Source: Periconia sp. R9002 (lineage: Eukaryota; Ascomycota; Dothideomycetes; Pleosporales; Periconiaceae). From it: a stretch of 64,000 nucleotides of DNA. Below the pieces are notes generated by a model. The model saw only the letters and a list, made by a program, of their open reading frames with translations, had not been told where the DNA came from and searched no databases. The stretch covers positions 1 to 64,000 of the forward strand of contig JAMAHW010000036.1 of assembly GCA_023627715.1 (NCBI GenBank), written 5' to 3'. Shown here piece by piece: positions 1 to 64,000 of this stretch. Positions within the stretch are counted from its first letter, which is position 1; each line of letters starts with the position of its first letter. Position numbers and translations under genes: made by a program.

Positions 1-76
1 GTGCCACTCATGGTAATTATCAAAACTACACTCACCATGAGTGCCAAGAGTAATTCTGTGAGGCACAGCCGTAACA
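1..76 (+). repeat. Nearly unmutated copy of terminal repeat, with hairpin
   Basis: This copy keeps a balanced base composition while the DNA immediately to its right is RIP-mutated. Positions 5-14 and 34-43 are a perfect 10-nt inverted pair (CACTCATGGT and ACCATGAGTG), so the strand can fold into a hairpin with a 19-nt loop. It is directly repeated at 2587-2662. It may be part of an LTR or terminal repeat continuing to the left of the window. Confidence 0.7.
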
Positions 77-2586
77 ATTACGCTATATAATAGTTTAACT
101 TTTTTTAATATTTTAGTATTTTACTAGTTAAAAGCTTTTTTTATATTAAGTATTTTTATACTAATACTAAATATATTCTCCTTATTTAGTATTATAGTAA
201 CTACGTTTATATTAACGCTATTTATAGTAATAATATATAATAAGCTAAAAGAAGTATATATATTAGAGTAATAAATATAGAAAACGTATATATATAGTAT
301 ATTTAATATAACTATAAAATAATTAAAGTATCTTATTTTAATAGTAAAGTAAACGCTAAGCTTAAAGTAAGCTAAATAAAAGTTTTAAACTATTTCTAGT
401 ATACTAAAAATAATAAACTACTAAGCTACCTATTTAATTTATATAAGTAAAAAAGTTACCTCTATAACTTTTTTATTTAAATATATAGTTTAATATATTA
501 TATATTTAGTAGTTATATTTCTTTTTTTTTACTATTTTATATATATACTTACGTCTATAATTAAAAACCCTTTTTTTATTAGAAATAGTATATAAAAGTA
601 GAGATACCTTTAAAATAATATAAAGAACTTTTTAGCTATAGTAATACTTTAAAAAAACTTTAGATAGAAATAAAACTTTTTTTAAATACTTTTAGGTCCG
701 CTCTTTTATATAAAGTAGTAAATAATTTTATTAGTAAAAGTTATTATACTCTTTATAAAATTATTATATATAAAAAACTATAAAGTTACTATATTTTATT
801 TATAAGAAAAAAGCTAATATTATAAAATAGTAAGAAAGATAGTATTTTAGTTCTTTATCTTATTAGAAATAATTATTTATACGTAAATCTATTATTAATA
901 AACTACTTATATATAATATCTCTCTATATATACTTTAAAATTATATAATTTAGAAAGCCTAACTTTTTAACTACCTAACCTATAAGATATTAACTTTAAT
1001 TTAATACCCCTACTTTCTATATTATATATATAACTTAATACTATAACTATCTTACTTTTTCTATAAATAATGCTAAAAAATAATACTAAATTAATAATAC
1101 TCTATAGTAGTTTTACTTACTTATATCTTTTATATACTAGTATAACTCTATTAGTAATACTATTATATAATAGAGGTTATATAAAGACCCTAGATAGATA
1201 TAAGTAGAATAATAAGTTATCTACTATAATCTATAAGTTAAGCCTATTACTCTATTAAAGTTATATAGAGTATTTATAAATAGAACTAAGATATAGTACT
1301 CTTTATAAAATATTATTCTACTAAAGTATAAAGTTTATAATAATATTAAATAGTTAGTCTCTAACTAGTATACTATAGGGGAGGAATTTCTTATTATAAA
1401 GAGCGTTTAATTACTTATAAAAAATTAGGGTATAGTTCTAAAGTATTATAAAGAGCTAAATTAGTAGACTATATACGCTAAACTTTATTACTAGTATAAA
1501 GTATATATATAATAGGTACTCTACTCTAACTTTACTAATAAGTAGTATTATAGCTTTTTATAAATATCTATATATATTTAGGGTCTCTTATAGCATTCTA
1601 TATATACTTCTAAAAAAATATTATAGTATAGAATAGCTCTTTAACTAGCGTTTAAAAAGTTCTATTAATATAAACTAAATATATATAAAAAGTAGTAAAT
1701 ATATAAGTAGATATTAATAAAGTAGATATAATAAGAGTAAAATTAGAGTATAGTAAAGATTTATTTTAGAAGTACTTTTTATATTATAGTACTAGTAGGT
1801 AAGTAAAAGTATTAAGAGAAACCTATATAATTACCTCCTATTACTAGAATTTATATTAAGAGAAGCAGCTCTAGAATAAATAGCTACTATAATCTTTCTT
1901 TTTCTTAGTTTTAATCTATATATAAAGTATAGTGTACTATTACTATTAGGTAATAATTATAGTAATTATAGCGTATCTATTTATATTTTATAAAGGTTAT
2001 TTTTACTATTAATTTTTATACTTATATATTACGTTTTTATTTATATTTTTTATCTATTTTTAATTTCTATTAGTGTTTCCCTTATAATATATAACTATAC
2101 TTATATAATATAACTATTATAATTTTTTATTATCCTCTCTTTTTCTAGTACTTTATCTCTATTATAAGATTAAGTTATACTAAAGATATTTATACTTAAG
2201 TTATCTATTATTAGAGTCCTACTTAGGCCTTAAAGTAGGATACTAAGTAATACGCAAAAGGAGTAAATAGAAGTATAATATTATAAAATAGTAGTAGAGT
2301 ATATAACTATTAATAAGTATAATATAATAGATTCTAAATAATAGATATTAAAAGTAGGGTAGCTCTTTAGTTAAAAGATTAAATTAACGATAAAGACTAT
2401 CTAAGGAGTATAATATATGCTTACTATATACTAAAAGAATTCCTATACTCTATTACTCTATAGCTCTATAGCTCTATTTATATAAAGATAGTAGAGCGTA
2501 GAGTTATAGAGCTATTACGTAATCTTTTATTACGTATTTATATTATAGTCCGCTTTAGGTCTAAGATCCTAGTCTCTATCTATATA

Positions 2587-2662
2587 ATACTACTTATAGT
2601 TATTATTAAAATTACACTTACTATAAGTGCTAAGAGTAATTCTATAAGGTATAGCTGTAACA
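2587..2662 (+). repeat. RIP-mutated direct repeat of positions 1-76
   Basis: It aligns without gaps to positions 1-76. Nearly every difference is C in the first copy to T here, or G to A; I count one clear transversion. The hairpin arms are largely kept. The spacing of about 2.6 kb would suit a small or deleted element flanked by direct repeats. Confidence 0.7.
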
Positions 2663-3232
2663 TCTATACTATTTATACTTTAGAGTATATTATTAGCTTT
2701 TATTATTTTATTATATTTCTTATTTATATTTACTTTATAGCTTATATTTACTACGCGTTTTCTCTATATATTATATTTTATATTAGGTAGCTTACGCTAT
2801 TTATAATAGCCTTTTATTTTATTCTATTATATAAGAAATATTTTAAAATTACGTTTTATAGCTAGGTTTTACCTTTACTAGCTAATTTTAACCTATGCAA
2901 AATTAGATTTTATATAGGTTGAAATATTACTTTCCCCCTTAGAAGGTTACATTTACCTTAATCCATCTATTAGTGATGGTATTGATTACATTACATGGCA
3001 TTACGTTACCTACACACTTGCATGACACATGTTTTGGTACACGCGTACGCTTGGCTTACAGCATCGATTGATGGCCCAAGGTGGCTCGTGCGTGCGACGG
3101 CGGCAAGCGTAGCCGACAAAGTTCTGGCACGGTAGGTAGGTAGGTAGGTAGGTATCTGTTGGTGCATCAAATGAACCCTCACCCATTCCGTGCACCTCCA
3201 TCACCAAGACCACACCCATAAAAAAACCTACC
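2663..3232. other. Junction of A/T-rich block and gene-bearing DNA
   Basis: The A/T-rich sequence continues to about 2,940 and then gives way to ordinary composition. The stretch ends in the promoter of the prefoldin gene and carries a GGTA tandem repeat at 3131-3154. I see no gene in it. Confidence 0.6.
3131..3154 (+). repeat. (GGTA)n microsatellite
   Basis: Six consecutive GGTA units lie about 80 nt upstream of the prefoldin start codon. Shorter GGTA/TACC runs recur in other intergenic regions of this window. Confidence 0.9.
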
Positions 3233-3762
3233 ATGTCGATACCCAATGAGGCGTTGCAAAAGGTTCGTGGCTGCCGTTTCTTTTGTCCATGCTGCCCAGG
3301 GCAGATTTTGTTTCAGCCATGAAGAAGGGGAGCCAACTAATACTGATTGTGGGCGGTTACAGATTCTCCAAGAAATCGGGCAGAAGAAGGCATTTGCCGA
3401 ACAGCAACTCCTGATCGTCAAGCAACAAAAAGTCAGCAACACGCGGGAGAGTCGCCTTATCCAGTTGACGGAAAGCGAGGTGGATTCTTTACCCAGAGAC
3501 ACCAAGGTCTACGAGGGTGTGGGCAAGATGTGCGTTTTTCTCATCATGGGTGAGGTGAAAAGAAAAAAGCTAATCAGGGACTGCTGGATGGTGTAGGTTC
3601 GTTTGCACGCCCATTCCCGAGGTCAAGAAGAGGCTAGCGAGTGAAGGCGACAAGCTCAAGACTGACCTGGTGAGCCTGGAGAAGAAGGAGGACTATTTGG
3701 AGAAGACGTATCAAAACAGCAAGAGCAGCCTGGAGCAGGTGCTGAAGGCCGGTGGGGGTTGA
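3233..3762 (+). CDS. PFD1: Prefoldin subunit 1
   Basis: Exons 3233-3262, 3363-3529 and 3597-3762 give a protein of 120 residues, the usual length for this family. Prefoldin is the cytosolic hexameric chaperone that hands unfolded actin and tubulin to the chaperonin CCT; subunit 1 is one of its beta-type subunits. The start MSIPNEALQK, the segment VYEGVGKMFV and the following PEVKKRL are typical of Pfd1, and both ends are predicted coiled-coil helices. The first exon encodes only ten residues. Intron 1 (100 nt) follows codon 10. Intron 2 (67 nt, GTGCGT donor, TAG acceptor) splits the ATG codon of GKM. A longer frame that reads through both introns starts at 3246 but loses the conserved N- and C-termini, so I rejected it. 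Confidence 0.93.
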
Positions 3763-4565
3763 TGTTGATTGATGCGAGCGAGAGCTTGGGCTGGAAAGAG
3801 GGGTTCAAGATGGACGAGGAGAGGCTTGTATCTACAGTACCTACCCGAGGACCTATGTATGCATGTAGGTATCAATGATACATATGTACCTAGGTATGGA
3901 GTGAAAGGTGTTCCCGTGCTGGTTCTAGTGTGAAACCGTTTCGGGCGGGAAGCGAGGTACTTAGCTAGCGTACATCCCATACCTAAACACTGGTAGGTTA
4001 TGTAGGTACGTACATAATGTACGTGTAAGTATGTATGTCGCTATACGGCACATGTCGAGGGCGCCGGCGGCTAATCAAACAAAAATTGGCAGCACCGGGT
4101 ACATGTAGGACCACACGATCAGCTCATGCCACCGCACCTTGTTTCTGGTTGCCGCCTGAGCTGGTGGAACTGAACTAACTGGCCAGCTGCACCATCCCTC
4201 ATCCCTCACCAGTCATCAAGGCTGGATGACGCTGCTGACCCCGGGCTCTGCTTTGGCCCCCAAACCACCTACGAGGTAGCTATTACTGGACTGACCTGAC
4301 TGACTGACGACTTGACGGACTGACTGATTTCTTCTCTCCTTCCCTCGTCTTCTCCCGTCTTCCCCCATCTTCTTCCTTTGCTCCTTTTGCTCCTCTTGTG
4401 CCCGTGTTTGCTCCTCTTTACCTGTCTGCGCTGGGCAAACATCGCTCCCCGCTTTGCTACTCTAGCCACCTCACCTGCACAAACCTCAGCTTCACCCCGC
4501 CATTTCCCCTGCTCGCTTCAAGCGCACGCCCCCGCCCTGCTCCCTCTCCATAACCTCCAGTCCCT
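3763..4565. other. Intergenic, promoter of coiled-coil gene
   Basis: No gene seen. The region holds a TACCTAGGTA palindrome at 3887-3896, further TAGGTA-type repeats to about 4,010, a run of GACT repeats near 4287-4325, and a pyrimidine-rich tract from about 4,330 to 4,400 that probably belongs to the promoter or 5' UTR of the next gene. Confidence 0.5.
3887..3896. repeat. TACCTAGGTA palindrome, copy 1
   Basis: A perfect 10-nt palindrome, 125 nt after the PFD1 stop and 670 nt before the next start codon. It is one of five identical copies in the window. Confidence 0.9.
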
Positions 4566-6183
4566 ATGCCGTCCCCTACTCACTGGGATGAATATGACGA
4601 GGATGATGAGTGGTACGCCCGTGGGGTTCGCCATGTCAGTGGAGGAGCGCCCCCGCTCCCTGCTCGAAGAGCCCGTGATGATTTTCTCAATCCCCTCAAT
4701 CATGTACACTACAGCCATCACCGCTCCCGCTCTCAAGGGAATTCCCCGCAGCCCAATGTGACCATCTACAACACCACCCGCATGGACAACGACCAAAACC
4801 CAAATATCCGTACCGAGCAAAAGAGTCCCGCCTTGAGCCCTCGAGGCCGTTCTCGCAGGGTCCCTGGAGGCTGGGATTTGGACGACGAAATCGAGGACCG
4901 GGTTCGGAAAGAAGTCAGAAGGACCCGATCCCGATCCCGATCTTCCCCTCACGTACACCACCATCTCGATGATGTACACGCCAGTGAACTGGAACGGTAC
5001 AAACTGGAGCAAGCCAACTTACGCTTGAGGGAAGCAGAAGAGAGGTTCGAGACCGAGAGACGAGAAGAGCTCATCAAACGGAGAATGGAGCTCAAATATC
5101 TCAAGGACAGGCATGAGCGCGACGAGGAAGAGGCCCGCATCAAGCAAGAGGAAGACCGTATGAAGAAGGAATGGGAGTTGAAATTGAGCCACGAAGAACG
5201 CAAAAGGCTGGATCGTGAAAGGGCACAGTCTGCTGAGCGCAAACGCATCATCGCCGAGGAAAACGCAAAGAGAGATAAAGAAGAGTGGGAGCGGGAAAGG
5301 CGCGCACTGGAGGCCGAAGAGGAGCGCAAGAGGATCATCATGGAGAGCGAGGCCAAGAGGGCGAAAGCCGAGCGTGAAGCCAAGGAGGCACGCCAGCGAG
5401 CCGTAGACGAGTTCAACAAGGAACAAGCCGAAAAGGAGCGCAAAGCCAAAGAAGAACGCGAGCGTATCGTAGCCGAGTACGAGGCAAAGAAGGTTGCCGA
5501 TGCGACCAAAGCCAAAGAAGAACGCGAAAGACTGATTTTTCAGCTCAAGATGGAGGAAGATGAGCGGAAGGAGAAGGAGAAGGCAGAGTGGGAGCGTTTT
5601 GTGCTCAAGCAGAAGCAAAAAGAACAGGAAGAAAAGGAAGAAAAGGAGAAGAGAGACAAGCAGATCGAGGAAGAAATGCGTCAACGACTGGCACATTTTG
5701 GTTTTCAGGAGAACCAGATTCAGGCTATGATCCGACCAGAGGAAGCCAAAAAACTCCAGCAAGGCCAATCCCCCGCTAATCCGTTACGGTTGGGACATCA
5801 GCCGACGTATGTCAAGGTGCACAAGGAGCATCTAGCTATTGACACTTTGGTGTATTACGACATACCGTATGAGATTGATAGAGTACGTCTTCCAGCCCTA
5901 TCGTAAACGGCCTATCCAGCCCTCAAAACTAACCTCTAAACAGACCAACCCTGATTACATTGTTATTCTTCAGGAAATGGATCCCAAAGACACAGAAGTC
6001 CTTTTCGAACATACCCGTCGCCTTCGCACCCGCACCGGAACTCGTCTCCTCATCGAAGAGCGCCACGATCATCACAACAAGCCCGAATACGCCTGGGTGC
6101 GGAAAAGGAGACCCTCTCGATCAACTTCTCGTCGTCGAAGTTCGCCAAAGAGGGTTGTCGGAATCAAGGAAATGTTCTATTGA
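4566..6183 (+). CDS. Arg/Glu-rich coiled-coil protein, function unknown
   Basis: Exons 4566-5882 and 5944-6183 encode 518 residues; the 61-nt intron (GTACGT donor, CTAAC branch, CAG acceptor) is in phase 0 after YEIDR. Residues 1-30 are acidic and Trp-rich, residues 90-125 contain SR/RS dipeptides, and residues about 138-390 form one continuous charged coiled coil of E, K and R. The C-terminal 110 residues look folded (a segment around VYYDIPYEIDR, then YAWVRKRRPSRS) and the protein ends in a basic SR-rich tail. The coiled coil makes similarity to myosin-, MAP7- or caldesmon-like proteins uninformative. The composition suggests a scaffold, possibly nuclear, but nothing supports a specific function. 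The long antisense frames here only mirror the repetitive codons. Confidence 0.85.
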
Positions 6184-6694
6184 GGAAACTGTCAGTCGCT
6201 ATGGAACAGCGAGCCGTGAAGTATACAGATTAATCAATTTGAGCGCGGTAACAGTAGTGGCAGCCATGACCATAGCCATGGCGGGATTTTGCGGTGATTT
6301 TTCTGTTGCGTGATTTTCTTGTTTGGACCTTCGTACCTTTGGTTTTCTTTGTATCTAGAATCGTTTTGCGAAACAGATAGCAGCCCAAATGACATTGACG
6401 TTTCCACACCATGTTCGCGAAGTACTACATACATATACATACATAAGTACCTACTTAGTTTGTAGGTAGCACTTGAGGTCTACATATGTATGCGGCACGT
6501 GCGTCGAGGATACGTGAGTACCTATGTACATACCTAGGTAGGGTCTTGTCTACGGCTCGCTGCCGATGTGCCTCGGCTTCTAAGTGTCAAGGCGTACCCG
6601 CAATTCCGACCGCACCTGACTCTCTTGCTTTCCACATCAACACCACTTGGAATCAGTTTCTTGTTTTTATCTTCGTCAATTTGCAGGAGACACA
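6184..6694. other. Intergenic, PEX20 promoter
   Basis: No gene seen. It holds repeated ACATA/TACATA steps at 6424-6450 and a TACCTAGGTA palindrome at 6531-6540. Confidence 0.5.
6531..6540. repeat. TACCTAGGTA palindrome, copy 2
   Basis: A perfect palindrome starting 164 nt upstream of the PEX20 start codon, the same distance as copy 3 from its gene. Confidence 0.9.
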
Positions 6695-8448
6695 ATGACG
6701 GACGCTCTTTGTGGTCCTTCAAATGCTCTCCAGCGCTTTCAAAAGCATACCTCTGCGGATCGGACGCTACAACAGGATCGCCTCATCGGAGGGCATGCGC
6801 CCTCGCAGGTGCGTGTGACCAAAGCACATATACAACCTGTTCGACCGAACATGTATACTGACTTTTTTGCCCCCGTGTGCTATAGGGCTTTCGATCGTCT
6901 TCGGGCCCCCCGGCCTCTTTAGATGCCGAATTCGACGCATTTCAGGCTGGCCGGGCCATACCGTTGCCGCAGCACTCGCGCGGCTTCCCCCAACTCCCTC
7001 CTTCGCAGTTGGCCCATCTCCAACCACAGATCGCACAGTCTGATTGGGCCTCCGACTTCCAGCGTCTGAATATTGCCTCGACGCAGACAACACCTGTTAT
7101 GCAGCAGCATCGTCCACCCGTATCGAACCCGCCGCCACAGTGGCACCAAGACTTCATGGAGCAGCAAGCGACTTCCATGCAAGCATCGACACTTCAACAA
7201 CAGCAGCAGCAAAATACCTTTTCCGGAATTCGATCCGGTATGGGTGGCTTTGCCCAGTCCGGTTTTCAGCCTGGTCTGGCTTTCGCCAGTCTGAATATGA
7301 ATGGGAACTTCAGCCCGGCGACGAACGTATCGACGGGCGTTACACAAGGCAAACAGAAAGTCCCCGAACAGGCACCGCAATTCGACGAGGCTGCGTTTGA
7401 GGAGGCCTTTGCACAGGCTCAGCGGGATATGACTGAGGAGGACCATCCAAGTCGAATGAATGATGTGGAGAAGCTTCATCGATCAGCGAAGGCGCAAGCG
7501 GTAGAAGATGAGGAGCTTGAAGAGCCAATCCTACAGCGTCTTCGAGAGCAACGACCCGGTAAGTTGGTTGTTGGTTATTCGGACTACTTTGACTGACTTC
7601 ATTTCACAGGTGTGTATGCGGCATTCAGGATACGAAACGCTATTGACACTGGGGAAATCGCTGAAACGGAGAGATACTTTGATTTTATGGAGAACTTGGA
7701 GGAGAGAAGCACCTTGATTCAAGATGCCTCCGAGGGTCAGTGGATCGTGGATACTTTGCGAAAAGTAGCTTCTCGAGGGTATTCACCACGATCCACGATG
7801 CGGGCCGAACATCTCGTTAAAGCTGTCAACGAACGACTCATGTCCACGTATCCATTACATTCATCAGCAGTTTCTATGAACTCGGACGACATATGGAGGC
7901 AATTAGAGGCCATAGGATATACTAGGAGTCCGGCGCCTGGACAAACTGGACAACGACCTGAAACTCCCAAACAAGAATCCGCTCCGCTCTCTCGTACCAA
8001 TGACGAAATGGCCGAGACGGCAGGGCAACTATTGGAACGTGTTGCGGATAATAAGAGCTCCAAATTTCAAAACAGTCAGTTCTTAGAGCTGATGAGGCGA
8101 CTCAGAGACAGAGAAGTGCGCGTTGAGGGAGATAAAATGGTTGAAGTGGGTGAAGTATCTACTTCACTTTCCGCCCCTTTTCAGCACGCATCATCAACAC
8201 AGTCAATATCTTCGTCAGCATCAGCGATAACAAACATTCCACCAGTAGACCCCCACATTCTCAATCATGCTGCCACTGATTTCGCCATGCCTGTTTCTTC
8301 AACTCCGGAAGACAACCCCGAGTACGGCTCTACTCCTGACCAAACAGACTATATGCCCATTTTTGACGAGATCACAGGTCAATTCAACCACTACAACACT
8401 AAAGCTACGTACCATAAAACAAGAGGGACATTCTTACATGGAACTTAA
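6695..8448 (+). CDS. PEX20: Peroxin 20, PTS2 co-receptor
   Basis: Exons 6695-6808, 6886-7558 and 7610-8448 encode 541 residues. Pex20 binds the receptor Pex7 and carries PTS2 cargo to the peroxisomal docking complex; it replaces yeast Pex18/Pex21 in filamentous fungi. The start MTDALCGPSNALQRFQKH has the conserved Cys (residue 6) whose counterpart in studied yeasts is ubiquitinated for receptor recycling. Trp-based docking motifs appear at about W92 (WASDF) and W124 (WHQDF). Residues about 407-435 (KFQNSQFLELMRRLRDREV) match the Pex7-binding block shared with Pex18/Pex21. A Gln run sits near residue 145. Intron 1 is 77 nt and intron 2 is 50 nt. Pex5 was considered, but there are no TPR repeats. 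Confidence 0.93.
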
Positions 8449-9030
8449 CCAGCAAGAGAAAAATTGTATCACAGTCTACGGACGGAATCGAGAATTGGGA
8501 AAAGATGGTATTCAAGGCCTAACGAGGAACGGTCTGACCCCTCACATAGAGGAGTTTTTACATCATCTTTGAGATATAACGGTATGCACAAACTCACTGG
8601 CAATGATACCACAGCAAGCCGACATCATCACTCGGCTACTCGGCTCAAAAGACAGAAATTGTATGCCATAAACTCTAGAGGAGGGGGAGGGGGACAGGTG
8701 GAAATGGAACCATTCAACCTTGCATGGCCTTTCATCCCGCCCCAAGCACGATACTTAGGCAGAAACAGAGACTGAGGCACGATTTACGATTCACGACCAC
8801 TTCTTGCACCGAAAATCCAAATACAAGCCCGGCGTCTATGTACCATAGCGAGTCCCCCATTGGCAAGGTCACTTATAGACATGTACGCAGGTGGGAGGTT
8901 GTTTTCTTGGAATCATGGCACTAAGGTCACCAGTCATGGGGCTGATGCTGTTGAATTTAGATTTGTACAGTACATTCGTCTTTGAAAGCCATCTCGCAAT
9001 TCGAGGCATCCCAATAGTCCGATTGACAAC
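8449..9030. other. Convergent intergenic region
   Basis: It lies between the 3' ends of PEX20 and the zinc-cluster gene. A short G-rich run at 8680-8697 is the only visible feature; no gene or RNA is supported. Confidence 0.5.
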
Positions 9031-9714
9031 TCAGATCCCTACATAAGCCACTTGATCGAAACCGTCGGAAACATTATCAAGATCGTGGTCCATATCACTT
9101 CTCCACATGATCGTATCACTAGAGAATTCAGAATTTAAGGACGAATAGGATAAAAGATGAATACCACTGGGGTTGTCGACAAGTGAGAATTCGAAGTGAT
9201 ATAGTGGAGTGGGGTATGTAGGAACCTCAGAGGGTGTGTTCTGGTCGGCTGCAGTCGTGATATAGGTGCTATAAAAGGAGGTTGTCAACCTATCATCCGT
9301 AGGTAAAATCGTTGTTGTTGTTGCTGGTGGTAGAGGCGGTGTTAATATCTCTTGTAAAGCACTGCACTGTCCAGGAATCGTGTTTGATGTTTCCAAAGAG
9401 CAATGCTTTGCCCGTGACGATTGTTTCTCCCGTTCATTAGAGCCCAGATCTGGTTTCCTCTTAGTGTTAAGTCCCGCTTCAGCTCTACGAGCTTCCCGTG
9501 CTTATACAATACCAAGTTGGAAGTTGATCGTCCGTTGATGCCGTTTCCATTCCATCTTGCTCCTTTCTCTTTTCTTGCTCCTTACGTACTGGCAGCAAGC
9601 ACGATTCATTACACATCTCCTACACCCCGGCTTAGCACCGTCGCATTTAACTTTCCGCTCTCGGCATCTAGCGCATGCGATGTGTCTTGATTCTCTTTTC
9701 GATGACAAGTCCAT
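9031..9714 (-). CDS. Small Zn(II)2Cys6 zinc-cluster protein, possibly disrupted
   Basis: The N-terminus has the complete fungal zinc cluster, six Cys in CxxCRxRKVKCD-x6-CxxC-x6-C spacing, so it is likely a nuclear DNA-binding regulator. Read straight through, the frame meets TAA at 9504-9502. The same frame continues open to 9031, with no other stop. A 126-nt intron (9585-9460) with a good GTAAGG donor, a CTTAAC-like branch site and an AAG acceptor would remove the stop without changing frame and give 171 residues. Otherwise this is a truncated gene in which CAA may have become TAA. No fungal TF middle homology region follows, so the protein is short for its family. Ser/Thr-rich sequence fills the C-terminal half. 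Confidence 0.6.
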
Positions 9715-12700
9715 TAGGTATATGCCCAGGTCGCATCCGATGCTATCAAGTTCTCAAACAATTGATCTATCCGAAAAAAAAAACCCCCCGAGTGTGGGCC
9801 AGATAGATGCATTTTGATCTGTAGTGGATGTCCATCAGTCAAATACCTAACATACCCAGTGTCGATCAACTCGTTCACGTCGTGTGCGGTCCTTACACCC
9901 ATCTCCTACCTTTGTAGGTTGACCGCCGATGCGCCTTGGCCCGCCCATGGATCTCCGTCTTACTCATCTCACATCATCCTACATGCCTTTCCTGGTCTCT
10001 AGGCAACGTCACTTGGCATGCGCGACCGCCATTCAACTAGCCTCGTTTATTTCTCTTTAATGTGGTCTAGTGAACCGTGGTTCCAGCTTCACCCTCATGA
10101 GTGCAGCCTTTCGCATTGGTCAGCCTTGTGCCGCTAGCTAGTAGGAAAGAATTGGCCTCATAGCTACATTCTTCCTTTTTCGACCTCTTTTCGTTCCTTT
10201 ATTTTGGTTGGAAAATTTCAGAAATGAAAGCCAAATAGGGAGAACAATTTCTGCGGTCTATGTCGCCTACTCCCTCTTCGACGTAGTACGTCTGTTGTTC
10301 ACTGATTATATGAATGCCGCATTTTCCAGCCCAGACAAATCTGAGCCATCTTTATCTTGGATTTCCTTCTGTTCAGCCGCTTCCAAAGCAGAGAGCAGAG
10401 ACATCTTGTCTGGTAAGGATAGGTGGTGGTACATGGTATATCAGTCTGTGTTACCTTCCATAATGCACTGCATCCGCATAACGCCACTTCTTTCATCGAC
10501 ATGCATCACAATCATCTGGGCCAAAAGATTTGTGTCACCAGCATAGGGGTCTTTGTACACTTTCTGTGCTGTGTCACGCATTGGTTGTCTCCGGGCGGTA
10601 AGGGCGGTGAACGACTATGGAACCACATTGACTACACCGACTCTTTCTGTAATACCAGAAATTGAGTAACATACTTTAGAACTGCATCTCCCAGCTTATA
10701 AGGATGTTGATAGTGCATGCTCCCTTACCCCTCGCGGCAAAGAAGGAAATTGATAGCCATTGCCGCGCCGTGCCTTTCTCATATGTCATATCTGCTTACA
10801 ATGCGGTAGCCATTCAAGGGGGAAAAGATCAGAGAAAAGAAAGTTCCAATCCGCGCCAGGATAATCGGTAATCTATTAATTTTTACTTTCCGCTTACCAT
10901 TTCATCGATACACCTAACCGGCATTTGCTAAAGCGTCATTTCCTCGCTAATTCCATATTACAACTTTTGCTTTTTGTGTCTCAAGATAGAAGTGCAACCT
11001 CTCTTGGTATTGACGACCAGGTTGGCACGTCGCTACATTCTTAATGAGCACAGTTGAATTTGGATAGTAAGAAAACAAGTAAGCTTCAATAACAGTAACC
11101 AACCGAATCTTACCTGGGCTGTTGCAATAACCAATACGTACTAGAGTTGAGAGCTGCATTTCAAAGCGCCTAGCCCAACATCTGCCCAGGGACCACGGCC
11201 CTTTGCAGTCATTTCTTGGATTTTTGATGCATACCCGGTGAGTGGAAGAGTGCTGATGCATAGTTTTTGGTTCCCCGCCCCAAGACACCCTCTTAAATCC
11301 CTAACACATCGATCATGCGCCAAGTGCCGGCCGTCTGAGTTTTTACTTCTTGCACGGGGGAAAAAGAAAAAGGATAAATTCGTAACTGCAGCCGCCTCTC
11401 AATCAAGCCCGAGTCTTGAATAGTGGTACACATTTCATATGTGGGCCGGACATGCTTCAAGGGGGAGAAGGGGGGAAATGGATACGATGCTTTTTTGTTC
11501 ATTTGTTGGTGTGGAAGTACGAGCGAGGTGTCTGACCCCATAAATCCTTGCGTTCCGATGGCTTTACGGTATCTCCATATATGTAAGTTCTTGGCGACAA
11601 CGCCATGAGACTGATGTTTAAAATAGATTCAGTCAGTGCATGATAAAGTTTCCTTCACCAAGGTGATCACCGACAACGTCGCATACGAAACTAACGGCGC
11701 AAAAACTCTGTTCATATCTGTGCCGAGGAATTCTCCCGATTGGGTACGTGCGCTCGTGTTGATTGGGAAATTGCAACGACCCTTACACATACTTCCGGCT
11801 TTTTACTCCTACCTGACCCTTTATCCTTGGTCTGAACCTTGGGGGAAAAGTTTGCATAATAATAATAGGGCGGCAAAGGGGGCATATCACTTCGAGTCCA
11901 AATGTAATCCTCAAGATATCTTCAGACTCTTTTATTCCTAGCCAATCATCGTCCACTACCTTTGGTAAAGGAGCGCATAAAAAGTCAACTGTATTTGGTC
12001 GGGCCTCATCTCCATAAATCGAGATGTGCATGGTGAAACGTCTAGCAGATACAGAGTCTTGTCCGTTTAAGCATTGTGGTACGTGGGATCAATAACCCAT
12101 CGATATTGTTAGCTAGGCCCGAAATGAGTAGCACATGTAGATTGTATATGAAAAATCATGCTCAGAGTCCTAGTAAGGGGATAGGTATAATTTAGTTCTT
12201 TTCGAAGAGAAAGTTTTTGCCTTACATCGAGTGCTATATTCTGATTACAGTTTATATTCTTCATTCGCATACATACGGTGAAATGTGCAGGTTCTACGAA
12301 AGAAAACTGGTGATTCCAGTTAATTTAAATATATATAAAGGAGGAAAGAGTAATTGTGAGAAGACTCACGAATGGACGGTCAGAATTGAATAGCCCCCGT
12401 GAAAAGGAAACTGACCGCGCGGGCATGAAGAAACAAGCTTTTACATGGGGACAAATCCCTCGGCATATGGGTTTGAGGATTGATGAGAGTCGAAGTATAA
12501 CCAGAGAACTTCGCGATAGCCGGCATGGTAGACAGTGTGCCGTTAATCTGCGTAATAACCGAACACTGTACACAGGGTATGGACTCTTCTAGTCGTACGA
12601 ACTCGTCCGGTTGTCAAAAGAGTACAGACAGCCAATACCAGACGCCGGGGGGGAAACTTAGCAGTGACTAGTTTATAGAAAGATCCTATTGGAGCTAACG

Positions 12701-12960
12701 GGGCGACCCCGCACCTTTCGATACGCTGTACATACCGAAAGTTTTCCCTGGGTGATAGAAGGCCTCATTCTCAGCTCAGTCGTACCCGCTGAACCCATCA
12801 CAGAGATGATTCTGTCTTTAGTCTAAGCTAGGGGAATCAACGTGTTTCAGAAAATCAAGCTCCCAAAATCACATGGGCTCATGCGCATGTTCGGCACTAG
12901 GCTGCAGTCCAGCCTATTATGTTCACAACGGCACTAACCGCTACCATGGGTTGCTGGCTC
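9715..12960. other. Long stretch without a supported gene
   Basis: About 3.2 kb of ordinary composition contains only short frames on both strands, none over about 115 codons and none with a recognisable motif or a convincing multi-exon model. An A-run followed by C-run lies at 9773-9790. I find no tRNA fold. It may hold decayed gene remnants or long untranslated sequence. Confidence 0.5.
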
Positions 12961-15250
12961 TCAGAATTTGTCGCCTCGATTCAACACCTTCTCCTTACGC
13001 GGATCCTTAAGCCCCGTAACAACAGTGTCGAGCTCATGGTTGAACTGATGAAACCTCTGCTCAGATAACCCGCTCATCATCGAGGCCGAATCTCTCATCG
13101 GTTTTTCTCTGGCTGAGGAGCGCTGCCCAATGTACGACGCAAATGCTTCCCCGGCATTGACAAACCACGGAAGCTTCCCATGTGGTTTGATAGTCCAGTA
13201 TTCGCGTTGGTCTTCATCTTCGGGTATAATCCGACCGTGACTAATGACTTTTGTGATGTACACCAACCCGTTGAGGGATGCGTAGGCGAGCAAGCCGGCG
13301 ATAAGTCCGTAGGCGGCGCTGTATCCGAAGGGGATGAACATGACTATATAAGTGAGCTGGTTAGATTTATTGCAGTGATGCTATTGATGTCGTCTGGAGA
13401 TGTACACACGCGTTATAAAGCTGGGGACAGCATCGCCAATATATCGCCAATTGATCATCACGATCTGTCTAACCATTAGACATCCTACCTGGAACAAGAG
13501 TTAGTGAAAGTGTAATCAGATTGTCGGGTCATTTTCTTACAAGTATTAGTGTACAGCCGGTAGCCCATGGTGGGATTGAGGCGAAGATGGGTGCGAAGAA
13601 CATAGACAGGAAGAAGCAGAAGCCGCAAGTTATGGCCGTTAATCCCGTCTTTCCTCCTTCAGCGATCCCGGCTCCAGACTCAATGAACGCAGTGACTGGC
13701 GAACAGCCGAGAAGAGCACCGACTGAGATACAGAAGGCATCGGTACAATAGGCGAGAGTGGATCTGGGGAAATCCCCAGTGTCAGGGTCCACAACACCTG
13801 AAAAGCGGGCCATACTATACAGCGTGGCCGTGCAATCGATAATGTCCACGTACAAAAACGTGAATAGGGCAAGTACAAAGTGGGAAGAGTTCTGGGAAAC
13901 GTCCCAATCCAGTACATTCAAGGTCTGGATTGGATGGAAGTTGACGACCTTTTTGAAAAAATTCCATCGATTTTCGCCCAGCTCATTGGCTGGGAAATAC
14001 GTGAAAGAGGTGCCTCGCCTGAACTGAGAGTCAGCATCCACGATTGTTCTGCATGTGATCGTGTAGGTGACATACGGCCATGAAAGAATTGTGACGAAGG
14101 CGATGCCAACCATCATGGCACTCTTGACTTTGTAAGACATGAGATATGCTGTGAAGACACCGCCGCAGAAAATCCCAATCCACATCTGTAGTGGAGTTAG
14201 TTACGCCACAATATATCATTATGATGAACTCACCGCCGGATTGGTCATTTTATGACTCGTGCAGAACCCATTTCCATCTTTATAAACTTCTGGGCATCCG
14301 GCAATCTCGAGAGGCGTAGCAACAGCGCCAGTGACAGCGCCTATCCCCGCAGAGTAGCTCAGCCCGATCTCAGAGATGAAAAGTCCAATACCACAGGCGG
14401 CCGCAATCTTCAAGGATACAGGAATAACTTTTACGAGCCATTGCCGCATACCGATTAAGGATAGGCCAATAAAAACGAAACCTTCAATAAATACGGCAGT
14501 CAAGGCAAGATTGTAAGAAACAACTCCGCTTCCATGGTGACCTACAATTGTATATGCACTACGGTCATCAGAACATACTCGAAAATATGTTGTCCGTAAT
14601 CACTACTTACAAGTACGCATTCAGCCCCATACCAGGCCTGTATTGATCTTAATACGGACTGTCAAAGGTGGAGGGGAGGGGTGAATTCTTACGCCAGACA
14701 AACGGGCATATTGGTCATGAATCCGAACAAGAAAGAGCCAAAGCCGGCAATTGCGGCAGTGGACGTGATCAAAGATCGATTTAGCTCTGACTACGACGTT
14801 AGTATAGGAGAAGGATTCTCCTGTTCGAATACATTACCTTGGACGCAGACGGCATATTCTGTGTTCTTATCACAGAACCGATCATCCCCGGTGGGGTCGT
14901 TGCATATACAATTCCCGCCCGTTTCCGACAGGATGGATGCCTATGCAATTCAGTCGGTGAGGTGATGATGATTATTGTCGGGTCTGCTTACGTTTACCGC
15001 AATGATGTATGCCATGGTAAAGAAGGAGGTCAAGCCCGCCCGTATTTCCGTGGTGAACCTGGTGTTTTTTATTTCAAAATCCCACGAGAGCATCAGCGAT
15101 AAGGCCTTGATGGGTAATTGAGGCGAGCAAACTTACATGGCCCGACCCTTCCAAATGAAAGATGCGACCAAAGGTTGATCGGCTCATGGAGTCGTCAAAT
15201 TGCTGGGCAAATTGCTCAACGGCCATACGCGTGGATTCCATGGTGGGCAT
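12961..15250 (-). CDS. AzgA-like purine (adenine/guanine/hypoxanthine) permease
   Basis: Nine exons on the minus strand: 15250-15137, 15105-14992, 14940-14838, 14786-14693, 14637-14611, 14558-14234, 14185-13541, 13488-13410 and 13343-12961, giving about 627 residues with a dozen or more membrane segments. AzgA proteins import purine bases by proton symport at the plasma membrane. Family signatures include ATG-proximal SRSTFGRIFHLEGSGH, PGMGLNAYFAYT, and AFIESGAGIAEGGKTGLTA. All junctions are in frame except intron 1: the GTAAGT donor after SGH is clear, but the only acceptor keeping frame makes a 31-nt intron, while the more usual 78-nt choice shifts frame. Exon 5 is only 27 nt. Start codons at 15250 and 15241 are both possible. 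Confidence 0.85.
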
Positions 15251-16458
15251 CAAAAGCGGAGGCAACAGTGGAAAAGGTATGCCAGGCAGATGGTGATGGG
15301 TGGGGAGGATGGGGAGGTGTAGATTTGATAGACACAACGATTTCCCAAACAAGATGGATTGGCAAATGGAATGTCGTGGTTAGATGCACGCAAAGGATGC
15401 ATAGAATCTTGATTGACGAAGAGGAAATGTCATGTACAACAGCAGAAGATGGGATGACAAGTAAGGGAGCCCTCGACCTCTCAAATACAGAGATCGATAT
15501 GTGGAGGCGGCAATGGGGATCCAGGATTGGTATAGAGAGGAGGGGGGGTGCATATTGGGCCACACGCTAGCCATGAATAACGTGTCACAGCATGCTCGCA
15601 TCCTTTTGGGCGGATTAAGTTTGCACGAAATGGTGGTGGTGGCTTTTGGTGGTGAAATGGTGGCTCGGTGAAGCGAGTCAGGGGTATGTTACCGTTCTTG
15701 TACTCCCCCAACTCTCAGGAACCAACAAGGCGTCAGTCGATGACCGTCTGCTCTAGTGCTGCCGATCCCATGCGAGGACTCACCCCGCAAGAAAGCCATC
15801 TTGCCCCCCGAGGTAGGTGATTTACATGCAATTTGGTCAAGTCGCCAACAATTCTTGTCATGCGAACTAGGTAGAGCGAGTCCACTTGAGCGGCAGCTCG
15901 ACAAGGGTGAGTAGATAGGTACATATGTATGTACGGTAGGTAGGTAGTACTACATGGCCCAGCAAACATGCTTATCCCAGCGAGATGCTGTACCTTGCGG
16001 GGCGTCTTCGTCCTCTTTCTCGTTAATGACTCTCTCATTTTCAGCGCGCCAGTGTGCAAGACGCGTCCTACTTGGAACCACGTGCAGACTGAAACTCTAG
16101 CCATGATTTGAGTTCCGCAACATCAATCCAAAGGTGCACTGGCTGGTCATTTTCCTTTTCTGCATTGGTACGGTAGGTCCGCGCGCGCTCCTCCATACTT
16201 ACTGTAAGGTTTGGACTCTTCGTGGGCAATGGCAAATAAGCCACAGGCCGTGGATGTGACGACCCGCATATCTGCTCGCTGTGGAAGCACTCCGACTTTT
16301 TTCTTCTGGCGCCTGCCTGCCTGCCTTGCCTGGTCAATGTTTTTCCAACCTTTACTTTTTTCTTCTCCAATCTGCCGTCCACTCTTTTCCGCCTCCGCCG
16401 CTGCATCCTGCTACATACGTATCATCTACACCTCCATCCATCCCCCCGGCCATCTATC
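15251..16458. other. Divergent promoter region
   Basis: About 1.2 kb lies between the divergent permease and methyltransferase-like genes. TAGGTA repeats occur at 15911-15948 and a CCTG-type repeat at 16313-16332; the last 130 nt are pyrimidine-rich. The overlapping frames in 15.1-16.4 kb have low-complexity or compositionally odd translations, and I do not accept them as genes. Confidence 0.5.
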
Positions 16459-18408
16459 ATGTTCTCGGTGGATCTTTCGTGGACCGAAGCAAGCGTGGAG
16501 AAGGTCGGTGAGAGGAGAGAGAGAATAGCAAGGGAACGCTCCACTCCATCTGCAACTTCATCCATCAAAAGTACCATCAGTTCCAGCACCTCCATAAAGT
16601 CCATTACCAAAGACAAGGTTCTATTTTGGACCTCCAACGTGAAGAAAGCAAAGAGCCTCAAACCAATCAAGAACACTCGCTCAGATCGTCCTGGCACAAG
16701 TCGCAGTACTGCGACTTCTCACTCCAGAAAGACATCAAACAGTTCCCCACGACATATAGAAATCGACGTCTCTCACAACTGGCGGGATCCCGCACTCCAG
16801 CCAGCCTGGACATACACAAGCTCACTCTCTCCCAACCTTCCATCAGGTCAACCCATTGAGCCACCTGCGCATGAAGTGCCGGAACTAGAGGGAGACGGTT
16901 CTTCGAGTGGAATCAAATCACAAGGAGCCCACTCACCATGTAAGTCACGGGTAGGGGATGTCGTATGCAGCTGCTAACCAAATCTCAGACCAACGGCCAT
17001 GGAATATCAAGACGTCCAGGAGGGTGGAAGACGAAGCCCACAGCACCCGCCAATTCCATCCTGGTTCGTTCGCCCCTTGCGTCATACGGCGGAACCCTGA
17101 TGTCGCAGAACTCGCAGCAGTTGATACGTACAAGACACCGGACGGCAAGAGACGAAGGTGAGTGAGCTGCACGCTCCAATGGCAGTTCAACTGATTGAGT
17201 TCAGGCGCGCATATTCTGTAAGGGTTGAAGCTTGCCAGGGTTTCGAAGAATTAAGCTTGCAAGAACAGGCGGAAGATAGAGTTGCACCGGTGTTACCTAT
17301 CGATACGCATTCGTCGCCCAATTCAACTTGGAAACCGCCCACGGGCTGGGATATTGGACTTTCTACTGTCGAGCAACATTTACAAGAGCAAGAAAGCAAG
17401 CACCAACCAAGACGAGTCATAGACGGGGTTGCAATCGCGCACAATACATTACTAGAGCTTACTCGCTTCCAGCGCTTTATACGAAGGATGCAAGCTGCAG
17501 GTCCCAAGATCATCCTGGACCGCCTCAAAGAGCAGTGGCACGACCCAGTAGATGCTGAAGCAGACGAAGAACTGCATCTCGAAAAGCAACTGTGGGTGTT
17601 GACCGCTTTTCAGCTTCAGAATTTTCGACAGCTCAGTGCACGCCCAACGCCAGCCTGCGATACAGGCCAGATTCTTGAGCTTTACGGAAATCTTGGTGAG
17701 TTCTGCATGATGCCCGTTCACACGAAACCATGTCTAAGACGTGTATTAGCTGAAGCTTACCAATTCTCCGCAATGCATCCCAGGCAAAAGGTTCAGTTTC
17801 TGACCACGGAGCCCCGACGACCGATGGCTCTGCCTTTGAATGTTTCATACTCGACGGTCCAGCATCCCTACGTGGAGCAATTCCCCTGGCCAGAGGGGAC
17901 CTTTTCACACATACGTTCATCGACTCTTCCCTCGTTGGCGCCATCGTCTGAGCTGCCAAAGTTGCTGCGTGAGTGCTATCGGTTGCTTGCACCGGGCGGT
18001 ATGCTGGAACTTCGGATCATGGACGCCGCACCGGTTCGCAGAACAGCTGGACCCAATATGCGAGCATGGATCGAAGATCGGGTATCGCTGAACCTAGAAC
18101 GCGAATTTCGATGTTCGAAGCCGTGCATGCTGGTGCCGGGTTGGGTGAGCGATGCCGGGTTCGAGGTGGCGGAGGTGCCTGTGATTAGATTGCCTTGTGC
18201 GTCGCTGCAGCAGTCAACAGAGGCGGATGAGGAGCTCAGGTCACTGGTAGTGCAGTGCATGTGGAGGAACATGTGGGGTGATTTTGTCGACGAGGATGGA
18301 GACGAGGGTGAAGCGACGTGGTGGTGGGAGGATGACGAGGTAATGCACGAGTGTTTGGAGCGCGGGACCATGTTCGAGTGCGGAGTGATTTTCGCCCATC
18401 GGAGGTAG
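16459..18408 (+). CDS. Methyltransferase-like protein with degenerate motif I
   Basis: Exons 16459-16939, 16989-17157 and 17205-18408 encode 617 residues. Introns are 49 nt (CTAAC branch) and 47 nt (CTGAT branch). The first 215 residues are Ser/Thr/Pro-rich and probably disordered. Residues about 320-560 resemble a class I SAM-dependent methyltransferase fold, best seen in LLRECYRLLAPGGMLELRIMD, the usual post-motif II region. The expected glycine-rich SAM loop is poor: the aligned place reads GQILELYGNLGEF. It may therefore bind SAM weakly or be a non-enzymatic relative. The C-terminus is acidic and Trp-rich. Substrate and location are unknown. Confidence 0.78.
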
Positions 18409-18683
18409 CTTCAATGTCACGTGCGTAGCCTGAGCCAGCCTAGACCCTGAAAATGCCCCTGCAAACCGCCTCGGTTTCACCCTCAGTTTCCAAAACGGCC
18501 CACCAATGGTTATGTAGTGTACCTAGGTAGCAACCAGACTGCCATGTCAGCGCACGACTAGCTATTCTCACCACGCATGCACTCCAAAGTCCGCAGTCCT
18601 CTCCCCTTCGCTTCATCCCTTTCTTTCCTTCTCTTTTACCTTTCATCTCCTACCTAGGGTTCCCCAAACTCGCCGCGCGCACC
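18409..18683. other. Promoter of AhpC/TSA-like gene
   Basis: A short intergenic region with a TACCTAGGTA palindrome at 18520-18529 and a pyrimidine-rich tract at 18597-18650 just before the start codon. Confidence 0.5.
18520..18529. repeat. TACCTAGGTA palindrome, copy 3
   Basis: A perfect palindrome starting 164 nt upstream of the start codon at 18684. Confidence 0.9.
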
Positions 18684-19504
18684 ATGTTCAGCAGCATCGG
18701 CACCAAGATCGCCCTCCGAAAGACTGGCCTGGACAAGGTCTCCCTTCCCTCTCTGCCCAAGTCCGACCCCAATTCCAAAGACGGCGGCGCCGGTTTCGCG
18801 AATCCCTTTGCAAATGTGCAGTGGAACAAGGCCTTCTCATCGTGGCAGACCCCTCCCGCGCCGCCAAACCCAGTAGCAGAGCCGCCCAAGGAAGGTGGGC
18901 GCGCACCGAGCAGCGTGAAGCTCAAGTTCCCGCCCATTGATGGGAGGCCAGTCGTTGTCATTTTTCTGAGATATTGCGGTTGTCCCTGTGAGCTGCACTC
19001 GCCTGCAAAGGACCCGTACCTGTTCCCTTGCTGACCATGATCTGTACAGTCACACAGAAACTGTTCCTCCACATGCGTTCACTGGCAAATCGATACACGG
19101 GAATTCACTTCATTGCCGTTTCCCACTGCACTCCTGCTGCGACCCAGGAATGGACCAAAGTCCTCGGCGGTGCCTGGAACGTTGACGTGGTCGTCGATCA
19201 AACGCGCGAACTCTACGCCGCCTGGGGACTCGGTATCTCGAATTGGGGCCATCTCTTGAACCCCCGCAACGGATATAACCAGGTTATGCTAGGCAGGTCA
19301 GAGGGTGTCTGGGGACAAAAGGTAGGGGAGGGTGGTTGTCGCTGGCAAACCGGCGGCGCCTACGCAGTAGATGAGAGGGGAATCGTGAAATGGGGTGGGC
19401 CGATGAAGAGCGTGGACGAGCACATTGTCCTTGAGGACGCAGTCAAGGCCCTTGGCTTTACCGGTGCTTTGGTTGAAAGTAGGAATAGGAGCGCTGTGTT
19501 TTGA
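18684..19504 (+). CDS. Thioredoxin-fold AhpC/TSA-like protein
   Basis: Exons 18684-18987 and 19050-19504 encode 252 residues; the 62-nt intron splits the Phe codon right after the redox-type motif. After a basic, possibly mitochondrial-targeting N-terminus, the domain starts near residue 78 (VKLKFPPIDGRPVVVIFLRY). The motif CGCPF follows, then a long helix and IHFIAVSHCTPAATQEW, as in the peroxiredoxin-like AhpC/TSA family that includes vertebrate PRXL2 proteins. Later residues (LYAAWGLG, GGAYAVDERGIVKWGG) fit the end of the fold. A role in peroxide or disulfide chemistry is plausible but not shown, because the resolving cysteine pattern is not that of a standard peroxiredoxin. Confidence 0.82.
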
Positions 19505-19741
19505 ATCGTGGGCTATAGAGGAAAGTGGGCGTTATCGTTTCTGCTGTGTATTGTATCTGCAAGATATCCACGTATTTGAATTTATTGAAATTAGAAACGA
19601 CGAAGTATTCCACCACGTAGCATGACGGAATCTATAATACACTACTCAGAAATAGCCAAATTTCTCTCGGAGTTTTCTTCGCCATTCTATTTCCCGTTGA
19701 ATGGAGTTTTAATAGCCTGCAGAGCCGAGTAGCTTCCTCGT

Positions 19742-20780
19742 TCACTGGGTCTTTTTCTCCTTCTCTGGGGCGTTTTGAGGTTGTTTGGGAAATCTTTTCC
19801 TAACCGCATTAATCATTTGGCTGAACCAGTAGAAATTGAGCAAACTAAGGGCTGAATTCCCGATCAGATAGACTGTGACCAGCCACGTGGGTAGGTCCCC
19901 AATCTCGCAGCTGCTCACTCCTCCCATGCCAGGTCCGCGCACGTTCCTTTCACATTTGCTGTTGTCCAAGACAGGAGCTCCCAGGAGACCAGGAGGGGAC
20001 CGGGTCAAAGCAGTGTAAATATCCGAATAAATGAGGATGGATTGGTACGTGCCCCATACAATACGACAACCAAAGAAGGTGACGAGCAGAGCAATGCCGT
20101 TGTAAAGTTGAAGATTGGAGCCGGTCAAGTTAAGCTTATCACAGAACCAGTGAATGTTCAGGAAGGGAGTTGAAAGTTCGTAGAGGACAAACGAAAGGCC
20201 GTAGTAGTTCCCGAACGGTCTCTATCAAGTAGCGGTTAGTTGGATTCTTTTATGTTTTGTGACGCCGAATCGGAAGCGACTGAGGAAGATGGCCGAGACA
20301 TACAAAGCCTATACATGTTATAGACAGGGCGCCAATTGCGTGCACAAGGGCGCTGAACCCAGACACAGAGATGTATTGGATTGAAATCTGGAGATCCCAC
20401 AGAAAGTATCCAGCAGCGAATCCTTGAACCATGCCGCTGGCTGGAGTATAGCCCCACAGCCTACCGATCCAATCCGTTTGCTTTCGCTGCGGATCCGTGA
20501 AGATGACATAGAGGGCAGCGGCGTTGATGAAGAGTGCTTGGACCAGGGAGACGCAGTGAATGTTCCAATTCAGTCGTGTGCGCCGATTGAAAGCATTGTA
20601 TACCTCGGGGCACAGCATTCGAGAAAGCTTGGGCGAGAGGACGTACATTATGAGGTGGTAGCCGACGAAGCCTAGGAGGATCTCGTGCGCATGATGGGGT
20701 AAAGTAGACAGTGATAGTTTCTCTGCCATGGGCGCTGTGAGTCTCACAAGGGCTAGTGGGGCGGGAATAGGATCGCGCAT
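19742..20780 (-). CDS. TLC-domain (TRAM-LAG1-CLN8) membrane protein
   Basis: Exons 20780-20304 and 20221-19742 encode 318 residues; the 82-nt intron is in phase 0. At least six hydrophobic segments are visible, and the TLC-type segments NWNIHCVSLVQALFI and RPFGNYYGLSFVLYELSTPFLNIHWF resemble the TMEM56/TLCD4 group rather than ceramide synthases, which have a longer Lag1 motif. TLC proteins sit in the ER or other internal membranes and act in lipid handling. The C-terminus is a Lys-rich cytosolic tail (KEKKTQ). A longer frame begins at 20975 but adds a non-conserved leader, so I prefer the ATG at 20780. Confidence 0.85.
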
Positions 20781-21759
20781 AGTAGGCAGTTGTAGATGTT
20801 CAGTGCCAACACAGAATCTAATGTGAAAAGAGGTTTGGCAGTGATGACTTGTGATGGAAGAAAGGAAGAAAGCAGAGGGGACACGATTATCAAATCCGTT
20901 TGTGTCAGCGGTAGCAGCGTGCCATACATGGACGGGGGCGACCGGCCGGGTCGTGTACGTGTAGTCAATCACCAACCTACCTACCTAGGTACTGTAACTT
21001 AGCTGTGGGAGTGGTGGATCGTTGAGTCGTGAGCTTGTTAGAGAAATGTCCGGGACATAGCCAGACCCTGGCTCCACGTAAGATATTTGGTGGGGTGGTT
21101 TATTACCGTACTGTACAATACATGCCTAGGTACTTACATTATCATATGTACCATATAATTTCAGTCCACCACAAACCCGGGCCGGTCAAACAAGACTCCG
21201 ACCATCAACACGTGATCTGGCACTCACCTTACATGTACATACGCCAGCGGGCGCTGTTGCTTGCCCGGGTGGACCGTGCGCATATTTACAGAGTACCTAC
21301 GTACGTACTAGTAAGTAGGTAGGTAGGTACAAGCTGCTACTGCACCGAGCTCCCTCCACCTTCCACTGCTCCAAGCTTTAATCTGCACCTCCACCCCCTT
21401 CCGCCCCCCTCACCTCTCCGCATGCCATAATCCCCCCCCAGCTCGTCATCATTTGAAGTTTGCTGCTTATGCAAATATCGAGGCTTTAATAACACGCGCA
21501 CTTATAGGCTTTTATGATTGCGGGCAGGTGGGGTCATCTCGTCCGAGAAATCACTACCAAAATCATCGCAAGCGGTCCCTTCCTATCCCCCGGGTCAGAC
21601 TTTTCTCCTCTCGGAAATCAGCAAAAATATTACTCATTGTCCTCCCCGAACATCGAAACGTCCGAAACGAAAACCTGGTAATTCACGGCATTCTCGTGCC
21701 GCGCGACAGTTTTCTCTGCGAGCCCTCCTACAACACTATCTCGGTGAGGTCGACTCAGC
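20781..21759. other. Divergent promoter region
   Basis: The region lies between the TLC gene and the splicing-factor gene. It contains TACCTAGGTA at 20982-20991, a GTAGGTAGGTAGGTAC run at 21314-21330 and a C-rich tract at 21385-21440. No coding sequence is supported. Confidence 0.5.
20982..20991. repeat. TACCTAGGTA palindrome, copy 4
   Basis: A perfect palindrome 202 nt upstream of the TLC-gene start and 769 nt before the divergent splicing-factor start; adjacent CTACCTAC half-repeats extend it. Confidence 0.9.
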
Positions 21760-22817
21760 ATGTCATCGGTAAATGATGAAATCGCCGACTTTGAGGCGTC
21801 TATGAACGTTGGAATGAGCAGCGGAGGCTACGACGACGCCACATCGACGACAACAACTGCCCAGAAACGGAAGAGCACTGCGTATGATGTGAGTTGAGTC
21901 CATGTTTCTTCCTATTAACTACATTATCCTGACTGATGCTACAGACCCACCCCAAAAAGCACCCAAAGACCGAGAAGAAGACCCCCGAGAACCGTGCCAT
22001 ATACGTGACGAATATTCCCCGGGATGCTACCGTGGAGGAGCTCGAGGACGTTTTCAAAAAATACGGTATGATCGATCAGGGTGTGGATGGCAAACCACGC
22101 ATCAAGTTGTATACCGGCGATGATGGAGAATTCAATGGCGAGGCGCTCATTGTTTATTTCAAGAAGGAGTCGGTCGCTTTGGCTATTCGACTACAAGATG
22201 ATTATGAGTTACGTCTCGGTGATACCAAGAACGGCACTCTGCGAGTACAGGAGGCAGACAATTCCCGTCGGAAGAACACTGACGCCGAAAAGATCGCTGG
22301 CAAACTCGTGCGGAAGGAGCGCAAGACTGCCGAGCGCACTCGTGCCGAGATGCAACGGCAAGTTTCCCTTCCCACCTTTTCCTATGAAGATTTACATACC
22401 TAACCACGTTATAGGAAACTGGCCGACTGGTCCGACAATGAGGAGGAGGTGGAGAAAACGTATGCACCCAAGAAGAACAAGTGGGCCAAAATGTGCATCA
22501 TCAAGAACGTCTTTCAGTTGCATCAACTTGAAGAAGAAGATGCAGCAGTCCTCGAAATCAAAGAAGACATGCGAGACGCAGCTGAAGCGTACGGCACGGT
22601 CACCAAAGTAGTTCTCTATGACAAGGAACCTGAAGGTATTGTGTCTGTGCGATTCACCGATTTCGAAGCAGCGGAGCAGTTCTGCGCCAAGATGAACGGA
22701 AAAAGATATAATGGTGGTCCACTGAAGATCTCTATTGCTGAGGATCGACCCAAGTTTAAGAAGAGCCCCAGGGGTGGCGAGGCTGAAGGTGAGGGTGACA
22801 GTGAGGATGAGAGGTAG
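21760..22817 (+). CDS. CUS2: U2 snRNP-associated splicing factor, Cus2/HTATSF1-like
   Basis: Exons 21760-21888, 21945-22357 and 22415-22817 encode 314 residues. Yeast Cus2 and human HTATSF1 bind U2 snRNP and SF3B1 during prespliceosome assembly in the nucleus. RRM1 spans about residues 59-145 (RAIYVTNIP as RNP2; EALIVYFKKE near RNP1). A linker with WSDNEEE leads to a second, UHM-type RRM at about 200-300 (CIIKNVFQLHQ; GIVSVRFTDFEAAEQF). The tail is acidic (EGEGDSEDER). Intron 1 is 56 nt. Intron 2 (22358-22414) has a GC donor (GCAAGT); a nearby GT donor would put exon 3 out of frame. This places a non-canonical intron inside a splicing-factor gene. Confidence 0.92.
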
Positions 22818-24591
22818 AGATTGGAGTGAAGTAGAGACGACGATGGCTACGACAACTGCTTCCGATTCTCAAGATATGGACTTTCCCTAATTGATGGTCT
22901 GTATTTTGATCACTCACGTCCGCATGCTTCGCTCACAGCATTATGCGATTAGATTACAAATGCCGTTCATTACACTCAGTAAACTGCGAACAATGAAGGG
23001 AGGCATCAATAAGAACTGGAGGAGACCTCGAAATCCGGTTTTGAAGTTATTTTCGCGTGGGTGGGAGATGACTTCCTTTTGCGGTTTACACTCACGCCAA
23101 AGAGATCGTGGTGCAACAGTGTAGACGGCAAATACCATCAAATTGCGGCGCTTGTGATTGTCGACAATCACCACCATGCGATTCATGTTTTGATACCCCC
23201 ACCTGTACAATAAGAAGTTGACGGCGTTACTGAAAAGAAATGAGAACGTCCTTGGATTCCTTTTTGCGCCACCAATCAGTCGACGAGAGACGTTTTGTCC
23301 ACATTCATGGTATAGGCGTTTCCACAACTCCAAAAGGAGATCAAGATGAATTCAGAAACGAACAAAGATATATCTTGGCATGACTGCGGACTCACCAGTA
23401 TGTCAATCTTTTTTTTATGAGAGTAAACAAATATGTTTTGCCTTACTTAAATCCAAGGTTACCCTTTCCAGAGGCTCTCCCTTGCTGCACATTGGCTCAC
23501 CACCCTATACAGTTATAATATGCGAAAATATTCATTTACTATGCGGGCACGTCCACAGACAGGACGTTTCTGTGAACCATTACCGGCGTCGATACGGCAA
23601 GCAATCACATTGCCACATGATGTTATACTACTTTTCTAACGTTGATAATTGTTTTCGGAATTTATTCTTTGGCGGTTTCTTCTCAATCGAATCTTGTCTA
23701 GACAACAGAGCAAAGTGAAAGCTATAAGATAGTTTGGCGCCGAGACTACAACTGTATAGCAAAGTCAACTCATCTGATCAGAGGATGGTGTAAAACTTTC
23801 AGGACCAAAGGGACCAAGCGCTGACATACCATTGTAGAGAATCCGTCTATTAAGTCACACAGTAGGGACTGCACACGAGTGAAGGTTTGGGTATATCTGA
23901 CGTGGAAGCGACATGAGGTTCCTTCAAGTGAAATAAAGCAATCAACCGTGAGTTGGCGCACTGCCTTATTGAAACATGAGCAATATCTTCATGCTCATGG
24001 AAGACAAAACGGCCAATACATAAGTCCATTATCGAGGCACTGTAGGCAAGAGACAATGGATATACTATGTTCATGTTTGCTTATTATGGCACTATTCTAA
24101 GCCCATAGATATAGACGCCGTTTAGAGGTATTGCCTAATCATCATTCCTAATTTTCATCTATCGCGTATGATGCAGATCACTTACTCTCATGGTAGGTTT
24201 TGCAGTTGTTGTCCATGTTTTCCTTGCTTAAAACGCTGACGCATATTGCCAATGTGGGGACGGAGGTGTCTGCACATGTATGTGTTGTACGGTAATATCA
24301 AACAATGAAAAAGAAAAGAAAAAAAAGGCCACAATAAAAAATTCATGTTCTATAAGTACATGTATGTATACACGAAAGGGTACATTGGTGATAAGTGGGA
24401 TACTCTCACTCATTGATGATTGTTTGCATACAGGTAATGTATGTTCCAGGCCTAGTCTGAGAAGCGCATGTTAGATTTACTGGGTTTTGCCGATCATTCA
24501 GCATGAAAGAGGAGTGTCGAACAGAAATGGATCGCAGCAGCCGGGATGTTGAAGGTGACTTGGTATGTCATGTCGTATTTTCTTCTGCCGT
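22818..24591. other. Convergent intergenic region
   Basis: About 1.8 kb lies between the ends of the splicing-factor and PPR-like genes. Only short frames occur, none recognisable. An A-rich stretch sits at 24307-24345. No RNA gene was found by eye. Confidence 0.5.
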
Positions 24592-26700
24592 TTACTTTTT
24601 GTCGATAGAAAGCGAACCACCAGTGTCGACTATGTTCTTTTTGGCGGATGCCTTCTCCTCTTCGTTAGAAGTGAACATAGGGGGATGATTGCCACCAGTA
24701 GGTGTCGATTTGTCTGGGGCAGGCTCTCTCAGTTCGTGCCGTAGCCACTCCGCCCATGCTTGCTCTGGATCAAGTGAAAGCTGCTCGGCAGAACCCGATT
24801 CCTCCGGAGCTTCTCTATTGTGAGCAGTAGCAGCGATTTGGTTTGAACAGGAGGGCTCATTATGTTGGGACGTTACAATGGAACTATCCTCGCCTTGTAT
24901 TTCTTGCTGGTCGGTTCCCATGAAAGCGGATATCGCAATCAATAGATTATCTGCGGTCCACGGCGGGGCTAAAGAAATTCCACTCTGTCCTCGCATACGA
25001 CTTTCCGTAGCTATGACCGACTTCATGATTTTCTTCCGATCGAGCCCTCTTCTTGCCACCTCATTCAGGAGCTGGTTAAACGCGACTGTATTCCCAGTGA
25101 CAGAGCACAGGCTTAGCATATCTGAATACGCTTTGTCCATATGGGAACCTTCAATCATTTGCTTGATAGAGCTGATTTCATCCCAAATCAGCATGCCACC
25201 ATTCCAATCAGCTCGTTGGACACAGTCGTTCAAGAAGTAACTTAAACCCAAGGTATCAAGTCCCCAACCGTTTTCCTTCATTTCAAAGTAAATCTCAACA
25301 GCTCGATCGAAGCCCGCAAATTTGAGAACGCCAAGCATTAAGTATTTGAAGACAAGTGGTGTAGGATGCACTTGCTGATATACTTTGTCTTCGCTGATCC
25401 GAATCAAGCGGCTCTGTCCCATCTCATTAATGGTTATATCCGGTCTTGCAAGCATGAGCGCATCGCCAACCCCTCGCATACGAGCCACAAACTTGCTGAA
25501 GGAGTCAGGATCGTTGGTTTTCGTGTAATGATCGAGAATGGTAGCGCACGTAATCTCATTCGGCCGAATCTTGCATCTGTAAAACGCTCTGATTACGGGA
25601 GGCAGCAACTCAAACCGTCTTTTCCGGTTGAGATTAGTAAGGAGGAGATTGAAGGTTTGGACGTCGGGCGCAGAAGTAGAGATCAATAAATTGTGACACA
25701 CTTTAGCCAGCACCGAATAGAAAATGCTCGAATTGTAACTGTTGACACCTTTCGGGACCTGGTTGAAAAGCCTTCGAATGGCTGTATTCATCTGCTGAAC
25801 AATGCCGTAAAAGTCCCCATCACTATCCTGATGATATGAGGGGTTTCCTACACCCTTGATCATTGATTTGATATCTTTTATTTCTTCTGATGAGGCTGAG
25901 ATAGGAACAGCAGCCAGTCGATCCCTCATTTCGAGGATATGGTGTCGTGCTCCTGAGTTCTCTTCTGGGCTCAAGCGTGCTATGTTTCGGATTATCGGCG
26001 AAAGCGATTCAAAAGCTTTGTCTGGTAGTCGACGCACACCAGAATGAGCGAGGAGTGCATGAATCAATTCAGCAACCGCGAGCTCTTGCATCGCCAGCTT
26101 TTTCCAAGTCTGTCTCTTGCGTAAAGCAGTCCACCGCATGTGGTCGAATGACCATAATGACTGTGGTGGCAAATGATGCCTAATCAAATCCCACCCAGTG
26201 TTGGCTGGCCACATTAGGTTCTGACTTGGGCTACCTGGAAACCTGGTGTCGAAACGCAAATAATCCCAGTAATTTTCGAGAATGTGATCGGGGTCAGCGT
26301 CAAGCTGTGTATCTTCATCTAATTCTCTCTCGACCAACTCCATGCCAGCGACTTGATGCAGGACGTCTATATCTATGCCTGGGGCATACACGTCTTCGAC
26401 GGAATCCAGGTCTGCTTTGGCTATGTGTATTCCTTTATCATCCGTCAATGGCTGGCCCATCTCCTCACGTAATTGCTCAAATGCAGCATCCCATTGCTTG
26501 TTCCTTTTTTGCTTGGACTTCGCGTCTATTGCAAGCCCCGCGACAAAAACACTGGTATAGGCGAAAGTCGAAGTAGGAATGCCCAGCAACCGCGAAGATC
26601 GCAAGCTAGGCCTCGAGGCGAGGATGGCATTTTTGGAGACGCATGAAATGCATCTACAGGTACCCGGGGTCCGCGTTGCCCGGGACCATAGTGCCAGCAT
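24592..26700 (-). CDS. PPR-like mitochondrial protein
   Basis: A single-exon gene of 702 residues. The N-terminus is rich in Arg and Ser with almost no acidic residues (MLALWSRATRTPGTCR and on), a good mitochondrial presequence. Helical-pair repeats of pentatricopeptide type are visible at about residues 340-410 (TFNLLLTNLNRKRRFELLP, then PNEITCATILDHYTK) and 450-530 (LVFKYLMLGVLKFAGFDRAVEIYFEMKENG). Fungal PPR proteins bind organellar RNA and act in its processing, stability or translation. The C-terminal 100 residues are acidic and low in complexity. The specific target is unknown, and degenerate repeats make one-to-one naming against yeast proteins unsafe. Confidence 0.75.
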   Translation of the reverse strand: MLALWSRATRTPGTCRCISCVSKNAILASRPSLRSSRLLGIPTSTFAYTSVFVAGLAIDAKSKQKRNKQWDAAFEQLREEMGQPLTDDKGIHIAKADLDSVEDVYAPGIDIDVLHQVAGMELVERELDEDTQLDADPDHILENYWDYLRFDTRFPGSPSQNLMWPANTGWDLIRHHLPPQSLWSFDHMRWTALRKRQTWKKLAMQELAVAELIHALLAHSGVRRLPDKAFESLSPIIRNIARLSPEENSGARHHILEMRDRLAAVPISASSEEIKDIKSMIKGVGNPSYHQDSDGDFYGIVQQMNTAIRRLFNQVPKGVNSYNSSIFYSVLAKVCHNLLISTSAPDVQTFNLLLTNLNRKRRFELLPPVIRAFYRCKIRPNEITCATILDHYTKTNDPDSFSKFVARMRGVGDALMLARPDITINEMGQSRLIRISEDKVYQQVHPTPLVFKYLMLGVLKFAGFDRAVEIYFEMKENGWGLDTLGLSYFLNDCVQRADWNGGMLIWDEISSIKQMIEGSHMDKAYSDMLSLCSVTGNTVAFNQLLNEVARRGLDRKKIMKSVIATESRMRGQSGISLAPPWTADNLLIAISAFMGTDQQEIQGEDSSIVTSQHNEPSCSNQIAATAHNREAPEESGSAEQLSLDPEQAWAEWLRHELREPAPDKSTPTGGNHPPMFTSNEEEKASAKKNIVDTGGSLSIDKK

Positions 26701-29116
26701 TGCTATCGGTACATGCTTTGCGGTTCGCGGGAGGACGAGCGGAGTACGATTGGTCGTTGTGAGGGAATGGTGGATCGACTAACTGAGTGGAAATTTTTGC
26801 TTCCTGATCCTGGTTTTAGGTCGTTTGTGACTCGTTGGAACGGGAGTGGAAAGATTCTGTACAACACTTGTCGAAGGGGAAGCAGGTGCTGTTCGATTGT
26901 GCTGAAAAAGTAGCTTAGTAAGGGCTTGGCGGAAAGCAGATAGCTGACAGCAAAGAAAATGATGGTCGTCTACCACTTTAGCAGGCCCAAGATTATTCTC
27001 TTCAATAGCAGTTAATTTCAACTCTACAAGAATCAATTGTTATGCGTGTTCCTTGCTAAATGGCTTATATCAGACTTTTTTGTGTTGGTACAACCCTTCC
27101 ATCTTTTAGGTGTATTGGTATCAGCTGATATATACATGTATCCCTGCCATGTTGCTTTGGGATACCAACAATGAGTGATTAAGTTTTTATGGGTGGGTGA
27201 TTACTTTAGGGATTTTGATGGACGTGTTGACGCTCAACAGGCGGGCTGATCTTCTTTGTACTGGCAGTTGAAATCTTCACACCACACGTATGGCTCATAG
27301 GTTTACCCAAATCCTCTCAATATCAGACTGCCATCTTGATTCCGAAGTCCTTTTGGACTGATCTCACTCTCCAGTGCGTAACGTTCTTTATTGATACAGC
27401 AATAGCGAATGGTGTAAGCAACAGCTTCGCGGGGTTATTCCAACATACTATGAACCAATTCACATTACCGGAAATTCTGATATCCGTAATGGTTGCGCTA
27501 CGCTACGCTCTGGATTCCTAGCTTGGATTTTAATGCTTCGACTACACCTAGAATACATAAACGTATATAAGTAGCTCAGAGGAATCCGTATTAGTCATGT
27601 GAGCATCACAACCACGTCGGTGTTAGTTGAACTGCGGTTACCACTCACGCCGCAATAGAATTTTTGGTTGCGAAGAATCACAGGGTTGGTATCATCATTC
27701 TATACCCCTTCTTGCCTAGTGCTTCTGGCAATATATCCAGGCTCGCCAAGCCCGTACAATCTTTATATTTAATTTAGCCTCAATCTAACAACCTTCGTTC
27801 AGAAGGCAACACTTCTTTACACGTAACAATATTTTTGAACATGCTGATACCGACTAGAAAGCAAACAGAGTCGGTCTATAACGTCCAGACATCGTACGAT
27901 CGCTGTTGGCTTGCTACTGATTGACTGGATATTCGAGACAATTCCGAGGCGTGTACGTCTCTTCTGCCAAATTAAACCCTTTTCAACTGGTAGTCCCGGA
28001 GTGTACATTCTCCGGTTTTCACCCTACTTCGTCTATGTGTGTTCTATTTCTATAGCCCCCGGAAGTTTTTATAATCAACCGCTCGCCGGGTATCAGCTCG
28101 AATTCACCTGTCTCATACTCGAATGTCTCTGCTCAAAGACTCTGCTCGCTTAACGCCATGTCGTCGAATATGTCTGACGCTGAAAATAGGTCTCCGCTAT
28201 ATGAAATCCATATCACGAAACGGTTACCGATATTCAAAGAGATATGTGGAGATAGAATAGTTCAGTCCAGCCCTTGCCTGGACTGCCTCTATATGCTCAA
28301 TGGCTTAATACGTGGATCTCGGTCGATCAAGTGATTCTTTCTAGAACACCACTACGTATCCACCTGGACCTCGGGGTGTCGCGCTTGGATCATAATACTT
28401 ATCACAGTGAACCAGCTGCATTTACTCTCGATAGCCTCGACGCATGTCCCGCATGTCCTTAACCTATCGTGCATGATATACCTGCAAAGGACATTTTCTA
28501 TCACTTTCTAGCATGTAGTCAGCCTTGGCACAGCAGATGACAGTCGATAGCACCCAAGCGTTGTTCTAGCCCAGGCGAAAATCCAATATACTGCTCGTCT
28601 ACGTACCCTGGCTCCTATCAGCTTCCGGGCAGACCACAGGACATATCGGTCTCCCCATACGACAAGGAGTAGGTGCCCAACCATTTCTAATATTGCTCAG
28701 AGAAAGATCCGACCGCGAGTCCTACCCTGTGCTTGTTTCCAGCTAGGCGCTTTCTCTGCCGTGCAATATGACCTTGATGTATATTAGCCAGTCACTGTCG
28801 CAAGACAGCCATGGCATGACGGACACCGCATCATGCTTTAGCCAGATTAGTTATACGAAATTATGGGTACCGTGGTTCATCAACGCAGAACGTTACACTT
28901 TCCTTTTTGAGCGTTTGGGCGTGAAGGGAAGTGGCAAGTCGGTCTCATCAACGAGAGAACTATATGAAGGATGGGTCTGTCCACATTTGTAGTCGATTTG
29001 AATCATACTTTTCACTCCGACATTTGCTACTCTGAACGGGAACCCGATATTAGTATTGTAATAGAGTGGCTGTGTTCATTTGATACATTTTCGATTTGAG
29101 TCTGATCAAATTCGTT
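26701..29116. other. Long stretch without a supported gene
   Basis: About 2.4 kb between the PPR-like gene and the repeat precursor holds no frame above about 85 codons, no recognisable motif and no tRNA fold. The last 100 nt are the presumed promoter and 5' UTR of the precursor gene. Confidence 0.5.
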
Positions 29117-29996
29117 ATGCAGTACAGATTGGTCTCGGCTATTGCCGCTGGCACTCTCTTCGCCAACGTCAACAGCCTGCCCGTTGTAAGTGATTCCTTC
29201 CATGTCTTGACGGTGACTTTGTGCTAATACGATGGGAATATAGTCCACCACGGTCTCCGGTCCGGTAGACAGCATTCAATTGGGGTCACCTTCGACCGAG
29301 ATCACATGGGGCAAAGAAAAGCGCGATCCCACACCTCCGGACTCATTTTGGCTGGGGAAGCCGACATCGACCATTATATGGAGCAAAGAAAAGCGCGAGG
29401 TCACTCGTCCTGACACCTTCTGGCTCGGTAAACCTACTACAACAGTGACATGGAGCAAGGAGAGACGCGACCAGACTCTCCCAGAAGACGACATCCAACT
29501 CGGCCAGCCCTCCACCGAGATTACCTGGGGTAAGCGTGAACAGGCACAATCCCCTCCTGACAGCATTCAGCTAGGTCCGCCGTCAACGGAGATTACCTGG
29601 GGGAAGCGCGATAAAGCACCATCACCTCCTGATTCTATCGACCTTGGCCCTCCCTCCTCAGAGATTATATGGAGCAAACGCGACCAGGCACAGTCTCCCC
29701 CCGATAGCATTCACCTAGGCCCTCCTTCAACAGAGATTATCTGGAGCAAGAAGCGTGAGCAAGCGACGTCCCCGCCCACCGACACCATCGGATTAGGTCC
29801 TCCTTCCACAGAGATCATCTGGAGCAAGCAAGCCCGAGGCGAGCACCCGCTTCCACCCAACAAGATTGAACTCGGTACGCCATCGACAGAGATTAGTTGG
29901 GATAAGCGTGAGGATGCACAGACACAGTCCCCGCCCGATGACTCTATCCAACTTGGTGAACCATCGACCGAGATCATTTGGAGCAAGAAGGAGTAG
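29117..29996 (+). CDS. Secreted ten-repeat precursor with dibasic (Kex2-type) sites
   Basis: Exons 29117-29185 and 29244-29996 encode 273 residues; the 58-nt intron is in phase 0 after LPV. Residues 1-20 are a signal peptide (MQYRLVSAIAAGTLFANVNS). From residue 32 ten units of 19-28 residues follow, each with L-G-x-P, five residues, then W-x-K. Eight of ten units end in a dibasic site (KEKR, KERR, KR or KKR), and units 2-10 open with Asp or Glu. Such a layout is known from kexin-processed fungal precursors: alpha-pheromones, ustiloxin/phomopsin-type RiPP precursors, epichloecyclins and Ustilago Rep1. There is no Cys, unlike most filamentous-ascomycete alpha-pheromones, and no Tyr-based ustiloxin-like core. 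The peptide's function is unknown. No other class member is in the window. Confidence 0.88.
29268..29993 (+). repeat. Ten tandem peptide-coding units
   Basis: Units begin at residues 32, 51, 75, 99, 122, 146, 170, 195, 223 and 246. L-G-x-P and W-x-K are kept in all ten, always with the same spacing. Units 2 and 3 form a variant with SFWLGKP/TFWLGKP in place of SIQLG-type sequence. Unit 8 ends KQARG and unit 10 ends KKE, so neither has a final dibasic site. The DNA units differ at many synonymous positions, so this is not a recent array. Confidence 0.92.
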
Positions 29997-30639
29997 GCTC
30001 TAGGCCAAGGGTTTCCCCAAGAATATCTCCTTTCCAGATTTCCTTCGTCGTTCTGTTAATGTCGTTCCCCTACACATTATGGTGAAAACCTAGAAAGAGA
30101 AGGTAGGCGCCACGTGTGTCGCTGTTCCTGTCCCTGTTCTTGTTCGTGTACTTGTTACATTATGCAAAACGAGATGGAGGAGGACAAATCACGGAGAGAT
30201 AAATCGTTTCTTGCTTTAACAATTGAGCAATCCGTTTGACCATTCCTTTCTCTTTACCTTGACACGCGGCCCTGTTGTACGTCATATGTAGTAACTAGCA
30301 ATATTACTTTTCTTGTGACAATTGATGAGGAATCCGCGTCGGTGAGCAAATTGTACCCCTCTATTTGACTACAATCCTGTTGTTGCGATTCTGTGGTGAA
30401 GCCAAATGATTTGAACTTGTTGTTTGGTTGTGCCTCTTTGTTGACTTGCGAGTATCAGATTATAAGGTTGCGTAGGGTGCATGTACAGTGTTTATGATTG
30501 AGACTCTCCGAGATACATTTATTTTATTTTGATTCTAGTATATACAGAGTAAACGTGAGACCTTCTCAGACCACCTATTGTAATCATCTTCTGGCTGGCA
30601 CTTTCCTTCATCAACAAACCCTTTTTTTGTACACTGAAC
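29997..30639. other. Convergent intergenic region
   Basis: It lies between the repeat-precursor gene and the dehydrogenase gene, which face each other. Sequence is T-rich with no frame of note; both 3' UTRs probably lie here. Confidence 0.5.
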
Positions 30640-31843
30640 TTAAGCCAATTTCCCAGGGACAAAGGGCAACCCAGCGCTCAACCCTCCATCAACCGCCCAG
30701 GCCTGCCCATTCACGTAACTGGCCTCATCACTTGCCAAAAACGCCACCACCTTCGCCACCTCGTCGGGTTGCCCGCCGCGTTGCAACGGATTCAACTGTC
30801 CAATCTTCCGCTCTGTGCCCCTCTCCCTCGCCTTCTCATACGTACTGGCCGTCATGCCTGTCTCGATCAAACCGGGACATACTGCATTGCACCGGATGCC
30901 GGTCCCTGCAAGCTGATATGCACACGTTTGGACCAGGCTCACGACAGCGGCCTTGGATGCAGAATAATCAGAAGGACCGGCGTTGCTTCGCAAGCCTGCG
31001 ACCGATGCCGTAGCAATGATAGAGCCGCATGGGTAGGGTTTCGAAGCGGAGGTGACGAGCATTGCGCGGGAAGCATATTTAGCGGCAAGGAAGACGCTGA
31101 GAGCGTTTGTGCGCATCATCTTCATAAAGCCTTCTGTATCTTCGTCCCAAAAGAGGCGGCCGGAGGTAATGCCGGCGTTAGCGAAAAAGACGTCCAAACG
31201 GCCGTGTTCGCGAACGGCTTGTTCGACAATGGCGGCCACGGCCTTTTCGTCGGCGGCATCGAATTGATGCATGGAGATGGAAACGGAGGGATAGAGAGCC
31301 GCGAGCTCGCGCGCGTGGAATGCGAGATGTGTCGAAGAGAAGTCACAGAGGTAGAGCGCTTTGGCACCGTTGCGAGCGAGGTTGTGTGCTGTGGCACGTC
31401 CGATGCCGAGTAAGCTATTTGCACCTGTAATGATGACTACCTTGTCTTTTGCTCGGCTGTTTGATTTTGAGAGAGCTTTGAATTAGTGAAAGATGCTTTT
31501 TGACTTTCTTCTTCTACCGCGATCCCCCTTTTTCTCTATTTTAAGGTACGTGTAGGGTCCGTATTATAGGGTTTCCGAAGTAACACTTAACGAGTTCCGC
31601 AACGAGGAAGATAGCACACGGCCAAGCCCAGTCCTCATCGACTCAGAAATCCAGAAATGGCTTTAATGGCAATATCGAAATGAAGCATGATACACAAAAT
31701 TCGGAAACTTACTTTGCTCCCAGATCCCCCGCGAGGCTCCTAATCTTTTTTACACCCTCGAACTCCCCCGGGTCGGGCAGGCCCTCGGAAAGCTCTCTGC
31801 TGAGGATTTTCGGCTCGACTTTCGGATGTTGATTGGACGGCAT
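30640..31843 (-). CDS. Short-chain dehydrogenase/reductase
   Basis: Exons 31843-31713 and 31456-30640 encode 315 residues. The cofactor loop is ITGANSLLGIGRA (residues about 52-64, a variant TGxxxGxG with two extra residues). NAG follows at about 137-139, then the catalytic Ser195, Tyr208 and Lys212 (YSASK). The end, ASYVNGQAWAVDGGLSAG, is typical of classical SDRs. The 256-nt intron is long for this genome but has a good GTAAGT donor and CAG acceptor and keeps frame. About 43 residues precede the domain (PKILSRELSEGLPDPGEFEGV), which is more than usual. Substrate is unknown. It converges on the repeat-precursor gene, but nothing further links them. Confidence 0.88.
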
Positions 31844-32645
31844 TGTGTATCTTTTACTGTTCTTCTGGGCGGACCGAGTATGTTCAAGAAGGTAATAAAA
31901 GATGAGATTGATGTGGGTTGAGCGTGCAAGTAATAATGACTTCAAACAATGATTCGACACAGCACAAGAGAGGCACAATGACGTACAATCTTACGTAGTT
32001 TTTGATGCAATTGGGAGTGTTCTTGAAGTAAAGAGTGGTGACATTAGATTGCGGAGGTCGGGTGCGGAGGTCGGGTGCGGAGACGAGCTGAGGAATGAAA
32101 GCTGGGGAAATGAAAATGCCGAGGTATCAAGCATTGAAGGCTTCATTAGCGTACACCAGTTTGGACCGCACATCCATACTTCAAAGGCTCACCAGCAAGT
32201 CTTCTTCACTGCACAGGAGGATTAGGTTTTGGTTCAGCTCTGGAATTAATTATAAAGATACACCAGCACCGCCTGTCGTCCTTGCCTTTTCCATTGGAAT
32301 TACCGCACTAAGCTGAGAACTGCCAGCAGAGTAGTACATGTATACACCGCCCAACCAAGCCAAAAAAACGCCATTCCCATGCATTAAATGCTCATGGAAG
32401 TAGAGAAAAAGAAACGTCCCCACAATTTTCATGATTGTGCCAGACCTCCAAACGCCGCTCTGCAGCGATTTGAGGACTGCAACTTATTGTCAACTGGATT
32501 AAGACAAGACATAGAATCCATATGGATTAGAGAAACGGACGAGAAGAAGAGTGGCCTTGGAAGAACACGCAAGAACACCGCCATACACTGAAGATGCTCC
32601 CTGGGATCCAAGGCCCTTGGTGTTGCCCTTTTCGTTGCGCTTTCG
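31844..32645. other. Intergenic region upstream of the SDR and downstream of KCS1
   Basis: No gene is supported. A near-perfect 13-nt tandem duplication (GGTCGGGTGCGGA) occurs at 32057-32082. Confidence 0.5.
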
Positions 32646-35600
32646 TTAGATGCTTACGTATCCATTATCTTCATGGTTGCCATGATGATCCATCCATCCT
32701 GGCCCAGCATCTCGCAATCCCGATCCGTTGTTGTCGTCTCTCGCCATACCTTCCCCCTCTCCCCGTTCGACCCAATCTTTCTCGTTTACATCGCGCCATA
32801 TGCGTTGGAAGTACAGTCGCAATGACCGTAAACCCCTCAAATAACCTCGATCGACACCATTCGGGTCTTGGGGTGGACAGGGCACGTGTTCAGGTAGAGG
32901 GTCTTCAGCGGTGACACAATTCGCAAAGTCAATAATTTTCAGTTTGATCTCCGAGTGAGTTTTGAGTGTAGGGTTGGACGTTGGCCCATTGGGGCTCGGA
33001 GACATGGCAGACAAACTCTCGGTACTAGAGCTACTTGGGCCGGTGGGCAGACCATGCTTCTCCTTCTCTTTGTAATCACCATCGCCACGATCGTACAGCA
33101 TGAGCAGGCTGCTCGCGTAGAAGCGATATCCAGGAAGATGTCGAATCATGTTTTCTAAAGCGCTGATCTTCTCCAAAATTGTGGGTATGTGCCGAAGAGC
33201 AGCTTTGTATCCGGTACCATCCCAGAAGAAGCGCTTCAACGCATCCTGGAATTCTTTGCCTGCTTTCAAGTCCCGACCATAATACTTGTCCTCAAATATG
33301 TAGCTCTGTGAAGCAACATTCCATATCTGCATACCACAAACCCGTACACCGAGCTCGCGGCTTGTTGTCATTTGGCATTTTCGGCGTTGGGAACGTTGCT
33401 TCTTTTCATCTGCCTCGATGCCATATTGGCGCGTGCCCATCTTGAGGTCCAAGACGCATGGTTTTGACATGCCGGCTGTGAGGTCTTCAAGGAGGAGAAA
33501 GTGTTGCACGCGCTCGTCGAATTGTTGTTGAGCTTCTTTCGGATTCACAGGTATCTGGGTTACAGTTGGGCTCTTGGGTTTCGTCAGTTCCAGATCACGC
33601 AAGTCATCTGTTTGAACAGTATTGCTTGAATGCTTTGTATTAGTGGGGCCAACTTCAGATTCAATCTTGCGATCGTCGTCCATGGTAAATAGATCCTCCT
33701 CGCCATCACCTCTATAACCTTCCTCCTCATAGAACTCTAGGTTGGATCTTTTGTCGGAATCTACACCAAACGGTCGACGGGTAAGGCCACCACCGGAGTG
33801 ACGCCGCCGTGAAGTAATGGCAGAGGGAGGTTTCAATGCGTTTGATATTTCGACACCCTGGCTCGGAAGACTTTCGCTGGCGGTAGCGCTGTGCCGATGA
33901 GCTTCGGCTTTGAGTACTGATTTTCTAGTAGAGGTTTCTTCTAGACTTGAAAGCTCGGACGGATCGGCATTACTCCTTCGTATCGATGGCGCAGAACCTG
34001 CAATGCTTTGGATTTCTGATCTTACCATGCGTGTAGGAAGGCCATGATGATGAGCACGGTTACGGTGATGAATGGGCGGAGGCGCAAAAACTTGCCGCAG
34101 CACTTCTTCCTGAAGTTTGCGATTGATGGTGGTGACCCCCCAGCTATTCTGTTGATGGATAGGAGGTCGGGTAGGGCTTTTGCCAGACGGAAAACCAAAG
34201 TCGCTTTGATTTCTACGATGAACCTGGGAAGGAAATGAAGCATTGCGGTTCCAAGGATCAGGTGTTGAAGATCGAGGTGGCAATCGAAAAAGATTATCGG
34301 GGATAATGTGCCTATTATTTTCGAAAATAACTTCGGGAACCGCCAGATTTTGTTGCGAATGACTGACCGCACGGTGCTGGTTGCTGGGTGCGTCTCCCTG
34401 ACCTGGCTGTTGACTAGAAGTCAAGCTGGCATCGCTTTGAGAAGTGGGATCCGGATTGGTTCTATCTTTGTTCGGCTTCTTCTTCCTGGGGGCTTTGCGA
34501 TAAGTAACGTTAAGCACACCAATGTACCTAAAGTGACCGTACAAGATTAGCATAGACGGCCAAAGTGGAGTGTACACAGTACAAGCGATATGATCTTGGC
34601 CGATGTCTCAGCTTGAAGTCACCAAGGAAGGGAGGCACACTGGATAAGAGGGAAAAAAATTGATGGAAACATGGAGAAGTTGGGTGAATAAGAAAAATAC
34701 GTACCTGGGAAGAAATTCCAGCAGCTCCGGATGCCGTCGTTCCACAGTTTCATAAAATTCATTCTCTCGATTGTTGAGTTGTTTACACACGGCCCTTCGA
34801 GAAAATCGGTATACCGTTGTATGACCACCCACTTGGTGGTTGTATGGTTTGAGCTCCACAGCACCTAGAGGCGCTGGCGGTGGAGTTGATGTTGAAGATT
34901 CCGTCTTCTTCTTCAGTGGGACTGCCTTGGGTGTGGTGCCTAGATCTTCAGTTGCACTAGATTCAGACTCATAATAAGAATGGGACGACTCCGTCAGCGA
35001 CTCATACTCTGACTCAGCAGAGGCGGTCATTTCAACGGGTGCAGGGGTTGGCGGATCGCTAGCCCCCTGTGTGAGAGACGAGCTCGTTGGGATATCACCA
35101 TGCAGGCATTGATTTGTATCTTGGGACTGTAGAGAAATTTCTACTTCTTCTGGAGTCTTTACAACTTCTTCCTTGTCGCGTACACTGATTCCTTTGCCTG
35201 CACTTATCGAGCGGCGTTTCCGAATGACCTCGACCTCCGACCTCCGGTCCTCTTCTGCTGGTGGCACTTTGTCCCCCCCTGTCGACTTTAGCTGTCGGTG
35301 AGGGAAATAAAGAGCAGAGGAAATCTGCTCTTTTTCAGAGTCCTCTTCTTCAGAACCGTGTACCATCTGCGTGCCATCATCATCATCAAGTGCAAGGTGA
35401 AAATAATCCGCAGGTTCTTTCGTGCGTGGTGACTGTGGTTCCTGGTTGAAAAGACGCTGTTTTTCCGCGGCCGCGGTTGGCAGACTCTGGGAGAATGAAG
35501 ATCCTCGTTTGGCGGCAGGAGTGAGGTTACCATAGTTTCTGATTTCGTCAAGGAGTCTGGGTGGAATCCGATGTCTATAAGATGGCTCCTCAGCCACAAG

Positions 35601-36647
35601 TGGCGTAATTTTGTCCCCACGTTGAGGGCTTGGAATCTGGTCAAAGTACGATTCAAGGGCCTTGTCTGCTGGCGTTTGAACGGCTGAAGAAGGACGGGAG
35701 AGATTTTGCAGCTGCTCTGTCAAAGCACTTTTCTCGACCCGACTAGGCCTTTCACCCGTCGATGGCAGTGGCTTGTCAGCAGGACGTCGCTCCTTGTTTC
35801 GCCCTTCTCGTTTCTTCTGCTCCTCCGCAGCATCGTTCTCCTTGAAAACACGTAAATAGTGACTTGCTTTCCTGCTCCTCGCAGCAACAGGTGGCTCGAC
35901 ATTGGCCAACGTCGCTTCTATCTTTTTATCGACATGGCCGTCTCTGACAAGGTTGTGAGGAGCTCCTTTGTGGGGAAGATACGGCTCTCCTTTGCCTTCG
36001 CGCCACAACCTGTTCTTGATCCTCTCCTCTGATTTTACGAGGTGGTCATCCAAGGGGGCGGTGAAGTGGACCGGGTGCGGAGGGGTTACGGGGCGATGCA
36101 ATGGCGAATCTACCGGGCTCATGAAGGGCGGGGGACTGCCGTGGGAACCGTCCGAATCCATCCCGCTCTTTTCCTTGGTGCTGCCACCGGATCTGAAGTA
36201 GGTAGAAAGCAGGCTTGAAGGCTCCTTGTGTGGAGAGAATGAGTAGGCAGAAGGCTGCTCGCGGCCGGAAAGGGTTCTGGTCAGTCGCGGAGTAGCAGGG
36301 TCTGTGGCGGGTGGATCGGAACTGGCATGATCAGGAGCATTGTGGTTCAGGTGTTTTGTTGGCAGCGGGGACCTTGGGGAAGAGGCAGGGCTATCGGAGG
36401 CTAGATATGTGGTCGCAAAAATGCTGTCCCGCTCCGACAGCTGGGGACGATCCACAGAAGGGGTCCACAGAGGATTCAGGGCAAAGGGGACGGTTTGGGA
36501 CCGGGGGGGTTGGGAAAGAGATTTGGATGTGTGCGAAGGGAGTGGAAGTGAGGATGGAGAGGAAGCATGCTGGGATGGGGTGTGCGGCGCATTTGTCCTC
36601 ACCGATGCGGGGGGCGAAGAAGGTTCCGAGATGTCTGGCGGTGACAT
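32646..36647 (-). CDS. KCS1: Inositol hexakisphosphate kinase Kcs1
   Basis: Exons 36647-34705 and 34527-32646 encode 1,274 residues; the 177-nt intron (34704-34528) splits the Arg codon of [12 protein letters not shown], a conserved family segment. Kcs1 adds the 5-pyrophosphate to InsP6, making 5-InsP7 for phosphate, vacuole and stress signalling. The inositol-kinase signature PCVLDLKMG is at about 1004-1012, the SSLL motif at about 1119-1122 and the metal-binding IIDF at about 1179-1182. The N-terminal 600 residues are Ser/Pro-rich and low in complexity with many potential SP/TP phosphosites, as in other fungal Kcs1 proteins. The frame is open upstream of the chosen ATG, but that extension is compositionally odd and unlikely to be coding. 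Confidence 0.93.
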
Positions 36648-37682
36648 GAGTGTGGAGTCATTGGTCAGACGTCCGAGACAGGCTGATCGGAGGGACGGCA
36701 GACGGCAGACAGCAGACACACAGCACTTCTGGACGGGGCGGGAGGGTAAGAGAGGGGAGGGGAGGGGAGTGAGTCTACGACTCAGGCGACCGATTGACGG
36801 GCCAGCGGGCGTGGGCGGACGGTTGACGGGGCGTGGGTGGTAAGTACAGTACAGTACAGTAAAGTACAGTAATCGAGCAGTGAGTAGGTATGTATGCAGT
36901 TGGTGGGTGAGCAAGGTGAGTTAGGTACCTAACCTAGCTATGGTGTTGATGAACAAGTCGACTGGACTGCATGTTCCGAAGCTGGGGCCAGCCAATCTGG
37001 CGCTAGCGGCCTTGATGACGTCTCGCCCTTTTTTTTTTTTTTAATTTTTTCTTTCTTTCTTTCTTCTCCCTCCGCTCCCCGCTGACTGATTTGTATACCT
37101 ACCTATATATGTACATGCACATGTGTTGTTTTCAACCAACTTCTCATGCTTGGGTACCAATCGTCGTGGCTTTATTGGACAGTACATACACGTACGCCTA
37201 CCAGGCGGGTGTGCATCCACGCTTCACCCACAGCTAGTTCGATATGTACTTGAGTAGATAGAACTATCTAACTACCTATAACTACAACACTTAGACTTTG
37301 AAACCATCCATGGTGCTTCTGCCGCGGCGCGCAGCTTGCACGCAGTGAGTGAGTGAGTGCAGCAGTGCCCGCTGCTGCTTGACCCCCCAACTCGCCCTCG
37401 CCAGCCAATCGCTCCGAAACGTGCTCTTCCCTTCCCATGCCAACCGCCACAGGGCCTGTCCATCATGGCAGAATCCAAGAAGCTCCCACCGCGCTGGCCT
37501 TCTTCCCGCCAAGCTGCCTGCCCAACCGCGACGCCAGATAAGCCACGTGTGGCCCGCCATCCTAGCTATCAAGCCCAAACCCAATTGCTCTTCATCCAAG
37601 GTAGGTAGGTACATAGTCATGTAGTTGAATCTAACTACTCTAGGTAGTGGTTACAACAATCGCCCTTCCCTCTCCGTCGCCT
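36648..37682. other. Intergenic region with simple repeats
   Basis: Upstream of KCS1 there is a TACAGTACAG array at 36844-36872 and the palindrome TAGGTACCTA at 36922-36931. A T-run at 37029-37043 is followed by (CTTT)n to about 37,065. GGTAGGTAGGTA lies at 37599-37610. The frames at 37.3-37.6 kb are unconvincing on either strand. Confidence 0.55.
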
Positions 37683-39638
37683 TCACCCTACCTCGTAGTT
37701 GCTCAGGTACCCGTCGTTCAAATCATCAATCTGGCTGTTGCTGAGCCCAAAATCCCCCAGTGGTTTGCCAAAATCCAAATGCCCAACTTTCAGCTGCACA
37801 TTCGTACATGGCTTCGGTTTTTGCAAACTCTTCTCGCACTCGTTGCTTCCAAACACTGCCCTCGCCTTCTTCTCTTGGAGTGGTATGCGATTCGAGGGCG
37901 TGGGGCTTCGGCTTACGCCCGCTACACTCGTGCTTGCCCCCTCTTTTCGGCTGGGAAACACAGAAAGCTTGAAGTCGCTACTTGCAACCTGTACATTTTT
38001 CTTTTTGGTGGTGCTGAAGGCAAAGGGCGACGCAGCTGCAAGGAGGTCTTGGGTGCTAAGGAGCACATCTTGTACCTCTTGCATGGGTGGGTGCTGCTTG
38101 TCCAGCTCTGCATTGAACGTAGAAAAAGGCGTGCACGTGATATTGGCTTCGTGCGTCTTTGGCGGAGTCTCTACCGGGGACGGTAGTGAGGCTCGTGGAG
38201 TGCCGCTGCTCTCCTGGAATTCCAGGTGAGCCAGCATCATGGCTGCTTGTGTAGAGAACGTGGAATCTTCGCTAGTCCTGGGCCTTTGTTGATCGCCATC
38301 CAATGTATCCGTGTATACGTCATGGTCGTTATTAGAGCCTGCTCCGACTTCCACACGAGGGCTTGGCTCATGCCTAGCACTCGCCGATGGACTGGTGTAT
38401 TTCTTTCTCGCTCTCAGTTTCTGCCTTCCGCTAATCTTCGCCCGAGAATCGCCGGCTCTCTTATATCTGAACCCTGTAGCTGACCCAAGCGCGGGTGAAG
38501 CGATAAGCTCATCATCCGGTGCGTTGGATATATTCTGCTTCCTTTTTGGTTGAGAACACCTCTCCGCTGACTGTCGTAAGTCGCGGCGAGAAAGCCTTCG
38601 AGGAAGTGGTGAAGGGCTACCCACGCCTACAGTAGAGGGCAGCGCAGGATGGGCACCTTCGTAATGGCTCTTATCCGTATTAAGGCTTGCTTCATCAACT
38701 TGTACCGTATCTGACAAGGTTGTATCTGGTGAGATCTTGCATCCTGTGGTACTGTTAATAGGGGTAAAGGTTGACGGCAGTGATGTTTTTTTGGCATGTG
38801 TAGCCGGTGCGATCAGTGGTGACTCCATACTGGGTTGCCTATCGCTTGTTGGGCTCGTCTCCCCTTGACCACACTGCGGCTTCTCTGTTGTGTTAGGAAC
38901 AACGATAGGATCCTCTTGATTGACAACATCCTTCGGCGTGGTTGTGTATGTGACAGGAACCTCGCATCTCGGGATTGTAGTGTGCCTGGTGGAAGAGCAC
39001 AATGCCGCAGGCGCATAACCATTGGAGGCATAACCATTGGAGGCAAACCCATTTGGCCCTGAAGCGAATTGGATTGGACCGATTATGCATTTTGGTGGGG
39101 CGACTTGAATCCTACCATCACGCTCAATGGGCTGGATACCGTTTCGCGAGCGTGAGGGTGAGGGCTCGCAGTCCACATTATTTGAGCTCTCGAAGCTTTT
39201 CTCTTGGGTTTCGGATCGGCTGAGCCAGGAACGGTTGTTGTCAGACACATCGTAGGTGACAGGAATATCATGTTCGTGAGAACCAGGCTTAGAAACTTCC
39301 AATTGCTCTTGACGTGCGTGGAGATTCAGTCCCCGTGCAGTTTCCGGCGAAGGAATTTGTGATAGTATAGCGGACGAGTCGGAACCCACCCCGTGAGGTT
39401 TTTTTGCCCAAGGGTTCCTCCATGGCTTATCGAAAGGACCTCTCAAAGCCGCAGTGATTATCACTGGGCGCTGGCCTTGCAAACATAGAGTTGCAATCTT
39501 CTCGATCCTCCGCCGCTTTGCCGCACGCATATCAGCATCGTATAGGTCTTTTGTAGGAGGCTCGATCAAGTCATTAGCGTCCGTGTCGAGACATTCGAAC
39601 GCGAGGTTTTGTTTGAGTCGCGCCGAAAACTGGGGCAT
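37683..39638 (-). CDS. Unrecognised 651-residue, mostly disordered protein
   Basis: One uninterrupted exon. The first 80 residues are the best candidate for a conserved core: AAKRRRIEKIATLCLQGQRP, then ALRGPFDKPWRNPWAKK, a basic helix followed by a PW..NPW motif. The middle is Ser/Pro/Thr-rich and contains basic clusters (PKRKQN, RQKLRARKKY) that could be nuclear localisation signals. A second ordered patch near 460-475 reads STQAAMMLAHLEFQES, and the last 30 residues (LDFGKPLGDFGLSNSQIDDL) look conserved in style. A 15-nt in-frame tandem duplication gives NGYASNGYA. I do not recognise the family; nuclear location is an inference from composition. Confidence 0.8.
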   Translation of the reverse strand: MPQFSARLKQNLAFECLDTDANDLIEPPTKDLYDADMRAAKRRRIEKIATLCLQGQRPVIITAALRGPFDKPWRNPWAKKPHGVGSDSSAILSQIPSPETARGLNLHARQEQLEVSKPGSHEHDIPVTYDVSDNNRSWLSRSETQEKSFESSNNVDCEPSPSRSRNGIQPIERDGRIQVAPPKCIIGPIQFASGPNGFASNGYASNGYAPAALCSSTRHTTIPRCEVPVTYTTTPKDVVNQEDPIVVPNTTEKPQCGQGETSPTSDRQPSMESPLIAPATHAKKTSLPSTFTPINSTTGCKISPDTTLSDTVQVDEASLNTDKSHYEGAHPALPSTVGVGSPSPLPRRLSRRDLRQSAERCSQPKRKQNISNAPDDELIASPALGSATGFRYKRAGDSRAKISGRQKLRARKKYTSPSASARHEPSPRVEVGAGSNNDHDVYTDTLDGDQQRPRTSEDSTFSTQAAMMLAHLEFQESSGTPRASLPSPVETPPKTHEANITCTPFSTFNAELDKQHPPMQEVQDVLLSTQDLLAAASPFAFSTTKKKNVQVASSDFKLSVFPSRKEGASTSVAGVSRSPTPSNRIPLQEKKARAVFGSNECEKSLQKPKPCTNVQLKVGHLDFGKPLGDFGLSNSQIDDLNDGYLSNYEVG

Positions 39639-40389
39639 AGCGACGCTATGTCGTCAGCGCGGAGCCGCTCTACTCGTGCAGACTTGGTGCGAGGATCTGG
39701 AAGACAAGTTGCGGTCGTAGTTGAAAGGCCTGTGAACCGTTTGCTGCTGTCTGCGCGGGACAGTGAGAGGTGGCGCATGGCCAAGTGGAATAGTAGATTC
39801 TGTAAGATGTTTGACACGGGTTGGAGGTGATAACCGCCTTATGACCTGGACGGGGAACAGGTCAGACAGTCGGCCTAATCAAAGAGGTGTATAGCATACC
39901 TAGGTACATGTACGTACATGGATTGCAGGTCCAAATATGGTAAAACAGCGCAAATGTGGAATCAGGGATGACTCTAGCCCATGGTACATGTCCATGTGCA
40001 TGGGGTGGGGGGGGTGGTTTCTACAGCAACAGTCAACATCCAAACGGGCTTATCGATAAGCATCACGTGCTTTTCCACACGCATCATCAATCAATCTCAT
40101 CAATGGTTGATCGTCCAGTGTGCGGAGAGTTCCTGAGTCAGGACCATAATCCTTGTATGTTGATACTTACATGTTGATATGATAAGCTCACCGCGCGCTC
40201 GCCCGCCATATTAGCATCATTGCTCCTCGGTCTTGCCCGCACGGCGTGCGCTATGCCAACAACGCACGAGTAAACCTCGGACTGACGCGAACTCGACCCC
40301 AAACACGAGCGTAAACAGCTTTGTCAACACACATCAATTGCACTGTTGCCCGTTTCCTGAATCACTCCTTCCTCCCACCCAAACATAAC
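39639..40389. other. Divergent promoter region
   Basis: The region lies between the 651-residue gene and the NUD1 gene. It holds TACCTAGGTA at 39897-39906, ACATGTACGTACATG just after it, and a G-run at 40000-40016. No gene is supported. Confidence 0.5.
39897..39906. repeat. TACCTAGGTA palindrome, copy 5
   Basis: A perfect palindrome 259 nt upstream of the start of the 651-residue gene and 484 nt upstream of the divergent NUD1 start. Confidence 0.9.
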
Positions 40390-43300
40390 ATGGCCCAGCC
40401 ATGGCTGGAAGACCTATCCGAAGAGTGGATTCCTCAGCAGATCACCCCATTACGTGTCGCAGATGAAGGGCAGGAGCCACTGGCGCAAGCGGCACTGCCA
40501 GCAACACTACCAGCGACGCAGACCTCACAAAGCGTACCTCCGAAGCCTCGAAGCCGCCTTCCCCGCTTGCGACAATCTTCCGCTTCTTTCTCCGAAATCA
40601 GCATGCGACAGGGCGCAAAGAGTACGCAGCCGTCCAGGCGTAAAAGCGCACTCGTCGAACGCAGTCTGAGCGACAACAACATCTCTTCTGCCGACGCTTC
40701 GCAGATTGTCCGGTCGCGCCGTGCGTCGCACTCATTCTCTGCTGCACCGCCCGATGCCGCAACCTACGACGGCACAGTAGCTCAGAAGATAGCTCCCAAC
40801 AAGGACAAGTCGTCTCACGATACACCGGAGTGGAGGAGACGATTGCTACAAGGCGAAATCGGGTATGGAGTACAAAAAGATCTTTTTGGCCCTTCTGGTT
40901 TGGAGAACATGTTCCACAAGCCCGTCGGCGCACCTCCAGAGGATAAGCAATCCAATCGCAAGCTTGGGCTTCTCAAGAGTCTCAGTGCTATGCCTTCAAG
41001 CCCTCCCCCGTGGCCGCATACGGATGTTAATGATGCCGAAACCATCTCTGAATGCCCGGTGACGACACTCGATGACTCTATTACTTCGACAGATGAGCAT
41101 GAAGCTCCAGAAGGCACAGTGCATATTCAGCACAAACCAGTACAAGTGCACACTAGCCCCGATTCGAGTTCAATAAGTACGGCGCCAGACAATAGGCTAC
41201 CTTCGAGGGTAGTAAGCGGTCAAACTGAATTTGAGAACGAGAACTTCAGTCCTGTATACTTATCTACCAATCTCAAAGTAGGATCAGCACCTGGTCCTAT
41301 ACCAAATTTTAGGGGATCGGAACTTGCCAACAGACTACGGCAGTTGGGCACCCCTCCACAGTCCGCCAAGTCTCTTCTCCCTCCAGAAGAAAGCTCGGGT
41401 ACCTGCGACCGCCGCGGGGACTCATCCTTCGCCAGATTCCAAGACGATTCACTGCCTGAGGGCCTTCCTGCTGGTACCCCAGACCTGGTGGATATTGGAC
41501 GTTTTGTAGAGATAAAGCGAGGTGGATATTCTAGGGACGGTTCTTTTCTTAGAAAGCCACTTAGCCCGTCCCCCCAACGACCGCAGACGCGTAGCCCGCC
41601 ACATATACAAACCACCTCCCCGAGTGAAACGAATGAAAATACGCGAGCCACCATCGACGACCAAGACAGTAACGGTGAAACTCCACCGAGGACACCACGC
41701 CGGCCTCCGCACACGAAATCAGAAAGCATTGAAAAAAACAAGAGCTCTGGCAGTCCCCTAAAGCTTTTTGACGCACACGACACCTTTACAAGTAACCGTT
41801 TGAGAAGACGGCTTAGTCAGATTGAGCTCAAAACAGATAAATCTTCATCAAGTACTTCTCAAACGACTAAGATTGAGACAAACAAGATGATTCGGAAACT
41901 TTCAGAACTGACCTCTGTGGAAGAAGTGAGCATTCAGCAGGCAAACACGGTGGAAGCAAGAGACGATGTCCCATCGGAAGAGCAAAGATGGAGCACTTTC
42001 GGTAAAGGTAGTCTGAATAGGTACCAGTTCTCAGGCGATTTTTCTACGCTCTCATCAAACGACCAAAGATCCGATATCTCGTGTGCCCCTGATGAGTCTC
42101 CTTCTATCAATGCAGCACCACCGGGGAGCCGACAACCTCTTCGGTTTCATTTTGACGCATCGCCCATCTCGAGAGCGACATCAATCAACCAGAGACATGG
42201 CTTGACCAGAATCACCAATCCTTTTCGCGCTGCGAGTCAGTCCAAACCACATATTGCACGAAGTGGCTCTGCAATACAACGTGATATGACAGAGAATCAT
42301 GCGTACGCAGAGGGTAAACGAGGACCAACATCTCCTTTCAAAAACCCCACGCCAAAACGACGAAGGACAATTCAGTCTTTAGACGAGGAGGATGACGGCG
42401 CCACAGAAGCCACCGAAAGCGAAACATCGTCTACCAAAGACTCTCATTTGGTCATGCAGTCAATCGTAGGACGTAAGCGCAAGGATGCACGACATGAACT
42501 TTCCAACAATGTCGCAGACCCAGAAATATTGGCCCGGAGGCATATTTTGCGCCCGCGGAATCCGACACCAAGCCAGAGAAGATTGGACAAACTTCCTGAC
42601 GAAATAATTGAAGCCACTGAAGCCTTCATACAGTCTTCCCCGAAGATGGAGAAGATTCGGGAGCACCTAGCTCCCGAAAAGGACGATGTATCCTCCGAGC
42701 AGGCCCGTGCGGCTGTGGTTGCTAACGAAGTTGCGGCTTTTAGTGTGAGAAGGCAACAAGCAATGCGTGACGACACAAGAAAGAAATCAGTCACAACACA
42801 GGATTTCTTAGATGAGGCGGTCAAAATCATGAATTTTATCCGAGCAAAAGGAAGGCCAACAAGTGGACTGGGCAGCCTAGAAGAGTCTGAATCTGAATCA
42901 CCAGCAGCGCAAGATCGTGATGGCGTTCCTTCAATTTCTCTTACATTCGACAGGCCACCCAGCCGTGAAGGTCGGTCATCAGCCTGGAAAGCACCAAACA
43001 CACACGAGCTGGATTCGACATTGATGAATCACCTTCGCAAGTACCAAGAGCAAGAGTCTGACGACATGCTTGGTTCTTCATTCCACTCTCTGCGATTCTC
43101 TCGAATGAGAGGCATGACAACCACGGAGACTGCAAACATAGTTGTTGAACAAAACGATATCCGTATTACCGACGACCCAAACAGGCACATGTCCTACAAT
43201 ACTCAAGGCAGCAATCAGGTGAACTCACTGCCCATCACAAACGACACCCATCCTTCAGCAAATTCCTCCATGGGACAGACTATAGCCACGAATGCTTCAA

Positions 43301-45935
43301 GACGTTCAGATCACGTAGCAACCCTTGCCCCCGAAGCTGTTGCGCACTTGATACCAAAAGAGATTGCAGGAATGAGTTTTGATTCCAAGAATAACTGTTG
43401 GATCCGGCGAAAGAGTGTTTCCAAAGAGGAACGCCATGTGGAGGGACACAGTACCACCAACGAAAGCGAAGAAGATCCTTTTGGCAACATTCCTGACCTT
43501 TCCGTCGACGAGACTGCCGAGCGCCTTCAAGATAAAAGTCAGCCTCCCCGGCCGTATGCGACGGCAGAAACATTTCTGGAGGACACTGAAGACGCGAACA
43601 CAGCGAAACAAGAGGATTTCTTTCGTCCAGTCACTCGCGAAGGCAAGGAGACAGCACTCACAGACTCAAGCTCCGTGCCCTCGAAAGCTTCCAATTTTGC
43701 TTGGAGCTTTCCAAAGACGGAAACAAGAGCTACGTCATACAGCGATCAAGCAACACGTTTTGGTGGCACTCAAAAAAATCACCAACAACTACCGACGACG
43801 TATGCAATTCCTGAATCAGAGGAGAATGAAGTAGAGCACGAAATCCAGTTTTTCGAAGGGCGCGGTGCTACGGAGCCGAGGAACACAGTACGAGACATCA
43901 CTGTCTCTATTGCTGAACGAGATATCACTGGCAGGCAAGGACACGTGCCTCAGGTGGGAAGCATATTGAAACGCCCCCAACATTGGAGCGCAGCCAAGCT
44001 TCCTCAACAACGTCCGCCCAAGACAACAGCATGGAACTTTCAGAATGCTCAGAGTCTTCCTTCCAAACGTAATACGAAACGGCCAATTTTCAACGAAGAT
44101 GGCGATACTTCTGTTCTTGATGATCTTCCCCAGAGGAACTATCGAATGCAATTTTCCATGAGTGTTGCAACACCAGCTCTAGCACACCAAGATATCTTGA
44201 TGCATGCGCCATCCTCCCCCGCCAAGGCAGATGTTACCTTTATGCTAAGCGATCTGCCTGAATTTACTCTCAATCAAGTTGATGAATGTGAGCTACCCGA
44301 TAGAGTTGTCGTGAAGCACGATGGGCACAGATTTTCCAAAGCGCTTGAAGATCGGTACGCCCTAGGCACGGCTGAGTTAGTGAAAGCACTACAGGATGTT
44401 GAACCTGATGAGCCGTATTGGGAAGATCTCCGTGAAGTGGATCTTCATGGCCGGGGTCTGTCTAATTTGCACCGATTGGATGAGTTTTGCCATCGACTAG
44501 AAGAACTGAATATATCCGACAATGGTGTTGATCAAGTGAAGGGCGTGCCGCTCACGACAAGGCGACTGCAAGCCCAGAATAACTGCCTCACTACTTTGAC
44601 TACATGGTCGACTTTGACAAACCTGCAATTCTTGGATATATCAGGCAATGATATCGATAGCCTAGATGGGCTCAGCGGGCTCATCCATTTGCGCACATTG
44701 AAAGCAAACGATAACAAAATCGAGTCTCTAGAGGGCATTTTTCACCTTGATGGTCTCATGGAACTTGGTCTGGCAAGAAATGCAGTGAACACCGTGGATT
44801 TTGCTGCTGCTAATTTGTGAGTGTCCTTCGGTGCAAAATCCACGATTCTTGCTGATTCCACGTAGAAAATCACTGATTGATCTTGACCTTCATGGTAATT
44901 GCTTGTATGAGGTTCGCAACATAGATCGTCTGAAACAACTCCAACACCTCAACCTGGGTGAGTCAATGCCGACTGGGGAGTATTTGATCTGAACTAACAA
45001 ACTTAGACGAGAATCGCATAAACGAGTTTCCCCTCTTTGAAGACTCAACTGTCTATTGCAGAACATTGCGGTCCCTTCGCCTCTGTGGAAATGGAATGAC
45101 CGTGCTCGACATCGATGATCATTTCCCGAAACTCGAGTCGCTGTACGTCGATCGCAACTGCTTGACTAATGTATGTGGATTGGAGCATCTTCACTATCTT
45201 CGGACGTTTTCTGCGAGAGAACAGATGCTTGAAACAGATTCTGATGGGGAGACGTGCATCAATAACCTTTTGCAAAACGTGGAAGTACGAAGCTTGCACC
45301 TTTCTCTCAATCCCACGCGCAGCTTAGAGATCCCACAGCATCTCTTGAATTTACAGCGCCTCGAACTTTCTTCTATGGGTCTGACCGACCTACCGAGTAA
45401 TTTCGGTCAGCTAACACCGAATATCCGTTCAATCAATTTGAATTTCAACGCACTTAGAGACCTCCGGCCATTACTGAATATAAAGAGACTCACTGAGCTT
45501 CTGATTGCAGGTAACAAACTGGAACGACTGCGAGCGAATGCTATGGTGTTAGGAAAACTGGGAACTTTGATGAAGCTTGATTGGAGAGATAACCCTCTCA
45601 CTTTACGGTTTTACCCTTCAGCCTCTGAGAGCCGGCTCATGTCTCTTCGACAAAAGCCTTCAGATGAACAATCCAATGGCCGTTTCGTTCTCCCTGATGG
45701 CGACGAAGACGCCGACGAACAATACCTTCTACGTTTAGATGGCGAGACAAGGATACGGCGACGAGTAACTGAGATGATGCTTGCAAACCTCTGTGTTGAC
45801 CTTCGCGAACTCGATGGCCTCACATTTGACAAATCGCGCATCCTGGTCAAGGATGATGTCTGGAAACGTCTTCTAGAGCTCGGTGTGATACAGCGCAAGC
45901 AGCCGGAAAATAAGAATGAAGACATGGAGTCTTGA
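40390..45935 (+). CDS. NUD1: Nud1/Cdc11/SnaD-type LRR scaffold of the septation network
   Basis: Exons 40390-44816, 44866-44957 and 45007-45935 encode 1,815 residues. This family anchors the septation initiation (mitotic exit) network to the spindle pole body. The start MAQPWLEDLSEEWIPQQ is characteristic of the fungal members. About 1,370 Ser/Thr/Pro-rich, presumably phosphorylated residues follow. Leucine-rich repeats begin near residue 1,345 (VDLHGRGLSNLHRLDEF) and run to about 1,700, with LxxLxxLxxNxL spacing (LQFLDISGNDIDSLDGL). The acidic C-terminus contains an Arg-rich helix and VIQRKQPENK. Introns of 49 nt each fall within the LRR region. The protein is long for the family; yeast Nud1 and S. 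pombe Cdc11 are shorter, mainly in the disordered part. Confidence 0.88.
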
Positions 45936-46535
45936 CCATCTACACACCTCCAACAACATGAGCAAAAGGGATGGGGCTAAAAGCAAACGGGTGCACCACG
46001 GTTGGCTGACAGACGCTAGCGTGGCTTTTCGAAGACTTACTATAGGCTCCTGGACCCAGGCTTTTATACTGGCGTTTGGGGATTACGGTTTGGCCTGCAA
46101 AAACGTGAGGCATTTGAGTATTGCATGTATTTTTTTAGAGCATTTCACGGAACTCGTAGGGAGCGGCGTATTTTGGGCGTTGTAAATTCTTCATGACCCC
46201 GAATAACATTAATGGCGTGTATTAGTATCTAGGTATGAAAGAACCTTTTCTCAGAATCCAGATGCTCAGTCTCTTCCATCAAATCATCATCCAATCATCT
46301 AGATGTTGGAGATGAACGTGCGATGGCCCTCTCCTCCACGTGGAGAGGGGCAAGATTCAGAAGGCTGTAGAGCTAGGAAAGTACTTACCGTAGCATATGA
46401 TGATTGAGGCCCGTGCATGACAACTAGCCTTCCCGTGACATGCCTCTCTCCACTACACACCTCATACGTACTATATCGACCAACGCTCCGCTCTTCGCCC
46501 TCCACCATGACCTTTGTCACCTAAGAATTCACATC
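45936..46535. other. Intergenic region
   Basis: No gene seen between NUD1 and the UCS gene. The last 110 nt are C/T-rich and hold small upstream frames before the start codon at 46536. Confidence 0.5.
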
Positions 46536-48989
46536 ATGGCATCAACGCTTGACTCGGAAAAGGCAGTAGAGCTCGCACAGCGGGCAGATGAATTGACCAA
46601 GTCAGGAAATCTCCCAGATGCGGCTCGGCTCCTTCGCCAAGCATCTACAATAGCTCCAGAGCACCCATCGATCAAAGAAGCCTGGATCACACTCAAACAA
46701 GAAGAAGAAAAAAGTGAGTTGTTGGGCATATGTAGGGATTGGGTTCAGAGCCAGGATGATGCAGATGGCGACAAAGCATTGAATATCGTTCGAGCACAGT
46801 GCCTACGAGAAAATGAAGCAGCCCAAGCCATGGAGATTCTATTCGACTTGAAGGGGGAGGACGACCTTCTAGACCAAGTCACTGGCGAGCTGTTACAGAG
46901 TATCAGCGCGCAGCGATGGCTGGCTAAGGAAGTACAAGAGCGACCTACGCATATGTACTACGAGCTCTTTGAACGCGGGGACGACAGTATTGACGGTCTG
47001 CTCAAAACGATGCTAAACCGAAGCCTATGGCCTAACGATGATATATTTGTTCAAGGCCATCGAGACGTGTTCATGCTGAGCTTGGCTATGATGATGGAGG
47101 AAGCGCTGGAACATCCCGAGCGTGCCATGAAGGGCGTCGCCCAGTTGCTTGCGCACTACGCCGAGCACTTGCACGGCATAATCGATGCGGACAGCTTTGA
47201 AGTTATTCTTACAAGTCTGGACATTCGATTACCCCACAGTTTGCGTAGCCAGGCAACCTTGGCTACTATCAAGCTGTACGAGCTAGCACCTGACACAGCT
47301 CAAGATTTGGTTTCAAAGTTCGTGACAACTAGAGTCCAAAAATCGTATGCCGAGGACCTCGTTGTCGCGTTTTCGGCTGCAGCTGCCATTTTTCCAATTG
47401 CAGTGCAACCAGCTGCCCAGCTCTTTTTGACAGAAGGGTTTGTTAGCACACTTGTACCTCTTGTGGAAGGCAAGAAGAGTGCCAAACTAGAGCAAGCGGT
47501 ACTTGAGTTGATTAGTGCAGCTTGTGTTGATAAGAACTGTCGCGAGGCTGTCAATCGTCACTGTAGGACGTGGCTAGAGGATATTGTTGGGACTTCGCCA
47601 GACAAGAAGCGTTCAAATCTATCAGCTCTCATCCTTGTTAAACTTGGCGATGAACAGTCCAATTCCGACGGGCCTGTCATTGTTACTCCAGGAAAAGTGG
47701 ACCAGGACGACTTGATTGCCAGTTTTAAGAGCATGGTAATTGGGTCTGATGTATCAAGCAAGCCCGACTCTATCGAAGGTCTTGCATATGCCAGTTTGCA
47801 GTCAAGAATTCGTGAGGATCTTGCAAAGTCGCCCAAGTTTCTCAAACGACTCCTAGAATCAATGAGCGAAGCATCTGCTCACTCGAACATTCTCTTCGGC
47901 GGTCTAACCATCCTCACGAATTTGACCGCCTACCTACCAATCCAATCCGAGGAAGAGAAGCGTATGGCTCAGTTGAAAGCATATGCCAATGTGCAGAAGC
48001 CATCTAGTCCAGATCCCCTGCTGGACGATACGCATGTAGCCGCACGGTGTAAACGAGTACTCGACGCCGGTGTTGTTCCAGTACTCGTGGCCGTCGCCAA
48101 AAGGAGTTCCGCCAGCGCTCATAGCCATATATCCGCTGTTCTTTTGTCGTTGTCAAGAGATCCCAAGAGTAGAGGAATCCTTGCACAGCAAGGTGCGGTC
48201 AAACTTCTCACGCAAGTCTACGATACTATCACGTCGTCGACCATAAAACCGCACCCATACCCTCCAACAGCATCTGCCACGACGGCCCAAGCCCTCTCTC
48301 GGATCCTCATATCTACCAATCCTGCTCATATCTTCAACGCTTCTTTCCCTTCTCAAAATGCTATTCGACCCCTTCTTTCGCTCCTTCAACCCTCTGAAAG
48401 CTCGACTTGGCAATTGCACGCTTTCGAATCACTACTTGCTTTGACAAATCTGGCATCTCTCGACACGCCGACCCAAGATCACATTATAAGGCATGCATTT
48501 ACTACCATCATCGATGATCTCCTCTTTAAAGATAACATCTTGGTAAAGAGAGCAGCTACAGAATTGATCTGCAACCTGATGGCCTCCCCACTGTGCATTA
48601 CTCAGTTCGCCGACCCTTCCTTGCCGCGCTCGAAACACAACTTGCACCTTTTGCTAGCGCTAACAGACGTCGACGATGTGGCTACGAGAAGCGCGGCAGG
48701 GGGTGCACTGGCACAGCTGCTGAGCTACGATCTTGCCGTGGAGGCTTTCTTGAAGCAAGACAAAGGCGTAGAATTTCTGCTGGAAATGTGTATGGACGAA
48801 GAGGAGGACATCAGATATAGAGGTGTGGCGTGCTTGAGAGGGGTTGTGGGGGAGGGGGGAAAGGAGGGCGTGGAAAGAGTGAAGAGTAAGGGTGGAATCG
48901 AAACAGTAAAGGCCTTGCTCAAAGAGAGCAGAAGGCAGGAAGTGCTTACGCTGGGTGTGGAGACTCTGAAGATGCTCCTGGGTCAGTGA
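46536..48989 (+). CDS. SHE4: UCS-domain myosin chaperone, She4/Rng3/UNC-45-like
   Basis: One exon, 817 residues. UCS proteins fold and stabilise myosin motors and support endocytosis, cytokinesis and polar growth. Residues 1-60 are a short helical repeat region resembling a TPR (ADELTKSGNLPDAARLLRQA). The rest is a continuous array of armadillo-like helices, with the UNC-45 central segment at about 230-420 (TLATIKLYELAPDTAQDLV) and the UCS region after it (AAGGALAQLLSYDLAVEAFL). The ATG of MASTLDSE is preferred; the frame continues upstream for 32 codons but this leader is not protein-like. Single-exon structure is unusual beside its neighbours. Confidence 0.88.
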   Translation: MASTLDSEKAVELAQRADELTKSGNLPDAARLLRQASTIAPEHPSIKEAWITLKQEEEKSELLGICRDWVQSQDDADGDKALNIVRAQCLRENEAAQAMEILFDLKGEDDLLDQVTGELLQSISAQRWLAKEVQERPTHMYYELFERGDDSIDGLLKTMLNRSLWPNDDIFVQGHRDVFMLSLAMMMEEALEHPERAMKGVAQLLAHYAEHLHGIIDADSFEVILTSLDIRLPHSLRSQATLATIKLYELAPDTAQDLVSKFVTTRVQKSYAEDLVVAFSAAAAIFPIAVQPAAQLFLTEGFVSTLVPLVEGKKSAKLEQAVLELISAACVDKNCREAVNRHCRTWLEDIVGTSPDKKRSNLSALILVKLGDEQSNSDGPVIVTPGKVDQDDLIASFKSMVIGSDVSSKPDSIEGLAYASLQSRIREDLAKSPKFLKRLLESMSEASAHSNILFGGLTILTNLTAYLPIQSEEEKRMAQLKAYANVQKPSSPDPLLDDTHVAARCKRVLDAGVVPVLVAVAKRSSASAHSHISAVLLSLSRDPKSRGILAQQGAVKLLTQVYDTITSSTIKPHPYPPTASATTAQALSRILISTNPAHIFNASFPSQNAIRPLLSLLQPSESSTWQLHAFESLLALTNLASLDTPTQDHIIRHAFTTIIDDLLFKDNILVKRAATELICNLMASPLCITQFADPSLPRSKHNLHLLLALTDVDDVATRSAAGGALAQLLSYDLAVEAFLKQDKGVEFLLEMCMDEEEDIRYRGVACLRGVVGEGGKEGVERVKSKGGIETVKALLKESRRQEVLTLGVETLKMLLGQ

Positions 48990-49399
48990 GCGTGCGCGGA
49001 GAACCTTCACCCAACTACCTTGTTTCTGTACCCACGGCTATGTAACTATGACTACCCGGGTATGGCGCGATGATATTTACATGAATAATTACCACATTGG
49101 AGCGTAACAACCATTGTGGGGGACAAAGAGCGCCAAATCAGGCAAGCGTGATCTCCGGAATGGAACGGCTGCAGTGATCTCTTGATGACGTATGAGCTCG
49201 GTCCAAGCTCCCCGGCCCCAGCCCTCTATTCCTTCATCCCTCCGTGTTGAAAAGCCTCCATTGATACATCAATCCTACATATACCTACCTACATATACCT
49301 CGACCACTCTGTCTGCATATACTATCCCTCACATCTCCCGTCAATCCCAAAGCCAGCCAACTGAATCCCTCCTCCCATATCCATCCCTTCACTAATACA
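48990..49399. other. Intergenic region
   Basis: It is the promoter of the small membrane-protein gene. It holds ATATACCTACCTACATATACC at about 49277-49297. No gene is supported. Confidence 0.5.
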
Positions 49400-50171
49400 A
49401 TGGACGTATGTTGTCTCTTCAAATGTTGTTTTGTGATAGTCAACACGTGTGCGGAATAAGAACTGACATGGCGTGTGTGCACAGGTCTACTACTTTTATA
49501 GCTATGGCACTGCTGCATGGCTCACGACGCAAGCTGTCCCCTTGATCCTATCTCCCACAATGATTGTAGCGCTGCTATCACCCGAAGTGCGCGAGGCCTC
49601 GAGTAAGTTCGACTGCCCACGTGCTCCATCTCCCAAATAAGTCACAGATATATCCGTACCCGTATTCAAATCAGCTAACGCAACAATCTCCCCGCAGATC
49701 TTGAAGTGTACTTCTCCCGATCTGTTGGCTTCACACTTCTCACCATTGGAGCTCTTAATGTGCTCCTTACAGGATCGGTGCCATTGAGTAGCAGGTTGAC
49801 CGAAGGTGCGTACATAGATATATATTGTTCCTCTCCCTCGTAGGTGCATGTCACTAACGTTTTATTTAAATGTCGCAGGAGCAACCACTTCAGCTGCCGA
49901 CCCCAAAGCTCCTTACGCACTTCCTACTCTCACCATAACCGCCCTTTTTCACGCCGCATGCGCCTTCTATTCATACGCAATGTGGACCGAGACAGGCGTG
50001 ACATCCTTTGCTTTTGGTGTAGCTGGTAGCGGGTTCCTGTGTGCTGTGGCTTTGTGGTGCATCTTGTTCGCGAGCACCGACGGCAGGATTAGTCGCAAGA
50101 CGGGCGCAGATAAGAGGACCAGCGGGTTCCCTTTCAAAAACACCGAAGCGGATAAGAAGAAGGGCAGATAG
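49400..50171 (+). CDS. Small four-TM membrane protein, function unknown
   Basis: Exons 49400-49405, 49485-49602, 49698-49805 and 49879-50171 encode 174 residues. The first coding exon is only six nucleotides (Met-Asp) before a GTATGT donor. Introns are 79, 95 and 73 nt and all junctions keep frame. Four hydrophobic segments are visible: AVPLILSPTMIVALL, FTLLTIGALNVLLTGSV, LTITALFHAACAFYSYAMW and FGVAGSGFLCAVALWCILF. The C-terminus is basic and Lys-rich (DKRTSGFPFKNTEADKKKGR), so it probably faces the cytosol. I do not recognise a named family. Order and spacing suggest a conserved ER or vacuolar membrane protein, but that is inference. Confidence 0.82.
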
Positions 50172-50565
50172 AATGACTTCTCATGTCACAGGGTGGCTAC
50201 AAGCGTGCAATTGCCGCAATTGAGTGCGGCTATTACCGAGAAAAGCTCTAGTCGTTCAGTCCAGCGCCGGAGTCGATGGAGGAGGCATCGGTGACAAGGG
50301 TTGCCTACAGCGTGTGGCCGTGAGACAGTTTGATATCGTTTGTGTGAGGGATAGGCATTTGGCAGCATGTACGGATGGGGGCGCCTGCATGGAGTTGGTC
50401 AAGCATATATGTATGAATCACTTTGGAATTGAAAAGCATTGGTATCTTTTTGTACAACCTAGGAATTAGAAATATGCCCATGGAGACTCAATCTCCACGG
50501 GCAACCCATCAAGCCTCAATGCCAAAATGCCACCGCAGAAATGTCTAGAGGACGAATGTGGTTCT
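50172..50565. other. Convergent intergenic region
   Basis: It lies between the ends of the four-TM gene and the zinc-finger gene. No feature beyond probable 3' UTRs is seen. Confidence 0.5.
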
Positions 50566-51892
50566 TTATAGCTCCGCTGTCGCAACGGCATTATCGGGCT
50601 GTGGCTCCACAAGCTCTTTTTTCAAAGCTCCGGATCCCACTGTTAACCTCTGGATCCACTCCTCTTCTCTCCACCACGGAATCTTGCCTTCCCTCGAAGG
50701 TTTCACGTCCAAGTGTCTGGAAGGATCCGCATCCTTGTCTAGGGCCTGTAGATACAACGGGTCTTCCAGGAGCCCTTTCTCCAGACGTTTCCGCTTCTCC
50801 TTGGCCATCTCCGCTTCCATGATATTTTCCATTAGCAACTCCTTGGCTACCCATTCCTCTTTGCGCTTCTTTTCGAGGGCCTCGGTTTCCATACGAAGCT
50901 GTTCACCTTCCTGTGTCGCCCAGTGTAGTTGCCTGCGCAATAGCTTGAACAATTCGGGGGCGGGTAACGAGAGCTCCTGCGACGAGAGATTTATGTCTGA
51001 GGGGAATTGCACCATGGTGGGAGCATGAGGCGCTGTGGCATCCTGTACATAGGTAATGTTATTGTGGGTGTAATCAGCATCAGTGGCAGTGTGGGGGGCA
51101 GTCGCTGCGCTGTTCGGCACTGTGGTATGGGAAGTGGGCGAGGATGGTGCGGAGCCTTTGCCCTCAGCAGAACGTTTGGCATCGCTGAGGACCAATTTGA
51201 TACGTTGGAATTTGTTGGATGGATTCGAGGAATGGTGCTTGGGAACAGGATCTGAGGGGCGCAGAGCTTCTGTTTCGTGAACGGTTCGCATGTGTTTGGC
51301 TAGGGCGTCGGAGCGGGTAAAACTGCGGTCGCATTCTGCACCATTGTCATCAGTCAGGACAAGGAAAAACAAGTATTAAAGCAAACCTACCAGGCAAAGT
51401 ACAGTAGAAAGGTTTCTCTCTTGTGTGACTGCGCATGTGTGCCCTCAGCGCATACCCACTGGCATGTGGGATTCCTTTCCTGTTACAATCGCTCCATTCA
51501 CAGCTGTACTTTTTCTGCCTCGTGCCTATGTGGTCCTCGTGAAGGTGCTCCACAAGGTTATCCATATTGTCCAGATCGCCAGCCTCGCAACCCTCCCACT
51601 TACACACGGTGACTTGGTCTTGCCCAAAATCGTCTTCGGCACTCATCCCCGGGTGATGCGGAGACGCCGGAACGCTGCCATCCGTATCCTCGGAGACATC
51701 GCCAAGTTCCTCAAGGGAAGGGATCGTGGGTGGAGGTGGAGATGAGGGTGCGCGGTTGTGTAGGCGCAGGCGTTTACTAGGGCGCGTCGACGGCTCGTGA
51801 TCAGAAGTGTGTTCCATGAAGCGGCGAGACTTGACTTCATCCGGGAAGTCATCGCTAGCATAGTCTGAAAGGTCGGAATTAGGGGACTCCAT
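50566..51892 (-). CDS. C2H2 zinc-finger protein, Iec1-like INO80 subunit candidate
   Basis: Exons 51892-51391 and 51335-50566 encode 423 residues; the 55-nt intron splits the Glu codon inside the last finger. After an acidic N-terminus (SDLSDYASDDFPDE) three C2H2 fingers are visible at about 95-200: CKWEGCEAGDLDNMDNLVEHLHEDH (shown here as CKWEGC...HLHEDH), CEWSDC...HMRSH and CTLPECDRSFTRSDALAKH. The linker HTREKPFYC is canonical. A long Ser/Thr-rich stretch precedes a charged coiled coil at about 300-360 (EALEKKRKEEWVAKELL). Finger order and the sequence KPFYCTLPECDRSFTRSDALAKHMRTVHETE resemble S. pombe Iec1 of the INO80 remodeller; this assignment is from memory of the family and is moderate. 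Confidence 0.72.
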
Positions 51893-52370
51893 GGCTACTG
51901 GAAGGAATGTGAAGACAGCGTTGTGTAAAGGTTGGGTGGTTGGCAAGTGCAAGTCAAGGGCATACCTTAAGTAAGTAGGGCGCTGTGAGCGACCTACTGG
52001 ATGAAGCTAATAAGCATGGGGCACGGGCATGTTGTGCACGGACCCGATGCTGGTACAGGGCGAGCTCACCTTCACAACATAAATTTCTGTCACCGACTCT
52101 CATCTTATCCGGCGCATCTCAGAACAACATGGTATGTAATTACATTTGTTTATTTTTTGTTCTTCTGTTGAATCGAGAACTACTGGACACGATGACAATT
52201 TGAGTTCTGCAATTCTGACAGCTCGTTATCAAACGAGCTGAAGGCGGATCGCTCTTTTCACTACACTTGATCTGATTCTACCCTTTCCAGTCTGCCCTCT
52301 GTCCTGCCACAAGTAACTCCAAAGTACCTGTGAACTGACAAATCCATTTAGATCAAACAACCCTGATCAT
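51893..52370. other. Intergenic region
   Basis: No gene is supported between the zinc-finger gene's promoter and the 3' end of the aldo-keto reductase gene. Confidence 0.5.
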
Positions 52371-53462
52371 TCAGGGTTCCTCGCCAGCAACACCAGGCAT
52401 GTACCGCGCACCCTTGATCTCAATCCTGCTCAGGATGTCGTCGATCACAGCCACGTCCTTCTCGTCAAGCGTAGCTGGATATTGATTCTCAATAACACGC
52501 GACCTGGTGGTAGTTCCTGGAAGTGCGAGGAGCTCAGGCATGCCTTTTTTGTTGCTTAAGAAGAGCACCCAACCCAAGGCAACCTGTCCCACTGTGACGC
52601 CTTTGCTGGACGCAAGTTTCTCCACTTCTCGTACCAGCTTTATATTTTCATCAAACACCTCGGGTTGAAAGCGTGGTAGATGTCTTAAGAAAGAGCTTTC
52701 AGGTATATCGTTGAATGATTTGAATTGGCCAGACTTATCGAAGGTTAGTACGTGCCGGGCCTAAGGGAGGTGCGAGCAGGCTCACCAAAAAACCTTTGCC
52801 CAGAGGTGCATATGCAACAACAGGTATGTTGAGCTCCACACACGCTTCGGCGGCGCTACTGCCGATAAGAGTTGTGGTGAACATGGAGAATTCGAGCTCG
52901 ACAGCGGCAATGGGATGGATAGCGTGTGCTTTTCGAATTGTTTCTCCGCTTACTTCGGAGAGACCAATGCCACCAACCTTGCCAGCCTTGACATACTCCG
53001 CAATTGTGCCAATAGTTTCCTCAAGTGGAATCTTCGAATCAGGCCTCGCAGGCTCAAATATGTCTAGCGACTTCTTCCCATCGAGGACTTTGAGGCACTC
53101 CTCAATACTCCGAATAACATTGGATCGCCTGTTATCCGGCGAGAACGTTTTGAAGTCATAAGCACCTTTCATGGATAGAACAACCTTGTCTGCGTCTTCG
53201 GGGTATTTTGTGAAATACTTGTTGACGAGGTGGAGGGAGTTGTAGTCTGGTGTACCGTAAAACTCGCCGCCGTTCCAGAATTTTGCTCCGTTCTCAAGAG
53301 CAGTGCGCATGACCTCAATGGCCTCCTCTGGCGTTGGGCCACCAGGCCTCGTCAAACCTATGGGACATTAATACATATTGAAAGAAACTGTAGAAAGGCA
53401 AGCAGCATACTCATCAAACCAAAACCGGGGTTGCCGACTTCATGATTCAAGATCTTGACCAT
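52371..53462 (-). CDS. Aldo-keto reductase, pyridoxal-reductase-like
   Basis: Exons 53462-53411, 53357-52786 and 52733-52371 encode 328 residues; introns are 53 and 52 nt. The start (VKILNHEVGNPGFGLMSLT) and the barrel order fit the AKR family. Family catalytic positions can be seen: the segment FWNGGEFYG carries the Tyr, VVLSMKGAYD the Lys, but the usual Asp of the xxDTAxxYG motif is replaced by Asn/Gly. SGQFKSFNDIPES...RHLPRFQPE and PGTTTRSRVIEN (NADP-binding) complete the domain. Layout is close to yeast pyridoxal reductases such as S. pombe Plr1, which reduce pyridoxal with NADPH; the actual substrate is not fixed by sequence. DIFEPARPDSKIPLEETIG is also typical of that group. Confidence 0.88.
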
Positions 53463-54237
53463 TATGCTCGATGGAGTGGGGGATGCAATTTGTTTGAATA
53501 TTCAGATGTTCTATGGACTTCGGTAGTGACATAAAGACGTGCACCTGCCCTACTACTTATACTCACATACGCAGCTTGAGTCCGCGGCATCTACGCGCCT
53601 CCCATCTCAAAACAGTATGCAGATTGCCAACACGACGACGGACCTACGCTTGCCAGGTAGGTTTTGGAGCTTAACTCCGGATTGGGTGTTGTAAGTCCAG
53701 GGTTGCCCCGTTGTTGCCCGGTCCCAACCTTACATATGCATATTTCTGACCAAACAGAGCTGCTCGCGCGCAATTAGTTCAGATAATCATACAAATCAAA
53801 GATTTCATCGAAGTTGTAAGATCATATAATAATCTTTATAATTCGACATTCATATGACAAATAATCAAGCGCGTACACGGCACATGGGTTTCCGTCAATT
53901 ATATAATCTGTCGGAAACAATAAGATCTGGTTGGGGGTGAAAAGATCCACCTAGAGCAGCTAGAGTAATTGCCGTCCTAAATTTGCAATGCAACTGATGA
54001 CTGCTTTATGGTATCGAATGACTAAACTGACCATGATACTAGGTTTCTATCAACGAACTTGCGATTATTGGCGACAGGTAGAATGTAGAAAGCGATGACA
54101 TGTTCGTGAGTGCAATAGCATAACGCGCTGAATGATGTCTGTCTCTTAGACATCTTCCCTTTTCCCCTTTGGCATTCATCTTCCCCCCGTCTCTTATCAC
54201 TTGTATCTTAGCCAAGAAAAGACTTCGCCGGAGCACA
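53463..54237. other. Intergenic region
   Basis: A/T-rich sequence (about 53,790-53,920) with short direct repeats of ATAATC type. No gene is supported. Confidence 0.5.
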
Positions 54238-55557
54238 CTAGCGAGCCTTCTTGTTCTCAGGACCCACGCTACCAACGCTCTTCAACATGGAGCGTATAGG
54301 CCACACGAAACCCTCTTCGATGCCGTCCATCTTATCTGTGTCAAGCGTCACGAGGTACTCCACTAGCGCCATACCCATATAGGCGCCAATGCCTGTAAGG
54401 ATATGCCACCAACCGTGCAGCTCAAACAGGAATGCCCACGGCAAACCTAAAGCGTGGCGGAAACTTGAGACGTGGTTGCAGAGATGGTAATCTATATTCC
54501 AGAGAAAATAGCCGAATAGACCCGACCCTGTAGGACATTGGTACATATGTGATTAGTATGTCGCTTTTGATCGCTTGCCATTCTTTTTGAAGTTGCACCA
54601 CGCGAGGATGTGGGAACGAAGGTGGTTGGGGGCAGGACAAATCGATAAAGGGAGAGGAACATAACAAGACCACTCACCCAACCCCCAATTGGCAATATTG
54701 ACCAGCCTCGCCTTCGCCTCTGCATTCTTGACACGTTCGCGAATTAGCTGGCGAATTTTGCGGCCCACAAGGAAGACCATGACAGCGAAAACAATCTCGT
54801 GTAAGATGATCTCATCCGTCCAGCAATGGTAAACGGACACTGGGATGATGGTGCCAAGTAAAGTACAGGTAATGAAGACGCGCTGTCGATGCGTTTTGTC
54901 TAATGTGAGAAGTTGGTGGAGCAGAGCGCCTACGGCGACGAACATAGAAAGGTCATCCCCTGGTGGAACAAACGGGTCAGTTGGCCTGATGTTTGAACTA
55001 ACGACGAAGAACACGAGATTTCAGAATGGGGACAAAGGCAGTAATGTCGGGATGCTTAGGAATATCAGGAGGATCAAAGTAAAAGGAAAAGGACAGGAGA
55101 ATAGCTTACCCATTTGAGAATGGTAATTCAGTGTAGCATGGTACCAAGCGGAAAGCACGCCCACACTGATCAAACCCCAGTACGGGAACGCAAGAGTAGA
55201 GAACAATCCACCGTCCTTCTGAGGCCGCACTTTCCGAAGACCATGAATGCCATAGACGACTTTTCTGAAGAGTTAGCCAACTGGGCTTCTTTTCTTTGGC
55301 CATTTCAACGGCCTCGATGCAATTACAGGGAAGCGTACCATAGGTCAAATTGGTCAAGGTGTTGATAAATTCCGCAACGTATTGAGTGATGACGTAGTCC
55401 TTGCCTTGAAATCAGCATTAGAACATCCCTTCAAGGTACCTAACCTTAGAACATGTCAGAGAATCAATACCTCTTCACAAAAGTTTTGATTCGAACTCGG
55501 CGCCCCCCAATAACCTTTTCCGGGGCTTTCGGGATAGGGCCAACTGATCTTTATCAT
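54238..55557 (-). CDS. Alkaline ceramidase
   Basis: Exons 55557-55471, 55399-55339, 55259-55110, 54959-54678 and 54527-54238 encode 289 residues, the usual size. Alkaline ceramidases (yeast Ypc1/Ydc1) are seven-TM ER enzymes that hydrolyse ceramide to a sphingoid base and a fatty acid. The start WPYPESPGKGYWGAPSSNQN is diagnostic, followed by FCEEDYVITQYVAEFINTLTNL. The metal-binding positions are present: Ser and His in LSAWYHATLNYH, Asp in GDDLSM, and two His in ELHGWWHILTGIGAY. Five short introns all keep frame. The C-terminus ends in PENKKAR, with basic residues near the end as in ER membrane proteins. Confidence 0.93.
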
Positions 55558-55928
55558 TGTCGCAGGTCGGCGTCAATGATTCGGGTTCCTTCGCATTTGT
55601 TTGCAAGAGCAATGTGGGGCGTTTGGATATACAGCAGTGTGTATGATCAGAGCGGTGCGCGTTGAGAGAAGAAATGTTTTCGGAGCTAGGACCACCTCTC
55701 GTATCACGATTAGGTTTACCTCGAGAGATCAACCCTTGGAAACCATACTTGCAGAGGTAGAAACCATATTTACAGAGGTGGAGTTTAAGTTCAGTGACTC
55801 GTCGAAAAAGCTCATCAAGCAGGCCAAAAAAATCATTATTCTCGCTCACATCCGTACGCTCCCAATCCAAAAACATCCCCCGAGAGATCCAGAATGCAAA
55901 AAATGAAAAACAAAAAAAAGCAAAAAAT
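55558..55928. other. Intergenic region between ceramidase gene and tRNA
   Basis: No gene is supported. It ends in an A-rich stretch (55898-55927) which on the minus strand gives a T-run just after the tRNA, a plausible RNA polymerase III terminator. Confidence 0.6.
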
Positions 55929-56022
55929 GGGTCTTGCCGCGACTCGAACGCGGGGCCTCTCGCAAGTTATGCTCAGGAACTGGGCGCCCTAAGCGAGAAT
56001 CATACCACTAGACCACAAGACC
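55929..56022 (-). tRNA. tRNA-Pro(AGG) with a 22-nt intron
   Basis: The minus strand folds into a complete cloverleaf. The acceptor stem pairs GGTCTTG (56022-56016) with CAAGACC (55936-55930). The D-arm contains TAGTGGTA, and the T-arm is CCGCG/CGCGG around TTCGAGT. The anticodon loop TTAGGGT presents AGG, read as proline. An intron of about 22 nt sits between positions 37 and 38, the standard place. A run of T follows on the same strand. Tertiary-structure bases in the D and T loops fit. Confidence 0.92.
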
Positions 56023-57108
56023 GTGGATCAGACTGTTCTGAACGATGAATTTTGTTTGCCCAGGTTATTATATATACCATATAATAAACAGTCAAGACAA
56101 ATGTTTGGGCAACAGGGAGATCTCTTGAGTCATGCATCCGAACGCGCTCGGATGGGGTGGAGACATGAATCACGGGCTCGAACGGCAACAACGGACGGAC
56201 GAACGCCTCATCATTTGACTACATCCAATCAACTACACGGAAACGGTGCGAGCTATGCTACCCCTGGTTGAGTACGTGTACTTCACTCTCCAATCCGGGC
56301 ACCCGAGCCTCCAACAATCGCCACCACCTTGCTACACGCATACGGCTCGTGATGATACACGGCTGTTTGAGCATCTAAACGTCGTATGTACCATGGTGGA
56401 AGGGTACAAAAGTGCATCACTGCTCGTATGTACCATGGAAGAGTGCAAAGGGTAACTCAAGTCTCTAGTGCTATTCTACCAATCAGAGGATTCCAGTAAT
56501 AAGCGAGGACAAGAACATTTGGAGTTCACAGGTTCAATACCTTTTTAGGCACCAATAGGTATAGGCAAATACTTACAAGATCGCATCGATCGCATCGATG
56601 CTATCTGAACTGAGCCGCTGGGGTCTGCGGATTTTCCCATCTGCCTCCAGATCCCGTCGTTCCACAGCCACCTTGAATCCAACAGAGTAAAGATGCCCTT
56701 GGCCCACGCTACGCCTCAAGAGTGTTAGACGTGGTGCGCACAGTCGTTTCTATACGACTTGTGGTAATTTGAATTTCCACATGGGTACGGACCTCCCAAC
56801 TCGTGCGCATTACACCGCGTCTGCAAAATCCGTCTCCAGGCCGTTGGGATAGGCCAGCCAGTGGAACCTCCGGACGCTGTGGGTAGCCTAAGCCTCCTCA
56901 AGGACGATAATGTCCGTGTTTCAGGGTTGTTAGTTGCTCTAAGTAGAAATATAGCCTACTTTATGAGATTCGGCCTTGCTGGTCATGGTCGTTCGTCACT
57001 CACTGCTGCATCGTTCAACGGCTTGTCGATTATCGCTCTCCGCACCACGGTGCTACGGCACGAACGCTCCAGAACAAAAGACGCATTCTCGCTACAGGTA
57101 GAGTAGAG
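56023..57108. other. Intergenic region with a short direct repeat
   Basis: About 1.1 kb with no supported gene. CGTATGTACCATGG occurs twice, at 56383-56396 and 56425-56438. A GATCGCATCGATCGCATCGATG tandem lies near 56580-56601. Confidence 0.5.
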
Positions 57109-59486
57109 ATGGCCCAACTGTCTCTTCGTGGAGTGTCCAGGGAGTTAGCCGCGACGGTCATTCTTTTACTGTTGCTGTCCATTCTCATCATCACTCTTGT
57201 CCCTGTCCCAATCATTGTACGTCGTATCCCCAGCCTTTGAATTCTCAATTGTGGATAAGCGGACAATTACTCATGATCTGTGTCACCTCAGGTGCCTGGC
57301 AGACGTCTCACGACTGAATTTAGAGTGGCCTACAATATTGTTGGTACAGTCGTCGCGACCATCATCGCTAGGTACGCAGCCGGGGAGATACAGAAAGAGT
57401 GGCTTCGCCTCGTCAACCATCAGCTCTCAGATTTAAAATATCAAGTGTCCAATGGTGAGCGTACTCCCCGGGATGCCCCACTCCGCAATCATAGAATTCA
57501 CAGACATCTTGCTAATACGGCAAAGATCCGAAAATCGGTGTACGATGGCGCGCTATACTTGGCATCAGCACATGGTACGAGAACTTCAAGAACTTCAAAG
57601 CCACCATTCTCGCGGTACTTTCATCTCTCGCTACAGCCCTGATCACCGCCGCTATTGTAGCAGCTATTACGCTTACTGATACGACATGTTCGTCCATGGT
57701 ACATCCTCCTCGAATCCACAGCGGCACAGATACTAGATGTATGGGGTTCAACAATACGAAACGCTCATCCCCTCTCTGGGAGTTGAGTGTGGAATGGGAT
57801 GGTCCTGGATATTTTGCAACCTCGAATCTCGGCTGTCCAGCCTGGACTGGCGATCGGAATCTCGGGGACATCAACACTATCAACCCAAAACAATTCGCAT
57901 ACTCCCGAAATGGGGTTGCGATCGAGAATAGCGCGATTGGGGCTCCTGAAATCTTTTATACCGATTTCCCAAGGCCGGTGGAACCCATCGAGCGGCCGTA
58001 TGGACAACGAATCATCGAGAGTAATCTGCGATCAGTTTCACATTGTTTGCCTGTTATGGCACGTAACCCCTTGCAATGTAAGAGTGTCAGTACAGACTCC
58101 ATCCGAGTAAATCGGACCAGCAACGATAATCAGACGGACGTTTGGCTGGACTTTCCAGGGTGCACATATGTGCAGCCAGAATATGAGTCACCAGACAAAT
58201 TCGGGATCATGGCATCACGTCTATGTGAGGCGAAAGATGATATAGGTCGGGCCACAGTGGCGATGGGTGCAACAGGCGTCATCAGCTTGACTCTGGCAGC
58301 TTCAATGGGTGATAAGAAATTTTTGGAAGAAAACGCCCAAAAGTACGAAGCTATTCTGAACGGGACCATCCGAGACATGAAATACGCCGTCAGTTGCGCA
58401 ATCGATGTTGCACCGACTATCGAATGGCGCACCTTGACTTTGAGCCTCGAACAGGGCCATCTTGACAAAGCACCTTCTTATAGTAAGACTGTTTCTGGTA
58501 AAAAAGGTTGCGCTACACCTACAAACTCGAGCGGTAAATGGGATCTGGGTGCTGGTTACCGGGCCAACGCCGTGGCTGGCTTGAAGCCTCCACTGAGCGA
58601 GGGGCGTTACTGGAACGGGATGACAAACACGATATTCGCCACCGCTCTCAGTGTTAACCATACGTCAAACAGCTATGCCACTGTCGAGTCTTGGAAAAAT
58701 TTGATTCGATCGGATTTTAGCTTTGAGCAATCTACCAACGCACTGGAAGACGTTCTGGGCCTAACTGCCGGAATTACAATGTCACAGTTGTCCACTATGG
58801 ATAGTCTAGCACCTGGCTCTCCACTCACAGACAGGGCAGAATTTCATTCGCCGGTCGCTGGGAATGCGACTTTTGCTTGCACAAGAGTTGGAAGTGGCAG
58901 TCCCTCTGCACTGTATGTATATCCTAGACACGCATTATTCCACGAATTCGGAAAGCGTGACGCGCCGAGATCGTGGGCTTTTCGATGCGTTTTCTTAAGA
59001 TATTACTGACACTATACCTATGCCTTTAGACTCTTCGCTATCCCTCCCCTCCTTGCTGCCAGTCTGGCATTGTATCTTATTTTCACTGTTCCACGTCAAC
59101 CAACTAAATGGAAAACGAGTAGATTAGGAGATATTATTGCCATAGGAATGGCTACGGAACGAGAGTTGAAATTGGCGTACCAATCTGATATTCGGAGGAA
59201 AACTAGAGACTATTCAGTGCAGGCATTGCATTTCAAAGATTTGAAAAGAACAAGTACAGTAAACAGCTTCGATGATGGAGACATGCTACTAAACGGTGCG
59301 GCGCCACCCGGGAGACATGAGAGCGCTCGATGGATCACAGATGCGCAAGGAACTAGGGCGATACCAGTGAGTATAGGGGAGGGCAAAGAGACGGAAATAG
59401 ACAATGGCTGGACCACTGCAGTGCCAAAAAGCCCGGTCAGACTAAGAATCGAAGATAGACAGGTCATGATGAGTGGTGTAAGGTGA
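57109..59486 (+). CDS. Unrecognised multi-TM protein with large extracytosolic domain
   Basis: Exons 57109-57216, 57292-57454, 57526-58912 and 59030-59486 encode 704 residues; introns are 75, 71 and 117 nt and all keep frame. Hydrophobic segments are at about 12-36 (ATVILLLLLSILIITLVPV), 47-65, 115-140 (ILAVLSSLATALITAAIVAAITL) and 553-575 (LFAIPPLLAASLALYLIFTV). The approximately 410 residues between the third and last segments hold several Cys and potential N-glycosylation sites (for example NGT, NHT, NAT) and are presumably extracytosolic. A 125-residue cytosolic tail follows. This architecture is common among large fungal surface-membrane families without a known role. It lies head-to-tail upstream of the histidine kinase, 620 nt apart. 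Confidence 0.8.
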
Positions 59487-60105
59487 TGGAATAATCTACT
59501 GTGGAATGAATCCATCCCTCAGCCACATGACTAACGAATTCACGATATTATATTACACATGTTCAAGATGATTTATTCTGCCCCGTTGAAACCATGGTCT
59601 TAGTTCTTCATTCAGTTCCTCATGTTCCCCAGTCTCCGCGGTGGACGGATTACATATCGCTAACGCATATGTCCCGAAGAAATTTGGATTCATGAAATGT
59701 GATACCAAGAAAACGCACTTTTGGATTGATTAATATACCAAAGCTATGAGGGATACTAAGGTCAAGGGCGAGTCAAAGGGCTAGCATTAAAAATTGTTGC
59801 AGTACAGAACGGTACATCTGGTCAAGCAAGAGGCATTGCGTAGTTGAAGGTTACGGAGGCAAAGGGCCTTGATGGGGTGAATATGCAGTTGGAAATGAGG
59901 ATGTCAGATTCCCACGTAGAAAAACTTTGTTTTTTCGGGTACTTTGAAGAAATTGATGAATTTGAGCCATCGTGTTGGTAAAAAATGTAGTTAGAGGCCA
60001 CCTCTAGGTATGTACTGTAGCAAAGAGGCATTGAGTTGCGCTAACTAAGTTAGACTTAGCCCACTTGGCATGCAGTCCAACGCCATTACCGGCCAGTGAC
60101 GTTGA
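59487..60105. other. Intergenic region, kinase promoter
   Basis: No gene is supported between the membrane-protein gene and the histidine kinase gene. Confidence 0.5.
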
Positions 60106-63100
60106 ATGGAATTCGTGCTGCAGTTCTCGTCTTCGAAAGCTCCTACGCCCGTGGTTCAAATGTCGGTGCCTTTATCACCTACAATAACACCGGTCATGGC
60201 ACCTCTTGAACGTACACGCCATGAAATCGATCAAGAGGCCCTGTCAGAGCTCGATAGCGTTAGTCTGAGGGAGATCCTGGATAGTGACAGCAGACCTAGT
60301 TTTGTATTAGATCTTGACTCTGACTATTACGGCAAGACTAAAGAAACAATTCGGCCGAGCTTCTGTAACGCATCACTTAGGTCTCATGATCGCCTGATGG
60401 ATAGTATCACTGGTCCGGGCACAGACGAAGCAGTCGACGAGACTGGGACAACAACATACGAAAACTTCAAATCATGGGCCACAGGAGTGACCGAGTTCGA
60501 CGATTCTCGGGATGTTTTCCCACTTACTACTGTCTATAACGATATGCTCTGGACTGGTTCTACTATTCGACGAAGATGGCGAATCATCTCTGGCATATCT
60601 CAACTGCCGAAGGAGATACGTTCTTCTGCGGGATCAGGTAGCGTCACAACCAGCGTTCGCAAGTCACCTCCCTCAGATAGTACACATGTTACCACACTGC
60701 AACCGAATAGCTCTTTTCCAATGATCCAAAACACTGCCCTGATATCATCCATCTCATCGACGCCGCCTCATCTTGTCAAACAACGGTCAGACAACGCCTC
60801 CGGGGGTGCATCTAGCGGAACAACTAGTAGCGGAGCATCAGTAACCCTCTCAACGCCTGAAAAAGGTTGCCCGGATTGGACCGCTGCCAACCCAAAAGGG
60901 GAACTTTCTGATCATATGCTATTTGCACGAAATGTCGACTGGGCAGCTACACCTTTGGGACCTATGTCCAATTGGTCGCTCCAATTCCGAGAAATCGCAA
61001 ATTTAGTGATGCGCGATCCGCACCCAGTATCCTTGTTCTGGGGTGAAGAACTAACAATGCTATACAACGAGGCGTATAAAAACGAAGTTGCGGGTAACAA
61101 GCATCCAAATTTGATGGGAACCGGATTTTCCGGTCCTTTTCGAGAGCTTTGGGAAGGAGTAGCGCCAATTTTCCGCGAGTGTGCAAGAACCGGGCAATCT
61201 GTTCGAAAGGAAAACGATAGGCTCCCAATTGAGAGATATGGTTATTTGGAAGAAACTTTCTTTTCATGGTCTTTTGTCCCAATCTATGGAGGCACAGATC
61301 GCATTCTCGGATTCTGGAATGGTCCATTCGAGACGACCTATCATATGATCAATAGTCGCAGACTTCAGACACTACGACAGTTGGGTGAGAAGTTGGCGGA
61401 AACGAGATCAGTGAAGCACTTCTGGCAATGTGTTCTCGATGGCTTGGAAGAAAATCATTATGACATACCTTTCGCCTTGCTTTATTCTATTGTCGACTCG
61501 GATGATGCTGATACGGTCTCCCACTCTTCGGACAGTACAATTTCACTAAAAAGCTGCCTATTGGAAGGCTCAATCGGTATTCCTGATGATCACCCCGCTA
61601 AGCCCGCCAAACTTGATTTGAAGCGCAGTACTGAGGGGTTTGTGCCCGCTTTTCGAGAGGCTATGCGCACTAGAGAGCCTACAATTTTACATACACGTAA
61701 TGGAAGTTTACCGGAAGATCTCATCGAAGGTATACACTGGCGGGGTCATGGAGACCCTTGTAAAGAGGCAATCATCATTCCAGTTCGACCTACCTATGGC
61801 GACAACATTTTTGCGTTCCTGTTGATTGGTATTAATCCTCGTCGAGCGTACGATGAGGATTACAAAATGTTTGCACATATGCTAAACCGTCAACTAGCCA
61901 CTTCCCTGGCTTCCTTCTTATTGTTCGAAGAAGATGTACGACGAAATAAACATGCCGCAGAGGCTGCTGCTCTACAACGCGAAGCTCTCAGTCAGCAACT
62001 CGAGCTACAGGCGAACCGTATGCGTCGCATGACAGAACTTTCACCATTAGGCATGTACTTGTTTGATCCTGATGGGTTCCTTTTGGAAGCCAATGAGCGG
62101 TTCTATGAGATGACTGGACATCCTAGAGATGAGAGAAGCCCACTGGAATTCCTGAGTTATATGGCTGATCCCGAAAGCCAGAAAAAAGCCCAATCCATGT
62201 GGATGGACCTTCAGATAGACAGTAAAATGCGGCAAGAAGAACTTCGAATCAACAACCCCAACTATACTCCTCGCGACCTTACAGGGCAACCTATAGAATA
62301 TTGGGTTTTGGCTTCCTCTCAGCCAGAAATCGGTCCCGACGGACGGATTCGCTCAGTCATGGGCTCAATCGCAGATATCTCCCAATTGAAATGGGCTCAA
62401 GGTCTTCAAGATCGGCGGTTGCAGGAGGCCGAGGAAACAAAGCGGCAGCAGAATGAGTTCATCGATATCACCAGCCATGAAATGCGAAATCCTCTTTCTG
62501 CTATTCTGATATGTGCTGATGGCATCCGTGATGCGTTATCTACGGGTGCTGATGACAAGACTATAGAGGAGTGTATTGAGGCGGCTAACAACATCGCTCT
62601 CTGTGTACAGCATCAGAAGTCCATCGTGGACGATATTTTGACCATCTCCAAACTAGACTCGAATCTATTACTTATTACGCCGATACCTGTGCAGCCCGTT
62701 GCCACTGTACATCGTGCTATGTCAATGTTCAAACCAGAAGTCCAAGCCAAAGATATCGAATTTCATTACTGTCAAGATGCCTCTTTGGAACAACTGGCCG
62801 TAGACTGGGTCAATCTCGATCCCAGCCGACTTCTTCAGATCACTGTCAACCTGATAACTAACGCCATCAAATTTACTCAGGGATCACATACAAGAACGAT
62901 ATCAGTATGTCTTGGCGCATCTGTAGAACCCCCCGTGGTACACGATGAGGCTTTCGAGTATGTACCCACCCGTAATAAACATATTAACGTTACCTCTGGC
63001 GAAGAATGGGGTGATGGCGATGTACTTTATATTCGGGTTGACGTGGAAGACACTGGCTGTGGACTCACCGATGAAGAAAAGCGCGTTCTCTTCGAACGGT

Positions 63101-63979
63101 TCGCCCAGGCATCACCCAGAACTCATGCACATTACGGGGGGAGTGGGTTAGGTCTATTCATTTCGAGACAACTTGCAGAGCTCCATGGAGGCAGAATTGG
63201 TGTATCGTCCATCTCGGGTGTAGGAAGTACGTTCGGCTTCTATATACAAACACGACGGACACCCGCAGAAAACAGGCCAGCACCATCACTACTGAACCAT
63301 GCAGACCCACAAGCAAATCCCCATTCCGAACGTGTTCTTGGTAATTCTAGCTTCCCTGCACTCGTTCACACTACGTCCAGTCCTGCTGCTCTCCCTCCTC
63401 GAGGGACGTCCCACGAAGGCGGGACGCTTTCGTCCGACGCTCTTCATGTATTGATTGTGGAGGACAACCTAGTCAATCAACGCGTTCTATCAAAGCAGCT
63501 TCAAAAATCTGGCTGCATTGTCTATACAGCTGATAACGGCATTCACGCTCTCAGCCACCTTGAAACAACTGCTTTTCAAACACCTGGTGGTACCCCCCTT
63601 TCTGTCATCTTAATGGACCTCGAGATGCCGGAAATGGATGGACTGGCTTGCGTTGAGACAATCCGTGATATGGAATTGAGAGGTGAAATCAAAGGACATG
63701 TACCTGTTGTCGCAATTACAGCAAACGTTCGAGATGAGCAAATGAAGGCGGCGGTACGTTTCCCTGGGTACGACGTAGTATCATCACACCACGTGGCGTG
63801 GCGTTCTGAGACCTTCGTCACCCACATTATCACCATTGATTGAGTTAAGCTGACTTTGTACACGCGAATTTTAGGTGGCACGTGGCATGGATGATGTTGT
63901 GAGCAAACCATTCAGAATACCGGAAGTACTTGCCAAAATCACGGCGGTATTAAATCAATTTGAACATCAGGGGGGGTAA
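60106..63979 (+). CDS. Hybrid histidine kinase with PAS domain
   Basis: Exons 60106-63753 and 63875-63979 encode 1,250 residues. Hybrid kinases autophosphorylate on His and pass the phosphate to their own receiver, then through an HPt protein to response regulators. No membrane segment is visible, so it is probably cytosolic. A disordered N-terminus is followed by a PAS/GAF-like sensory region at about 285-430 and 440-640, and a PAS domain at about 644-760 (LGMYLFDPDGFLLEANERFYEMTGHP). HisKA carries His791 (SHEMRNP). The ATPase has N919 (NLITNAIKF), DTGCG near 982 and GGSGLGL near 1011. The receiver (VLIVEDN) has Asp1171 (ILMDLEMPEMDG). The conserved receiver Lys (VVSKPF, about K1227) is encoded only by the short last exon after a 121-nt intron. 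Confidence 0.93.
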
Positions 63980-64000
63980 GGCATTGCCCCTCTTCCATGC

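Follow-up and report, generated by a model that had tools for sequence, protein, structure and literature searches.

A predicted Kex2-processed repeat precursor built on an LGxP-x5-W unit, and a longer gene carrying the same unit in one fungal genome

The window analysed here, a 64,000-nucleotide stretch at C36:1-64000 of a 42.9 Mb genome in 267 contigs, carries a gene whose product is probably a secreted precursor of the type known as Kex2-processed repeat proteins (KEPs). We put the probability of this reading at roughly 0.7. The predicted protein holds ten copies of a unit with an LGxP-x5-W core, and the unit recurs in a second, longer gene of the same genome. The evidence comes from the units and their junctions, from conservation of the predicted cut sites and chain ends in relatives, and from comparison of the two gene families.

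The gene lies on the + strand. The earlier note had placed it at 29117..29996, and both the ATG and the end of the TAG were correct; the reading frame, however, closes unless a 58-bp GT-AG intron is taken out, after which it encodes a 273-residue protein (Table 1). The hydrophobic N-terminus is signal-like, as judged by eye and by conservation. Its start, MQYR[LF]VS-x2-AAG, is common to P0001 and P0003-P0008, and P0009 begins MEYRLVS. The C-terminus reads EIIWSKKE, and a GPI-anchor hydrophobic tail is absent by eye. Elsewhere in the window, positions 1-3000 at the contig start are very AT-rich (GC 0.18-0.22, against 0.42-0.59 in the rest) and look like a decayed repeat.

Table 1. Features of the precursor gene (positions in the window)
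Feature	Position	Strand	Basis
Exon 1, signal-peptide-like N-terminus (MQYRLVSAIAAGTLFANVNSLPV)	29117..29185	+	sequence; MQYR[LF]VS start common to P0001, P0003-P0008
Intron GTAAGT...TATAG, branch-site-like TGCTAATAC	29186..29243	+	sequence; frame closed without its removal
Exon 2, ten-unit repeat region and stop TAG	29244..29996	+	sequence
Unit 1 core LGSPSTEITWGK, then EKR	29280..29315	+	sequence
Unit 2 core LGKPTSTIIWSK, then EKR	29352..29387	+	sequence
Unit 3 core LGKPTTTVTWSK, then ERR	29424..29459	+	sequence
Unit 4 core LGQPSTEITWGK, then R	29499..29534	+	sequence
Unit 5 core LGPPSTEITWGK, then R	29571..29606	+	sequence
Unit 6 core LGPPSSEIIWSK, then R	29643..29678	+	sequence
Unit 7 core LGPPSTEIIWSK, then KR	29715..29750	+	sequence
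Unit 8 core LGPPSTEIIWSK, then QAR, without dibasic site	29793..29828	+	sequence
Unit 9 core LGTPSTEISWDK, then R	29871..29906	+	sequence
Unit 10 core LGEPSTEIIWSK, then KE and stop	29952..29987	+	sequence

All ten units match LGxP-x5-Wx[KR], in agreement with the invariant L-G-x-P and W-x-K described earlier, and the pattern did not arise when the sequence beyond residue 23 was shuffled 2000 times with its composition preserved. The conserved part of the unit extends to D-x-I-x-L-G-x-P-[ST]-x-x-[IV]-x-W, with a mean identity of 64% among the units. Eight of the nine junctions are dibasic (six KR, one RR and one KKR), which is the number the earlier note had counted; units 8 and 9 are joined by KQAR only. 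The acidic residue said to open units 2-10 is present in eight of them, the exception being unit 9, which follows QAR and starts Gly-Glu.

Assuming cleavage at each of the eight dibasic sites and a signal peptide of 20 residues, nine products are predicted, of 28, 22, 22, 21, 22, 22, 22, 49 (units 8 and 9 joined) and 28 residues. Monoisotopic masses computed for them include 2337.112, 2307.127, 2374.144 and 2342.091. About eight peptides of 18-23 residues had been proposed; six of the nine fall in that range, and those of 28, 49 and 28 residues lie outside it. As the earlier note had also observed, the products have neither the Cys of most filamentous-ascomycete alpha-pheromones nor Tyr-led cores, since Tyr and Cys are absent from all nine. 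Mean hydropathy is negative throughout (-0.09 to -1.23), and charge is -1.2 or lower in eight products, so that the set ranges from acidic to near neutral. A pair of Ste13-type dipeptides follows one of the eight dibasic sites in the window protein (DPTP).

The units appear to be old copies under purifying selection on the protein rather than the result of recent tandem expansion, because the invariant residues are spelled with varied codons (six for Leu, four for Pro and three for Gly) and pS exceeds pN (0.82 vs 0.24, raw proportions pooled over 45 unit pairs; pairwise dS was computable in 15 of these). At the DNA level, the repeats match at 71-73% in two 72-base arrays.

Pfam placed no family on the precursor above cut-off (only Chromo_2, E 0.00035, which lay below its own cut-off and was discarded), and in nine relatives it gave only a PT disordered repeat, in P0032, which was sub-threshold. 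Solved structures returned a single chance-level match, and Rfam returned none around the gene. AlphaFold2 models were of low confidence both for exon 2 with eight relatives (mean pLDDT 45.5, strands in most units) and for the long-type protein P0020 with ten relatives (mean pLDDT 34.5, repeat part without strands); both were too weak to serve as fold-search queries.

A search of 5.8 billion proteins yielded 11 short-type relatives, and a nine-row profile search yielded 18, eight of them new. Those named belong to Alternaria, Bipolaris, Stemphylium, Patellaria and Lindgomyces. Counting as a unit any Trp with Pro at W-6 and a hydrophobic residue or Thr at W-2, a dibasic site lies within five residues of Trp in 66 of 77 units across 19 short-type relatives. 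This retention supports the earlier proposal of a kexin-processed multi-peptide precursor, one with no Pfam family above cut-off. In 12 short-type proteins, the window protein included, 64 of 75 dibasic pairs come no more than four residues after Trp; P0006, P0008 and P0009 each have one unit without a site. Asp or Glu stands right after the cut in 54 of 82 short-type places. Ste13-like X-Ala/X-Pro dipeptide pairs occur at 11 of the 82, nine of them in P0010 and P0011.

Short-type proteins terminate in W-[GS] in 11 of 19 cases and in W-[GS]-K-E in three, and these 14 C-termini are non-independent, comprising seven distinct last-eight-residue endings. Since Kex2 and Kex1 acting on W-[GS]-K-R and W-[GS]-K-E-K-R units would leave just these two ends, W-[GS] and W-[GS]-K-E, the last unit looks as if it were made ready-trimmed. 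Five of the 19 do not fit (P0001, P0009, P0010, the partial record P0011 and P0044), and the WSKKE of the window protein matches neither form exactly. P0005 and P0009 have extra residues just past the signal peptide, which we infer to be an intron left unspliced, in roughly the position of that of the window gene.

A genome search with a composite of protein pieces led outside the window gene to two matches on C4 (543261-543515, E 3.8e-4; 542424-542627, E 0.009) and one of chance level on C88 (E 0.845). The C4 matches fall in a second gene (L015, G000:C4:541761-545015) with a 631-residue open frame and an upstream signal-peptide exon. It encodes W-G-K-R units such as DQITLGPPSATISWGKR with acidic Pro-rich spacers. 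The DNA pattern P-x3-[IV]-x-W-[GS]-K-R matched the genome 16 times, seven in the C4 gene, three in the window gene and six as singles, against two for the reversed control. Judged by the W-[GS]-K-R pattern, which would miss a gene whose units end otherwise, the genome has two clustered loci with the unit.

Among 7995 candidates sharing most words with the long protein, 25 were relatives (P0012-P0036), in genera that include Periconia, Byssothecium, Melanomma, Kalmusia, Paraphaeosphaeria, Karstenula and Delitschia. The named relatives of both repeat-protein families are ascomycetes, most of them Pleosporales, and this genome probably belongs there too. To compare the families, a unit score was trained on 58 distinct short-type units with the Trp and Pro columns omitted, and run on each Trp no closer than 14 residues to the start in the 25 long proteins. 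The 99th percentile of shuffled proteins was exceeded at 183 of 462 long-type Trp residues, where about 5 were expected, compared with 162 of 14,962 non-Trp anchors. Because of this excess over expectation, the LGxP-x5-W unit is, on sequence grounds, common to the short and long families. An hhalign comparison of the two profiles gave a probability of 99.1%, a value inflated by repeats and Pro-rich composition, and the unit score was preferred.

The long family differs in how its units are flanked. Of the 183 high-scoring Trp residues, a dibasic site lies within five residues of 96, and another 60 are W-[DE] with no such site; among units with Pro at W-6, a site is present in 107 of 218. In 21 of the 25 long proteins, W-[DEN] units come first and dibasic units after, a count restricted to units with Pro at W-6, with degenerate W-G-K-R units lacking that Pro dropped, and less clean over all Trp units. 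One such dropped unit is at position 209 of P0016, ahead of a W-D unit at 222. Under free order, and with units of neither sort omitted, the chance of this two-block arrangement ranges from 1/3 to 1/792 per protein. The remaining four (P0031, P0032, P0034 and P0036) lack W-[DEN] units altogether, and two of their records do not begin with Met.

The earlier note had taken repeats kept without their dibasic sites as a pointer to an uncleaved cell-wall protein. The two families divide on this point: short-type relatives keep the sites, whereas many units of the long paralogues are conserved without one. Because the long family retains the unit in such places, where cutting is unlikely, the idea that it serves in peptides only is weakened.

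Other features of the long proteins concern their ends and predicted products. A Cys-rich C-terminus was present in the seven that were read, and 23 of the 25 have eight or more Cys overall. N-terminal pyroglutamate occurs on KEP peptides of Coprinopsis, as described in PMC9769878, and is likely in long-family peptides as well, because Gln is the first residue past the cut in 94 of 174 places. In P0015, the C-terminal units at positions 565-640 are framed like yeast alpha-factor, with KR, next EADA or EAEA, and next a peptide ending GGY[LM]SWG, which in two cases has KR after it.

On the processed-precursor reading, the signal peptide would bring the window protein into the secretory pathway, Kex2 would cleave behind each of the eight dibasic sites, and the basic residues would be removed by Kex1. 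The result would be linear, mostly acidic peptides ending ...[IV]-x-W-[GS] or ...W-[GS]-K-E, which would act extracellularly through their conserved core. The genome has one match to the kexin P-domain. Recognition or signalling by the free peptides is our first choice of function, although at somewhat less than even odds; it is favoured because cut sites, core and trimmed C-terminus are all conserved. A hyphal-surface coat comes second, as a tentative possibility, and action directed at a host or competitor seems doubtful. The uncut long-family units suggest that the core matters inside the chain too, and this would also be in keeping with a surface or binding role. According to PMC9769878, Coprinopsis showed no visible phenotype when six kep genes were removed, a warning against expecting a clear one from this precursor.

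The surface-coat alternative holds that the units are short modules that form strands and assemble on the wall of the hypha, whether or not they are cut, like the Rep1 repellents of Ustilago. Rep1 has the same architecture of Kex2-separated repeats and is described as yielding amyloid-like surface fibrils (PMC4617103). By eye, hydrophobic and polar residues take turns along the core here, and the long paralogues, with uncut units first, cut units after and Cys-rich ends in the seven C-termini read, would suit a coat. Against this, the nine predicted products all have negative hydropathy and eight carry a charge of -1.2 or lower; the models are of low confidence, that of the long type with a strandless repeat part; and the window chain ends WSKKE with no anchor tail by eye. 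We regard a coat as possible but not probable. An uncleaved secreted repeat protein, with incidental dibasic sites, would account for the many long-type units that lack such a site, and sits poorly with the short type, in which the site is kept in 66 of 77 units, 64 of 75 dibasic pairs come shortly after Trp and the trimmed ends are seen at 14 of 19 C-termini. This makes it improbable.

A sexual alpha-pheromone of this lineage would likewise be a multi-copy precursor with Kex2 sites, and the genome has a STE2 receptor gene (G000:C1:1189621-1190506). Also in favour of this reading, DNA patterns, which can miss a diverged pheromone gene, revealed neither a PYG[LM]P[IV]G nor a CxxPGQxC precursor. 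The exact PYG[LM]P[IV]G pattern had no genome match against two in the control; with two mismatches allowed there were 361 against 393, clusters being judged among the matches listed (the first ~100 places). CxxPGQxC matched 11 times against three, and none of the eight read by eye resembled a multi-copy precursor. Against it, the window products carry neither signature, having no Tyr for PYG[LM]P[IV]G and none of the two conserved Cys of the other type. Pleosporales alpha-pheromones, including that of Alternaria brassicicola, carry PYG[LM]P[IV]G as reported in PMC6339444, and other Alternaria species also have the LGxP-x5-W family. Moreover, the units differ from one another (64% mean identity), and the paired Ste13 dipeptides expected after Kex2 sites in Pleosporales pheromones follow just one of eight here, although they are present in the distant P0010 and P0011. 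A pheromone role for the window precursor is thus unlikely, and we allow it only a slender chance.

Slimmer still is the prospect of a RiPP precursor cyclised by UstYa-type oxidases, the alternative that the earlier note had kept and that we set aside. The KEP architecture would suit it, and the genome has 61 UstYa exon matches in 34 loci. However, the nine predicted products offer no Tyr or Cys, and the UstYa (DUF3328) search found no match within the window and hence no adjacent gene. The nearest, C36:70569-70850, is 40.6 kb off, a proximity seen at about 6% of random places, although the loose rule given in PMC7329392 (within 15 genes) could still count it. For the C4 paralogue, the closest UstYa match is 221 kb distant. 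Pfam searches of 11 open frames at 30-60 kb assigned eight to a family (short-chain dehydrogenase, inositol polyphosphate kinase, LRR, UNC-45, two zinc-finger frames, aldo-keto reductase and ceramidase), none of them a RiPP enzyme. A RiPP cluster was rejected on the UstYa genome search, a by-eye reading of the open frames in the 19.8 kb past the window and the chance estimate. The UstYa gene itself (G000:C36:70521-71400) has FAD oxidoreductase-like and stomatin-like neighbours by eye, and no adjoining RiPP precursor was seen.

Returning to the processed-precursor reading, its broadest extension is unlikely to hold. D-x-I-x-L-G-x-P-x5-W would then be an old fungal peptide code used in two precursor families of one genome, the short one almost wholly cut and the long one with an uncut block ahead of its cut units. 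It would represent a Dothideomycetes peptide-signal system distinct from mating pheromones, with a fixed ligand and a processed/unprocessed pair, or else the Ste2 ligand in this lineage. The precursor provides a small defined peptide set with computed masses to look for, testable by gene removal, and the long family a natural contrast of cut and uncut copies of one unit.

Several described systems share this architecture. Rsp1 of Ustilago maydis, at 260 residues close in length to the window protein, has eleven imperfect and hydrophilic repeats, each 18 or 21 residues long, with putative Kex2 motifs between them; it is from a basidiomycete, and we liken it to the window precursor by description only. 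PMC4617103 gives its function as unknown and reports no virulence change upon single deletion. From the same source, Rep1 releases ten or so peptides per precursor via Kex2, but these are amphipathic, 35-53 residues long and fibril-forming, whereas the window products are mostly shorter and of negative hydropathy. Alpha-pheromone precursors of Pleosporales, as presented in PMC6339444, are multi-copy Kex2 precursors from the same fungal order, but their core is absent from the window products. Dikaritin RiPP precursors (ustiloxin and phomopsin) also have Kex2-split repeats, but the window products have no Tyr core and no UstYa neighbour was found.

KEPs as described in PMC6339444 and PMC7329392 are the closest match, being secreted precursors with tandem near-identical motifs and Kex2 sites between them. 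The window protein repeats such a motif in ten of ten units, with a dibasic site at eight of nine junctions. It is set apart by its motif: D-x-I-x-L-G-x-P-x5-W is not among the main-text motifs compared (sections 8 and 10 of PMC6339444; section 6 of PMC7329392). Papers containing the strings SWGKR, TWGKR, IWSKR, STEIIW or SISWGK deal with no fungal precursor, judging by titles and abstract openings, and no title or abstract pointed to the LGxP-x5-W core. One survey lists 838 KEP types, of which type G-9, with 48 members in 14 genera including Alternaria, Bipolaris and Stemphylium and none near DUF3328, may contain the LGxP-x5-W family (PMC7329392). The KEP class is therefore already known, and we call the LGxP-x5-W family new within it by the main-text motif lists; the second, longer gene with the same unit in this genome, with relatives across Pleosporales, is new here. 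Fungal KEPs are common, and for most of them no function is known; here one core can be traced across many genera and two gene architectures.
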